Assembly: GCA_002104985.1 (NCBI GenBank) | Contig: MCGO01000151.1 | Coordinates: 1 to 64,000 of the forward strand | Direction: 5' to 3' | DNA: 64,000 nt | From: Rhizoclosmatium globosum | Lineage: Eukaryota; Chytridiomycota; Chytridiomycetes; Chytridiales; Chytriomycetaceae | In this document: positions 1 through 64,000 of the stretch, one piece after another | Numbering within the stretch: the stretch's first letter is position 1 | How the letters are laid out: each line of letters opens with the position of its first letter | The notes under the pieces: model-generated | Databases searched by the model: none | What the model was told of the DNA's origin: nothing | Seen by the model: only the letters and a program-made list of their open reading frames with translations | Translations under genes and position numbers: made by a program

Positions 1-35
1 TATCAAATAATGCGGAACCTATTACAAGAAATGCA

Positions 36-2442
36 ATGTCTCCATTTATCTTTAAGCGCACTCTCGATAAAGTGCTCAGCTCAAGCTCGCTAGAAGTAAA
101 TGATTCAAGTTCGTCAACTTCAATCAATATTTCACTAGAAGGTCCACCAGTCATACTCGTTCAACCCACATCATTAAACGACAATTATTCAAGTGATGAT
201 GTGCCTGACAGCGAAATAAGTCTCAATCTACACTCATTACAGAACATCAAATCTGAAAACAGCCACGCAGAAAGCAATTCTCAAGGAGCAGAAAGTTCAA
301 AAATGAGTACTACACCAAAACTTCCTATCACACCAAGTCCCCCAAACATCCAATCGGGCACATGACACCAAAGCGACAGCCCTGAAAACTGTCGAAGATA
401 ATGAGGAAAAAAGTGAGAGCTTGAGAAGCTTTGATTCATTCATCCATAGAATCAAATCCACGAGTTTCATTGATACGAGTCGAAGGCAAACTATTCGCGA
501 TGCGTTGCAGAAAAAGGCGAGAAAGGATGCGCGGGAGTCTATCAAACAAGGAGGAGAGTCCCGACCACAATCCTTTTCTCACACTCTCAAAACGGATTTC
601 AGGAACTCTTCGGTCGTCAAAACAGCGGACCTTACTGAATCCAACGGCTTCCGCTCGTTCATTACGGATTTCGTAATATTGGGTTTTTGTTGCCTATGTA
701 TGATGGAAAGGGAAGGAAAATTGGGTTGGAGCATTTTGAGCCTGTTGATATCCAGAACTTGAGCTTTTTCCAGAACGGGTTGCATCCGAGATCGATTATA
801 ATACTCTATGGGAACTGTTTTTGATTGGTAAGGATGTTTCTAGAGGTCTATATGAAACTAATACATTCGAAAGGGTTGTACGTTTCCTACATGTGGCTTA
901 TTCCATTTGTTGTTGCTTTTCAGCCTCCGACACTTGATATTGAGTACCTGTCGATCGTGATTACGGTTACGTATGTGTTAGACACGTAGTCACGTTGCTT
1001 GCACCTCAACCCAAAATAAGCGATGGAGTGTACACACTACGAGAATACGAATCACTTCGACCGGTTCTAAAAGAATGGATAAAGAATGGATAGGGTTTCC
1101 ACTGATATTCGAAGTCTTACCTTGATTCCGTTCGAAATCATTTCTCACAGTGGGAACACGGCCGTTATTGCTCTTGATCCGACTTGCAAGACTGTGTCAC
1201 AGAATTCCGATAATCAGTTCGCATTGCGCGATTCTGATTCAGTGGAGTAACATACTGGATGCTGTGAGCGGGTTTGGAGTGAGCCAGATTACACCGATTG
1301 CAATTGGGATGGTTCTGTTTCTGCACTTTAATGCGTGCAGTATTTATTTTTCGGAAGGTTGACGGGGTTTGTGGGTGTCGGATAAGTGGACTGAGTTTGA
1401 GGTTGCGGATTTGTTCGACTTTTATGCGTGGACGCTTTATCGGGTGAGTTCATGCTCTGTCAAAATCTGTAAATTAAAGAAACTGCTCTTATATAGGCTG
1501 TTGGAAACATGTTCCCAGCAGCATTCGAGTAAGTACCTCATTTTCGTCGAGAACATGTTTATCCAAATTATCAGCCCACAAACACCTATCGAACAATTAA
1601 TTCAAACTTATACGTCATTATATCCGCCGTTATCTATGCGGGTTTCTTGGAGCTATATCGTCCGCAACAATGAGCATCAACCCTTCAGGGCAAACTCTAT
1701 CAACACAAAATGGAACAATTGAACGATTACGTCAAGTGGAAGAACTTGAGTACTGAAACAGAGCTAAGCTATTCAGTTACTATGAAACTAAATATCGTGG
1801 CAAGTTCTTTGAGGAGGAGAGTCTATTGAGTGAAATGAATGAGTCTCTTCGTGCCGTAAGCATACCCGGCTAATACATATCTAAGTTATAATAACGGTTT
1901 GATAGGAAATTTCTTTCAAAACACACGTGCACTCCTCGAACGCGTTCCGTTCCTAAAACGCCAATACGGAGACGGTCGTGACGAAATTTTTTGGGCGACT
2001 TGCTATGGCGCTTCGACCACAGTATTACGTTACGGGAGACTACATTACAAAACAGGAGACTCTGGGCACGATATGTTCTTCATTCTTCATGGGAAAGTGG
2101 ACGTTTCTGTAAACGGGAAGAAGATGGTTTCGTTGTTTGATGGCGCGTATATCGGAGGTACGTTTTTGACTGTATTATTTGGAATGAACTTGATTTAAAC
2201 TTTGGTATAGAGGTCGCACTGATAACGAACGTCCCACGCACAGCGACTGTACAAGCAGCGATGCCATCAATATTGTATAGATGAATTATAACGACTTTCA
2301 CGATATTCTGGATGAGTTTTTGGATATGAAAATGAGGATTGAAGCCCTTGCTAATGAAAGGGAGGCTGCGTTGAATCTTGTGAAAGCTGCGACTATGGCA
2401 CATCCAGTGGAGTCGCCGCGATCGAGTGTTGGATCTTTTTGA
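36..2442 (+). pseudogene. HCN/CNG-like voltage-gated channel with C-terminal cyclic-nucleotide-binding domain, frameshifted
   Basis: Plasma-membrane cation-channel family opened by voltage and cyclic nucleotides. In order I can read a Ser-rich N-terminus (36-365), S1/S2-like segments (about 880-980, YLSIVITVTYVLDT), S3-S5 (about 1090-1360, VSQITPIAIGMVLFLHFNAC), a pore segment (1410-1535, FYAWTLYR then AVGNMFPAAF), S6 (1640-1690, SAVIYAGFLGAISSAT), the C-linker (1745-1860, YYETKYRGKFFEEESLL) and a CNBD (1960-2290, FFILHGKVDVSVNG and VPRTATVQAAMP). These blocks lie in different frames, with single-base shifts or stops near 970, 1090, 1125, 1360, 1640, 1672, 1755 and 2280. Some joins are real introns (1531-1577 and 2160-2213 have GT-AG ends), but most shifts have no splice sites. 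The domain order is complete, so this looks like a recently decayed gene or uncorrected indels. The filter lacks the usual GYG/GFG. Confidence 0.72.
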
Positions 2443-2679
2443 ATAATAGTCTTTGTAATAAAACGTAAGAAATATATTAATTATCTGTGGAAATATATGA
2501 GAAATATTTGACAGGTACATTCTCATGAAATCCTTGCTAGAATTCCAAAGATTCGGGTTTCTCCTGGGACTCATCATCGTGGCTTTAACATTTCAAATTT
2601 ATTACGCGTATCGATCTCGACGTTCAGATCAGTTTACAATGGGAATGGGAAAGATGAAGGGGCCCTAATTGAGAATTCT

Positions 2680-4190
2680 CCCTCAAATGGCCTACTTTGC
2701 AGGTAGGACTTCATGAATTATTTAACTTCTAAAAACTATTCAGAGCTCGATCAGAGTGGCTGACGCCTTCGAACGATTGAATTCTTCGACGAAAACAACT
2801 TTCATCCACTCCTTTTCGCCTCAAGACCCCACAACCTTTTCCATATACCTCAAAGTAAGATGATTCATTTTATTAGCATCTAATGATTCAAAACACACAC
2901 ACAGTACATCCCAAAGCGACTCTCTCGAAATCACTTTATGCGTTTCGAAATCCCGCCAATATCTTATTCCCACCTGAAGACATTGTTGTCTCTGTTTCAA
3001 GCGAATCCATCCATTTCACAGCACGGCTACGGCCTTGTGGGTCTGTGAATGTGACTTCGATGGACCAAGGTTCTACTCTGCTTCAGTTCAAATCCCACAT
3101 TCCGGATCGTATTCACTGTCGGTTTCGGTGTAGCGAAGCGTTTCGTTGGAATGCGTACAATGAATCGAATATTTGGCCGTGGAAGCGACTTGAGAAGCTG
3201 TGTTGAATGTGGATGGCGACATGTGTCAAGGTTGAGGTATTGAAGGGTGGGAGTGGAAAGAGTGCATCAAACACGTGTGACCTTGCTCGGATTTATAATG
3301 CTACGAATGTGATTCAGAAGGATGGCCACTTTCAGAACTGCTACCTGGATATTGGCTCAACTGTCCAATGATGCTGTCAATAGAAACGAGAAGGGGCGTC
3401 ATAAGGCCTGGATTCAGAACACGAAGCCTCTGCTTACTGGATCCACGTTCATTCCAACCAGTGCTCCCTCCGCGCTTTCACGCGCACCAAGGACGCATGT
3501 GTCTGATCGAAAAGTATCCTGTCATTCACTGGTTCGGCGACAGCAACTCTCGCCGCGCGATAAGTTCTTGGATGTCCGTGATGGTGGTTGGAGAGGGTTC
3601 TTGGGAAAAGATGGTCGCGAAGTGTGGAAGACGGGAACGGGGGTTGGTTTCGGGACTTTGCGTTAGGGAAGCGGGAGATTGTTCTTGGGAGTGGGGTGTT
3701 GAGAATAAGGTTTGGGGAAGGAGGTGAGAGGACGTGGAAGAAGGCAAAGATTTATTTTCGAGGGATTGGAGGGAGTCTGACGAATGCTGTTTTTTCGTGG
3801 AGGCGGGTGTTAGATAGAAGTGATGGTGGAATGTTGTGTCAATGAGTTTGAAGAGACGGGAAAAGGTTTCGCTTGTTGTGGTTAGTGTTGGGAATTGGGA
3901 GGCTGGCGTTTGAAGATGTAGATGGGTGGAGTGAACGAGTTCGTGCGTTCGCAAGAGGACTGAAGGAAATGTATCGAGAAATGGAAGGCGTTCGATTTGT
4001 CTTTCGGACGGCTCAACCTGCTTGTCCTGTGACTGAATGGGGACAATATCGACATCGGCGATACACTCCTGCCAGAATGAAATGTTTCGAACCTTGGGCC
4101 ATGATATTTAAGGAGGAACTGAACGCGGATATTTGGGATATTGGGATTGTAACAGCAATCAAGATATGTGTGAACATTTCACTGCCCGTC
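2680..4190 (+). pseudogene. NXPE/PC-esterase (SGNH-like) protein, fragmented
   Basis: No continuous reading frame exists, but pieces look like a protein with an N-terminal beta-sandwich and a C-terminal SGNH-type esterase of the NXPE/PC-esterase kind (secreted or Golgi proteins acting on acylated glycans; family role only). An Ig/filamin-like start lies at 2760-3100. The best evidence is at 3500-3560, CLIEKYPVIHWFGDSNSRR, which fits the GDS nucleophile block. A strand VVVSVGNWEAG follows at 3870-3910, then a helix and RFVFRTAQPACPVTEW at 3985-4045, as expected for the C-terminal half. The frame changes after the GDS block and again inside the VGNWEAG/EDVDGW junction (about 3912), with no GT-AG pair to explain it. 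The residue expected to close the catalytic set near the C-terminus is not visible. It lies between two other decayed genes. Confidence 0.5.
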
Positions 4191-4274
4191 TAACCACGCA
4201 CATCCATCAGTGGTCGCGTTAGAAAATCAGTTGCTGTTTAATTTGATTTGTTAATTTTCATACATATGTATGCT

Positions 4275-5012
4275 CTAGTCCTCATCATCGCTTAGAATAC
4301 ATTCCATCTCCACTTGACTTGATCCCTTTACCCACGCGATCTTCCACAACCCCTTCTCATCAAACAAAGCCGCAACACCCAAGAAATCCACATCCCGTTT
4401 CAGTTTATGAGGATTAATAGCCCCACCCGGACAGCGTGGTCTTTTTCCAAGTCTCATTATGCCGAGCATCGAAATCAAACGCTTCACGGTTCTCCACGCG
4501 GATGAACGTGTAGTTGTGTGGAGGATGGAGGTATGTCTTTCGAGGAGCTTTCCGACGAGTGCGTCTTCTGGGTGGTTTTGGAGCGGGTTTTGGAGAATAG
4601 GGAAGCGAGTGTGTCGGACATTTCGAGGGAGAGTGTATAGAGTTGGCCGGTTGCGTAAAGGTAGGGTTGGCAGTCTGTGCAGTTTCGTCCGATAATCACG
4701 TTTTTGAGGTTGATGTTTGGGTGGATGTAGGTTTTGTAGTAGAGGGATAGTGGATGTATGAGTCGTCATCTGCTTTTGAAATGAAGGGGTGGCGGAGGTG
4801 GGTGTTTTTGTGAGAAGAGACGAAAGGAAAGTGATTGGTTTGATTGTGTTTGCCGTGTGAGGGTTTTCGGGAATAGGGAGAATTATTATGTCTCCGTATG
4901 TGTTATTTTCTTGTATGAGGGATTCAAGGTGGGAAGGTGTTGGGGGTTCGCCCAGATAAACCGAGTTGTTGCGATGGAGGAAGTGGGTTTGTGAGTCTCT
5001 GGTAGGTTTCAC
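4275..5012 (-). pseudogene. GT31-type beta-1,3-galactosyltransferase-like glycosyltransferase, frameshifted
   Basis: A 245-codon ORF is open across the whole stretch, but the GT31 signature motifs are spread over three frames. The N-terminal part ENNTYGDIIILPI (4870-4925) matches the usual E..YGDI block. The metal-binding DxD block SKADDDSYIH (about 4755-4785) is in a second frame. The acceptor-side block IIGRNCTDC then YLYATGQLYTLSLEM (4610-4700) is in a third. The later EDxxxG block (PEDALVGKLLER, about 4530-4570) returns to the first frame. At least three indels are needed, and no introns of credible length join the blocks. The family consists of type II Golgi membrane enzymes; no membrane anchor is seen, so the 5' end may also be missing. 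The C-terminus ends in an acidic tail, LSDDED. This is a decayed gene or a badly sequenced one, beside two others in the same state. Confidence 0.6.
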
Positions 5013-5201
5013 GAATCATTAGACGTCGCCGTTTGGCCTTTGGGCTGTAATGGGACATGGTTGCTACCAGCCATATCGGTTTTGTTGGTGTTGTTTGAAT
5101 CACCTAATTCCAAAGCTTTAATCTCTTTGAATTCGCACAAAATACGTACGTGCAACAAAACAACGACAACGAATACAATGAGTAAATAGTTAGATGGATT
5201 C

Positions 5202-5459
5202 GTGACTGGTTTTTCATTGGCCGTGAAGTTGACAGGTTCGGCGGGATTATCTTCGGATTATTCTGAGATTGAAGAGGTCAAGAATGAAATTTATTGCTAC
5301 GATCAGTCAATTTTGGGATTTCACGGGAATGATATCAATAATTCGGAACTAATGATTGTGGCTGAGTTGGATGGGAGACTTACCCATCATCATGATAACA
5401 TTGAAAAGGAGGCAATGCAAAGGGGGAACTTCTGTGTCATGATTTCAAATGCACCATGA
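5202..5459 (+). CDS. Small hypothetical ORF upstream of the ABC transporter
   Basis: An 85-codon open frame with no family I recognise. It is acidic and has no signal peptide or membrane segment. It begins shortly after an in-frame stop, and there is no clear promoter. The 5460-5684 stretch after it holds only the presumed 5' region of the ABC transporter. It may be noncoding chance sequence or a leftover exon. Confidence 0.2.
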   Translation: MTGFSLAVKLTGSAGLSSDYSEIEEVKNEIYCYDQSILGFHGNDINNSELMIVAELDGRLTHHHDNIEKEAMQRGNFCVMISNAP

Positions 5460-5684
5460 GACACTCTAGGGGTACCAAGTGTTTCAGATCTGTGGGTTAC
5501 ATCAAGCGAGCTTCAAAGACCCTTTCTTGTATTTCCACCCACCTGTGAGATCTCGCTGTGAAATTAGATCACCATTAAAAAAGTAGGGGTGGAACAGCAA
5601 CTTGTCCAAAAGAAAAAAGATCTGGATGCGAAATGGCCAGTCGGTGTTTTGTTTTTTCGCCACTTGAAACTTTGACCGGATCTG

Positions 5685-8600
5685 ATGTTCCCTGTTCCTG
5701 TTCCGGAACTCGACCTTTCTGGCTCGAACGTTGTTTGCGCTGCATTTGCAGCTGCACTTGGATTTAGTGTGATTCGGTACCGGGAAACGAGTGTTGGCAC
5801 TGCGACAGCCGAGCATTTGAAGTGGGCGGCGGCGGGTGTTGCTGCTGTTGAGCTTGGGACTGTGTTGGTGCTTCCAAGCGATACTTTGCTTGCTGTCTTG
5901 GTAGTACGTATCTAATTGCCTGTCTTTGACTGCCAGGCCCTACCTTCTTGGTCAGGTGTTTGTTACTGGTATCACTAACAATCCCCCAAAACAGGCCATT
6001 GATGCTTCTCTTCGCTTGAGCCGCCGATCTGCCGCACTCAACCGATCATTACTAGCTTCGCTTTTTATCGTTGCTGCAACATTGTTTGCCCTCAAATCGG
6101 AATCAAAATTCGATCACCTTTTCGTGGCGCTGGGTGTTGCTGCAGCTGCCGACTTCTGCATTGCTGCCACGTACAAAATGCATAAATTAAACTACAAAAT
6201 GAGAGAGGAAGGACCAAAGGGAGAAACTATTGTATGTGCTTGGCTTGTTTGAAGTACAAACCTTCTTATCCTTTTCTATTCATAATAGGAAACCCCCGAA
6301 ACGAAAGCTTCCCTATTTTCTCGTCTCTTTTTCAACTGGTTCACTCCTCTCATCGTAAAGGGTTCGCAGAGGCCACTCAACCCAGACGACCTTTGGAAGC
6401 TCAAAGACTGCGATGACACTGAAGCTATCCTCAAGCGATACAGGGCAATCAAAAGACCAAACAGACACTTGCTCGTCTCGCTCTTATTGGTGTCATGGAA
6501 ACCATTCACAATCCAAATGACAGCGTCCCTCATCCAGTCTGTCGTCTCCTTCGCCAACCCGTTCTTCCTCTTCAAAATCCTTAAATGGATTCAAACCGAC
6601 CGTACTAGCCCAGATGCGGATGTTTCTGAGGGTTGGCTCTTGATTTTCGGACTCTTTGCGTGTAACATTCTCAACTCTCTTGTTTCGGGACAATTGTACT
6701 TCCACGGGCGAAGAGTCGGTCGTACTATGCGTGCTGTAATTGTGTCGGAGATTTTCGGAAAGAGCATGAGACGAGTTGCGGGTATTGCTGCTCCAAAGAA
6801 GCAGGCTGCTCCAGTTCAAGTGGAGTCAGATGCCGCCGGTGACGACAAGAAGGAAGAAGAAAAGAAGGAGGAGGATGCTGAAGCTACTTTGGTGAGTCCT
6901 GGTATTCGTATAAATGAAAGGAGCCTAACATATCTGGCTTTTGTAGGGTAAAATCGCCACTCTGATGTCCGTTGACTCGGAAAGATTCTGTGATTTCATC
7001 TGTTACGTCCAAGATCCTTTCATCAACTTCCCTATCTCTATCACTTTTGCCTTTTTGGGTCTCTACCAAGTCATTGGACTTTCTTCTCTCGCTGGTCTCG
7101 GAGTCATTCTTCTCTCCGGTCCTTTCTCCACGTTCTTGGGCACTTGGGTGAACAAGGTGCAGGAAGAGTACATGAAGAGTGTTGATAAGCGTGTTGCGAT
7201 TACAAACGAGGTAATTACTCATCGGATTTGATTTATGTAAACTGACTAATATCGCAACATAGACATTGAACGGAATCAGAATCATCAAGTACTTTTCGTG
7301 GGAGCACCAATTCCAAGCAAAGATTCTTGCTGCTCGATCTGTCGAGCTCAAGAACCTTTTGAAACTCTCTTTTATCTACATCACTCTCTACATCTCCAAC
7401 TTTTCGTACTCGATTCTGTGTTTCTTCGTCACCTTTTCCGTGTACACTTTGTGGGAGGGCAAGACTCTCGATGCTGCTACAGCGTTCAGTGCTGTTTTGT
7501 TGTTGGAGCGTTTGACAGAGTTGCTTGGATGGGCACCTCAGCTTGTCATGTGGGTCTTGAAGAGTAAAGTTGCGCTTGACCGTGTGATTGGCTTCTTGAA
7601 GGAGACTGAAGTGGAAACAGCCGGAGCTGATGATGTTCAGGATGGACCTGAGATTGGATTCAAGGCTGGACAGTTCAGATACTTCAACCAGGAAGATGGA
7701 GAAAAGAAAAAGAAGGCTGATGCTGCGACTGCTGTTTCTGAGAGCACTCCGTTGTTGGCTAGACAGAGAGAGGAGGCTCAAAATGAAGGAGACTTGATGG
7801 GCGGACCTGAGTTTAGACTGAAGGATGTTTCTATCGAGTTCATGGTTGGAGGATTGAATGTTGTTACGGGACCTACTGGAGGTGGTAAGAGTTCGTTGAT
7901 TTTGGCACTGTTAGGAGGTAAGCTTATTGAGTTGAAGTAATCCAAGTACTGACTCTCCAATCCAGAAATGAAGCGTCTTGGTGGTCGCGCATTCCTTCCA
8001 AAGAACTCAATGGCTGCAGACTCCTCTGTCGCCTACGTTGCACAGACTGCATGGCTCCTCAACGCTACAATTCGTGAAAACATTTTGATGGGACACGCAT
8101 TCGACGAAAAGCGATACCGCGAGACCCTCGAAGCTTGTTCCCTCGTCCGTGATCTTGAAACTTTTTCTGGTGGTGACTTGACCGAAATTGGTGAAAAGGG
8201 TGTGTCGATTAGTGGTGGACAGAAGCAGAGAATCAGTCTTGCCCGTGCCGTGTACAGCGATGCCAGTGTTGTCTTGTTGGATGATCCTTTGAGTGCTGTC
8301 GACGCCCCAACTGCTCGTCACTTGTTGAAGTACGCTGTCTTGGGTGCATTGAAGGGTCGTACTGTCATTCTCGTGACCCATGCCGTTGGACTTGTTGCTC
8401 CGTTCGCCGATCACGTTGTTATTTTGCAAAATGGTGAAGTCGTCAGCCAGGGTACTCCAACTGAAATCGCTTCGGACCCTAGCGTTCCTGATATCACACA
8501 CCAAATGCTCGCACAAACTGTTGTTCTCACCGACGAAGAGGATGTCAAGAAAGACCCCGACGCTGCTGAAAAGAAGGATGTTGTTGCCAGTGATGAAGAT

Positions 8601-10920
8601 GGGACCAAGCTTGTTGAAGATGAAAAGAGAGAGACCGGAAGTGTCAGCTGGAAAGTGTACAAGACTTACTGGGATGCTGGAGGTGGTTTGCTCTTCTTGA
8701 TTAGCTTTGTTGTGTTCCAGTGGTTGCAGAGTGGTGCCAATGTGTCTACGGATTGGTGGTTGAGTAAGTGGACAAGTTCTGCAAATGCCACGGAACCAGT
8801 AGGAAACATGACCAGTGCCTTTGTGTACGGCCCTGTTCAGCAGTTTGGTGCGGCTCCGTTGATGATGGCGGCCGGATTTGTAGATGGAACCAAGACCACC
8901 AATGTTGTCAGTTTGCAATCATTTGTCGCTTCTGCTGTTTCTGCCACCGGAGGCCTTGGACACTCTGAAACTATGTTCTTTATTGCTATTTATGGATTGC
9001 TTGGATTTGTGAAGGTCCTTGTGGCTGTTATCCTCAACTTGATCAACGTGTTTGGAGCGATTCGTGCCTCCCGCTCGTTGCACGAGTCTTTGCTTGCGTC
9101 TGTACTCGGAGCTCCTTTGCGTTTCTTTGAGACTACTCCTTTGGGAAGAATCTTGAACAGATTTTCGAAGGTATGTTTGCGTTTTTGCCAAATATGAAGT
9201 CTAAGTGATTTTTAGGATATTTCAACTGTCGATGAGGATGTCATGAACTCTGTTTTCTACTTCTGTCACCAGTTGGTGAAGGGTGCGACTATTATTGCTG
9301 TGATTAGTTACTCCGCGCCATGGTTCTTGATTTCTTTCTTCCCTATCTTCTATGCATACATGAGCATCACTCAGCAATACCTGAACGTTTCGAGAGAGTT
9401 GAAGAGGTTAGCGATTCAGGAGTTTTATCGATGAAATGCTTACTCTTCTCCTTAGATTGCAATCCATCTCGCGATCGCCTATCTTCTCTCTTTTCTCCGA
9501 ATGTCTTGCTGGTGTCGTTACAGTTCGTGCCTACAACCAAACCGCTCGATTCCAACAAATGTCGTCTGACCGTGTCAACACAAATCACAAAGCCTTCTAC
9601 CTCCTCTGGACGGCCAACAGATGGCTCTGTATCCGTACTGATATGATTTCAGCTGTTGTGATTCTCTGTGCTGGTGGTGCTGTTATTTCTGGAAATGTGA
9701 ACGCTGGATGGGCAGCTTTGACGCTCTTGTATGCTGGACAATTTAGTGAAGCGTTGTTGTGGATTGTGCGTATGCATGCTGATATGGAAATGAGTATGAA
9801 TAGTGTGGAGCGATGCAGAGAGTACATGGACATTGAACAGGAGCCTGCTCGCGTGGTTGAAGGATACAGACCAAGTTCTGAGTGGCCAGAGAAGGGAGAG
9901 ATTTCTGTCGACGGATTGAGCGTTCGTTACGGTGGCGACGACCAGCCTTTTGTTTTGAACGGTGTCACCTTCAAGACTCGCCCTGGAGAGAAAATCGGAG
10001 TTGTTGGAAGGTTTGTTGTTTTTTCTTTCTCTCCGCGTTTTTCTTAATGGTTTTCTTTGTACAGAACTGGTGCTGGTAAATCGACGTTGTCTTTAGCTTT
10101 CTTTAGAATTATTCCACTCGCCCAAGGATCAATTACGATCGATGGCATGGATATTGGACGCATGGGATTGAGTGATTTGAGATCCAAGTTGACCATCATC
10201 CCTCAAGATCCTGTCTTGTTTACTGGAACTGTGCGATCTAACTTGGATCCTCACGGAGAGTGTGATGATGCCGAGTTGTGGCATGTCTTAAGATCGACTC
10301 ATGTTTTGGAGAGTGTGAATGGTGCTACCGAAAGTGGATCTAGTTCTACGACTTTGACACCAGGCGTCAGTGCAACCGATTTGGATGCTATCGCCACCAA
10401 CGATGAAGTTACGCTCACAAACCCATCCTTGAAGCGTGTTGCCTCTTCGGCCACAATGAAAAGTATGAGCAGCTCAATGAGCAGTAACTCAGGAAACTCG
10501 TTGACTCTCGACTCACCTGTGACTGAAAACGGAGGAAACTTCTCACAGGGACAAAGACAGTTGCTCTGTATGGCCCGTGCCTTGCTTCGCAAATCAAAGG
10601 TCATTTTCTTGGACGAAGCGACAGCCAGTATCGATGCTGCCACTGACGCCAAGATTCAGCAAACTATTCGTGAAGAGTTGAAGGACGCTACGGTGTTGAC
10701 TATTGCGCATCGTTTGAAGACTGTTTGTGACTACGACCGTGTGCTGGTGTTAGATAAGGGACAGGTTGTGGAGTTTGGAACCCCTCTTGAGTTGATTGAG
10801 AATGAGAAGGAAGGTATTGCGGCAGGGTACTTTAGAAAGATGTGTGAGGATAGTGGTGAGTTGGCTGAGCTCGTCCGTATCGCTAAGCGGGCTGAAGCTG
10901 AAAAGGCTGGAAGTATTTGA
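5685..10920 (+). CDS. ABCC/MRP-type full ABC transporter
   Basis: ATP-driven exporter of conjugates and organic anions in the MRP/Ycf1/Ybt1 class, expected in the vacuolar or plasma membrane. Nine exons join in frame after removing GT-AG introns 5904-5994, 6232-6288, 6892-6946, 7211-7262, 7918-7965, 9171-9215, 9407-9455 and 10011-10064, giving 1,594 residues. Order: short TMD0 (about four membrane segments, 5700-6180), the MRP linker (SRLFFNWFTPLIVKG, 6310-6355), TMD1, NBD1 (Walker A GPTGGGKSS near 7870, C-loop SGGQKQR near 8210, Walker B VVLLDDP), TMD2 (8640-9800), NBD2 (Walker A GRTGAGKST across the last intron, C-loop FSQGQRQL, Walker B VIFLDEATASID). As usual for MRPs, NBD1 has Asp where the catalytic Glu would be, and NBD2 keeps Glu. 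NBD2 carries a Ser-rich insert of about 60 residues before its C-loop. AATAAA lies at 10945. Confidence 0.95.
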
Positions 10921-10980
10921 TGATGGACATTTTCTTTTGGAGTAAATAAACGTTTTTTGCATCTTGATCGAAATCGAACT

Positions 10981-11991
10981 TTATTGTCCATTAGATCGTA
11001 TTTGGTCGAAATCCTCACTGAATATATTTATGTTGCTTCTATGCCATTTATTTGTTGTAAGTGATGTCCCATAGCTTCTTGGTGTGGGTGATTTTGTTGA
11101 TTGCCTTTGCTCATCTACAGTATTAGATTCTCGTTGGGTTTCCATTACTTCTTTCGCTTCGTTCATTTGATTTGAAGCTTGAGCCTCTTTAACAACCTCG
11201 TTATTGTGCAATGCCACTTTCAAAGCGACAAGAATAAAGAACACTATGGTTGTGCATACGTAAGCAAGAATCGTGTAAAGCTCAATTTCCCACGGAGAAT
11301 TTACAGCGTACATCATACTGAGGAAAGCAAACGCTAAGAGTATAGTGACATGGACGCCTACACCATATTGAGCAACGACGTGAAAGTCAATATCAATGTT
11401 TTCTTGGTTGCTATCCATTTGGAGTTTTCGTAAAAATTGGATGAAGCCCCACAAGAACATCGCATCCATGGTCACTGTTATAGCAGCACTTATTAACGAG
11501 AGAATTATTTCAGCCAAGGAAGATGCGTTTTCGAGATCTTCCATATGATTAGTCTTTGCAGCAAGCCCAGTTATTGATGCAATCACAGGTAAGAAACACA
11601 CAAATGGGAACACCAACATTCCATAACTCATTACAAACGCCATTTTAGGGCACTTGAATCGAATTACTGAGCTTCCTCGGCTCCATGATAACATCAAATA
11701 ACAACTTTCAAATATAGCTACAAACAAATCATCAAGAACTTGAATAATCCACTTGTTTTGATGCGACGGAAAACAGGTACCACATAGATCAGTCATATAA
11801 AGACCGCTCGACGATATTCCAATCAAAATGAGTTGAATGTTATAACTGGTCGCCATTTTAATCAGAGTTACGGGCTTTTCTGATATAACTAGGTGATAAA
11901 CCGATATGAATACTAGCCCCACGCATCCACACAGTGTCAGTACTAGCAATACTAGTGATACATAGCGAAGTGGATTGTCTTCATTGTCCAT
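10981..11991 (-). CDS. Seven-transmembrane receptor-like protein, family member 1
   Basis: Intronless 336-residue protein with seven hydrophobic segments (about residues 8-33, 45-72, 82-105, 117-142, 158-184, 206-230, 236-260) and a hydrophilic C-tail of about 75 residues: a GPCR-like layout with a very short N-terminus. I cannot place it in a named receptor class. It is a tandem paralogue of the next gene (12064-13077). Shared blocks are the second segment (ATSYNIQLILIGISSSGLY), the third-segment end AIFESCYLMLSW, the first loop after it GSSVI, and a tail motif ending IFSEDFDQIRSN. A more distant pair lies at 42446-44551. The stop is 60 bp from the stop of the convergent ABC transporter. The function, ligand and coupling partner cannot be read from the sequence. 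Confidence 0.85.
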   Translation of the reverse strand: MDNEDNPLRYVSLVLLVLTLCGCVGLVFISVYHLVISEKPVTLIKMATSYNIQLILIGISSSGLYMTDLCGTCFPSHQNKWIIQVLDDLFVAIFESCYLMLSWSRGSSVIRFKCPKMAFVMSYGMLVFPFVCFLPVIASITGLAAKTNHMEDLENASSLAEIILSLISAAITVTMDAMFLWGFIQFLRKLQMDSNQENIDIDFHVVAQYGVGVHVTILLAFAFLSMMYAVNSPWEIELYTILAYVCTTIVFFILVALKVALHNNEVVKEAQASNQMNEAKEVMETQRESNTVDEQRQSTKSPTPRSYGTSLTTNKWHRSNINIFSEDFDQIRSNGQ

Positions 11992-12063
11992 TGTTTGACA
12001 TAATCTGCAAAACCCATTGTCTCAGCGGTTAACTAAAGTCATCAAAATAAATCATTTATTAAG

Positions 12064-13077
12064 TTACAGATTTGATCGCATTTGGTCTAAATCGTCACTG
12101 AATATGTCTATATTACTTGATCTCCATCGTTTACAATTGGGAATGGATGCGGCAGAAGGGCTCTTTGATTTCGTAGTCAGGGTAGAGGTTGTCTTTGCTG
12201 AGGGTGCCGTCTCGACATTTACTACTTTTGATTCATTCTGTGTCCTCAGCGCCTCCTTCGCTTCGTTCATTTGGAGCTCTGCCTCTTTTTCTTTCGCTAT
12301 CTCGTTGTTCCGCAAAGCGATTTTCAAGGCAAATAGAATAAAAAAGACAAGCGATGCGAATGTTTGGCGGAGTAGCTTTAACAGCTCCACATTAGAATTA
12401 GGGTTCGCATAAATTAGAGCCATAAACAAAAAGGCTAAAAGGATTGCAATATGAACGCAAATTCCGTATCGAGTGATTGTAACAAAATCAATGTCGATAT
12501 GATTACGATGACTGTCGAATCGGAGGCTCTGTAAGAATAGAATGAAGAAAATAAGGTACACGGCATCCATCAAGACTGTAATTGTTCCTGCAATAATTGA
12601 GAATATGATTTCGACTGTTATGAATGAGCCCTCGATCTCTTCAAAATGCAAACGCGCTACAAGACCCAAAATCGATGCAATGACAGGTAGAAAGCAAAGG
12701 AATGGAAATACTTGCATGGCTTGTTCTATTACAAAGGCCATTTTCGGGCTTTTGAACTTGATGACCGAACTGCCACGCCCCCACGACAGCATTAAATAGC
12801 AGCTTTCAAAGATTGCGACAAACATATCCTCAAGAATCTGTATTATCCAAGGGTTTTCGGGAACGCAGGTGCAGCATACGTTCACAAGATACATCCCAGT
12901 GGTTGAAATGCCTATCAATAGGAGTTGGAGATTGTACGATGTCGCAATAGATTTAAAAGTTTGTTGCTTCTTTGCTTGTTGGCTGTGCAGGATGGAAATT
13001 ACAATGAACCATATTGTACCACAAAACGTGGTAATCATAAGAGCAAATGAGATATAGCTGATCGTGCCCGAGTCCAT
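12064..13077 (-). CDS. Seven-transmembrane receptor-like protein, family member 2
   Basis: Intronless 337-residue paralogue of the gene at 10981-11991, same strand, 72 bp upstream of it. It has seven membrane segments (about residues 6-30, 45-72, 80-103, 114-141, 154-185, 205-229, 236-260). Diagnostic blocks are ATSYNLQLLLIGISTTGMY, AIFESCYLMLSWGRGSSVI, DAVYLIFFILFLQ, a cytoplasmic start RNNEIAKEKEAELQMNEAKE and the tail WRSSNIDIFSDDLDQMRSN. The tail motif, about 18 residues and near-identical in both genes, suggests a conserved binding or sorting signal (inference). There is no signal peptide, as in many GPCR-like proteins with short N-termini. It may be a receptor or another 7TM protein; I do not recognise a family. 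Confidence 0.85.
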   Translation of the reverse strand: MDSGTISYISFALMITTFCGTIWFIVISILHSQQAKKQQTFKSIATSYNLQLLLIGISTTGMYLVNVCCTCVPENPWIIQILEDMFVAIFESCYLMLSWGRGSSVIKFKSPKMAFVIEQAMQVFPFLCFLPVIASILGLVARLHFEEIEGSFITVEIIFSIIAGTITVLMDAVYLIFFILFLQSLRFDSHRNHIDIDFVTITRYGICVHIAILLAFLFMALIYANPNSNVELLKLLRQTFASLVFFILFALKIALRNNEIAKEKEAELQMNEAKEALRTQNESKVVNVETAPSAKTTSTLTTKSKSPSAASIPNCKRWRSSNIDIFSDDLDQMRSNL

Positions 13078-13200
13078 GTTTATGCCAGGAAGTATTTTAA
13101 GGGACGGCCTTCATCCCCATTGTTGTTGTTTCCCCATTGTCACGCAAGACTTCAACAAAGTTGTTGCATTCATTAATATACAAATAAATACTATAATTGC

Positions 13201-16200
13201 TTAAAAAGCGACAGCCGATTTATCCACATAAGCCTCAATATCATCTGCTTCCTTATCTCGACCTCGGCTTCGCAATTCGTCAATTAAAGGTTTGGTCTCT
13301 CCAATTGAAATTAAATACTTCAAGAGTTTGACACCTTCTTCAGGGCTCTCTTCCATACAAGCATATTCTCGACGAGAATGAATGACTTGAAAGATTTGAA
13401 CTTTGACATAATCCTGAATGAGGTTATACATAAGTTACAGTCATAATAGAACACACGTCACTCACGAAGGCCCCAATGTCATCCCCAGAGACTTTCGAAA
13501 TAATCGAGAGTATCCTTACAAGGGTTTGCGAATCCTCAGAGTCAATCATCGTCTTTTCACCTTAAGTTAGAATCTAACTTTCCATTCACCCAATGAAACG
13601 CCTCACTTTAATACTAGAAAAGACTTGACGTCCAGGAGGCAATACGCTCAATCCCTTCAAGACAGACAAAACTCGAGGTTCTGCTCTCTCAGTCGAAATT
13701 TTCACGTTGATAATAAGAGTAACGAGAGTGTCGATTTCAAGATCATACAAGAACGGACATTTTTGCAATAGAACAATGATGCGCTCATAAAGAGCTAGGT
13801 TGTGGAGGTATTTAAGTCACTCGCCTCTGATCAAACAAAAACACAAACCTTCATCTTCCTTTTCAACAACTTCTTCCAAACAGGCAATCAATACTCGATT
13901 CCAAAGCCCCGATAAAGACTTCATTTTAGAGAGCTCAGGGATACAAGTGACTGGGTCGATAATTCCAGCCAGATAACGCGACTACAAGAAAGATTAGTTT
14001 GACTAACGTCATATTTGCATACTGAACTGCTCCGAGCTTCACTAAGCGCGACAATGCATTTTCCCACAAATTTAAATCGAGAATTCCATAATCCAGACAT
14101 AAGTTGCAGATAAGTTGGACAACTTTCGGTTCTCCGCCATGATTCAGCCAAAGGCTTCTTGCGAGAGATTCCTTGTCACATTCGTTGAACTCTTTGACGG
14201 ATTGAACTATGCGAAGTTCCTCAAAGTCAATCAAATAGAGGAGGATTTGCATATAACTCCGGATTTCTTCATAACTTTTCCCATCTTCCTCAAAGTTTTC
14301 GGGACTCGCGAGTTGGAATAAAAGCGACAGTGAGCGTATGCGATGAAGAGTTTGGATTTTTGAAGTGGGCTTTGAGGTAAAGATTAGACAATGGGATTGT
14401 GTTGGTCGGACGTACATTATATGCAGCCATGATAAAGAATTGCATTCCGTGTTGAATTGGAACCGATCTCGCAATATACAGAAGCTGCATTTGAAGAGAC
14501 CGTTCACCATCCGTATTCAGAAGGTTGTTAACCTTAACAGCTTTAGATTTTTTTTCTATGAAATAATACACAAACCTGCACGCGCATCGACGGCAAATAG
14601 AGTTCTTTGTCTTCAGGTGATACTTGAACGTTTTGCAGAAGTCCACGCTGAAGCAACCTGTTTCTGATACCAACGACATCAATTTCGAAGCGAGTTCCAA
14701 TTTCATTGACAATTGAATGCAAATCGAAGGATTCTGTGAGGTAATTTTTTTAGCAACTGACCATTCGGAGGGGAATCATAAACAGACGAATCATAAACAA
14801 ACCTGGTTTCATCAATGCCTGTTCGCTCTTCACACGATAAAGCTCATCAATCAGGCTCTCAGGTCGCCCACTAAGGTCAATGAACTCATGAAGTCCAAGG
14901 CTTTTCAATTGGTTCTCTGTTTCAGCTGTCTTAAACTGATAAGAGAGTTCTTCGCAGTATTTTTGCAGTTCAGCTACTTCGTCGGCTGCGGAAGTTTCCG
15001 CGCTCTATAATGAAGTATTCTTAATTATTACTTCGATAATGAAGGGGTTTGTTTACTGATAGTAGCTTAAGGCCGACTGTATGTGCCTGCTTGAAAGATG
15101 AAACACGGTCAGGGCCAGGCGGAAACGCTTGCGCAAGTAGAATAGCTTGTTTGACTGCCCCTTCCAAAGACTGAATTTTTGCGAGAAACGGTTTGACATC
15201 TGGAAACGTAGGGACGGAGGAAGAGGGATCATTCTAAGTCGAACTTCAGAATTTACATTAACGATGTAGTTGATACAGCATTACCAGTCGCCGGATAAAT
15301 CCTTCAACTACTGCAGTATAAAACTGATCTGACGGTATCGTCAAAGGATGAGACAAGGCTATAAGCCGCGAAATGGTGGTCTCGTGGATTTCATGTTGAA
15401 TCACTTCCCAGCCAGTGCGCATAAGTAAATGATACGGAAGACAAGTCGCGCTTGACGGATACATCTAGTTCGAAACATTTGTTAGCGAGTGACGCGAAAA
15501 ATCCTCCGTCTCACTTTTAGAATATCTCCGGACTTGATGCGGCTTTGCTTCAGTTCTACAAAAGCCGTAATAAGTATTCAATAAAACGAAGATGTCAGGT
15601 TTACCTTCAAACTCAGAGACATTGGGTGGATTTCTTCGAGTGTAGTTTGACAGGACTTCCAACACTTGAAGACCTTTCCGAACTTCAGGATCATCCGGAC
15701 TCAATCGCAAAATCTGATTGAAAACAAACGCAATTTTCTCGTAATCATAAGGCGAGCTGGACGCAATCACTTGCTTCAAGAGTTTAGCCAGTAGCTCCTT
15801 GTTTGCAATGTCATCGAGAACTCCCGCAACACGATACTTGTACTCTCGGTTGTCGGCTTCGTCTACTAATAGCTGTCTGACATACTCGAACAAGACAAAA
15901 TCATCTGAAAACCCTGTCAGTGAAGTCAACAATAAAGCAACATGTACCTTCAATTTTGTATGACGCAGCGAATTCAAGAGCAGTCTGGACATCTAAACCC
16001 GTCTTTCTCAAGAGGTCAGGAAGAATTTTGCGTTGATATTCATTCGAATTCGTGTCTTTGAACATATCAGTCTCGACATTGATGTCTGGTTTAAGAGCAT
16101 AAGAGATCATTTACAAACCAACGTTGACTTACTCAGGAGATTAAATTGATGCCACCATCTAGCATTTCTTGCCATATCTTGACAATTCACCTGAAAGCCA

Positions 16201-19200
16201 CGTTGTCCCCAAGCAAGTCCAGTCGCAATTCCAACCGCTGCAAACTTTAACAAGCGATCATAATCCTTTCCAGTTGTCGACATGCCAACTTTAAAAACGT
16301 CGAACGCAACACTAGTGGGAACAGTTAAGAGTCCGCCGAAAGCCAGGTTTTGATCAATGAATCTCGAACTGAAGACCTGTTGTGGGAAGCTCGGCATTAA
16401 AACTCCAAAACTTAGAAACGTACATTTTCAGACAACTGTTTCACAAGCTGAACATGTCCGTCCGCGTCATATTCGATAATTTCCCCAGATATCTCCGACT
16501 CCTTCAAAGCTCCACTCATTCTCATCCGAAGCTCAATTGTACGATGCCACATTCTCAACGCAGCAATCAACACCCGGTTACTCTTCAAGTACATGGACAA
16601 ATCCTGTCCAGCTGATATCGGGTCGCATGAGACTGCGATTCCCTTGTTTTTTGATTTTGCAGGTGGAGAAAGGACAAAGCTCGCGTCCAGCCGTTCTTGC
16701 TTCTCGGCTTCTGCTTGACGGGAGATTGCAGATGATACATCGAGAACATAGTCGGTAGCGTAGCCCATGGCTTTTTCTGTTGGAAGGACGAGACCTCCTT
16801 CGTGATAATGCTCCGAAAAAAGAGAAGCGCCAAAGTCGTCACCGATATTGGCTACATCCAAATCCAACGAACGATCGGATAGCTTGGTCGAGATGGACCA
16901 CTTCACAGGGAATGCGGAAATAGAAGGGTTTGGCGGCGACGCAGAAGAGGAGGACGATGAACCACTTCCGCCGAATGAGCTAGACGATGAACTCCCAGCG
17001 CCACTATATAAGTACGTGGTCTTCTTCTCAGTTGTTTCAGACCCCATCGCAAGCAAAGTTCCATAATCCCCCGCATCACACTGAGTGAAAATCGCATGCA
17101 ATATTTCATAATTCTTGAAGTCATCCAAACAGTCTGGTAGAACAGAAATCAGAACGCGAAAGCTCACAAACGTGTAACATACCTCCAATCAAATCTTCAC
17201 TGCAGACAGATACAGATTTCTGACTCAACTCCAGAATCCACTTTGTTAAACGGAAGTTGCTCTATTAATTCTCGTCGTTAAAAGTGCGACGTGCCAGCAG
17301 GGGCTTACCTTTGTTTCCTTAATGTTCTTAAAAACATCCTTGTTCTCAGCCGCAAAAGAAGTAAGCAAAAGAGCGATATTCTTTAGCGTCGCTGCAGATA
17401 CTGCGTCAGGAGACTTTTCGTATAATTCCTGCATTGAAACGATGAGATTCATACCGACTTACACCTGTAACCTCACTTTACACAAAAGAAGCGCCGTTTT
17501 CACGTCACCATTTCTCGCAGCCTCTTCAGCAATAATACCATCCAACGAAGACCTCTCAAATCCCAACAACTCAGCAAGTCGATACAACTCTGTACGAGAA
17601 AAGTCTGTCGAAACAGGAGAAGCCTATATAATCGAAAAAAAGGAGTCAGGCTTTCCCAATTTGTCAGATTAATATCAAGAACTCAACTGTTCCCTTTCCG
17701 TGACTCCTTTCACCATACTTGAAAACCTCCTTCGCAAACCGATTCAAAACAACGCGTCGAGCTGCTTCGTCGTTTCGATACGACGATAGCTTAATCCGGA
17801 TGTCAAACTCTTTTGACAGGTCTTTGAGGTTTCCAAGCGACTTGATGGTTTCAGAAGAACAGCATGAAGTCGTCATTTCCAGTGCGGATATATGCGACGC
17901 CATGAGTTGTTTTTGCGCGGAAGCGATATTTGATTTCGGGAGAGTTTGGTTCTTGAATTCGTCTTTGAAGTTGGATTTGATGGTTTGAAGTAGTTGGGCT
18001 AGTTCAACCGCTGCAGTCACGGCCCAGACAAAAGTTTCTTTGCACGGAGTGGATTGAGTTCCTAAATGAAAGCGAAATCAATAACCCGTCGTTCGTTTCA
18101 TACTGGTACACCTACCAAACTTCTCTTCCTCAGCAACAGTACAATCCATCACTTCAACCAACCAACACATGATTTCCTCCCCGACATTCAACTTATTCTC
18201 CAAATCCAGTTCAAGCTCCACATCCAAGAGTTTATCGACTGGAGTCTGGATAGATTCAACCGGCATCACAGTAGTGTCCATTTCATACCCCATTTTCAAC
18301 AACAAAAGGCCTCGATCAAGATGTCCAGCTTCAAACAAATTACGCAGACGGGTTGTATACGCGTCTAGTTTCGTGAGTTGAGGGTATATCGACACGACCT
18401 ACAGTCATTTTCAGAACCGTTGTTCTACAACCTCAGAAATCAAACCTGCATCGCCTCCTTCATAGCTGACAAAGAATCCAACTTTGACAGAATAAACATC
18501 AACAGCGATTTCGATTTTGATAAATCAGAGATATTAAATCCTTCCATCCCATACGCCAACAACATCCTCTTGAGTCGCATTAATCGGTATTGCTCGATAA
18601 TGTCTTGGTACCGAGAACCGGATTTATCATTCAATATCTGTCAATCAAAGTTAATCAAATATGTCTACCCACGGCTGATATTCCTCACCTCAACAATCTC
18701 CTGCTCAACAGCATCACTCCACGGAATAGGAGTCCGATACATAAGCTCCAACAAAATCCCAGACTTGACATCACAGTTTTTCACTTGCTCTCTCAAAACA
18801 AGAACCCGACTCTCCCAAGGCCCTCCAGCAAGAACTTTCCCCAGCCCCACTATAACCCCATTGAACAAATTTAGTTACCTTCAAACATGATTAAATAAAA
18901 CAAGAAAAGAAAGCTCACCACTCTTATCCATAACCTCCAAACAATACTCTCCCAAAAGCACATCCCCATCAATCCCATGTCTACCTGCATACACCCGAAA
19001 CGATTCCTCCACCGCGCTTGGAATCAACTCGACAGCTGAAACCCTATCCAACAAGTCTAACGCGATACTTCCTGGTTCGCTCTCCCCATACGCGGAGAGG
19101 GTTACGGGGAAAGCGTGGACGTCCCAGAGGTATACGAGGTCTTCGAGTTGTTGCTTCAAGAGGGTTATGGCGGGTTTCCCGGGGTATGTTGTGTATCCGA

Positions 19201-21863
19201 ATGTAGATGTGTCGGATTTGGAGGCGGTTGCGAGGGTTGTTGTTACGTGGTGGCCGGGGTTATGGGTGTTGATGTGGGGATGCTGTTGTTGTGTGAAAGG
19301 GAAGTGGAGGTTTTGGGTTTTGGGAAGAGGAGGGATATGAGGGCGAGGGCGTCGTGGGGTCGTGATTGGGTGGATTCTATGAGGCGAGTGCGGATGTGGA
19401 TCCATTCTGCAATCATGATACTTTTCGAGCGAGCGTAATTGGTAAAAATCCGATTAGGAGGAGGAGAGGGCTGACTTACTACAACTCCGTCTCAACAACA
19501 AACGGCAACACATCACGTTCAATCCACGGCCCAAAATCACGCACAGAACAAGTCTCAGGAATCGCATTCAAAACATCCATAACCCTATTCATAAGCTCCT
19601 CTAAAACACCCACAAACCCCCAATTTAGTCACCACCCTCTCAAATACCCATACCCATGAACAAAAAAACACACAAACCTCCATAATGCCTTCTCCAGATA
19701 TACCCAACCCCCTTCAAATCCCCTCTCACACACCTCTCCACCAAAACCTCCACAACATCCGCGCCCCGAAACAAATGCCACTCCGCCGCATCAAACACAT
19801 CCACATACCCGTCCCCAGAATGCACAGCATTCAAAAACTCAGCATCCTGTCGAGACACGCGGTCATGCACGGAAAGGACTTGGAACGTTCCGAGTTTGTG
19901 GATCGTTTGGTGTATGAGGATGGAGAGGTCTTCGGAGGCTGAAACGCGTGCACGCGCGTGTGTGAGGAGGGCGTGGGTTTCTGAGTGGGTTTTTAGGGAG
20001 GCGGAGAGGGAGAATGTTGTTGTGTATGTGTCGTCTTGGATGTTGTTTAGGTCTGCGAGGATTGTTTCGAGGGGGAGGGGGAGGTGTGGAAGGGTTTGGT
20101 AGTATGTGAGTTTGGATTTTAGGACGTACTGGGGTTTCGGGTTTATGGGGGGTTAGTTTTAGAATCGTTGGGGGATGAAAATAGGTTTACTTGAAGGTCA
20201 AGTCCAAACTGTTCTGCGACTTTGAGGGCTTCTTCAAAGGCTCCACTTCTGATCAAACTGTTGATTTTCTCAGACGGATGTGTTTCTGAAATGGCGCGGA
20301 TGGTAATGGTTGGGATATCGTTGGTGTTCTCGTGTTCGAGAAAGTAGATGCGGGAAGAAGCGTCTTGACTCTGCTTTTGAGACTGACGGCATCGTGGAAT
20401 TAGGCGCGCACTCATAGATACTTGAATGCGGTGGGTTACGGTGTTTGATGGTAGTGTAATCACTTCAATGTAACGAGAATCGGTGGATTCGGTTGATGGA
20501 GTGAGAAGTGTCAGAACACTGACCTCATATTTCGTAGATGACATGATGAGAAAGTCTGATACTTCCTTGGTGGAGTATCGTTTGATAAGAATCAATCTCT
20601 TAAAGTCCCACAGTGATAAGAATCCAGAGCTTTCAAGCAAGACCATATATTTTCCGTTCGAATCGATTTCGGCTTTGATGACATTGTGAGCCAGACTTGA
20701 AGAGATTGAATCCATCAAAATTGAAGTGTTTGTTCCGTTTGACCGATCCCAAATAGTCAATGGTGTATTTCCTGTGAAGGGAATGGGAATGGGATGAATA
20801 AGCTTGACGACAAAGAATTGACCGAAGAATACCAGATCCAGCCAACAACAAGGCTTTTCTGCTGGAAGAAAAGTCTCCAGACCAAGGCAATACGGTTGTC
20901 ACACTTTGAATGTGTCCGTCTGACTCTTTTCTCAAATCCACAACGTCCATTGAAATAGCAGCTTTCGCGTCCAATCCAGCTTTGGCATCTCCATTCGTGA
21001 TTGCTTGCTCCAGCAGAGTAAAGTTGATGTTGGAGAAACGAATCTGCACGAGTGATTCCAAAACAAGGACCATTTCTTCGGTATTCGAGTTTCTGCCATA
21101 AATCCATGAGTATCCTATCAATCAAACAAGAATAAATACAAACCGTTGTATAAAAGTAATGCTGGTAATCTTGCATCCTTTTGATGGTGCATGTGGAATC
21201 AAGCGCGTCAAGTCGAGCGACACAGCCACTTCCGAAGTTGCCACATGAATCAAGTGCACGAAACCCTCCGTGTCGCCAATTGCCACAAACGAGGCATCGC
21301 AGTTAAAAGCCGAAGAAGTTGCGGTTGATTCTGTGTGTTTGATTTGCTTAACGAAAGAAAGCAAGCAATTCGTAGTCCCAACGTACCCAGTTCGAGTGTG
21401 GCCGAATGTTCTCGTTCAAAGCAATTTAAAAGAAAGGCAACACTTCCGAGGCCCAGACAGACTGAATTGCCACACACCGAATCGACTATCTCCGAGTTGG
21501 TGTTGGTTGACTTGTTCTGGTTGAGTTTAAAGTAGGTTAAGTACTCCGAGTCTCTAGCAACTAGCTAGTAACTCTCTAGTAACTCTCTAGTAACTCTCTA
21601 GTAACTAACTAGTAAGGAACAAGTACCTGGTTGGATGTCGACTGAGTCGGAGTTTGAGTTTGAGTGAGTGTCAGAGTGGCAATCGATTCTGTCTTGTACA
21701 CTTTGACTCTCTCTTCATTCGACAAAAACAACGTTGAAAAGGTCGTCGGTGCTTCGGATTCGGATTCGGATTCAGAGCAAAGTCGAAGTTGCCACGTTGG
21801 CGTTGGCGTTGGCGTTGGCGGTGATTGCTTGGCTGTCTCGTCCGAGTCGTTTGAGGAAAGCAT
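13201..21863 (-). CDS. KNTC1: Kinetochore-associated protein 1 (Rod), RZZ complex subunit
   Basis: Large many-exon gene. In animals KNTC1/Rod forms the Rod-Zwilch-ZW10 complex, which recruits Mad1-Mad2 and dynein to unattached kinetochores in the spindle checkpoint. N-terminal beta-propeller pieces: FVAIGDTEGFVHLIHVATSE (about 21190-21310) and SLAHNVIKAEIDSNGKYMVL then FLSLWDFKRLI (20590-20700). These are followed by the hallmark link SGAFEEALKVAEQFGLDLQ (20195-20255), similar to the animal sequence ending AESFAIQFGLD. The helical Rod C-terminal region includes AYGMEGFNIS (18540-18570), YDYEKIAFVFNQIL (15710-15755) and SYEEIRSYMQILLYLIDFEE (14210-14275), then NECDKESLARSLWLNHGGEP (14125-14185). 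The last exon ends LRSRGRDKEADDIEAYVDKSAV. The start at 21863 follows the upstream gene by 45 bp. The first exon holds coded TPTPTP and SESESE runs. Exon borders were only partly checked, so the exact protein length is unknown. Confidence 0.85.
21555..21614. repeat. Short tandem repeat in KNTC1 intron 1
   Basis: Direct repeats of an 11-base unit, ctctagtaact, about four to five copies with drift, inside the first intron of KNTC1. They are unlikely to be coding. Further simple repeats lie nearby in exon 1: GGATTC copies near 21757-21775 and GGCGTT copies near 21797-21820, which encode the acidic-Ser and Thr-Pro runs. Confidence 0.7.
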
Positions 21864-21908
21864 TGTTGATTTGATTCGGACAAAGTTGATTTGATTTTAT
21901 TGGATAAC

Positions 21909-24900
21909 CTACTCATCAATTAATGTATCAGTGCTCTCTTGACTCGATTCGTTGAGTAACAGAGGTTTGGCTGTCTCCGTCAGTTCCTCAACACATTCAA
22001 ACTCTACTTCCATACTGTACATGACTCTGTTGACTACTTCGGCTACAAGTTCTTCCACAAGCGCGAAATCAATTGGTATCTCATTAGTCGTCGTCTGAAC
22101 ATCGCGTTCCTCTGAACCCTTCTCTGTATCCATCTCAAATTCAGTGTCAGAATGTGATGTTTGGTTTAGGTGGGGAACGTTTTCGCTGGTAAATTCTCTT
22201 GAAGGTTGCGCATCCAAAGTTTCTGCATCCACGACAGGTTCCAAGTCTGTCCTCATTTTAAATACATCCTCAGCGGTGGCTGATGGGTCAGTGCCAGCTC
22301 CATTATTTTCATCCGTGATTTCTCTGTCTTCATTATTATCAATGACGACAGCCTCATTATTCTCGTTAAGATCCGACTCGTTCGTTACAGCAATATGAAC
22401 TTCAACTTCCAGAATATTATTTGTAGTGGTCGCAGCAATATCCATCGGGTTTACAGCACTGTCGAAATCGACTTCAGCTTCCAGGATGTTATTCGTAGTG
22501 GTCGCAGCAATATCCATCGGGTTTACAGTACTGTCGAAATGGACATTAGCTTCCAGAATATTATTCGTAGCGAGCGCGGTGATTTCTGTTGGGCCATTCT
22601 CTTCCAAGACTTCACCCGTTTCAAGGTTGGTATTAAGGTCACTCGAGTCTGTATCCAACTTCTGTTGAGGATCAATATGAGTATGAATTTGCAGATCTGC
22701 GAGAAGCGCATCAGCTTCAGTAATATCTTGATCATTGGAGCTGGTATACAAGACTCCGCACTTGCTACTTTCGTTGATAGACCCGTTTTTGGGGTCCGTA
22801 TCCAATGGATCCTCAGTCTGAAGATTGATATCAAGTTGCTGTTCAGTATCGACAAGATTCTCGGCAGCTTGAAGTTCATCTCGCACAATCACATCAACGC
22901 CTTCGTCACACAACCCACCCTCATCCAAAACCTCACACTCACCGCCAACATCTACAGAAACCCCACAAAGACTCTCCGCAACATACCCACGATACACCTC
23001 AACAACAACCTCCCTCTCAACACCAACCTCACCAACCTCAGTCCCCAACAAAACCTCATCACAACTCCACTCCGCCGCCACACTCCCCTCAAACAAAACC
23101 TTCATCTCCGCTCCAAGAACCCTCACCCCCTTCCCACTCACCACAACCCCCTCACCCCCTCTCTCTCCACCCCCAAGACACCCCATCGACCGCACACGCA
23201 CAGGCGTCCCCCCAACAGGCGTCCCAAAACTCTCCCTCGACCCCCAAGAACTCCCACTCCCACTCCTCACCCCACCCCCCGCCTCCTCCTCCACATCCAC
23301 ATCCACAACCTCACACTTCCCATCCACAAGCACAGGATACATCTCAATCAGCAGCGTGATCACGCTTAGGCAGAGGTACCGCGTCTCGTAGGGACTGTGT
23401 TTCCCGGCGTCGTGTGGGAAGAGGGAGGCGGCGAGGAAGCCGGATATGGAGGGGGTTGGGGATGTTGTTCCTGTTTTCGCGGTTGATATTCTGTTGTGTG
23501 TGTGTAGGTGCATGGGGAGGAGGTTAGGTTATTTAGAGGTGGGATTAAGGGAGGGGAGGGGTTTTTACTTGTGGAGGTGGGAGAAGAGGGTGCGGAAGTA
23601 TTCGTTTGTGATGAGGTTGGTTTGGACGCATATTCTTTTGAGGGTTGCGTGTTCTTTGATGTATGGGGTTTCTAGAGGGAGCAACAATGAGATTACAATA
23701 TAGAGTGTACGGATATCAACTTACTTAACAGCAGTTGCTGAATTGGACGCGTTAGAATAAACGTTTCACAGAACGTGAATGGTCCAATGGCCGAATTCAG
23801 CAAATGTCTCAACGCAAGAATAAATCCAGAAGCTAGTTTCGACCGTGTAGCAGTGGCAATACATTCAGCCCTCGAATACACAATCGATTCAGGCAACGTC
23901 GCCGCCGCCACAGCCGCATTATTATACGCCATCTTCTCCTCTACTCCAAAAAATAATCAGTACCCCAAGCCACCTTAAAAAACCCACAAACCTCTCCCCT
24001 CAATCTCCTCACACAACCCCCTCAAAACCTCCAAATCACTCAACCGCTCCCAACACCGCTTCTTCACAGGACTCGTACCCCCAACCGTCTTCCGAAACCA
24101 CGTCGGCCGCCTCCCCTGCGTCCCAACCGCCCGAATCCCTCCTCCACCCCCACCACCACCTCCTCCAAACTTGGAATCAACAGAAACATTCGACATGGTC
24201 CGAACCCTCCCAAACCCAAACCCGATTTTCTTTTCAGGGCTACTATCCCCTCTCTCTGACGCGTAGAACGACCCGGCGTCTGAATCGGTAACAGAGGCTC
24301 GGTCGGTGTCCGTGTTGCTGAAGAGGCTTGCGGTGGATTGACGGCGGGACCTTGTCTTCAGGATCTGCTTACACGCGAACGACGCTTTTCGGAGGAGTGA
24401 GACGCGTGGGAATGTGTGGAGTGTGGTTGTTAGATGGAGTTTTCGGAGGTGTGTGTGGAGAGGGGTGTGTGGGGATGTGAAGTGGAGGGGTGTTGTTGAG
24501 GTGTGGAAGAGTGTGGATGAGAGGGTTTCTTGGCCGTGGAGGGAGTGGAGTTGTGGTGGTTTTATGCTGTGGGATTGGGTTGTGCGGAAGAGGAAGTCGG
24601 TTTGGATTTTGGGGGATGAGAAGGCTCCAAAGTAAGCTGTGATTGTGGCGTATTTAGAATGGAACCAAGATTTTGGGTGGGTTGACTTACTGTATTTCTT
24701 GATGACTTGTGAGGCGATGTTGTCCATAATGCTGGAATCAATTCCAAACACAAATCCAACGTCCGCGTATACAGTGTTCTTGAATCCAGCTTTCTCGAGC
24801 GAATCAACAGACTTGAGCATTCTATAGTACACAGAAATTTCATCGCGTTTCATGACGTATATAGGTATCCTTTTATGACTCGCCCCAATGTAACAGTGTC

Positions 24901-27378
24901 CCCAGGTGTGCGATATCCATACATGTCTGATTTCACGGAACATAGTGTCACAGTACACTTCCGACTCACAAATAAAACGAAGAATTGTTTCGTTCTTTTC
25001 GGCGTTTGGATTCAATGTGTACTTGATCACAAAGATGATTTCTACAAACCAGGATTAAATCCACCGTTAAAAAACAAGCGCGTACAATACCTCGTCCATC
25101 CCTCTCCACAGCAACTAAATCTTCCATCCCCACATACCGTTGAACTCGATACGCAACCTTCCCCCCGCTCCGTTCCTGCCACTTCCCCAAAAACAAAACC
25201 ATATCACTCAAAAGCATGACCCCACATCCAACACCGCCACTCACGACTTCCCAATTCAACGGACTCGCTTCAACAACGTAATCTGAAAGATAACTTCGAT
25301 GCGCAGAGACAATCTCGCTGTTGTCGAGAGCTTTACCCAGTTTGATCATGAAGGTTTTTGCTTCGAGTTCTTCCATTGTGCATTCGATGCGTCGACTCAA
25401 GATGTGGATGCGAGTAGCAGTTGTGAGGAAGAGGGGTGACAGTGGGTGTGTTGTTGGAGTGCATTGGAGGATACTCGTTACTCCGCTCCGGAGGTAGTGA
25501 AGGCGGGAAAAGGGAAGAGCAACTAAGGTATTGATGTCGTGGTATGTTCCGTTGTTTTTCTTCTGGATTACCTCGTATGCGATCTATACCAAGGAATCAG
25601 CATGTGTAATATTAAGAAGAGCAACATACTTCGAATTGCATCTTGACATCGTCTTTGTCCTTGAACTTGTCGAGCATTTCTTGGAATGGAGTCACATCTT
25701 TTACCGCCTTGAGAATGAGAGGTTCAAACTGGTCAACCTGTCATTGCGTCGTGAGTAAGGTTGATGGAATGAATACACCGTCATACATATTCCAAGAGCA
25801 ATCTAATATAAACTTGCATATTTGGCTTCGGTTGATCAAAGTACTTGGATTTCAACACACTCGAAAATGCGGCCGAAATCTTTTTGAACTCGGAGACGTC
25901 GGGAAAGCAATTGATGAGGTGGTATTTGTCCATCGAGAAGGCTTTATCTTCTTTGATTCGAGTTTCGAAGCATGCGTACACATCCTTATCATCATATCAG
26001 CATTATATTCGACGTAGAGAGACCAACTTGCCATCATCATTTCCAGATTCTTTTGATATTTGACTTCAATGTCGTATATTTCCATAAATAATCCGTTTCG
26101 TTTTTCTGGTTCGTCAATCTACAGAACAATGAATAAATAAATCGAAAATTTGAACTCAAAATAGACTCACGGGGCTTCGACCAGGGTCTTTGAATTCATC
26201 CACGCCAGGCCTCTTCAGATCTTGATCTAATCTCCGATTAAAAATCCGTCACAGAATAAAACGATGCTCCATACCTTTTCCAAATAAATCCATAAGCGCA
26301 GGCCCCTTTCTATCAAACGCAAATACAGAAACGGCAGGTACGCCAAACACACCCTCAAAGTCATCAAAACACGGTACCCCCTCCGTCGAATCATACACAT
26401 CCACCACAACATCCTGCACAGGATGATACTTGAAACAGTTCCCGAACGATTTAAGAAGCGGGGCCAGTTGATCGGCAGTCAATTCATCAGAATACCTCGC
26501 CGATGCGAAAAAGGCGTCAGATGCAGCCTGCAACTCTTTTTGATCAGATTCGGAGGCTCCTTTGTGAGACATGCTGTGAACGGAATGGTATCGCGTGTGA
26601 TCTGAGTCATGGGCTGTTTCAGATAGAGTTGTAGTTGAGGAACGTGATTGGGAAGTCCAGAGATATCCATATCGGCTCATAAATTTTGCGAGAACAAAAG
26701 CAGCGCATTTGTAAAAGTCGTGAGATTCTGATAAAGCTGGGTCAAGTGGATATCGAAACACTCCCTAATTTAGGCGTAAGTGAAGACTGATGAGATTGAA
26801 GTGACACGCACCAGTTTTGACCGAACGCATCCATTTCTCTTTTCTTTGTCGATAGAAACTATAATAACACCAACTGGCTCCAAGCTTCCAAACGCGTAGA
26901 AATGAGTTGGATCTGTATTGTCAAACAAGATGTCAAAACACTGAAACTAACAGAAGCCCTCAAAACCCAAACAGGCAATATACTTACCAAATTCGAATGC
27001 TCCAGATTTAAGTTCTTTGATGTATTCTTGAGCAGACTGATCCGGACAGTTCCCACCAAGTTGAGCCTCAACGTTGAATCCCGCCACTGAAAGATTCGAT
27101 AGCTCAGCACCATCATACACATACTCTGCTTCAGTAAAAATAGGCTCCAAATTGTTTAGTTTGCATGCCAAAGCAATTGAAGGATTCGCTTTAATGTCGA
27201 GAGAAGAAGACGAGTTTGACTTTGTGACTGACGATGGCGATGAAGAGATTCTGTCACTCAGTGTTTTGGATGATATCGAGCGCATCAGAAAGTGCCCGAT
27301 TTCTCCAATGAAGGACGAGTTTGTGGTTGGACTGAGCGGGGCACTCATTTTTTTGATGGAATTTGTGGATAAACTCAA
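21909..27378 (-). CDS. Rho guanine-nucleotide exchange factor (DH-PH) with long acidic C-terminus
   Basis: Many-exon gene. The DH domain starts at EIYDIEVKYQKNLEMMMAS (26030-26085), the typical first DH helix, and runs through MIRMCTHASKLE, HLINCFPDVSEFKKISAAFS (25860-25925) and DDVKMQFEIAYEVIQKK (25550-25660). The PH-like part is MLLSDMVLFLGKW (25180-25220), VAYRVQRYVGMEDLV and the later ACFLTVDLILVCR. DH-PH proteins load GTP onto Rho-family GTPases at the cell cortex. The N-terminal 350 residues (26250-27378) contain SLEPVGVIIVSIDKEKRN, which vaguely recalls the region before a RapGAP domain; tentative. The C-terminal 1.9 kb (21909-23930) might hold a very divergent GAP-like fold (LRGLCEEIEGR, LFPHDAGKHSP) but mainly encodes a long acidic, disordered tail with a 24-residue repeat. 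The stop lies 45 bp before KNTC1, with AATAAA between them. Confidence 0.75.
22409..22580 (-). repeat. 72-bp coding tandem repeat in the RhoGEF tail
   Basis: Copies start at 22409, 22481 and 22553 in exact 72-base steps; the third is partial. Each encodes 24 residues of the form NNILEAEVDFDSAVNPMDIA plus TTT. The unit keeps the reading frame and adjacent copies are nearly identical, so the duplication is recent. Confidence 0.9.
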
Positions 27379-27426
27379 ACAAGAAAAATGAATGTCACGT
27401 TTCTAAAGTTAATTTATCTCAACCTC

Positions 27427-30093
27427 TCACAATCCCTCCAACGTACTCTCATACTTGACGCGTACAAGTATTTTCCCCACATCGTCGTCCTTCTTTGTAT
27501 CCCCACCAGCAGCAACAGCAACAGCACCGCGATTGCTCAGCCGATCCCCATTTATCAATGGCATACAAACCTCCCACGCTCGATCCCTCCGCTTCTCACC
27601 ACAATAATCTTCCACATCCACTACAATAAACCCAAGAAGCGCGTCACCGACTCCAAGACTACTTCGACTCCACACTTCAACCAGAAGGGACGCCTCCCTT
27701 GGTCTCCGTACCGCCCACATGAACGATGAATTGAAGATTGGATTCTGGGAAGACTTTACAGTAGAGGTCGTGACGAGAGAATGTTGATGTCGATGTGGAA
27801 GTGTGAATGAAGCTGTAGAGTTTGTCGGCACAGCTTGTTTCGAAGTCGATGGTGGTGGTGGAATACTCTCGGCAGCAGGTGCAACAGGTGGAGGAGGAGC
27901 AGGTGCAGCTTGAAACAAACTCGTCAACCATTCCACAGAACTCTGCGGCGCAGTTTTCTGTCCTCCAACCTCCTTCACAGGCGGCGCCTCAGCCACAACA
28001 GGTTTCACAACCTCACTTTTCGGGCTAGGCACTCCCCTCCCTTCCCCCATATCCATAAACTTGAGCACACAATACGGATTCACATTCGCTTCAACACCCA
28101 TAAACCCAGCCCCCTTCTTCAACCCATCACAACCAACAACTTCAACCCGAAACACACCAATAGGATGCACCCAACCAGCTTTATCACCTGGAACCCCAGC
28201 CGCTTTCAGAACCTTCTGGAACCCGATAGCCCCACGCGGGGGAGTTGGGAAGTCCTTCACGAGCGGGAACACGTTCACAGACTTATTTGGACTGTCTGTA
28301 GCAACACGAACGAGAAACCGGCCTTCACAGCCAGGATCCAACGTTGTCGGGAACAGGACGTATCGTCCAGGTGACAAACGGATACGGGTGAAGATTTCGC
28401 GCGTGTCAATGTAGGGTACTAAAGCGGCGACGTCGTATGTGAGTTTATGGACACGGTATTTGCGGTTTTCTTCGACGTGGAGGAGTGTGAATCCGATGCT
28501 GTTGAGAGGTTGTTTGTACGATGGAGTTGGGAGGGAATAGAGTGTATCGGCTGAAGAACGTAATGGATGTTTTGCGACGAGTGTTGTGGTGGATGGGAGA
28601 GGGGTGTCGCTTTGGATTATGCTGATGAGGAGTGGACTTGGGGTTTGAATGTCGATTACAAACTGTGGGTTTTGAGGGAATGTGTCAGGGTTCTTGATGG
28701 AACCGCCTGCTGTTTTCGATGCTATCGACCAAGAGGAGTAGAACTGCCATGCGTTAGAATGTCCGTACTTAATTTGCCGACAGATAATGATTGATGTAAA
28801 GTACTTGATAAAGTCCTACACGAATGAAGGTGAATAAGTGACAAACAACAATACGAATCGTACCTCAAAACTCATAAAGAAACTTCCATCCTTCCCCTCC
28901 TCCAACTCCAGCCTTCTCATTTCTTGTCTAGTAACAAGCTGCCATTCTTCGCTCCACGCTGTACCCCATTTTCCTTTGAATCCACCAGACCCTCCCCAAG
29001 GATTCCTCAATTTGACTAAATCGACTGGCCGTCTTCGCATATTCGACATGCGGATTTTAACTTTGATGACGTTTGTAACAGCATATGAGTGGCCATACAA
29101 GAGCCCTTGCTCATTCGTTTGAGAAACTGACGAAGGTGAAGAATCTGAAGAAGCTGGTGTTGGTTGTTTCATTGAACAACTGACAAGCGATCCAGCCTTA
29201 ATCTCTTTCAACAAAAAGCTGAATAGTTTATCATACTGCGTTGAAGGCTTTGGAGTCGCTGCACTTGCTGTGGAAGGCCCAGATGTACTTTGGAATTCAG
29301 CCATGGCTTCAGCAGAGCGAAGATTGATTTGCTCTGGCACGTTTCCTGAAAGATCAACAAACGCGCTTGTTGGAGAAGTTGTGGCAAGGGCGGCGTAATT
29401 TGAATGAAAAAGCTTTGCATAGGCCTTTTCGAGGAGAGAAACTCCGAATTCAGATGGATCTAGTGGAGTAATAATCAGTGAATCACATCTGTGGATCCTT
29501 CATACTGTTACCTTTGGATCGCGCATAAATAAGCTCACCAGATGGAGTACACGGCAGGTAATCATCCACAACAACTTCGACCCACTTTCCAAAAACAAAG
29601 AACCTGAATCGAAAGATTCCAGGATGTAAGTCAGGACTGCGGTGGTACCCTCTGTAATAATTCCCACGTTTTCTTGCATCCTATGAATCCAACATAAGAA
29701 TTTTGAGAGTATGGGGGGTCAATGAGAACTAAACTGTGTCATTGATCCAGTCTTGCTCTGTTATTTCAGGAACGACTTTGTCTAGGAGGGTGGGATGAAT
29801 TGTCATGGCTGCGATGGCGTTGACTAGCCAATGGTGCCCTAACAGACCCTATCACTCAAATTCAATATCACTTAAAATATACTTATATTATAAGTTTACA
29901 GGAGTAATATTTGCAGAGACTGAGTTTCTGATGAAAAGCGTTGGCTGTGGCGCCAATTCACAAGCTCGAATCCAGACAACTTCTTCATTATCTGGAGGCT
30001 TCACACCAGGTCCATAGAGTGAAACATCTGAGGGTGGGAATATCTGATGAAGGAGGAAAAGCGATGAGTTGTTTGTGGCCAAGCTTTGGACAT
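27427..30093 (-). CDS. Calpain (CAPN5/6-like layout) with His at the catalytic Cys position
   Basis: Calpains are Ca-dependent cytosolic cysteine proteases. Order: N-terminal anchor segment (IFPPSDVSLYG, 30030-30062, then VVWIRACELAPQPTLF), protease core, C2-like beta-sandwich (GGSIKNPDTFPQNPQFVID near 28690-28740; SPGRYVLFPTTLDPGCEG at 28320-28375) and a C-terminal C2 domain (VHPIGVFRVEVVGCDGL, 28115-28170; TSTVKSSQNPIFNSSFMWAV, 27715-27775) split by a Pro/Ala-rich insert. The core keeps the His (GLLYGHSYAVTN, 29070-29105) and the Asn (LVKLRNPWGG, 28990-29025). At the nucleophile, where calpains read GDCW, the exon opening at 29850 reads GLLGHHWLVNAIAAM, so the Cys is His. It is probably a non-proteolytic calpain, as animal CAPN6 is. 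The 5' end is unresolved: the ATG at 30093 is not in frame with the first recognisable exon, so the true start may be a little upstream. Confidence 0.85.
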
Positions 30094-30502
30094 GTTACAT
30101 CGTCAACGAAGCGTCGTCGATTCTTTGCGTGAAGTGAGAATAGTTTGGAGTAGTCTGAGAAAGAGCTTAATAACTATTGGTAACTGTGGCTTCTTGTACC
30201 TTGGCTATGGAGGTGCTCAAGCATTTCTTTGGTGGAGTTTCAATTTGATTTGCTTATTTCTTATTATTGTGGCTCAGCCCGTGATTTATTTACACTGACA
30301 CTTTCTTTATTAAACATCAAGTATATTCCATGTGTTGTATTCATCAGTACCATACTCAAAGGAACCGTAAAAGTAATCCGATGATGGAAAAATCAAAGAA
30401 AGACAACATGAATTAATTTGATAATAAAGGAAAAGAAGAGAAATGAATAGATTTAATAAGGGAAGAGATAGAATTGGAAGGGGTGGAAAAGAAACCAAAC
30501 AA

Positions 30503-31473
30503 ATGGCCACAACATCGCACTCCCTCCTTCACAATCCAACAGCCACTTTCTCAAGAGCAGTTGTCACCGTCTTTGTTTCATCGGAAGGTGTTACTAGTGA
30601 GCGCAGATTTGACAGGGGAACTTCCATTGCTGCTCTAAAGGTGGGTCCCTAATACAACACCCTCCAACTCCTCATAGCATAAGCTGCTCTAGTCCCCTCC
30701 TCGAACCCACCCTGCTCCCTACCTCCAACTACCACCAGCTACACCAGGCTACTTTAAAGCCGCTTTCTAAACATTTGAACAGGAACGCCTCGAACCAATC
30801 ACCGGAATTCCAACATCCTCAATGCGCCTCACTCTCTTTTCCGCATCCGATTCGCCACTTTGCCAAATCGACGACGACGAAAAGCTTCTCGGATTTTATC
30901 CAATCGACGACTTTTGCAGAATCCACGCAACTGACTCAAATCCACACAGACAAAAGGGCGCGTTTACCGACGTGTCCCAGGTGAAAAAGTTTGAAATTAC
31001 TGATGAGGAATACGAAAAGAGGAACGGTGCGTGCGGGATCTCTCTTTTGGTTATTGAAATTGCTTATTGTTGTTATGTGCTCAGACTCTGTCCGTGCTTT
31101 TAAGCAGCGCATGAAGCTGGGAAGATTCGCGGATGCAGCCTCAACAACGTCATCCACACCCGCACAAGACGAATTCAAGGAGGAAGCGTCAAAAATAAAT
31201 GTAGGGGACCGGTGTCAAGTCATTTCAGAAGAGGCGGGTGGTCTAGCAAAGAGGGGTACCGTGAAATTCGTGGGACTGACTCAATTCAAGCCTGGATATT
31301 GGGTGGGGATTGAGTATGATGAACCAGTTGGGAAACACGATGGGTCCGTTGGTGGGGAACGGTATTTTGATGCGAAAAACAAGTACGCTGCTTTTGCTCG
31401 GCCCAACCGCGTGCAAGTGGGGGACTATCCTGAAGAGGACTTGTTTGCGGATTTGGAGGATGATGAAATGTAG
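30503..31473 (+). CDS. TBCB: Tubulin-folding cofactor B
   Basis: Chaperone that, with cofactor E, handles alpha-tubulin in the cytosol. Three exons (30503-30640, 30783-31026, 31085-31473) join in frame to 256 residues. The N-terminal half is ubiquitin-like (FVSSEGVTSERRFDRGTSIA, MRLTLFSASD, LLGFYPIDDFCRIHATD). The C-terminal CAP-Gly domain reads GDRCQV, RGTVKFVG, PGYWVGIEYDEPVGKHDGSV and ERYFDAKNKYAAF. The C-terminus is acidic and ends DDEM, which is typical of TBCB and mimics the tubulin tail. The start chosen is the ATG just upstream of the ubiquitin-like part; an upstream in-frame ATG at 30443 would add 20 basic residues. AATAAA is at 31506, about 30 bases after the stop. Confidence 0.93.
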
Positions 31474-31802
31474 TCAAGCTATTTAATATACTATTTGAAG
31501 TGTCGAATAAAGAATTTGGGAACTGCGTCAATGAATGAACTCACAACCAGTACTGCACTAAAAAAATGGTATGTCAACGTCAAGTGACTTCATGTTTCAT
31601 GTGTGTTGTTGTCACCTTGAGTGAAGATGGATTGTAAATGGGCGTCCAGAACCTTCAAGGCCGAACCATAACCACAATGATTCCAACCGAACGGCCCTGC
31701 TTTCACTGTTCAGATTAACAATCCATCAAAATGACAGCCACTTATTGTTCCTAATTCCAAGTAATTGGCATTCTGGGTTAACTAAAAGTAGTATTGCCAG
31801 AA
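31474..31802. other. Intergenic, no gene seen
   Basis: 3' region of TBCB (AATAAA at 31506) and 5' flank of the tRNA-Leu gene. I see no convincing coding frame. Confidence 0.6.
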
Positions 31803-31884
31803 GGGCAGTTGACCGAGCGGTCTAAGGTGTCACGTTAAGGCCGTGATCTATTCGTAGGCGTGGGTTCGAATCCCACACTGCTCA
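31803..31884 (+). tRNA. tRNA-Leu (anticodon AAG)
   Basis: Acceptor GGGCAGT pairs with ACTGCTC (one G-U). The D-arm is TTGACCGAGCGGTCTAA. Anticodon stem TCACG/CGTGA encloses loop TTAAGGC, giving AAG. A long class II variable arm follows, and the T-arm is GTGGG-TTCGAAT-CCCAC. No intron is present; CCA is not encoded. Confidence 0.95.
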
Positions 31885-32244
31885 CACGTTTTAGAGGCGG
31901 CGGTGAAGAAGCGGTGTGGTGAGTTGGTCATGGTGGACATGATGGGATGGTGTGGTCTGATCAAATCAATGCGCCAAATATTGGCCAAATATCTTCAGAT
32001 TTCAAAATGCTCTGAATTAGTGTCTCAATGCAGAGAATGGTGGACAGGGTGGTTTGTCGACAGAATGTCATACAACAAAAGGTGAGCTTTTTAACTCAAC
32101 CAACATCCAAAACTTACGCGTTTTCATACACCACAATAACCCAAAAACTCATTTGTATACGTATAAACTACTTTTGCATTCAGTTCCGCGCCGTTTGTGG
32201 GAAAACTATGAGTTTCTAATTTCTAACAACACGAAACAAGCCGT

Positions 32245-32316
32245 TCCTAGATCGTCTAGTGGCTAAGATTCGGCCCTCTCACGGCCGCGACCGGGGTTCA
32301 ATTCCCCGTCTGGGAG
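32245..32316 (+). tRNA. tRNA-Glu (anticodon CTC)
   Basis: Acceptor TCCTAGA pairs with TCTGGGA (one T-G). Anticodon stem CGGCC/GGCCG encloses loop CTCTCAC, giving CTC. The T-arm is CGGGG-TTCAATT-CCCCG. It lies 360 bp from tRNA-Leu on the same strand. Confidence 0.95.
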
Positions 32317-32526
32317 CACTCTTATTATTTAGCTTTTGTTGTGGGGTAGTGTGTTGTGGTATTTGACACAATTGTGTGGAATTCGCACTTGCCTCGATTT
32401 TGCTCCACTTGACAGTCATTTCAGACTGCACATTATATTATACACCCTAATTATTCTTCGTGTTATCTGCTTTTCTCAAAGAATATACTTGATATTAAAA
32501 ACTCTGTTAACTTTAGGAATAACTAC

Positions 32527-34688
32527 TCAAGAAAAACCAATGTACGATTCAGGAACAAGTCCCTCTTTCCACACACCGTTGGAACACACTCGAACTTTCG
32601 ACCATCCATCATCTTGGGCGTCGACAAGCTGAACATCGTCACCTGTATTTGCTGAAATTTCTTGACTGTTGGGTGCAGCCTGGAAATCGTACAACATCTT
32701 TCCATTCTTCTTTTGTGGCACGGCAGGGGCTGGTGCCGAAACTGTTGCAGCTTCTCCTGTTGGACTTGTAACATCCATTTTGTTCGCTGTTGGAGAAGTC
32801 AAACTAGCAGTCGTTACAATCGGGACAATTGTTGTAGGACCTGCACTGTAGGAAACAGGCGATGGCAACACGTCTCCAGCCTGAATACTCTTTCCTCTCA
32901 ACGATTCCGGAAGCTCAGGTTCTTTCGCTTTATCAATTCCTGCAACGTACACTTGCAAACGATGCTTTCTGAGACCCAGATTATCGATCCGAGTAGCAAG
33001 GCTTTGTTTCTGGAACGTTAGTTCGTTGAGTTGTTTTGGGTCCGCAGACGACTTGGCCGAAACGACGGCTAGAAGGGACTCGACAGCGGAAAGTTTTGCT
33101 GTCGCGTCTGTGATTTCTTTATCGAAAGATTTGATTCTTGTGACTGCAAGTGAGCGGCCTTTTTTGGGTGGCGCTGTAAGGATCGTGTCATCATCGTCCT
33201 TAAATGCAATTAAATTAGTTTTTTAAGATGATGCTATGTGAGCACAGACCACGTCAAGCAAAGATTCAGTTCCGGAACGACTATGCGCCGCCGAGGCAAC
33301 ACCTCCGACAACTGCTGCTGCACCGCCAAGAGCCGCAGCAACTTTTAAGCTACCAGGTTTCTTGAAATTTGCATCTCTCGCAGACTTGAAATCATTGAGT
33401 CAATTAATCTCGAAAGTTTACCGATAAATAACTTACAGCTCTCTCTTCAAATCCAAAATCAGCAGGCGGATATTCATCATCGATTCTTAAACACGCAATT
33501 GCAAACTGCGTATCAGAATCGGCATTTACATTCCCAAAGACGGTGCTCATTTCTTCGAGACCTTCGATATACATTGGGATGAGTGAGGAGTAGAATTCGT
33601 AATACTTTTGAAGCGCTGTTCGCGTTGCACGGATACGAAACTTAAAAACGTATTCGAAGTAAGTAAGATGCGATGTATTGACAAGTTTCTTACGTTTTCA
33701 TCATCGGTTTGAATGTCCGTTAAAACTTGAGGAAGGAATTCAAGGAAGTGAGTTTGTTTCTTCGCGTTTGTCTCGACTGTTGATACCGTTTTTAGAGCCT
33801 CAGCAATTTGCAAATATGAGTAAATACCGATTATCTTTTGATAGGCTTCCATCGCGTCTGATGCAGCGAGTGCCTTCTTGTCTGCATCCGCCTTGGCCTG
33901 AGGAAAAGAATAAGACGCGTTTAAGGTTCGTGGGCGCACTTACAGTATCCAAGTCTTTTTGAGCTGTGTTTTTATTCGCTGAAACTTTGGCAAGGTACGC
34001 TTTCGCAGTCTCCATGTTTTTTTTCTCGGCTTCGAACTTCTCACGTAACTGAATTTAGACAGTCGTTAATCTTGGATTTAGGTGGCGCACAAATGTACCT
34101 TTTCCATCGCATTGACCTGTGTTTGGAGCTCAGCAGTTCCTTTCCGAATCTTATCGAATTTCTGGGTTTCGTGGTTAGAGTAATTCGTCAAAACCATTGT
34201 TGACATGTACCTCTTTGAACTTCGCGTCATTTTCTTTACTCTGGTATTTTAGAGTCTTTCGCAACTCAGTGTTGATTTTATCTGAGATTCCAAAGTGAAC
34301 TGTTGCAACGGAATCGGCTTCAACGAGCATCTGTTGCCACGCCTTTCCCATCGAACTAATCAAGCGATCGATTTTAAGCCATAGTTGCCTCATGGCAATC
34401 GTACCTTTCTAGAACTGTTTTGACCGCAACACCTCCGCGACCCATCTTCTTTGTAATCTCATCTTTACAAGGTTTCACAAGCTTTTGAAGGCTGTGCGCG
34501 TACTCAGCCTCAATCTCTGCGCGTCGCTTCATAAACTCATTGATGGACATCATCAGCTCTGTTCCCTCCGATGTATACGTTTCGAGTTCTTTCCATTGAT
34601 CCTATTCTCAGCTATTAGTGGTAGGATATTTATGGAATGGAGAACGTGCCCATAGTTGATGCCCAAAAGTGGGGATTGCAGTAGTCAT
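32527..34688 (-). CDS. F-BAR - HR1-like - SH3 protein (CIP4/Toca-1/Bzz1 type)
   Basis: Membrane-curving adaptor linking Rho-type GTPases and WASP to endocytic actin. The N-terminus is MTTAIPTFGHQLW joined to DQWKELETYTSEGTELMM and then KRRAEIEAEYAHSLQKLVK (34495-34600): a classic FCH start. It continues through F-BAR helices (LISSMGKAWQQMLVEADSVA, 34310-34370; exons at 34020-33550). A coiled HR1-like segment lies at 32940-33200 (TRIKSFDKEITDATAKLSAV; FQKQSLATRIDNL). A single C-terminal SH3 covers 32530-32705 (KMLYDFQAAPNSQEIS, DGWSKV, LVPESYI). The order F-BAR, HR1, SH3 matches CIP4/Toca-1 best. The first intron (34602-34649) starts with GC, not GT, if the conserved FGxxLWDQW is kept. The gene is head to head with the next gene, 153 bp away. 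Confidence 0.85.
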
Positions 34689-34841
34689 GATGAAATTACG
34701 TATGAATATAATGCCTCAAAGATGGAGGAGGAACAATAGGGAAAGTTGGAAACAATGGGCAGAGTTCGATGTGGAAAGTGAAGGAATTGTCACACTTTCT
34801 TTCCAAACAAACGACGGCACCAACGCTTTTTCGTACACCTA

Positions 34842-37800
34842 ATGGCCGCTAGAAATCCTCTTGGACCACAAGGTGTCAGTCATGGCGACCGCCATCGAAT
34901 CCCACCTCGCTCACAAGGTGCTTGAACATTTAACATATCAACACATCTAACTATCCCACCAGTCATAATGTACGAGGTCCACCTCAAAGAAGTCTTTGAT
35001 AAACACCCAAAATCTCCCCACAAAGCGCGTCTTCGCACAGTATTCAATCTCCTCGAAGAAATCATCCCAACACTTGGTCCTTTCGCCCCAATCCTTACAA
35101 TCCTGAAGGATGAACTCTTTCGAAGTGTTTATAGCAAGAATTTGACTTCTTGTGAAACGGATCCTTTTGTCGAACGAGTCCCGTTCTTTTGTACAGCCGG
35201 TCGTGTCGATGAAGCGCGTCAAGAGGAGGCAGATAAAGCAAACGAGAGCCTCGCGGAACTCCAGCAAAGGATTCGATTCCGTGATCATGATTTGCAGATT
35301 TTGTACAAGAAGAATATGGCACTCAAGTTGAGTCTTCTTCCTTTTTCTGTGTCTGATGTCTTATACGTCAAAAATTAGACAGGATATCACTGACTACCAA
35401 GTTAAAGTCGAGAAACTGCAGGATAAGATTCGAGGGTTGGAAGACCAGTGTCATAAATATGAAATGGAGAAGGGAGAATCCGCGTACTTTCACACAGCAC
35501 AAGAACATGGATTCAAGTCCGAGATTGAAAAACTGCAGGCATTTACTCGGCCATTCCCTTTCTCATAATACTAATTTTTGCTTTAGACAACCCTGGCACA
35601 AAAGAATGGCATCATCGAAAAACTCACAGTGTTTAAGTCCGCGTACAATGACGCACCTGACAGTGTCTTGGAAGAGCGTGAAAAAAACAAAGTGGAACTT
35701 GTCATTGACTCTATTGGCATGGTGTAAGAACGGTTATGAAATTCTTCTCACCACTGACATAACATCTAGAGAATACGATATCCACCAAGCCGAACGACTT
35801 CAAGAACAATTCGCCGAGATTTTGAACTATCAACTCGATGATTTCGAAATGGCTCTGAGCCAACTCCGCAAGAAGCGGGAAATTATGGCGGGAGTGATGA
35901 TAAACGAAGTCGAACGCGAAGCTTCTTATTCCCAAGAGCTCGAAGAAGTGACGGCTGGATTCAAAAAACGTATCTCGGAACTGTTGGAAGAACAGACATT
36001 GTTGAAGCAGCATACAAATAGCTTGAAGAATGTTCTTTCCAGTTATGAAAATGATACTAAGACGGTGCAGAGAGCTGCTGATAGTGCGTTGAGACATTAC
36101 TCGACAGTCGTGAGTCAATTTTACTTTCGCTGAAGAAATGCTGATAAATGATATTTAGCTTCATTATTCAGAAGATGGTGGATATACATATAAGCCGTGG
36201 AAGCATGCTCCATATTGCGGAAAGTGCGGGGATCGAGTACGTTAAACTCAAAGTCAATCATATGGTTGACAAATAACAAATTATAGACGATATGCTGTCC
36301 GCATAAACTTGGCTCGACGGATCCAATCGCACTCCGTCAAACAATCACACACATTCGGCTTGTTCGACCAGGTCTTAAACTTCGCAGCTACTGTAAGCCA
36401 GGTGACAAACCCGCAAAAGTGGTATCGGCTTTCAAAGACGAAAATGATTCTGATGTCGAAGAAGGCGAAGACGAGCAGTTATTGGTAAATTTTGAAAGTC
36501 AAACATAAGTCGTTCTTATTTCGTGATACAATCATAGGTTACTAAGTCGATGAAGATTGTGTGGGAACAGTACTACGATGTGTACCAAGGATACAAGCCA
36601 AAGTATACGCGTATTTTCAATCTGTGAGTTTGAATCTTGTTTAATTGTATGCTGACATTTCTTCAGTGAACGTACACTTGATTACATCCAAGAAATCTAT
36701 GAGGCTCGAGTGATATACGAAGAGAAAATTGACAACCTTGCAAACAAGGATGACGATGTCCAATATATGAAATTCACTGTAAGTAGTTGATATATATTCC
36801 GCTCAATCTGACATTCTTCCAGGACTTCTTCTACGACTTTTTTAACAGCCGCTACCAAATTCAAGAAGTAGCACTCAAAGCCATCCACGACCTCTTCACA
36901 GCGCTAGCAAAATACGAGTCGAACAATCTAAACGTAGCAATCTTCATCAAGCATCTATGTGGTCACGAGGATATCACTTGGAAGTACATTTACGACTGCC
37001 GAAAGCTGTTTGCAAAGTATAACGACGGCCAGCCGTTGATTGCGCCCAAGTATCGCCAGATTATCGGAATTCTGTATCCTTGTCGTCCTGTAAGTGTTAA
37101 TTCAATTTCAGTTTCCGACTGCGTGGCTTACGAGGAATATTTTTAAAGCGAGAAATATATGACGGTATGGAGTTGGAGTTTCAAGCCTACACGAAAAACA
37201 AGATGACGTATGAGTTATTGGACGAACAGCTTCTACACATGATTCATAAAGGCATCGAACCAAATGTGAAATTCATGACGCTGTGTCTGAAGAGGTACGA
37301 TTACCAAGAGACTGGTGCCTTGCAGTATGAAGATTTTGATGAAGCGTTGGCGACCCTCTTGTCGACTATTCAGGGTTTGTAAGATTGAACATTATCGTAA
37401 AAAAACTAAACCTGTTCGTTCAGTGAAACACAAACGCTTAATGTACAAGCTCGTGAGTCGAGACAACGCGAATCGCGATACTGTGCCAATCGCGAAACTA
37501 GCCATGGTGTGCGCATATTTCTTGGTCCACGAGGCGTCACTGCATTCATGGTTACCTCCAGCTGTGAACGCGCCTGAAGTTATTGGGAACTTAAGTAGGT
37601 TGTTGGAGTCAGGGGGTAAAGATAGTGACAAGGCAACACCATCTAGTCGTGGTGCAAAGACGGCCGAAGAGCCACCAGCGACACAAAAAGACGTGGATAT
37701 TGTGCTGAAGAGTGATAATATTCACGGAATCATGTTGGATGGACGGGCGGTTGAGGAAGAAGAGGCGAAAATGAAAATGCGCATTGATATGGCTATGCTT

Positions 37801-37851
37801 TCGAGGGAGAGTGAAAAAGAGAGCGATACCGAATACCTTTTTCATATTTAA
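34842..37851 (+). CDS. TSNAXIP1-like coiled-coil protein with EF-hand-like C-terminus, probably flagellar
   Basis: Many-exon gene. Exon 1 (34842-34917) joins in frame to VIMYEVHLKEVFDKH. The next block, ARLRTVFNLLEEIIPTLGPF then LTILKDELFRSVY (35020-35140), resembles the N-terminal domain of translin-associated-factor-X-interacting protein 1, found in ciliates, animals and flagellated fungi (family call by eye, moderate). Long coiled coil follows (35230-36110: ELQQRIRFRDHDLQIL, KVEKLQDKIRGLEDQ, QLRKKREIMAGVMINEVE). The C-terminal half includes an EF-hand-like loop, KRYDYQETGALQYEDFDEAL (37290-37350). The last exon starts after GT-AG intron 37377-37424 and ends DTEYLFHI. It is consistent with an axoneme or basal-body role, but other coiled-coil families cannot be excluded. 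A degraded copy of its last exon lies at 38676. Confidence 0.6.
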
Positions 37852-38213
37852 CTCTCATAAATATTTATTTTCGCCTTTTGAAGTTGGCAAGAAGAAATGA
37901 CACCATAGTCAACAAAGAGCTGAAGTAGTACTCAGAAGATTAGGAATACGTCTTGATATAGAGCATTGTGTTCAATTTAAAATTAATACTATAGATCGCG
38001 CCATAGATCGAGAATGTCTGGTGTGGTTCAGTTGCGTTTTCGTGCGAAACACATCAAAGTATCTTTATACAAATCACTGATCAGCTGCGTCTATTTAGAA
38101 TAACTGGAAATTAAGTTTGTGCTTCCTTTTCTTGGAAGGAAAACATTTGGTAACATCACCCAACCACAACACATCCAACACCACCTTCCATCCCAAACAC
38201 CTCCGCAAAAACG
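37852..38213. other. Intergenic, no gene seen
   Basis: 3' flank of the coiled-coil gene, AT-rich. I found no coding frame with support. Confidence 0.5.
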
Positions 38214-38287
38214 CGCTCGATACTGGGATCGAACCAGTGACCTTGAGGTTAACAGCCCCACGCTACTGCCAGCTGAGCCAACCGAGC
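38214..38287 (-). tRNA. tRNA-Asn (anticodon GTT)
   Basis: On the minus strand, acceptor GCTCGGT pairs with ATCGAGC. The D-arm is TGGCTCAGCTGGCAGTAGC. Anticodon stem TGGGG/CCTCA (one G-U) encloses loop CTGTTAA, giving GTT. The T-arm is ACTGG-TTCGATC-CCAGT. No intron is present. Confidence 0.95.
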
Positions 38288-38675
38288 ACATCTAGTAATA
38301 TCTTTATAAATATCTGACCGAAATTGGCAACCGAGCGAAACACCGTGATTTGCGGGAAAAGATATCAGGGAACACCTTTTAGAAGTAGCATTTTACGCGC
38401 CAATTGTAGTGAATAAGTTGGAGAGCCATTAGTACAAGGATGGATGATTCCGTCTCCGAGCTGTCATGGCTTTCATCCATCAAACCTAAAAAGGTACAGC
38501 CAGGAATAATACTGGAGGCTGAACAGTGAAGATTGATCTCACAATGCCGCGAAAGTTACTTGCTTATAAAAGTTATCACTTTGTCAACAAACAAAGGCGC
38601 CATTCTTAGTCCACTTAGCATAACTGCGTTTATGACTTTCTCGAATATTTAACGCGCTTGATAGTTTTTGATTGA

Positions 38676-38760
38676 ATTATGTTGGATGGGCAGACAGTTG
38701 AGCTTGAAGAAACCAAAAAATGAATATGCAAATTGACCCTGTTCGCCGCTCAGAAGACTT
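38676..38760 (+). pseudogene. Degenerate copy of the last exon of the TSNAXIP1-like gene
   Basis: The stretch ATGTTGGATGGGCAGACAG and what follows can be aligned with 37732-37810 in the last exon of the gene upstream. The shared core encodes MLDGxxVExEE(A/T)K in both. The copy reaches a stop after TKK, and the rest is degraded. The surrounding 38288-38675 and 38761-39005 hold no other gene I can see. It is probably a leftover of a tandem duplication. Confidence 0.55.
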
Positions 38761-39005
38761 TTAAAATGTCTCTTTCCAATCATGAATCAATCTGAAGTGA
38801 ATTCTATAGTAGCGCTTTGCTATAACTTAAAAGGCGGACTTGGACTGTTAGTCGACTTTTACTATCTTCATGAGAAATATGCAATATAGCTCGAAAGTAG
38901 TTCATTTTGGAATATGGATAAGCGGTAAGGAGGGTTTGGTGTCAGTCCCCAGTACATTTTCAGGAGTTCTACATTTTCCAACAAAAGAAAGAGTAACCGA
39001 AACAA

Positions 39006-42000
39006 ATGGGAGCCAGCGAATCGAAAGTGCAGTTCCGCAAGGGCGTGCACTCGCTTTTAAATGGCAAGACAGACGAGGTAGCTATTCAGCGATTAACCCT
39101 AACCCTAAGGGCCTAAGACTTAATACCAAAACAAGGGCCTTCCAATTGATGCCACGTTTTTCGAGTCGTTTGTTGGGCTTTCCGTTGACGCCGAAGACGT
39201 GTTTAATTCGCTGAGTTCGAGTGACGTGCGATTGATCAGAGACACGCAACGCCGGGCCTTTGCGTTTGTTGTTGAATCGAGTGTTGAAACACTGGAACGG
39301 GGACTGAAGGCCGAGACCGTCGATGTGCAGCGCGTGTCGAGTGCCGTGCGTGTTTTGACGAGACTGCTTCCGTTTGTGTTTGAAGTGGAAGGTGGTGAAG
39401 GGGAAGGTGAAGTAGAAGGGGTGTCACTGTCAACTGGCTCTGGGAAGGTGCGTTCACGTTCCCCCTTTTACCTTGCTTTTCCCATGACACTCATATTAAT
39501 TAATATACTAATTGATTGCGTAAAAGGCCCGTCCTCACTCGGTCTTCGTTTGGCTCAATCGACCATCCAACTTCTCTTTCTCCGCCAATTCACTCTCACA
39601 GCCGATGCTGAAACAAACTTGTGGGCAACTGGTGTCGCTGTCTCATCAGATACTTCAGTTTCTTTCTCAGCCGCAACTACAAAAAACAGAATCGATGTTT
39701 TGCGACTTGTTCAAACGCTGCTTTCAACCCAAATATTCGAATCGCCTTCAAATGCGTGCAAATCCCACTCTCGTTTTGCTAAAGTAATTACGCGTGGATT
39801 GAATCAGCAACTGGCTCAGGGACTTACTGTCTCCCTCCTCAATACGGCCCTCCAATACGATCCTGTCGGTTGGGGCCTTTTGCCTTACCACCACCAACTC
39901 CTTGGCGACCCTCTCCAAGAACAACTTGTTTCGCTATGTCTTCAAACTCTTGTTTTGTTGGTGGACATTGGTGCCGTCTCGATAGTTCCTGATTTGTCGA
40001 AGCAAGATGGTACCCTCGAAGATGTTCTCCTCAAATTGAGACTGGAAAAGGAAAAGAAGGAAAGAGAGGAGGCGGAAAAGGAAAGAGAGAAGGAGGAAAG
40101 GAGAGCCGAGAAGGAACGGAAGCGGTTGGAAAAGGAAAGAAGGAAGGCCGAGAAGGAAGGTCGAGTTATTGAGAAGGAAGAGGAAGACGATGAAGCTTCT
40201 ACTATTGTTGCTGCCGAAACCGTCACTACAGAAAAGAAGAAGAAAAAGAGTTGAGTACCTCAGAGATCCTGAAGAGAATTCGAGCTGTAGCGAGAATATA
40301 TTCATGATGGATTGGTGGATTGAGGAGCTTTGGATGATTGTCTATATAATATACCCCACACTAATACACGCTAATATAGAGGACAAGGACGGGGATGAAT
40401 CAAAGGAAAAGAAAAAGAAGGACAAGAAGGAGAAGAAAGACAAGGAAGAGAAGAAGGACAAGAAAAAGAAGGAGAAAGAGCTTGATGTTGCTGTCCCAGT
40501 CTCTCCTTCTGTCGCGTCAGTTGCATCAGTCGCGCCTGTTGTTGACGAAGTCGAGGATGAAGAAGAAGAGAATCAAGTTGTCGAAGAAGATGCTGTTGTT
40601 GAAGAAAAGGTGGAGGAGAAGGTCTTTATTGATAAGGTACAATTTGTTTCTTACAGTGCGATGGCTGAGCTAAAGTTTACCACAGACTGCATTTGGAAAT
40701 AACGATTTCCGTTACTTCATCTCCAAGATATCAAAGAAGTCTGATTTGGATTTGATTTGGACGAGCATTGTGAGGATCTTGAAGAATCCATTGGAGGTTT
40801 GTTGTTGGTTCTATCAAAAATCTCCATTCTGATTCGTATTACTCAAGGCTGCCAACACGTATTTGCCTGGAAGTAACAAACGCGTCGATTTGCACATTGA
40901 AACCATCATGCTCTTCTGGAAGTTTTACGAAATCAACGAGGTAACAACCACAGTGCAACTTCAGCCATCTCACTCACCTTTTTCCCAAAAACTCCCAGCA
41001 CTTTGCAACCCTCGTCAAAGACTCAGACCTAATCCTCCCCTTCACATCCACCCTCCTCTACTTCATGATCGAAACCAAATCCTCCCCCAACGACATTGGC
41101 CTAACCCGAATGTCCACATTCCTCCTCCACATCCTCTCCCAAGAACGCACCTACGCCGTCCACCTCAACGCCCCCTTCGACCCAACCCCGTACCAAGCCG
41201 TAACCCGCCACCTCCCCATCTTCCAAGGCACATGGGCCGACTTTGTCACCCTCGCTTTACACCACCTCATCACCACAACCGCAAAAACACCCGTCGCAAC
41301 GCTGCACGAGACCATGTTGATGGTTCTTGCGAACATGGCGCCGTACTTCAAGTGCTTGTGCGTGGTCTCGTGTAACAAGCTCATGTCGCTGTTGAAGGTG
41401 TTTGTGAACCCGGCGTTTTTGGTTAGTAAGGAGGCGAATCATAAGTGTGTGTTTTATTTGGTGGATTTTTGTAATGGCGTTGTGCAGTATCAGGTTGCAG
41501 GTGAGGAGGAGGGTGCTTTTTTTATGAGGCTTTGAAGGTGGGGGTTTTGTGTTAACTTTGGTTTTTTGTTGAAATTTAGGAAACTCGCAGCTTGTGTATG
41601 CGCTTGTGAGGAACGCGGAGTTGATTCATGGGTTGCAGGATTTGACGTTTGATGATGCGATGCAGGAGTTGGCGAGGGTTCGGGACAGCAAGGCGAAGCG
41701 GGTTGCGATGGAGAAGCTTTCTGGGGAGAAGGGGGAGGATGAAGGAGATGTTTCGACGCTTGTTGCTGGACGGTTTGTTGCGACTGAGGAATGGGTGAGT
41801 TTTTTTTTTTTTTAACACCCTTCAAATTCAACTTTCCACTAACTTGTGTTGTTTTTGGGGCTTCAGTTCAACTACTGGAAATCGCACCTCCGTCTCTCAA
41901 CTCTCATCACCCTTGTCGACGCGCTCGGTCCCATGATTTCCAAATACTGTATCGAGAAGGGATTCAACGACGACAAGAAGGCCATTGAGTACTTGGCTTC

Positions 42001-42217
42001 AGGAACGACTGTCGGTTTGCTCCCACTCCCACAACCGATTTTCACGCGGAAGTTTACGTACACAGAGGCTGTGCGGGTTTGGTTCACTAGTTACATGTGG
42101 GGTAATGTGTACATCAAGTGTGCCAATCCTAGTGGTGGTGATGCTGTTGTGAAGGCGTGTCCTAGTATTTGGACTGGATGTGATGTGCAACTGTTTAGTG
42201 TCAAGATTGCAGAGTAG
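39006..42217 (+). CDS. HID1: HID1-family protein (Golgi/dense-core vesicle trafficking)
   Basis: HID1 proteins are peripheral Golgi proteins needed for secretory-granule and trans-Golgi trafficking in animals; fission yeast has a relative. The N-terminus MGASESKVQFRKGVHSLL begins with an MGxxxS/K N-myristoylation signal, as in HID1. Exon 1 (39006-39077) joins exon 2 at 39136 (GLPIDATFFESFVGLSVDAE). Later blocks: SLLNTALQYDPVGWGLLPY (39835-39890), TYLPGSNKRVDLHIETIMLF (40857-40915), ANMAPYFKCLCVVSCNKLMS (41330-41390), VFYLVDFCNGVVQYQVAG, NSQLVYALVRN (41580-41612), and the C-terminal GTTVGLLPLPQPIFTRKF then WFTSYMWGNVYIKC (42005-42120). These match the animal protein end to end. A Lys/Glu-rich insert at 40040-40650 interrupts the middle. 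Intron 1 carries a telomere-like aaccctaaccctaa. Confidence 0.95.
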
Positions 42218-42445
42218 ATGATTTCTTAATTTGTCGAGTTGGTTGTTCTGTAATGGTGAAAGGAACGGAGAATGATTTCTCCAATGTGTGTTTTTATCCG
42301 TTTTAACATGTGTTTCTTTGGATACTTTATAAAGTTAAGATTTTGGTTTACATAGTTTTTTGGAGAGATACGCATAACAGCGTAATGTTCCCTAGGTTGA
42401 GACAATGGTATGGAAACAATGAACTGACTCAAACTTTCTTTCACA

Positions 42446-43426
42446 ATGGAACCTGAGGCCAACGATATGGAATCGTCCCAAGTAACGCGACTCTTTACTT
42501 TTGCTGCACGGCTTCCCCAGAAAGAAATAACATACGCAGGTTTCGTTCGAATCAGCATTTTATGGACATTGTTTGGAATAACCCTTGCTGGGCTTGCCTA
42601 TTTTTCCTACTTCATCTTTGGTATCGAAAAGGTGTCGCTTTTGAGCAAAAACCAGACCCTTGCGATGACTGCTTTCAATATACAGCTTCTTTCGATGGCG
42701 TTCGGTGCGGCAGGGCTTTGTTCTGACTTTGCGTACCAGTTGCGACATCCAGATTATACTGGAACAGGACAATACATCTGCATCGCTATTTTTGAGTTAA
42801 GTTATATTCATTATTCATGGGCTCGAAGCCAGCATATCGTATTTAGCGTTTTGCCATGGGGTACAAAAGTATGTAGTTGGGTTGTGTTATTCAGTCCATT
42901 CTTTCTGATACCTCAAGTTATACCACCACTATTATCCGCTGCTGGATTATCCGGGAATATAATCGACACACTTTTCATTTACCTTCCAGTTCTTGCCGGT
43001 GTCGTCACTGTTTTGTTTGACTGTTTTTTGCTTATTGCGTTCTTTATTTATATTCGGAGACATACGGTGATGGCTGCGACAGATCAATCTCCACCGCAGT
43101 TTATGATTATTACAAAGTTTGGGGGTATTGCATGTATTGTTGGATTGACTTCAGTCGCGCTTCTTGCTGCGGGCACAATGAGTGACGATACTGACTCTCT
43201 TCAAAATTTATCAGTTGGGAGCACAGCCTGTGTAGTTTTAGTCTTTTTTGTGCTTTTGCGGATGAAGGTTGTGTTACATTGGAATGAAATACGAGAACGA
43301 ATGAGTGAGTCCAATCGGATGGAACTTGCGAAAGTTTTATCGACTGGAGGGAGGATGGACTCTATTTCTGTTCACAATTTGAAGCTTTCTTTGGATGAGG
43401 TGTTTTCACGAGAATCACGGACATGA
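42446..43426 (+). CDS. Seven-transmembrane receptor-like protein, family member 3
   Basis: Intronless 326-residue protein with seven membrane segments (about residues 33-57, 70-95, 104-122, 132-158, 170-198, 216-237, 246-268). It shares landmarks with the 10.98-13.08 kb pair in the same relative places: FNIQLL in segment 2 (YN(I/L)QL in the other pair), AIFELSYIHYSWAR in segment 3 (AIFESCYLMLSWxR there), a long fifth segment with D-C-F-L, and a cytoplasmic start V(L)HWNE (A(L)xNNE there). I infer one superfamily split into two tandem pairs. The C-tail ends in SGGRMDSIS-type Ser/Arg sequence, a possible phosphorylation region. It starts 229 bp after the HID1 stop. The function is unknown. Confidence 0.85.
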   Translation: MEPEANDMESSQVTRLFTFAARLPQKEITYAGFVRISILWTLFGITLAGLAYFSYFIFGIEKVSLLSKNQTLAMTAFNIQLLSMAFGAAGLCSDFAYQLRHPDYTGTGQYICIAIFELSYIHYSWARSQHIVFSVLPWGTKVCSWVVLFSPFFLIPQVIPPLLSAAGLSGNIIDTLFIYLPVLAGVVTVLFDCFLLIAFFIYIRRHTVMAATDQSPPQFMIITKFGGIACIVGLTSVALLAAGTMSDDTDSLQNLSVGSTACVVLVFFVLLRMKVVLHWNEIRERMSESNRMELAKVLSTGGRMDSISVHNLKLSLDEVFSRESRT

Positions 43427-43584
43427 AGACAAATGTCAATCAAAAACTATGTCTACTTTTCATTTCACATGTTCTTAATTTGTATTCTTTGACAAAATAG
43501 TCTTACTAAAATTTCAGTAATTCAACGTTACTTCTCACGTTGGAAAAATGCGAACAAGACGAACAATGTCAATAGTTGTAGACA

Positions 43585-44551
43585 ATGACACTAGAAACTG
43601 TGGAACAACAACCATCCGCCGCTGAAGCTTTCCCATCACATAAAGTACGACAAGAGAGCCCCGTATATCGTATTCGAATTGGTGTGCTATCCGTGCTTGC
43701 TTCAGTATGCTTTGCGGGGCTCATATACTTGATTAGCTTTGTATTTCTCATTGAAAAAGCCTCAATATCGAACAAGAAGTGTCCAAAGGCCATAACATCG
43801 TTTAATATACAGCTTTTATTACTTTCTGTCAGCGCAGCAGGCTTGTGTGCTGATTATGCATATCATCTTGGACACTTGGAATACACGGGTGAAGGCCAGT
43901 ACATATTCATTGCAATCTTTTGAGATTTTCTATATTCAATATTCTTGGGCTCGAAGTAAGTATATTGCATATGGTGCTATGCCTTGGTGCACAGAGATTT
44001 GTGGTTGGATTGTGTGGTTCAGCCCAGCACTCCTTATTCCACAAGTAATACCACCGATTTCAACCACAGCTGGTTACTTTAACGATACTATATATCTCAT
44101 GTTTATCTATCTTCCAATCGCTGCAGCTGCGTTTACAGTCCTGTTTGACTGTTTCTTACTTGTTGTGTTCATCAATTATATACGGCAGCATACTGTGATG
44201 AGCGCTGCGGATGCAATATCACCGCAATTTTTAATAATAACAAAATATGGAACTACAGCTTGTATTGCCGGCATCACTTCTGTTGGACTTCTCGGCGGAG
44301 CTACTGAAGTTGATATGGAGCTAGCATACAATTTAACAGTCTTGAGTACAGCCTGCTTAATTTTTTTGTTCTTGGCTCTGTTAAAAATGAAGATTGATTT
44401 GTACTGGAATGAAGTTAGAGAAAGAATGAGCACATCAAATAAGACAGACTTAGCCAAGGTTTTGTCTTCGGGGGGAAGGATGGATTCTGTTTCGATCAAA
44501 AATTTGAAGTTTTCTTTGGATGCTGATTTACGGAGGGATAGTTCGAATTGA
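43585..44551 (+). pseudogene. Seven-transmembrane receptor-like protein, family member 4, single frameshift
   Basis: Tandem paralogue of the gene at 42446-43426. The N-terminal three segments (43585-43920) read to GQYIFIAIF and then stop. The rest (from about 43921 to 44551) continues in another frame as EIFYIQYSWARSKYIAYG through the remaining segments to SSGGRMDSVSIKNLKFSLD. The break falls in a run of four T at about 43917-43920, where the paralogue has three, so one extra T explains it. All else is intact and well conserved. It may be a fresh pseudogene, a polymorphism or a homopolymer error; without the extra T the protein would be about 321 residues. Confidence 0.75.
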
Positions 44552-44740
44552 TATCTTATTCTAATTCTAATAACATAATGAGACCAAGCGCATGTATAAA
44601 AAGCGTAAGCGTAGATGCAAATAGTACCTTTACTGTTTGACGGTGACATTGGAGTAATCAAACAGTGAATACCAGTTTAACCTGCAGTCGCAAATCTAGT
44701 CTTCATGAAAACTTACACGTTAGTTTCAGTTTATTGCCAA

Positions 44741-45568
44741 TTAGAATTCTTCAATCTCGAAAGCATCATCAATCACAATCCATGTTCCCGATCTGTCCTC
44801 ACTTCTACCAACGATCTCAGGCCGTCTTAATTCAGTGTCATACACTTCAACTAAACTCAACTTGACTAATTTACCAAACTCCTTCGGTATCTCCCCACAA
44901 ATCTTAAAATTCCCACACACCGAAAACTCCACCAACTCTACCAAACGGCTTAACTCAACCGGCAACGGCCCTCCAAGTAAATTATGTCCCAGGTATAAAG
45001 AAATCAACTCCACAGCACCCCCCAATTCCTTTGGAATCCGTCCCGTCAGATAATTTGAATGCAACGCCAAAAACGTCAGTTTCGTCAAGTTCCCCAATTC
45101 ACGTGGAATCTCACCCGAAAGCCTATTCCCTCCCAAATTCAAGTATTTCAAATTCACCAACGTTCCAAACGATGGTGGAATCGATCCAGTCAATTTGTTG
45201 TCACCGAGATGAATCCGAACGAGCGATGAAACACCTAGAAAGCTGGGAAGTTCTCCAATCAACTTCCTATTTTTCAAAAAGAGGTGGTTCACGTTGAGAA
45301 GTCTTGCGGTGCTGTAGAAATCTGAGTATGGATGTGGGAGGCACCCTGAGAACCAGTTTCGGTCGGAAGGCGTGAGAGTCAGTGCTGTGGCATGTGAAGA
45401 AAGCTGCTTAAAGTTTGCGTGGAGAAAGTAGGGATCTGAGAGGATGGCGAGCATGTGCTTGGATATGAGTTTGTATTGTGGCACTTTGAAGGGGGCGAGG
45501 AGGACAAAGATCCGATGGATGAGTTCAGTTGGAAGTATTGGGATTCGGGTATTGGTTTCTGATGTCAT
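44741..45568 (-). CDS. F-box-like protein with plant-type leucine-rich repeats
   Basis: Intronless 275-residue protein. Residues 9-50 (IPILPTELIHRIFVLLAPFK to LAILSDPYF) look like a F-box, which would dock a substrate adaptor to Skp1 of an SCF ubiquitin ligase. Residues 95-235 are five to six 23-24-residue LRRs of the plant receptor type: LVRIHLGDNKLTGSIPPSFG, LKYLNLGGNRLSGEIPRELG, LTFLALHSNYLTGRIPKELG, LISLYLGHNLLGGPLPVELS. The LxGxIP signature is common in plant receptor kinases and bacterial or protist LRR proteins, and less usual in yeasts. There is no signal peptide or transmembrane segment. The last 35 residues are acidic and non-repeat. Confidence 0.85.
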   Translation of the reverse strand: MTSETNTRIPILPTELIHRIFVLLAPFKVPQYKLISKHMLAILSDPYFLHANFKQLSSHATALTLTPSDRNWFSGCLPHPYSDFYSTARLLNVNHLFLKNRKLIGELPSFLGVSSLVRIHLGDNKLTGSIPPSFGTLVNLKYLNLGGNRLSGEIPRELGNLTKLTFLALHSNYLTGRIPKELGGAVELISLYLGHNLLGGPLPVELSRLVELVEFSVCGNFKICGEIPKEFGKLVKLSLVEVYDTELRRPEIVGRSEDRSGTWIVIDDAFEIEEF

Positions 45569-45911
45569 CTCCGAGTTTGAGATTCAAAAGAGTAATTTGT
45601 TTATGAGTGGGTTACTTGTGAAAAGAGGAGAAATAGAATAACGAATACTGTAATTTATTTTATGCAAAAATTATTTCATTGCTGGTTGTTAGTAGCTACC
45701 ACCGATTGAATGGCCGAGCGCGTGAGTGGAAGCGGTGAACCAACAACAACAACAATCAAATATCGACAGTCAATTCATTCACAAAAAGTTTCACCCAAAT
45801 AGACTGCAAAAGAACTAGATGCAAACAAGTAAAACAAATAATAGGAGAAAAGAGGCCCTCGAGAAGGGGTAAAAGCAAAAGAAAAGAAAAACAAAATAGA
45901 GTTTGAGGTTT
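45569..45911. other. Intergenic, no gene seen
   Basis: A/T- and purine-rich spacer between the F-box/LRR start and the m-AAA protease 3' end. No coding frame is supported. Confidence 0.5.
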
Positions 45912-48632
45912 TCAGTTCTTGGGTACCTCCTCCACGGTCTCCTTCTTTGTACTTCCAAGGTACTCTACATATGTTGAGTGGTCTCCGAAAGGTCTAAAAA
46001 CAGGTCAGAATTCGCTTCTACATCAAAGCAAATAACTCACCTCTCGCCCAACAAGGCAATCATATCCTCTCGACTCAAGACCTCCTTCTCAAGCAGCCTC
46101 TGAGCAATCAACTCAACTTGCTCCCGCTTCTCGGTAACAAGCTTCACTGTTCGATCATACGCAAAGGCGACAAGTGTTCGCACCTCCTCGTCAATCATCT
46201 TCGCAGTCTCTTCACTGTAAGGCTTTGTAAATTGTTGCTGCTCGTCCGGTCGTCCATACGACAAGCTTCCAACACGTTCATTCATTCCGTACGTCGCAAC
46301 CTGTCCATACGCCATCTTTGTCACCTTCTGCAAATCATCGGATGCACCGGTAGTAATACTGTTGAAGAAAACTTGCTCTGAAACACGTCCTCCAAGCGTC
46401 ATACACATCATATCCAAAAACTGTTCCTTAGACTGCAAATGCTGGTCCTGTGGAAGGTACTGCGCGTATCCAAGGGCAGCAGATCCACGTGGGATGATGG
46501 AGACTTTGAGGAGCGGGTTCGCGTGTTGGAGGAACCAACCGACAACAGCGTGTCCTGCCTCGTGGTACGCGACAATCTTCTTTTCATGTGGAGACAGGAC
46601 CTTGGATTTCTTCTCGAGACCGGCAATCACACGCTCGATGGCTTGTTCAAAGTGCTTTTCGGTGACGGAGTCGGCGGATCCACGGGCGGCGATGAGGGCG
46701 GCTTCGTTACAGACGTTGTGGATGTCGGCTCCGGCGAATCCGGGGGTTAAGGCTGAGAGCTTTCGGGCTAGGTTTTCAACAACGGTTTCGGCAGAGAGTT
46801 TGATTGGCTTCAAGTGGACTTTGAAAATGTCAACACGGCCCTTGATGTCTGGGCGGTCGATGGAGATGTGTCTGTCGAAACGGCCTGGACGGAGAAGGGC
46901 TGGGTCGAGAACATCAGGTCTGTTGGTACCAGCGAGAACGACAACATGCTCAGAGGAACCGAAACCGTCCATTTCAACGAGGAGTTGGTTGAGAGTAGAT
47001 TCACGCTCATCGTTTCCACCAGTCATTCCACCCTTTCCACGAGCCTTTCCGATGGCGTCAATTTCATCTGATTTGAGAAGGACAAAGTTGGTTTAAGTGT
47101 TATTGGGTAAGTTAGTTTGACATACCAATGAAAATAATAGCTGGAGCCATCTTCTTTGCATTCGCAAACAAGTCACGGACACGAGAAGAACCAACACCGA
47201 CAAACATTTCGACGAATTCAGATCCAGAGACGGACAAGAAAGCGACTCCAGCTTCTCCGGCAGTCGCCTTTGCCAGGAGAGTTTTACCGGTACCTGGTGG
47301 ACTGTACATCATTGTTAGCTAATGATTCTCCCTTCCCAAATGCCGGCACTACTCGCAAGCAATCTCGACTCTTTCACTTTCAACGAACATGCTCGCTTCA
47401 CTCGCACAGCATTCACAAAATTGAAAGAGACTTACCCAGACAAAACAGCTCCTTTAGGAATCTTTGCTCCAAGCCTCTCATACACCTCTGGATCCTTCAA
47501 AAACTTGACAAACTCCATAATCTCTTCCTTCGCCTCATCCATCCCCGCCACATCCTTAAACTTCACCTTCACATCAGTCTCCTGATTAAACAATTTCGCT
47601 CTTGACTTCCCAATCCCGAAAATCCCGTTCGCACCACCGGCACCACCGCCAGCACCACCCGCACGTCTAGACATCCAGACGAGACCACCGAGGAGGAGGA
47701 GGGTAGGAGCGAAGTTGAGGGCCAGGTTTGTTAACGAGGTTTCGTTCGTGAATGAGACCGGGATGCGTTCTCTTGTAGGGATATTGAGTTCACGTTGGGC
47801 GAGTTCGAGGGAGCGTTCGAAGGAGTCTACGGAGCCGATGGAGAAGTGGTAGCCTGACCCGTTGGGGTTTGAGTTGTTGCGCATTGGAGCATCGGGGCGG
47901 AGGAAGACACGGACCATGGATCTGTTTACGACTTGGAGGGATTCGACAAAGCTAAGTTGGTTGGTCGATAGAGATTAGTCAGTGATCAAGGGGGCATCTC
48001 AAAGACGCTTTTTACCCTTTATCCAGCATTTCGACACGGAACTGGTGCCATGTAATTGGCTCAGATTGAGGCTGAGTGGAGAGGAAGTAGGCAATGAGGA
48101 ACGCAGAGGTGACTGCGTAGTACACGTGGTTTGCATTAAATTTGAAGGAAAAGAGCTCAATGTGATCAGCTGGAGGAGGAGTCTTTTTCGACTTTTCTGT
48201 GAGAGTTTTAAAGCATTAGCCTATGGTATAAGGGTATTAAGAGCACGTACTCTTCTTTGGAGGTTCCTCCTCATCCTCCTCTTGCTCCTCCTTTTTCTTT
48301 TTGTTATCTTTTTTATCGTCCTTGTTGTCCTTGTTCTCGTCTGGTTCCTGTTGAGAAGACTGCGAAGGTTTGTCGTCCTTCTTTCCCTTTTCGGCACTTG
48401 GTTCTTTGAAGAAGGCCTCGAATCCCTTTGGCGCATTTTGTCGAGCGTTTAAAAAGAGATCGTTTTTGGTGAGAGAGTGTGGGCCCAGCGAGAAGGCGCG
48501 GGTCTGGCTAACCCTAAGTAGGCTCGAGTGCGGGTTGGGGTTAGAGCAGGCGGTAACCCTAACCCTAAGACTGCTTGCACAGCTGTCTCGGTGGATGCTG
48601 CGAACGACGATCCGCGGAAGTGTTCGGTGCAT
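45912..48632 (-). CDS. AFG3: Mitochondrial m-AAA protease subunit (AFG3/Yta10/Yta12 type)
   Basis: ATP- and zinc-dependent protease of the inner mitochondrial membrane, facing the matrix, for membrane-protein quality control and ribosome assembly. Residue order: Arg/Ser-rich presequence ([17 protein letters not shown]), a long Lys/Glu/Asp-rich matrix segment (48240-48420), the FtsH extracellular-type domain, a second membrane segment ([16 protein letters not shown], 47690-47735), AAA module with the [19 protein letters not shown] block, Walker [11 protein letters not shown] (split by an intron near 47310-47435), Walker B IIFIDEID across intron 47071-47127, and [21 protein letters not shown] (46855-46910). 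The protease has zinc motif HEAGH (46545-46562) followed by [20 protein letters not shown]. The last exon ends ETVEEVPKN. The start is the ATG at 48632, the first Met of the presequence. Confidence 0.95.
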
Positions 48633-48808
48633 CAATTCAGACTAACTTTGAATTTGGGGGTGACGTGTTTGTCTCAAAGTTCTGAAATGATTTGAAAAAC
48701 AGAAAATCGATGAAACAACAAAAGAAATCTGTTTTGATTTGTTGGTTTCCTTCCTTTCCTTTTCCCTTTCCCACACTTTCTTTCCCAAGTATTCACACAC
48801 TTGAATAA

Positions 48809-50051
48809 ATGAAGTGGAAACTTGGACGCGTTGTGGGAAGAGGCGGAAGCTGTGTCGTGAGGAGAATCAAGCAGGAAGGTTCGCATTCTGAAGTTAAATA
48901 CTGTGCAAAGGTAGGTTTTAATTACTTCTTTGAATGCATTCTCTCTAATCCGTCATACAAGCAGATTATCAGATTGGATTCCCTGGCAAAGTATGAACGT
49001 GATTCAGCAATCAGAGAGGTCAAGCTACTCAAGACAATCCCATCACATCCACACATTCTCTCTCTATCCGACTCTTTTTCCGTTGCTGGTAACCTATACC
49101 TTGTCACTTTGTTTTGTGAAGGTCCGTGCTCTGTGACCCCTTCCAACTCCCTCTAACCCACCCAAAAACACACTCTAACCACTCACATCAGGTGGCGACC
49201 TCCACACATTCATCCGTTCACACCCTTCAAACAACCTCCCACCATTAACCCTCTTCCCACTCCTCTCCCAACTCCTCTCCGCAATAAAACACTTGCACGC
49301 AATCCCCCTCCTCCACCGTGACATCAAATCAAAAAACATATTCCTCGACGCTTCAAAGACGCACTTGAAACTGGGTGATTTTGGGATCGCCGTACCTGGA
49401 ACGCACGCCATGACAGCTGTTGGGACGCCTAATTCCATGGCTCCCGAAGTTCTTTCTGGTACGGAGTGCGGGTATGGCGTGGAAGCGGATTGTTGGAGTC
49501 TCGGTGTTGTCGTGTATGAAATGGGGACGGGGAGGGTTCCCTTTCATGCGGCCAGTCTTGAACGGGTTGTTGAGAAGATTCAAAGGGGTGTTATGGACCC
49601 ATTTGATTTGGAGGGTGATTTCTTTGTGGATAAAGTGTGGAAGGAAGTTGTGGAGGGGTTGTTGAGAAAGAATGTGAAGGATCGGTTTCGGATTTGTGAT
49701 GTTGAGGAGTGTATTGAGAGGTGGAATCAAGTACAGATAAGGGAGGAAAAAGAGGCACTTGAAATGGAGGAGCGATTGAAGAAGCGGCGGTCAGATTTGC
49801 CAGTTGGTGGGAGACAATTACCGCCAGTGTCTTACTTTGTATCCCTTGACGAAGGAGTGAACAGGAAACCTGATTTTCACGCACTGGAAGTTAAAATGAA
49901 GGAATTGGAAAGCAAAGTGGGGTTGTACGTTATCCAGCGTGTGTTGGCAAGTTCAAACGAAAGACAAGTCGTTTCACTCACTCCACAAGAGCAAAATGAA
50001 GTTGTACAGTTACGAAATGAGTTGAGAACTTGTTTCGATGTGTGTTTTTGA
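48809..50051 (+). CDS. NEK-like serine/threonine protein kinase
   Basis: Three exons: 48809-48910, 48965-49121 and 49191-50051, with GT-AG introns. It has a Gly-rich loop (VVGRGGSCVV), VAIK-type Lys in KYCAK, the catalytic loop LLHRDIKSKNIFL (49308-49346), DFGIAV (49378-49395), VGTPNSMAPEVL (49415-49455), and DCWSLGVVVYEMGTGRVPF (49490-49545). The HRDIKSKNIFL block is typical of NIMA-related kinases, which act in mitosis and on cilia. The tail has basic coiled coil (EEKEALEMEERLKKRRSDL). There is no other domain. The family call is by motif only; a general Ser/Thr kinase remains possible. Confidence 0.85.
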
Positions 50052-50121
50052 TTTTTTATATAAAAAATTACATTTCTTTGGTAAACGTTTCAAAAGTACT
50101 GAAACGACATCAATATCGCCA

Positions 50122-50454
50122 ATGGCTGTAAGAAACGCAGCCACCTCGAACGACAAAGCAGCGAAAGATTTGCGGCGGCACGCACGACTTCGTGAAGTGC
50201 AAGTAATCAATGGGGAAGATGGTAAACGCCTCAGTGACCTTCTCTTTCACGAGTACGGCTTGCGAGACATCTGTGATGTGCACTGGACTCCAGAGTAAGA
50301 TCCATTTCTTCCGCTTTTGATCTAACAACCCATAACAAGTGAACTGGAAGGCGAGGTTGGATTCACAACCCTTCGACATATCGTGAATGCTCGAGTGGTT
50401 CCCCTACTGACGCTGATGACATTGAGCTGCGATTCATACACCAACTCATGTTAG
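50122..50454 (+). CDS. Hypothetical small two-exon gene
   Basis: ATG at 50122; a GT-AG intron 50295-50339 joins EYGLRDICDVHWTPE-type sequence to DELEGEVGFTTLRHIVNARV, giving about 95 residues. It is basic at the N-terminus and I recognise no domain. It follows the kinase stop by 70 bp on the same strand. Another open stretch after it (50465-50625) reads KTYLLRKGNNSFKRFMELRF on the plus strand and may be a further exon of the same unrecognised or decayed gene. Confidence 0.35.
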
Positions 50455-50673
50455 TTGACTGAATTGACGGCGATTCGGGGGGTGCCCGAAACGAGATTGG
50501 GAAGTATCTGTGCAAGAAGACTTATCTGCTTCGCAAGGGAAACAACTCGTTCAAACGGTTTATGGAGCTGCGATTCTTTCAATATTTGGGTCTTGTGAAT
50601 GGGGGCACTGGCTAATGTAGGTTGCACTTTATGATTTGAATTAACACTCATATGGCTGTAAAGGGGAGAAGAA

Positions 50674-51216
50674 ATGCCAGTTCCAAACAGCTGTTTAGCT
50701 GCTAATGTTAATAGCTTTCTCGATATGCAGTTTATCACGAAAAATGTCGGAGGGACTAAAATGAAAGCTCTAAATGCGCCATTAATATGTGGCGTCTTTA
50801 ACGGAGATTCAAAAGCAGTGCTTGCTCTTCCTCAAGTATGTTTGGCGGGTATATCAGCTGCATTGATGCAGCTTTGCTGTAATGTACCGATGGAAGAGGT
50901 GGCCGTTCCGTGTTTTTCGGCGACAGCTTTGGAATTTCGGTTTTGTCTTGTAACAACAAAAATGGATAGGCACAGAAAACTTATGTTTCGTATTCATTCT
51001 CTTGATGGGATATCGTTAGATAATCAAACTGAGGCGATATGTCCCAAAACACAGGCTCAATCAGTTTTGAATACCTTTAAGAAGTTTCAAACGTTTGCGA
51101 GTAATATGAACTCAATAATTGTAAAGAAGAATGTGTTTCTTGGCGAGACAATCAGCCCAGAAGACATTTTTGATGAAATTGATTGGATCAGGTCTCACAA
51201 AAACTACACAGCTTGA
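50674..51216 (+). CDS. Hypothetical 180-residue protein
   Basis: Intronless ORF. It contains a Cys/Ala/Leu-rich hydrophobic stretch (ALPQVCLAGISAALMQLCC, about residues 51-69), a basic middle and an acidic C-terminal helix (PEDIFDEIDWI). No signal peptide and no family I recognise. It may be the main exon of a gene that begins in the open stretches at 50122-50625, but I found no join that keeps frame with confidence. Confidence 0.45.
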   Translation: MPVPNSCLAANVNSFLDMQFITKNVGGTKMKALNAPLICGVFNGDSKAVLALPQVCLAGISAALMQLCCNVPMEEVAVPCFSATALEFRFCLVTTKMDRHRKLMFRIHSLDGISLDNQTEAICPKTQAQSVLNTFKKFQTFASNMNSIIVKKNVFLGETISPEDIFDEIDWIRSHKNYTA

Positions 51217-51353
51217 AAAACGAAGGTCTTTACTTTGAAAAATAAAGAGCTATTATTAAGTTTTGGAAGCATGAGTTTAAGTTTGAGTTTTGGAAGCGGT
51301 TCAACGTCCATTATTCCCACAGAAAAGGGATGAGACCCCTTCAAATCCACAGC

Positions 51354-51360
51354 TATAAAA
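51354..51360 (+). promoter_or_regulatory. TATA box of the Gly/Tyr-rich gene
   Basis: Sequence tataaaa, 64 bp before the ATG at 51424, followed by a pyrimidine-rich run ending cattcag, as at many strong fungal start sites. A short 5' leader of about 30 nt would follow. Confidence 0.55.
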
Positions 51361-51423
51361 ACTAACGGCTCTTCCCTGTTCTTTCTTTCCATTCAGAAAA
51401 AAACAATCTCAAACAACCTCAAA

Positions 51424-51916
51424 ATGCAATACTTCCCTCAATCTGAATGCTACGACCAGTCTTTCATCGGAGCTCAATCCCCTTTCCGTCGTTACCCTGT
51501 CAAGTTCCAGGCCAGACCATGGTACTCTTCCTCCGACATGTCTCTCGGTCTCCAAGGTTACGAGTGTCCTCTTGGATACTCTGGGCTTGATTTCAACCGC
51601 GGTCTTGGTCAACGCTACTATGGTCGTCAGGTGAGTCTTCGCATCCTCTATACAACGTAGTATTAACGTTATTATATAGAATATTGGACGCGGTGGTTTC
51701 ACCAGCCCTGTGTTGAACGCGCTTGAGCGCAGGTGTTACGAGAACCAGGCTTTGCATGGAAACTGGCGTTTTGGTGTTAACGGACATGATGGATTTGGGC
51801 AACAGCGTGGTTTCAACGCGATTGATGGTCTTTACGGTTCATGTGGTGGAATGGGTGGAATCAGTCGTGTTGGTGGGTATGGTCAAGGTTTCAATCAGGC
51901 TCAGGAATGGTGTTGA
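51424..51916 (+). CDS. Small Gly/Tyr/Arg-rich protein, unknown
   Basis: Two exons (51424-51630, 51680-51916), GT-AG intron of 49 nt, 147 residues in frame. The composition is biased to Gly, Tyr, Phe, Arg, Gln and Asn, with motifs such as GLGQRYYGR, NIGRGGF and GGYGQGFNQA, and few Lys or Glu. It resembles low-complexity, condensate-forming or structural proteins. There is no signal peptide or membrane segment. A clear TATA box 64 bp upstream, a short leader and an AATAAA at 52003 suggest high or stage-specific expression (inference). I do not recognise a family. Confidence 0.7.
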
Positions 51917-52194
51917 ATGAATGCTTACTTCTTTATTGTATTTCATGTTGGTGCATCCCTTTTTCTGCTTTGTTTGCTTCGTGCTGTGTTTTGTTGATGT
52001 TTGAATAAAGGTTTAATGTGCCACATCCTGCTTTTCAACCGGAACACATCTCTTACTATATTCATAAAGCTTAATTGACATAAGTTATCTGTTTTTAGAG
52101 AGCCACAAGCAATGCTTGTCGTTATTGGACCGTTTTTACAAAATTCTATGTTTTGACACACTTGATCATACTATTTATCACGCTACCCTCAACT

Positions 52195-52230
52195 GCCTTC
52201 TTAGCTCAGTTGGTTAGATCGCCTGCCTCA
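52195..52230 (+). pseudogene. 5' half of a tRNA gene, elongator-Met-like
   Basis: Acceptor GCCTTCT (52195-52201), TA, D-arm GCTCAGTTGGTTAGATC (52204-52220; GCTC/GATC has one mismatch) and the 5' anticodon stem CCTGC (52222-52226), then the loop start CTCA. tRNA similarity ends in the anticodon loop. The matching 3' half appears at 55582. Confidence 0.65.
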
Positions 52231-52673
52231 AAAAATGGTTTACAAGTACTCTGGGGACAAGACACTTCTGGGATGCATGCTCTGGACTGTGTTCGCAATT
52301 TCGCAAACCATGTTGGGAACATGAGTAAATCATTAATTTGATAAAAATGAGGTTTGTAACGCTAGTATGACACTTTCGCGTTATGTGAACAGACTTTAAA
52401 CTTGCTCCTAAGTTCTCTATTCTATAAACATTGGTAGATTCCTTTTTTTAACGAGTTCTTACGGAACCCTTTCACCTTAAACCGCAAGGTTCATTTTCTT
52501 AGCATAGCAAAATGCCCTCCTTTCTTCCTCATAATGCATTTGAGATCAGCAGTTTGGGTAGACTGTGGCTGCATAACCAAAAAAAAAGAAAGAATCAAAT
52601 GATAAATGGATTCGGGGCCCAAAAAGGATCCTATACTTTGACGTAATTAGTACATCTGTTCTCTTCGCCTTCT
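52231..52673. other. Gene-poor spacer
   Basis: A/T-rich, with no supported gene. It lies between the 5' tRNA half and the low-confidence minus-strand ORF. Confidence 0.5.
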
Positions 52674-52914
52674 TCAAAGATTTTGTTCTTTCAACAATGC
52701 CTCTTTGTCTTCTCTGAACGAGGCAAGCACCTGCGAAGCCTCATCAAAAGTGCGCACCCACAAAGAAGAACTGACGATGATTTCCATGGTCACAAGAGAT
52801 TGTGCGTTATCGATATCCTCGGTGTTGTTTTTGTTTCTGTTTAAGGCGGCGTTGAAGATGTGATCTGAGGTGGTTTGCAGTAGTTCAAGCGCGTCAAGGA
52901 CACGTCCTCGACAA
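52674..52914 (-). CDS. Possible C-terminal exon of an unknown protein
   Basis: Open minus-strand frame of about 80 codons with ordinary protein composition: GRVLDALELLQTTSDHIFNA, AQSLVTMEIIVSSSLWVRTF, EASQVLASFREDKEALLKEQ, then stop. An upstream gtaagc and acagTC suggest an intron at about 52950, and no clean start is seen. It may be a gene remnant; no family is recognised. Confidence 0.3.
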
Positions 52915-53768
52915 CATCGAGTTGATCGGTTCCTTGTCTTATTGCTGGATGAAGATGACTGTTTTGCTTACCGTTTCAACGCTATTGAGGTACATACGAA
53001 TCCTACTTGCTTGAATCATACACAGTCAATAATGAACGTTTTACAGTCATGGCGTTTGCCAAACGGTTGTCCCGCCTACCTTTCACGTACCTGCTCAGGC
53101 TCAACAGTATAATCCAATCAGTTCGCAGCATCAATGTCCACTGCTAAGCTATGTCCACCAGCCAATCTACCACCCAAACATTTCAATCAAATGCATAACA
53201 TAATCTTACATCACATTCCTACTTATCCCTTCCCATTCAACCCACTACTGGCCATTCACATACCTCAACCTAACCCATGTGATTCCTCTGGCGAAGACAT
53301 ACGTGTTGCACCAATTTTCGTTGAAGCTACGTGATTCACATTTGGCATCGCTTTGAAGGAGTCGGAGGTACATAATCGAATCGAATCAAAATAACAGTCA
53401 TAGCGGTGAACAAATCTAAAGTTAACAATAGAATCGAATCCGCTGTAGCGGCTAAAGTGCGTGCAGCGTCGGACTGAATCTATAGGGAATTGAAGTGTTA
53501 TAAAAAAGTGAGTACAATCCGTCCACAATATCGAACATTGAAAGCGTTACAGATGAAGCCAGGTGGACAGGTGAAGGAATTTGAAGTCCAGAATCGAATT
53601 AAATCGGCCGTTGTTGGTGCCGGAATTTGATATCCAGCATTGCATCATATCATTCGTTGCACTGAAGAAGTTGAGAGTGGAACTGAATTCTACGGCTTTC
53701 AAGGTGTCGGAATTCCTAAAACGAATTAAATCAGCCATTTCTGGAAAGGAGTTTAAAGTCCTGAATCA
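52915..53768. other. Spacer with weak gaatcgaatYaaatc repeats
   Basis: No supported gene. Between about 53360 and 53760 the phrases gaatcgaatc, gaatcgaattaaatcggcc and aacgaattaaatcagcc recur with fragments of the same wording (ggaatttgaagtcc, ggagtttaaagtcc). It looks like an old degenerate tandem array leading into the minisatellite. Confidence 0.4.
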
Positions 53769-55033
53769 AATTTGGTTACCACTGCATTTTGGTTGGATAT
53801 CGCTGCGCTTTGGTTTGAAGTCGCTACACTTTGGTTTAGTCGCTACACTTTGGTTCGAAGTCGCTACACTTTGGTTTAGTCGCTACACTTTGGTTATGAA
53901 GTCGCTGCGCTTTGGTTTAATCGCTGCGCTTTGGTTTAGTCGCTACACTTTGATTCGAAGTCGCTACACTTTGGTTTAGTCGCTACACTTTGGTTTGAAG
54001 TCGCTACACTTTGGTTTAGTCGCTACACTTTGGTTTGAAGTCGCTACACTTTGGTTTAGTCGCTACACTTTGGTTCGAAGTCGCTACACTTTGGTTTAGT
54101 CGCTACACTTTGGTTATGAAGTCGCTGCGCTTTGGTTTAATCGCTGCGCTTTGGTTTAGTCGCTACACTTTGGTTCGAAGTCGCTACACTTTGGTTTAGT
54201 CGCTACACTTTGGTTATGAAGTCGCTGCGCTTTGGTTTAATCGCTGCGCTTTGGTTTAGTCGCTACACTTTGGTTATGAAGTCGCTGCGCTTTGGTTTAA
54301 TCACTACACTTTGGTTTAGTCGCTGCGCTTTGCTTTAGTCGCTACACTTTGGTTTAATCGCTGCGCTTTGGTTCGAAGTCACTGTGCTTTGGTTTAATCG
54401 CTGTGCTTTGGTTTAATCGCTGCACTTTGGTTATGAAGTCGCTACACTTTGGTTTAGTCGCTACGCTTTGGTTTAATCGTTGCGCTTTGGTTGTGAAGTC
54501 GCTACACTTTGGATTAGTCGCTACGCTTTGGTTTAATCGCTGCGCTTTGGTTCGAAGTCGCTACACTTTGGTTATGAAGTCGCTACACTTTGGTTTAGTC
54601 GCTACACTTTGGTTTAATCGCTACACTTTGGTTTAATTGCTACACTTTGGTTTAATCGCTACACTTTGGTTTAGTCGCTGCGCTTTGGTTTAATCGCTAC
54701 ACTTTGGTTTAATCGCTGCGCTTTGGTTCGAAGTCACTGTGCTTTGGTTTGAAGTCGCTATACTTTGGTTTAATTGCTACACTTTGGTTTAGTCGCTGCG
54801 CTTTGGTTCGAAGTCACTGTGCTTTGGTTGTGAAGTCGCTACACTTTGGTTTAGTCGTTACACATTGGTTATGAAGTCGCTGCGCTTTGGTTTAGTCGCT
54901 ACGCTTTGGTTTATTCGCTACACTTTGGTTTAATCGCTGCGCTTTGGTTCGAAGTCGCTACACTTTGGTTATGAAGTCGCTACACTTTGGTTTGGTCGCT
55001 GCGCTTTGGTTTAATCGCTGCGCTTTGGTTTGG
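53769..55033. repeat. 1.26-kb minisatellite, 19-22 bp units
   Basis: Roughly 60 head-to-tail units. The core is TCGCTACACTTTGG or TCGCTGCGCTTTGG, joined by one of a few linkers: TTTAG, TTTAA, TTCGAAG, TTTGAAG or TTATGAAG. The two core forms and the linkers are not random: a block of about 100 bp with the same series of variants recurs near 53850, 54070 and 54180, a higher-order repeat. The translated ORFs (RYTLV, KSLHFGLVATLWF) are by-products of the unit. Confidence 0.95.
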
Positions 55034-55581
55034 TCATTTGCTTCGGTTTAGTTTCTGCGCACGCTGGGCTTGGTTTAACGTCACTACACTGTTATTGTTG
55101 AAGGTTGTTGGACTGTCGCTCTTGATTGTCTTTCCTTTCCACTTGTGACCAACCGCTGCAAGTCTTCTCTGCTTATTGCCGCTGTATGTTAACGCGTTGC
55201 CGTTTTTTGTTGAATTTTTTGGATTGCAAGGGGGGTGATGAGCGAAAGTTTTCATTAAAATTATGGCTACCTTCCAATTACATCAACGATCAAAAAGCAA
55301 TAAGTGCAAATTGAGAGCCCGGAAACGTCTGCTATCTGTCGGATATTGACAATTGATGCAGAGGATATTATGCCCAGTCTGAAATTGCCAGATTCTTCGG
55401 CCATCCTTCCTCCATAGAAGGCTTCTTTAAGACCACTGTAAACCGACTCGGTCTTCATTTAAATTTAATCTTTGTGAATTAGGCCGCTCATGAAAGATTG
55501 CCAAAAGTCCAAAACGTTTGTTACTTCGAGTTTAGTGAATATTATAATAGTTAAGGCTTATAACATTAGTAAGAACAGCTA
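55034..55581. other. Gene-poor spacer
   Basis: No supported coding frame between the end of the minisatellite and the tRNA 3' half. Confidence 0.5.
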
Positions 55582-55616
55582 GCAGGAGGCCACCAGTTCA
55601 AATCTGGTAGAAGTTA
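55582..55616 (+). pseudogene. 3' half of a tRNA gene, complementary to the half at 52195
   Basis: GCAGG (55582-55586, perfect complement of the 5' anticodon stem CCTGC), variable AGGCC, T-arm ACCAG-TTCAAAT-CTGGT (55592-55608) and acceptor AGAAGTT (55609-55615) with discriminator A. Acceptor pairing with GCCTTCT is Watson-Crick at positions 3-7, wobble at 1 and mismatched at 2. No matching 5' half lies directly upstream. Confidence 0.6.
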
Positions 55617-56617
55617 GCCTTTTGGAGGATGTAGAGAAGGTTGCAGGTGGTTGGTTGGTATATGGAACTATGACTGACGTTCTTTCCATCAATGATTTCG
55701 TTAAAGTATTAAACATAGATCATTGAAGTATTTAACAGCGTTTGTGTGCAGCAGCTTATGACTGAGAAATTTCGTACGATGAAAGACAGCGATACTTCAC
55801 CTCAGACCAGACATAGAAAGACCCAATATATAAACTCAATGACAGCGCTGTTCCTTTCATTTTCAGTTCATTCTCTAGACGGTGTCATACGATCTGAATC
55901 AATGCCAGAACTCAAAAACAAACCGAAGAAGAGTGACCTAACCGTTAACTGCAGGGTCCTCTATTACTTATCCTTCATTTTCGTTCATCACTGTCTTCAA
56001 AAGTTACTCAGCCTCTGAATATGATATTCAACGCCAAACAAACAAAATAAGCATTGAACAGATCATTCTTATTCTTTTTTATTGAGAGAAAAGCGTTGAG
56101 CAAATCAAAGGCCGCGGCATTAAAAACTCTCGAGTGTTGTAAAGTGTAAAAGTGTGAGTGGGCGGGGAGTTGGGGGCAATCACAGCATAGGAATACTCGT
56201 TCGACACGGTGTGGGACCTGCACACTAACCAGTCCACCGAATAGTCTATTTCAATCTGCTCGGCTTACGACTATGTCCAAACGAGGGGGGGCATCTCTGC
56301 TGTGATGGGGGATCAAGTTTGAAGTCTGGTGGTGAGATTTTTTGGATCTGTTTTCGACTGGCGACGCGTTTCTTTTATTTGCGGTTTTGGTTTGCACATG
56401 GGGGTGCAAAATTCACAGCCAATCAAAGTGCGCGTGGAGATGGCTGTGACAAGATTTTTTGTACTCCCAGTCATAACAAAGCAACACTCGCCGATGCTGT
56501 AAATGTGTCATAAAAAAGCCATTGAATCTTTGGTGAGAACTGGATTAATGAAGTCCTAAAGCGCTGACACCCTCGGAAGAACTGACAATAATATTTATTT
56601 AATCAACCCACCGTTGG
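55617..56617. other. Gene-poor spacer
   Basis: 1 kb with no supported gene; short ORFs lack recognisable motifs. Confidence 0.45.
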
Positions 56618-57085
56618 CTATTTATTGTGCCTTACGCGCTTTATCTCTGCCTTCATATCTTTATTACTGGCACCAATCGATACAGCTTTTGTCCGCTCCA
56701 CTCGCCATACATTGTTGATGAACCGCAAAATGCCCGACAGTCTGCCAAAACCATCAATGAAAAAGATATCTTCATATAATTCCTGAAAAAAAGTCTAGCC
56801 ATCTTCCCACACTGTGGTTATCTTCAGAGCTTGGAGAAAACATTCCTCCTTCCTCAGCAACTTGGGCAAAAATCCTATGACTTGTCTAGTATAGCCAAAA
56901 GACCTACAAGCTGCTGCCATACTGTGCCCTTCATCTGCAAAGAAACAGTTAAAGGATACTTGCCTTAGATTTCCTCGTCTTCCTCGTCTTCATCATCTAG
57001 CGCCTTGGTCTTCGTCATAAATTGCAGAAATAAGGGCCTTTCAAGGTGGTCCAAAATAATGTAAGACGATTTCATCGTCTTCGTG
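56618..57085 (-). pseudogene. Degenerate coding remnant, unknown family
   Basis: On the minus strand protein-like sequence runs in pieces: MKSSYIILDHLERPLFLQFM, then an acidic run LDDEDEEDEE, a stop, SMAAACRSFGYTRQVIGFLP, a second stop, and EDIFFIDGFGRLSGILRF then NNVWRVERTKAVSIG up to a stop at 56618. The codon patterns look coding and the two internal stops suggest decay. No catalytic motif is visible, so I cannot say whether it was a transposon or a host gene. Confidence 0.35.
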
Positions 57086-57413
57086 GTTGTGGCAGTTGGG
57101 TTCGTTAAACTCGCACACTTTGTAAAAAAGCCATATACCCTGTACCGTAGAGAGAAAGGTATAGGATCCGTTCCTATCCATAGAGTGATACATCACTCCA
57201 GAGTCCCTGTGTAGAGTTCGGCGAGATTACGGTTACCTTGGATCTGGGATCAGGAAGGCAGGCTCGTCAAGTTTTGATGTAAGTTTCAACAATCAGGGGT
57301 TTATTTCCTCTCAGACAAGTATTAAGACGAGTATTGAACAATAAATGATAGAATTCTATGATGACAACTTCAATTCCAAAAATAGCATTCTGTGGCTGCA
57401 AAGAAACTAAAAG
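57086..57413. other. Gene-poor spacer
   Basis: No supported gene between the degenerate remnant and tRNA-Ser. Confidence 0.45.
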
Positions 57414-57495
57414 CGACAACGGCAGGACTTGAACCTGCGCACTCAGAGAGTAATAGATTTCTAGTCTATCGCCTTAACCGCTCGGCCACGTTGTC
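57414..57495 (-). tRNA. tRNA-Ser (anticodon AGA)
   Basis: Minus strand: acceptor GACAACG/CGTTGTC, D-arm GGCCGAGCGGTTAAGGC, anticodon stem ATAGA/TCTAT with loop CTAGAAA giving AGA, a long variable arm (TACTCTCTGAGTGC, class II) and T-arm GCAGG-TTCAAGT-CCTGC. No intron is present. Confidence 0.95.
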
Positions 57496-57580
57496 TGTGT
57501 CCGTTAAAATCATTAAGATTTTATGTTGGATTAAACGGGCCATTTGGAAGGTATGGGACTCTTCTTTCATGTTCAAGTAT

Positions 57581-59201
57581 TTAAATGTCGATAAAAAGGT
57601 GTGTATTTGGTAAGCAGAGCTTGAAAGGAACACATTTACAGAATGAACAATGCAACAACAAAACAAAGGACACCCACTTATATACAGTTGACGCATCACT
57701 TTTCGTTGACGGTAACGCATCAGCAGCGGAAACAGCTATGGTTCCATTGCCAGCAATGAGACCATCCGCCGCAACAGCAAACCCAAGCTGTTTGTTTCCC
57801 AAATCAAACACTGTGTAATACTTTTGCAAAAACAAGTCTCCCATGATCCAGAATGTTTGTTGACTGGTTGATGCGTACGACCTGATGGCTGTAATGAGTG
57901 TAGAGGGTGAGCAACATGAGAAATAAATGGGAGGAAATGGGGAACGCACCAAGAATACAGTCCCCGTTCTCCTCTTGAACAATGAAATCCTTTCCATGAA
58001 ACACAAACTGCTGTCCACCGAGAACAAACGTTAAATCGGGTAGTGTGCTAGGGGTACACGTGAACTCAATCCATTCATCACCGTCAAGACTTTTTTGTTG
58101 AACACCAAGTATTTTAACAATGTTTGAAAGCGTTGTTGGATCGACCATAATGTAAGTTGTTCCTGAATCAATAATTGCGTATGTAGATGAAGGGGCCGTG
58201 ATTTGATTGTTTGAGATTGCGATGGATGAGGCGGGGATGGACCAAAAGTATGCTTTTGAAATGTATCCTTCTTCATCAGCCATTGGGATTGGAGATACGG
58301 GGATATAAGTTATTTTCCCATAAAAGAGTGAAGAGTCAATAGATCCGAGAAGTAGTTTGCCTCCATTTGGATCGATGGGGTTGTGTTCACTGGTTTGCGA
58401 AGATTGATTCAACCACAGCGAGAATAAATTGTTTGATAGCTTCTTTTGTGCAGCGAGGGAATACAGAATCGAGTCGTGGTGCATTGTAGAGTCCAATCCA
58501 TCTTGAAACGTCAGACCGAGAATTCCATCGCCTTTTCCTTTGAGTTGGAAACTTGTTTTGCGGTCTTCTTTTGTGGCGAGAAGGAATATTTGGTTTGTTG
58601 TTGAGAGGGAACCAATTGAGATTGTTTCGGTCGCAGTGTAGCCCACGACTTGGCCGGAACCATATTCAAGTGTGACATTGTTGAATCCGTTGAGAAGGTG
58701 GAAGGACTGCGATGCTGTCGAGTTGAATGGAGGGTTTAGGGAACCACAGGAACATTCAGGTGTCACTTTGGATGCACTCGAAGGCAGCCTTGATTGGTCC
58801 TTGTCCCTGTGATCCTTAGACTGCTCTTCACTTGAACAGGCTGAGCACGAAGTAGAGGGAATCCACTAGTAGTTGGTCATTGATTAATTGATTAGCAGAT
58901 CATTGAACACTATTCAACAGTACTAAACACGCACCATAATCGCTGAACCAGTGTCAATCTGCACCTGAAACAACTGAGCCGGCGTCCCAACTTCGATCGC
59001 AGCAAAGACGAGACTTGTCGATCGGCGCAGAGGAAGTCTGCCAAAGTTGTCTCTTCCTCGGTGATCATCAACTTGATCGATGTGGCTGCGAGAAAGCGGC
59101 AGTGCGATGCCCGACGCTGACTGGGCACTGCCACAGACAGACGATGCTGCCATCGCAATCAGAACAAAGAGCGCTGCCATCAACTGTTTGTGTCTTTCCA
59201 C
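57581..59201 (-). CDS. Secreted pepsin-like aspartyl protease
   Basis: A1-family protease. The N-terminus MERHKQLMAALFVLIAMAAS is a signal peptide. The first catalytic motif, QIDTGSAIM, closes exon 1 at about 58935, and an intron of about 65 nt joins it to WIPSTSCSACSSEEQSK. The flap-region YGSGQVVGY and GDGILGLTFQDGLD follow. The second catalytic motif, AIIDSGTTYIMVD, is near 58155-58195. A second GT-AG intron (about 57891-57950) joins GDCILA to IRSYASTSQQTFWIMGDLFL, with QKYYTVFDLGNKQLGFA, the normal end of the fold. The tail is Ser/Ala/Thr-rich, then KWVSFVLLLHCSFC, possibly a membrane or GPI signal; the exact 3' end is uncertain. It is a paralogue of the protease at the right edge. Confidence 0.88.
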
Positions 59202-59544
59202 TGGTGGTTAATCTCAAAAATTGCTTCACAATTGGGTACGACACACAAGCCATTTTAAAGAAAGAAACTTACTAAGAACACCACTTGAATTGTTGGACTT
59301 GGGTACAGGTCTTGGAGATTTCAGATGTGAATAGGTTCAAACGACGTATGTGGATGTAGGGTTTGTTGGATTGCGTATCACAGTGTGGGTACGTACACCG
59401 TCAACTTTCCGTTGCGTAAGACAATTTACGTTATGCTGGAGTAAGAGGTTGCAAGGACTGGGACGAGGAGGCCGTAAGATGAGATGGAGTGAAGATTTTT
59501 GGAAACGATTTTGAAAAATGAACACTTGAGATTATTATTGTTAT

Positions 59545-60426
59545 TTAGTGTTGTGGATATTGACGTTGCCAAATAATATGCTTGAAATACCCAACAGTCT
59601 TAATGTCCAGCACTCCAATCAAATTTAAAGAACCAATTTCACGAAAACTTAAATCTTCGTCCATATTTACTTCAAACGTAACCTTGGCGAGTGCTGTTGC
59701 TGCCAACACATCAATGACTTCGCTCCTCCGATTTGGACTCGTGAAGCAATTTACATGTAACTCACGTAAAGAATTTAGGTCACGCAAGGAGTTTGCAAAG
59801 TCAGCGTCGTCAATATCATTACACGAGACCTCAATCATCCTCAAGCGAGTGCATTCTTTCAGTGCTGACAACATTGAAACTGGAATCTGCTCAACTTTTT
59901 GTGGATTCAACACAGAAAGCGGAGAAACCCATTTCTCAATGTCAGTAACGTGCGTAACAGTCCCCCAAAGCGCAGTTGTAACAATCTTGCCGTTATCTTG
60001 GAGGAGCTTCGCCGTTTTGGCAACGCTTTCTGGATTCGATTCGATTTCAACAGAGACCTTTCTGGAGATGTGAGGGACAAGTGCTTCAAGGTGATCTATT
60101 GGAAAGAAGAACATACGCAGATGAGTGGATCCACCGTATCTGGAGTGCATGGATCCAAGAGACGCCATGATCTTGAGGGATTCGGCAGGCAAGTGTGAGG
60201 ATGTATCAGTCAGTCCAAGATGTGGATTCAAGTTAACTGAGAGGTCTAGTCTAGGCCACACCCTCGAAGGGCGTTGTTTGAGGAGAGTCCCCGCTTCATA
60301 GAGAACGGTGGCAATTGGGAGAAGAGCTTTGAGGGTGTGGCAGAAGTGGATCAAGTCAATTGCTTCCGTAAGGTAAGGGATGATCTCGTCAAGTAGCTCT
60401 TGGGGGATCGTTTGGATGATTGACAT
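59545..60426 (-). CDS. F-box-like / LRR-like protein
   Basis: Intronless, 293 residues from the ATG at 60426; an earlier in-frame start would add 33 basic residues. MSIIQTIPQELLDEIIPYL and LIHFCHTLKALLPIA resemble a F-box (IP.ELL.EI..YL), and irregular Leu-rich strands (LKECTRLRMIEVSCNDID, LRDLNSLRELHVNCF) look like degenerate LRRs. It would be an SCF substrate receptor if correct. It differs from the plant-type LRR gene at 44741. Confidence 0.6.
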   Translation of the reverse strand: MSIIQTIPQELLDEIIPYLTEAIDLIHFCHTLKALLPIATVLYEAGTLLKQRPSRVWPRLDLSVNLNPHLGLTDTSSHLPAESLKIMASLGSMHSRYGGSTHLRMFFFPIDHLEALVPHISRKVSVEIESNPESVAKTAKLLQDNGKIVTTALWGTVTHVTDIEKWVSPLSVLNPQKVEQIPVSMLSALKECTRLRMIEVSCNDIDDADFANSLRDLNSLRELHVNCFTSPNRRSEVIDVLAATALAKVTFEVNMDEDLSFREIGSLNLIGVLDIKTVGYFKHIIWQRQYPQH

Positions 60427-61096
60427 TGTTGGGTCTTTGACTTTGAGTTTGGTTGCGCAGTTTTGGGCTCGGTTTTTTGAATGTGTGGCTTGGCTTGTTT
60501 TGCCAAGAACCTTTACATTACTCACCTCAAAATTAAGCTATTCTCAACAGATCTTCCAAAAAACGACGCCAAGATTCTTCAGTTCTTCCTGTCCATAGCT
60601 TCTTGTTACCCATACCCAATCCGAGCAGTCTTAAATGGCAGTGTAATTCATCCAATGGCGCATTATCATTGACAGACGATGCTCCAAAATAAAACGCTAT
60701 TTGAGAGGTTCGTTCGTACCCGCTCCAAATGAATCTAGCAAACCGTATGTAATCAATTGCTCAAACGATGGTGTTAAATCGGCACTGCTTTATGTGTTCT
60801 ATTGTATTATTTCAGTTGAAACATTAACACTCCCAGCCATATGCACCAAGAACTCGCCGTAAATACGCAGGTTTTCGATGATACCTGTCTTGCATTTCAG
60901 TTGCATCAAAGCCCCGTTCATTTAAATACACGCTTTCTCTTGTAAATAATCGATGAACCAAGAATCAATCCCCATACGCTGGAGCAAGGTCCGGATCCTC
61001 CAATTCTAAACTTTCAAATGGCGATTTCCATTGGCACATCGATAGTTTTCAAGAGGGTTTCCAGGATTGGGTTTGCTGCCATAACCGATAGAGAGG
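60427..61096. other. Intergenic, no supported gene
   Basis: Minus-strand snippets (for example LLQRMGIDSWFIDYLQEKAC, about 60910-60970) look coding but carry stops and cannot be joined. They may be 3' remains of the Cys-rich gene at 61097-61360. Confidence 0.35.
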
Positions 61097-61360
61097 TTAT
61101 GCTTGCCAAGCCTTTAGGAGCTTCAAAATAGAGGGAATTTGAACACAGACTAAACCCAACATTTCACTGTCGTTGTAGCGACACTGATCAGACTGTCTGC
61201 ATGCTACGCATGTCTTTTTGAACCGTTCTAGTGGTGAACATCCTTCGTGCTGGCAAACTCGTCCTATCGCACTACAACTGTCCTTTGGACTGGATTTATT
61301 CGGATCCAATATGCACTTGTGGTGACCCGAATGGCATAGCAAACAGGACGTCTTGTGCAT
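61097..61360 (-). CDS. Small Cys-rich ORF, possible zinc-binding
   Basis: 87 residues with three clusters of Cys: CLLCHSGHHKC (C-x2-C-x6-C, as in the first half of a Zn2Cys6 finger), CSAIGRVCQHEGC and CVACRQSDQC. The second half of the Zn2Cys6 pattern is not followed exactly, so a DNA-binding role is only a possibility. It may be one exon of a larger decayed transcription-factor-like gene that continues to about 60900. Confidence 0.4.
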   Translation of the reverse strand: MHKTSCLLCHSGHHKCILDPNKSSPKDSCSAIGRVCQHEGCSPLERFKKTCVACRQSDQCRYNDSEMLGLVCVQIPSILKLLKAWQA

Positions 61361-61615
61361 GGCACTGCTTCAGATTACGGGCAAATATTCGATGTGAGAA
61401 AAAATGATGGATATTATCTTCATTATAACTGTACGATTCATAAATTTTTTTAATCACCGTTCATTTCGAATTATGGATCCCACCTGACTGCCACGTCGTT
61501 GAAATCTGGATTTGATTTGAATTCGATTTACTGGATTTCAAATCCTTCCAGAAGGACAAAACTCACCAAATTCTCATCCAAATTCTTTTGGAAAATCTTG
61601 ACGTAAGAAAGAACA

Positions 61616-62488
61616 ATGCCATTCTCGACTGACAACGTCCCGTCTCTCACCAGCAAGACGTTTATGATTACGGGAGCTAATTCTGGCCTCGGTTTTGAAT
61701 CTGCAAAAGTATTTGCCCAGAAAGGCGCTACAGTCTACCTCCACGGACGTTCGCTCGACAAGTTGCAATCCGCTATTGATGAAATCCAGAAACTTGCTCC
61801 AAATGCGAAGCTGATTCCAGTAACCTCTGACCTTGGCGACCTATCCTCGGTCAAGGAAATGGTTTCCAACCTCGATATTACCCACTTGGATGTCCTTATG
61901 CTCAACGCTGGAATCGGACTTGTCGAATATAAGCTTACAAAGTAAGGAATTGAAAGTCAGTTCCAAGTGAACCATTTGAGCCACTTTTACCTCGTCCAGC
62001 AGTTATGGGATCTGATTGTCAAGTCCAAAACCAGGGTCGTGTCTGTATCTGCGAAACCGGCCATGGGCTGGGCGTCTTTGAAGTTTGACTTGGACGCTAT
62101 TAATAACAAAGCTACATACGTTCCTCAAAACGCTTATGGGGACTCCAAGCTCGCTAACGTCCATTTTACGCTTGGGCTTGCAAAGAGAGGTATTCATGCT
62201 TGTGTTATTGATCCAGGACCGGTTAAAACTGGTATTGAGAATAAGGCGAATGGTTCTGGGATATTTCCATTCCTTGCCAGAAACGTGTCGTTTCTCATCG
62301 CGGTAAAGGTTGAAGTCGGGGTCTTGACGCAAATCTTTGCGTCGGTTTCAGACAAGGCTGTGGCTGGAATTGGTTGGACCAACACAGACCAATTGTGGGA
62401 TCTTTCAAAGATCCCTAATTTCAAGCAGCAGGATACGGACGCTTTGTGGCAGTTTTCAGAAGAGCTTCTCAAGTCGAAAGGATTCTAG
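61616..62488 (+). pseudogene. Short-chain dehydrogenase/reductase with one in-frame stop
   Basis: Classical SDR: cofactor motif TGANSGLGFE (61663-61692), HGRSLDKL, LNAGIG (61900-61920), the SxS catalytic strand region RVVSVSA (62035-62055), YGDSKLAN with catalytic Tyr and Lys (62137-62160) and DPGPVKTGI. Full family length (290 codons) is kept in a single frame from 61616 to 62488, except for a TAA at 61943-61945. It sits in the block KLTK-stop-GIESQFQVNHLSHF, where the family usually has an acidic residue. The only possible intron there would be 19 nt, which is too short. One point mutation therefore separates it from a full-length enzyme: a recent pseudogene, readthrough or sequencing error. 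Confidence 0.8.
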
Positions 62489-62841
62489 TTAGTTTCCTTT
62501 TAAAATACAGTTTATTCAAAACTTGATATAGCCGAGTTCTTGACCAGCTTTGGTATTAAATTGTTGAGCGAGAGGAGGTTTTTCTGAGCCGTTTGGACTT
62601 GTGGTGGAAGAAGCAATTCTTTCGGCTGGAAATTCAAAGTGTGACGAAAATCCAGTCTGAGCTGGGAACTTGAATTGATTGGATATAAACAAAAGTAATT
62701 TTAATCCAGGGGAATATCAATGCCTCAAAATGGCAAAATAAGGCAAGCGTCCTGCAAACAAGTGTAGGCAGTTTATGGAAGGACTTAAAGTCCTTTTCAA
62801 TACATAACGATATTTTTCAGTTTATTTTAGGGTATGTGAGG
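62489..62841. other. Intergenic, no gene seen
   Basis: Between the convergent SDR and aspartyl protease 3' ends. No coding frame supported. Confidence 0.5.
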
Positions 62842-64000
62842 CTACATTAAAAGAAAAATAGCAGGAAGCCATAGGAATAGTCCAATAACGATGCGTTTGC
62901 TTGAGCTTGCTTTCGTTTGGGCAGTTTCCATTGCTGCCGAATTCCCAGATTGTCCCAATGGATTTGATGTGGTTTGAATTGACGCGAAAGATTGTATGGA
63001 ACTGCTCGTTGAACTACTAGAAACTCGAGTAGGGGTAGTAAGTTTCCCATCATCAGCAAGAGCTAACCCGACGCGCTTATTCTCCAAATCGTAAACAGAA
63101 TAATACTTTTGCAAAAAGACGGCCCCGAGAACCCAGAGGACTGGTGAGTTTGGTTGAGTGTTGTATTCTTGGATTCCTATGAGAGACAAGCCAACTTAAT
63201 ATTTTGATTATGTTGACATGAACAACACAAACCCAAGAAACACGTTTTATCAGATCCATCCAAAGCAAACATGTACTCCTTTGCGCTCAACGAAAACTCA
63301 ACGCCGGATAAATTAAGTACGATCGGTGGTAACTTCAATGTATCCACACAACGCCCGTCATACCACTTTCTCTCAGGGTTATATGAAAGGACACCGTTGA
63401 ATTGCGTAACTAACTGCATGAGCGTTGCAGAATCCATCTGGATCAATGTTGTCCCTGTATCTAAAAGGGCAAGAGTTCCTTGCCGTGCGGGAATCGTGTT
63501 TCCGTTTACAGAGAGGGATGTAGCTGGGAACGAGTAAAAGTATGAGGTTGATACTGAGTAGTCTTCGTTTGCGATTGGGATTGGACTTATGGGAAAATAT
63601 TGGAGAGGTGGGATGTATAGGGATGGGTCAGGATCCCCGAGGATTAGGCGGCCTCCAAGTGGATCGATTGGGGATTCCGAATTAGTTTCCAATGATTGGT
63701 TTAACCAAACTGAGAACATATTTTTTGGAAGTAGGTTTTGTTGTGCGAGAAAGAATGGCAAAGTGGAATGGTGTTTTGTGGTGTCAAGTCCGTCTTGGAA
63801 AGCGAGACCGAGAATTCCGTCTCCGAATCCGTTCATGTTTGAACTTGTTATTTTATCTTCTTTTGTTGTGAGGAGAAACGGGATTGATTTGAGTGTTGAT
63901 GGGCCAAGTGAAATTGATTCTGTTGCTGGTGTGCCTTCAATGGCTCCGACTGCGTATGCCACCTTTTGCGTGGATGCGTTTTGTGCTTGGGAAAAGGTGG
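62842..64000 (-). CDS. GPI-anchored-type aspartyl protease, 5' end outside the window
   Basis: Pepsin/yapsin-like A1 protease, paralogue of the gene at 57581-59201 (shared MNGFGDGILGLAFQDGLD, KNMFSVWLNQS, ISPIPIANED). The first catalytic motif must lie beyond 64000. The second, LALLDTGTTLIQMD, is near 63445-63486. A GT-AG intron (about 63178-63234) joins TCFLG to GIQEYNTQPNSPVLWVLGAV and FLQKYYSVYDLENKRVGLAL. The C-terminus is Ser/Thr-rich and ends in RIVIGLFLWLPAIFLLM, a typical GPI-attachment signal, so it is likely cell-surface. Partial because of the window edge. Confidence 0.88.

Follow-up and report, generated by a model that had tools for sequence, protein, structure and literature searches.

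A tRNA-Thr(AGT) gene of Rhizoclosmatium globosum split in its anticodon loop by a minisatellite-bearing insert with relatives in other copies of the gene

The split tRNA gene and its identity

The window, a stretch of 64,000 nucleotides of contig MCGO01000151.1 of the chytrid Rhizoclosmatium globosum, holds four ordinary tRNA genes according to ARAGORN and Rfam, none of which lies at the locus considered here. At this locus two pieces of a single tRNA gene are parted by a long insert (Table 1). Contigs are designated below by C-numbers, with C59 being the contig of the window, and the genome searched comprises 56.9 Mb in 420 contigs. A frame of the window for an AFG3-type protease has a top hit at 78% identity and its best named hits in Rhizophagus (77%) and Rhizopus (74%), which fits a fungus of an early-diverging lineage. 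Elsewhere in the window, a tandem repeat with a 72-bp unit (22399-22570, 2.4 copies) falls within an overlapping reading frame. The unjoined halves gave no Rfam tRNA match in the segment 52000-55800 at E-values of up to 10. When joined at 52228|55568, they are read by ARAGORN as a tRNA-Thr(agt) with a 9-nt intron; the joined pieces of three further split loci discussed below are read as Thr (C146), Ser(aga) (C66) and Leu(taa) (C361), with the join points at all four loci having been picked by us.

Table 1. Features of the split tRNA-Thr(AGT) locus (window coordinates) and of the related loci (contig coordinates)
Feature	Position	Strand	Remarks
5' flank	48000-52190	+	Duplicated at C146:547023-551273 (95%) and C31:52225-56453 (92%), each beside an unsplit tRNA-Thr
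tRNA-Thr(AGT) 5' piece	52195-52228	+	34 nt, acceptor strand to U33; identical to intact copies
Insert in anticodon loop	52229-55567	+	About 3.34 kb, decayed; relatives at three other tRNA-Thr loci
Reading-frame remnant common to inserts	52617-52910	-	Interrupted by stop codons; might once have been a gene
Minisatellite	53800-55035	+	19-bp unit, about 62 copies
tRNA-Thr 3' piece	55568-55616	+	AGTA (34-37), intron remnant, A38 to position 73
3' flank	55617-56816	+	97.9% and 98.0% identity with its counterparts at the two empty sites (1.2 kb compared, gaps excluded)
Related split tRNA-Thr loci	C146:247323-250276; C361:15709-12834; C66:33308-32788		5' piece, insert DNA in the same order, 3' piece

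Both of the halves recognized in the original prediction exist, with boundaries that need to be moved. The CA at 52229-52230, which had been counted with the 5' half, lies outside the tRNA sequence, and the 3' half, which had been started at 55582, is readable from 55568 onward through AGTA, a 9-nt intron remnant, A38 and GCAGG. Joined at the earlier coordinates, i.e., with 52231-55581 removed, the halves give nothing in ARAGORN. The proposed pairing agrees with the ARAGORN drawing, both in the anticodon stem (CCTGC/GCAGG) and in the acceptor stem, which has five Watson-Crick pairs, one G-T wobble and one C/T mismatch. The 3' piece carries two acceptor changes (AGAAGTT versus AGAAGGC), and the pairing at position 2 is lost.

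The gene had been described as elongator-Met-like; however, the Met(CAT) family of this genome is distinct and begins GCTCTTGTGGCTTAGTTGG. The pieces instead share identity with the intact Thr(AGT) genes of the same genome (CCTGC-CTAGTAA-GCAGG in the anticodon arm) and retain the anticodon AGT. The break was likewise expected at the intron site, which is 37/38 in canonical tRNA genes. The 5' piece departs from the intact gene directly after U33, continuing as CAAAAAATGG, which places the break at about 33/34. The 3' piece contains, at 55572-55580, a remnant of the canonical 14-nt intron (AGAACAGCT), five bases of which are gone. Another reading of the same letters would have the 3' piece start within the intron with one change, the anticodon then being gone. 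As the order at the locus is 5' half then 3' half, this is not a permuted tRNA gene; as an interrupted copy accompanied by intact paralogues, it qualifies instead as a tRNA pseudogene.

The segment 52195-52228 has exact matches at 21 other places in the genome (22 with itself) and 55582-55613 has them at 36 others, with no hits for the reversed-pattern controls in either case. These exact matches of 34 and 32 nt, along with the recurrence of the same structure on three other contigs, leave a chance resemblance or an assembly error with next to no credibility.

The tRNA-Thr(AGT) family

Some intact copies of the gene are interrupted at the canonical 37/38 site by an intron of 14 nt. Genome-wide, 33 of the 43 exact 5' cores are paired with a 3' half under a rule allowing up to three mismatches within 100 bp of the core, which answers the call in the original prediction for a search for intact copies. 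By spacing, 19 of these 33 contiguous copies lack an intron, 13 have room for the 14-nt one and the remaining copy (C45) has a loop that is damaged; the intron classes rest on this spacing, with part of the copies having been read base by base, and minus-strand spacings are larger by 14 than those on the plus strand owing to pattern lengths. Three of the 13 intron-spaced copies have one additional base in the D-loop. Single changes occur in some of the 33, such as at the second base in C31 and in the T loop in C415; hence, the number is not a tally of proven functional genes. The tRNA-Thr of the cell presumably comes from these contiguous copies, most of which are undamaged.

The same rule leaves unpaired 10 of the 5' cores and six of the 39 3' halves. 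In the elongator Met family, which served as a control, all 21 halves are paired. The resulting difference in lone 5' cores (10/43 for Thr versus 0/21 for Met; Fisher 0.023) is a modest excess, whose count takes in a deletion copy and whose members are not independent of each other. The deletion copy, C57:15362, was considered as a split tRNA and turned out to have an internal deletion instead. Four orphan 5' pieces (C8:33722, C46:533249, C380:86149 and C380:52957) were likewise rejected, each with an intact copy 201-248 bp downstream; they resemble duplications, either tandem or chimeric, that took in upstream sequence together with the first 26-34 nucleotides of the tRNA, the breakpoint lying in the tRNA. 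Among the lone 3' halves, the one in C236 is directly preceded by a partial 5' half and that in C416 by a degenerate one.

The insert and its relatives at other loci

Related inserts interrupt tRNA-Thr genes at three further loci. The alignable parts of the C59, C146 and C361 inserts are about 67-80% identical, as measured in local alignments of unequal length, and large portions are unalignable; in C66 most of the insert has been lost. Related inserts were found in tRNA-Thr genes only, among the best candidates scored by three genome DNA searches that skip common words. One of these also matched a flank in C410, which lies outside the shared insert: the left ~430 bp of the C146 insert (247358-247786) copy, at 92% identity, the sequence that precedes the intact tRNA-Thr at C410:285861, with a frame that we take to be the end of a WD-repeat protein. 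At its end, the C410-derived stretch has another incomplete tRNA-Thr 5' piece, indicating that the left end of the C146 insert was rearranged, again via tRNA-Thr sequence. More generally, the left junctions vary among the loci. The C361 5' piece ends at about nucleotide 28, with nearly all of its anticodon-stem strand absent, and its locus adjoins what, by its reading frame, we take to be an HSP70/BiP-like gene and not the neighbour found at C59. The anticodon of the C66 copy is AGA. The C146 and C66 split loci are about 81-91% related in most aligned blocks, with the orientation of their outer flanks reversed against that of the split-tRNA segment.

The minisatellite had been thought a later gain. 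We found related, shorter arrays in the C361, C146 and C66 inserts; hence, the array belongs to the shared insert, with that of C59 being the longest and its dimer form confined to C59 (36/36 matches). The frame at 52617-52910 contains two internal stops and shows 62% protein identity to a frame in C146. In a codon-position test, one of 21 frame-by-partner comparisons reached p < 0.05 (22/12/9, C146-C59); the plus-strand first position of this frame coincides with third positions in the minus-strand frame that overlaps it (19/26/36, p 0.067), and the other 19 comparisons are flat. In the minus-strand frame, the weak excess at third positions in the C59-C146 comparison is perhaps what remains of a gene. 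A 274-aa query from the insert had no homologue among 1857 candidates, and within its own genome it matches only the C146, C59 and C361 inserts. Seventeen reading-frame pieces from these three inserts were compared to Pfam: a first scan gave weak matches only (E 0.011 or worse), a second had no match at a limit of 0.01, and nothing stood above cut-off. A plasmid search with 52100-52300 returned short, weak matches only (E 0.05 or worse in the best rows, covering at most 26% of the query), and a phage search with 52229-53790 had no match.

An ordinary transposon inserting with a target-site duplication might be expected from a single inserted block with four related copies. Nevertheless, we consider it improbable: the ends share at most about 1 bp, so that there is no target-site duplication, and the sole inverted repeat of at least 14 bp in 51900-56400 lies with one arm beyond the insert. 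Moreover, the left junctions are not constant, no copy was found outside tRNA-Thr, and no transposase, reverse transcriptase or endonuclease domain was detected in the 17 scanned pieces, a result that is still compatible with a non-autonomous element. The confinement to tRNA loci recalls tRNA-targeted retrotransposons such as the DRE/TRE elements of Dictyostelium and Ty1/Ty3 of yeast. However, those elements land beside tRNA genes and not within them, whereas here the insert lies inside the gene and the scanned pieces are free of any retroelement domain.

Could the halves nevertheless give rise to a working tRNA, either by joining in trans or by removal of a 3.3-kb giant intron? In favour of this, the halves are much more conserved than the inserts at all four loci, and the C59 and C146 pieces each combine into a readable whole tRNA-Thr. 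Against it, C361 is without most of its anticodon-stem strand, C66 has the anticodon AGA, and the C59 acceptor lacks its position-2 pair. A cut at 37/38 would leave both C59 and C146 without the Thr anticodon; at C59, where the 5' piece leaves the tRNA after U33, it gives CAA, and a giant canonical intron was rejected on this ground. Pol III terminates at T-runs, and each of the four inserts contains runs of at least five T (4, 9, 5 and 5), making a Pol III transcript across them unlikely. Nor are the insert ends complementary: using 40 nt per end and 60 shuffles at each of the four loci, 37, 48, 19 and 39 of the shuffles were as good or better for C59, C146, C361 and C66, respectively. With plenty of unsplit copies being available as well, we regard a functional split tRNA as very improbable, in line with the original prediction, which had thought a giant intron or trans-joining far less likely than an inserted gene. 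The locus is almost certainly a dead copy of the multicopy tRNA-Thr(AGT) gene and not a new tRNA-making route, which means that eukaryotic tRNA halves lying kilobases apart do not by themselves imply trans-splicing.

The parting of 5' and 3' halves in the anticodon loop is a likeness to the trans-spliced split tRNAs of archaea. The differences are that the host is a eukaryote, the halves lie in order at one locus with non-complementary ends, many unsplit genes coexist with them, and several copies have an anticodon or stem lost or changed. Canonical eukaryotic introns are represented here by the 14-nt spacing of 13 of the 33 contiguous copies and by the remnant in the 3' piece. Unlike these, the insert lies at about 33/34, is more than 100 times longer, and constitutes a second, separate interruption. 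According to a review, Archaea are the only group for which split tRNAs are listed, eukaryotic introns are shorter than 100 nt and the yeast endonuclease cuts strictly at 37/38 (PMC4033280). A literature search of partial coverage returned no eukaryotic tRNA split in this manner.

Empty sites, divergence and the origin of the split

We observed that the flanks of the C59 gene recur with high identity at two sites where an unsplit tRNA-Thr occupies the place of the 3.34 kb. In alignments of 1.2 kb with gaps left out, the 5' and 3' flanks are 97.4% and 97.9% identical at C146:551278 and 94.1% and 98.0% identical at C31:52129. The upstream duplication is at least 4.2 kb long. One of the unsplit genes is intronless and the other has an intron. 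These paralogous empty sites support the earlier proposal of a single tRNA gene into which other DNA was inserted. An unsplit paralogue exists for C361 as well, at C361:133403 (93.6% over 750 bp and 89.6% over 330 bp). Filled and empty paralogues can be viewed together in one genome. The 11-bp leader of the C31 site differs from that of C59, and in the upstream comparison of C31 with C59 the two 100-bp bins nearest the gene contain 15 and 14 mismatches. The unlike intron states of the empty sites, the C31 leader and these bins are as a conversion tract would leave them, an argument weakened by the fact that the 800-900 bin also has 14 mismatches.

A second line of evidence comes from the halves, which we observed to be far less diverged than the DNA between them. 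Over nucleotides 1-28 and 38-73 (64 nt), there are three differences between C59 and C146, two between C59 and C361, one between C146 and C361 and none between C146 and C66. Against insert divergences of 27, 30 and 33% for the first three pairs, the binomial P-values are 4.3e-6, 4.9e-8 and 2.4e-10, respectively, on one rough insert rate per pair set by us. At C146 and C66, insert and flank are themselves unequally diverged: the non-satellite insert is identical at 301 of 305 positions (98.7%), a count leaving out the satellite (118/129, 91.5%) and the loop with the intron (16/19), and the 3' flank at 314 of 382 (82%; 68, 93, 84 and 84% in successive 100-bp parts; Fisher 2.8e-14). This indicates that the divergence of the flanks preceded an exchange or copying of insert DNA. 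Between C66:32837-33273 and C146, loop and intron have changed at three of 19 positions, whereas the halves are unchanged over 64 nt, with no difference in the mature 3' half. All of these comparisons are within one genome.

The near-identity of the halves could reflect either conversion from intact genes, or recent arrival of the insert from diverged sources, or selection. The last is the weakest of the three choices, as parts essential to a tRNA differ, namely the stem strand in C361, the AGA anticodon in C66 and the loop and intron (3/19). Conversion gives no account of this contrast between loop or intron and halves in C146 and C66 either.

We favour, as somewhat better than an even chance, an old insertion combined with gene conversion. 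Under this account, DNA with a minisatellite, perhaps including a since-decayed gene, would have entered the anticodon loop at about 33/34 in a single, old event. The split loci would then have been duplicated, carrying the insert along to the four loci where it now stands. Meanwhile, ectopic conversion by intact tRNA-Thr genes would keep the halves near the functional sequence; it probably also put an unsplit gene in place of the split one at some of the sister loci, and no tRNA would be made from the halves. Supporting an old insertion, C59 differs from C146 and C66 about equally in the insert (73-74% identity) and in the neighbouring gene (75-78%). This gene, at 51314-51727 of the window beside the tRNA, belongs to a family that recurs near tRNA-Thr genes at 74-78% identity; its relatives include those close to the split genes in C66 and C146 (75-78%) and also ones near the unsplit tRNA-Thr genes at C146:471275 (77%) and C371:57618 (74%). 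Accordingly, the shared neighbour cannot date the insert and the case for an old insertion is weakened. Also against it, the insert is present in C59 alone of three close duplicates, a pattern that a single recent gain explains as simply as two losses, and a conversion confined to halves of 34-50 nt is not ideal.

Less probably, though still to be taken seriously, the insert might be an element that is homing-like but passive: flanked by the two tRNA halves, it would be copied into empty tRNA-Thr genes by ectopic conversion or break-induced copying, its arrival in C59 being recent. This would agree with its presence in C59 and in neither close duplicate, with the unsplit paralogue of C361, with the excess similarity of the C146-C66 insert end over the flank, and with the restriction of the related inserts found to tRNA-Thr; a recent insertion would also account for the identical halves. 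However, no donor near the C59 insert was found (the best are at ~73-80%), the 17 scanned pieces are devoid of an endonuclease, transposase or reverse transcriptase, and, when C59 is compared with the C146 split locus, the insert has diverged to about the same degree as the neighbour gene. More tentatively still, the insert family might be an enzyme-less passenger specific to tRNA-Thr, which uses the exons as homology arms and is both moved and erased by ectopic conversion. If the insert does spread, it would represent an enzyme-free colonisation of a multicopy gene by DNA.

On the favoured reading of an old insertion with conversion, the family would document in nature how ectopic conversion acts on a tRNA family scattered over the genome, with young, short halves enclosing 3 kb that age between them. 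The situation resembles tRNA pseudogenes and intergenic conversion in yeast in involving a multicopy isodecoder family at dispersed loci that are kept alike, with some broken members. It differs in that the broken members here have a long, related insert at approximately the same site and near-identical halves. In yeasts, tRNA genes at dispersed sites are known to form hot spots of conversion (PMC4090602); intergenic conversion among such genes was reportedly described by Amstutz in 1985 and Heyer in 1986, both as cited there.

Finally, several tRNA-Thr genes are followed, about 0.3-2 kb to their 3' side, by a conserved short element, which is a tRNA-Ser(AGA) in the window (57413-57495) or is tRNA-like. 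This arrangement suggests duplicated tRNA gene pairs.
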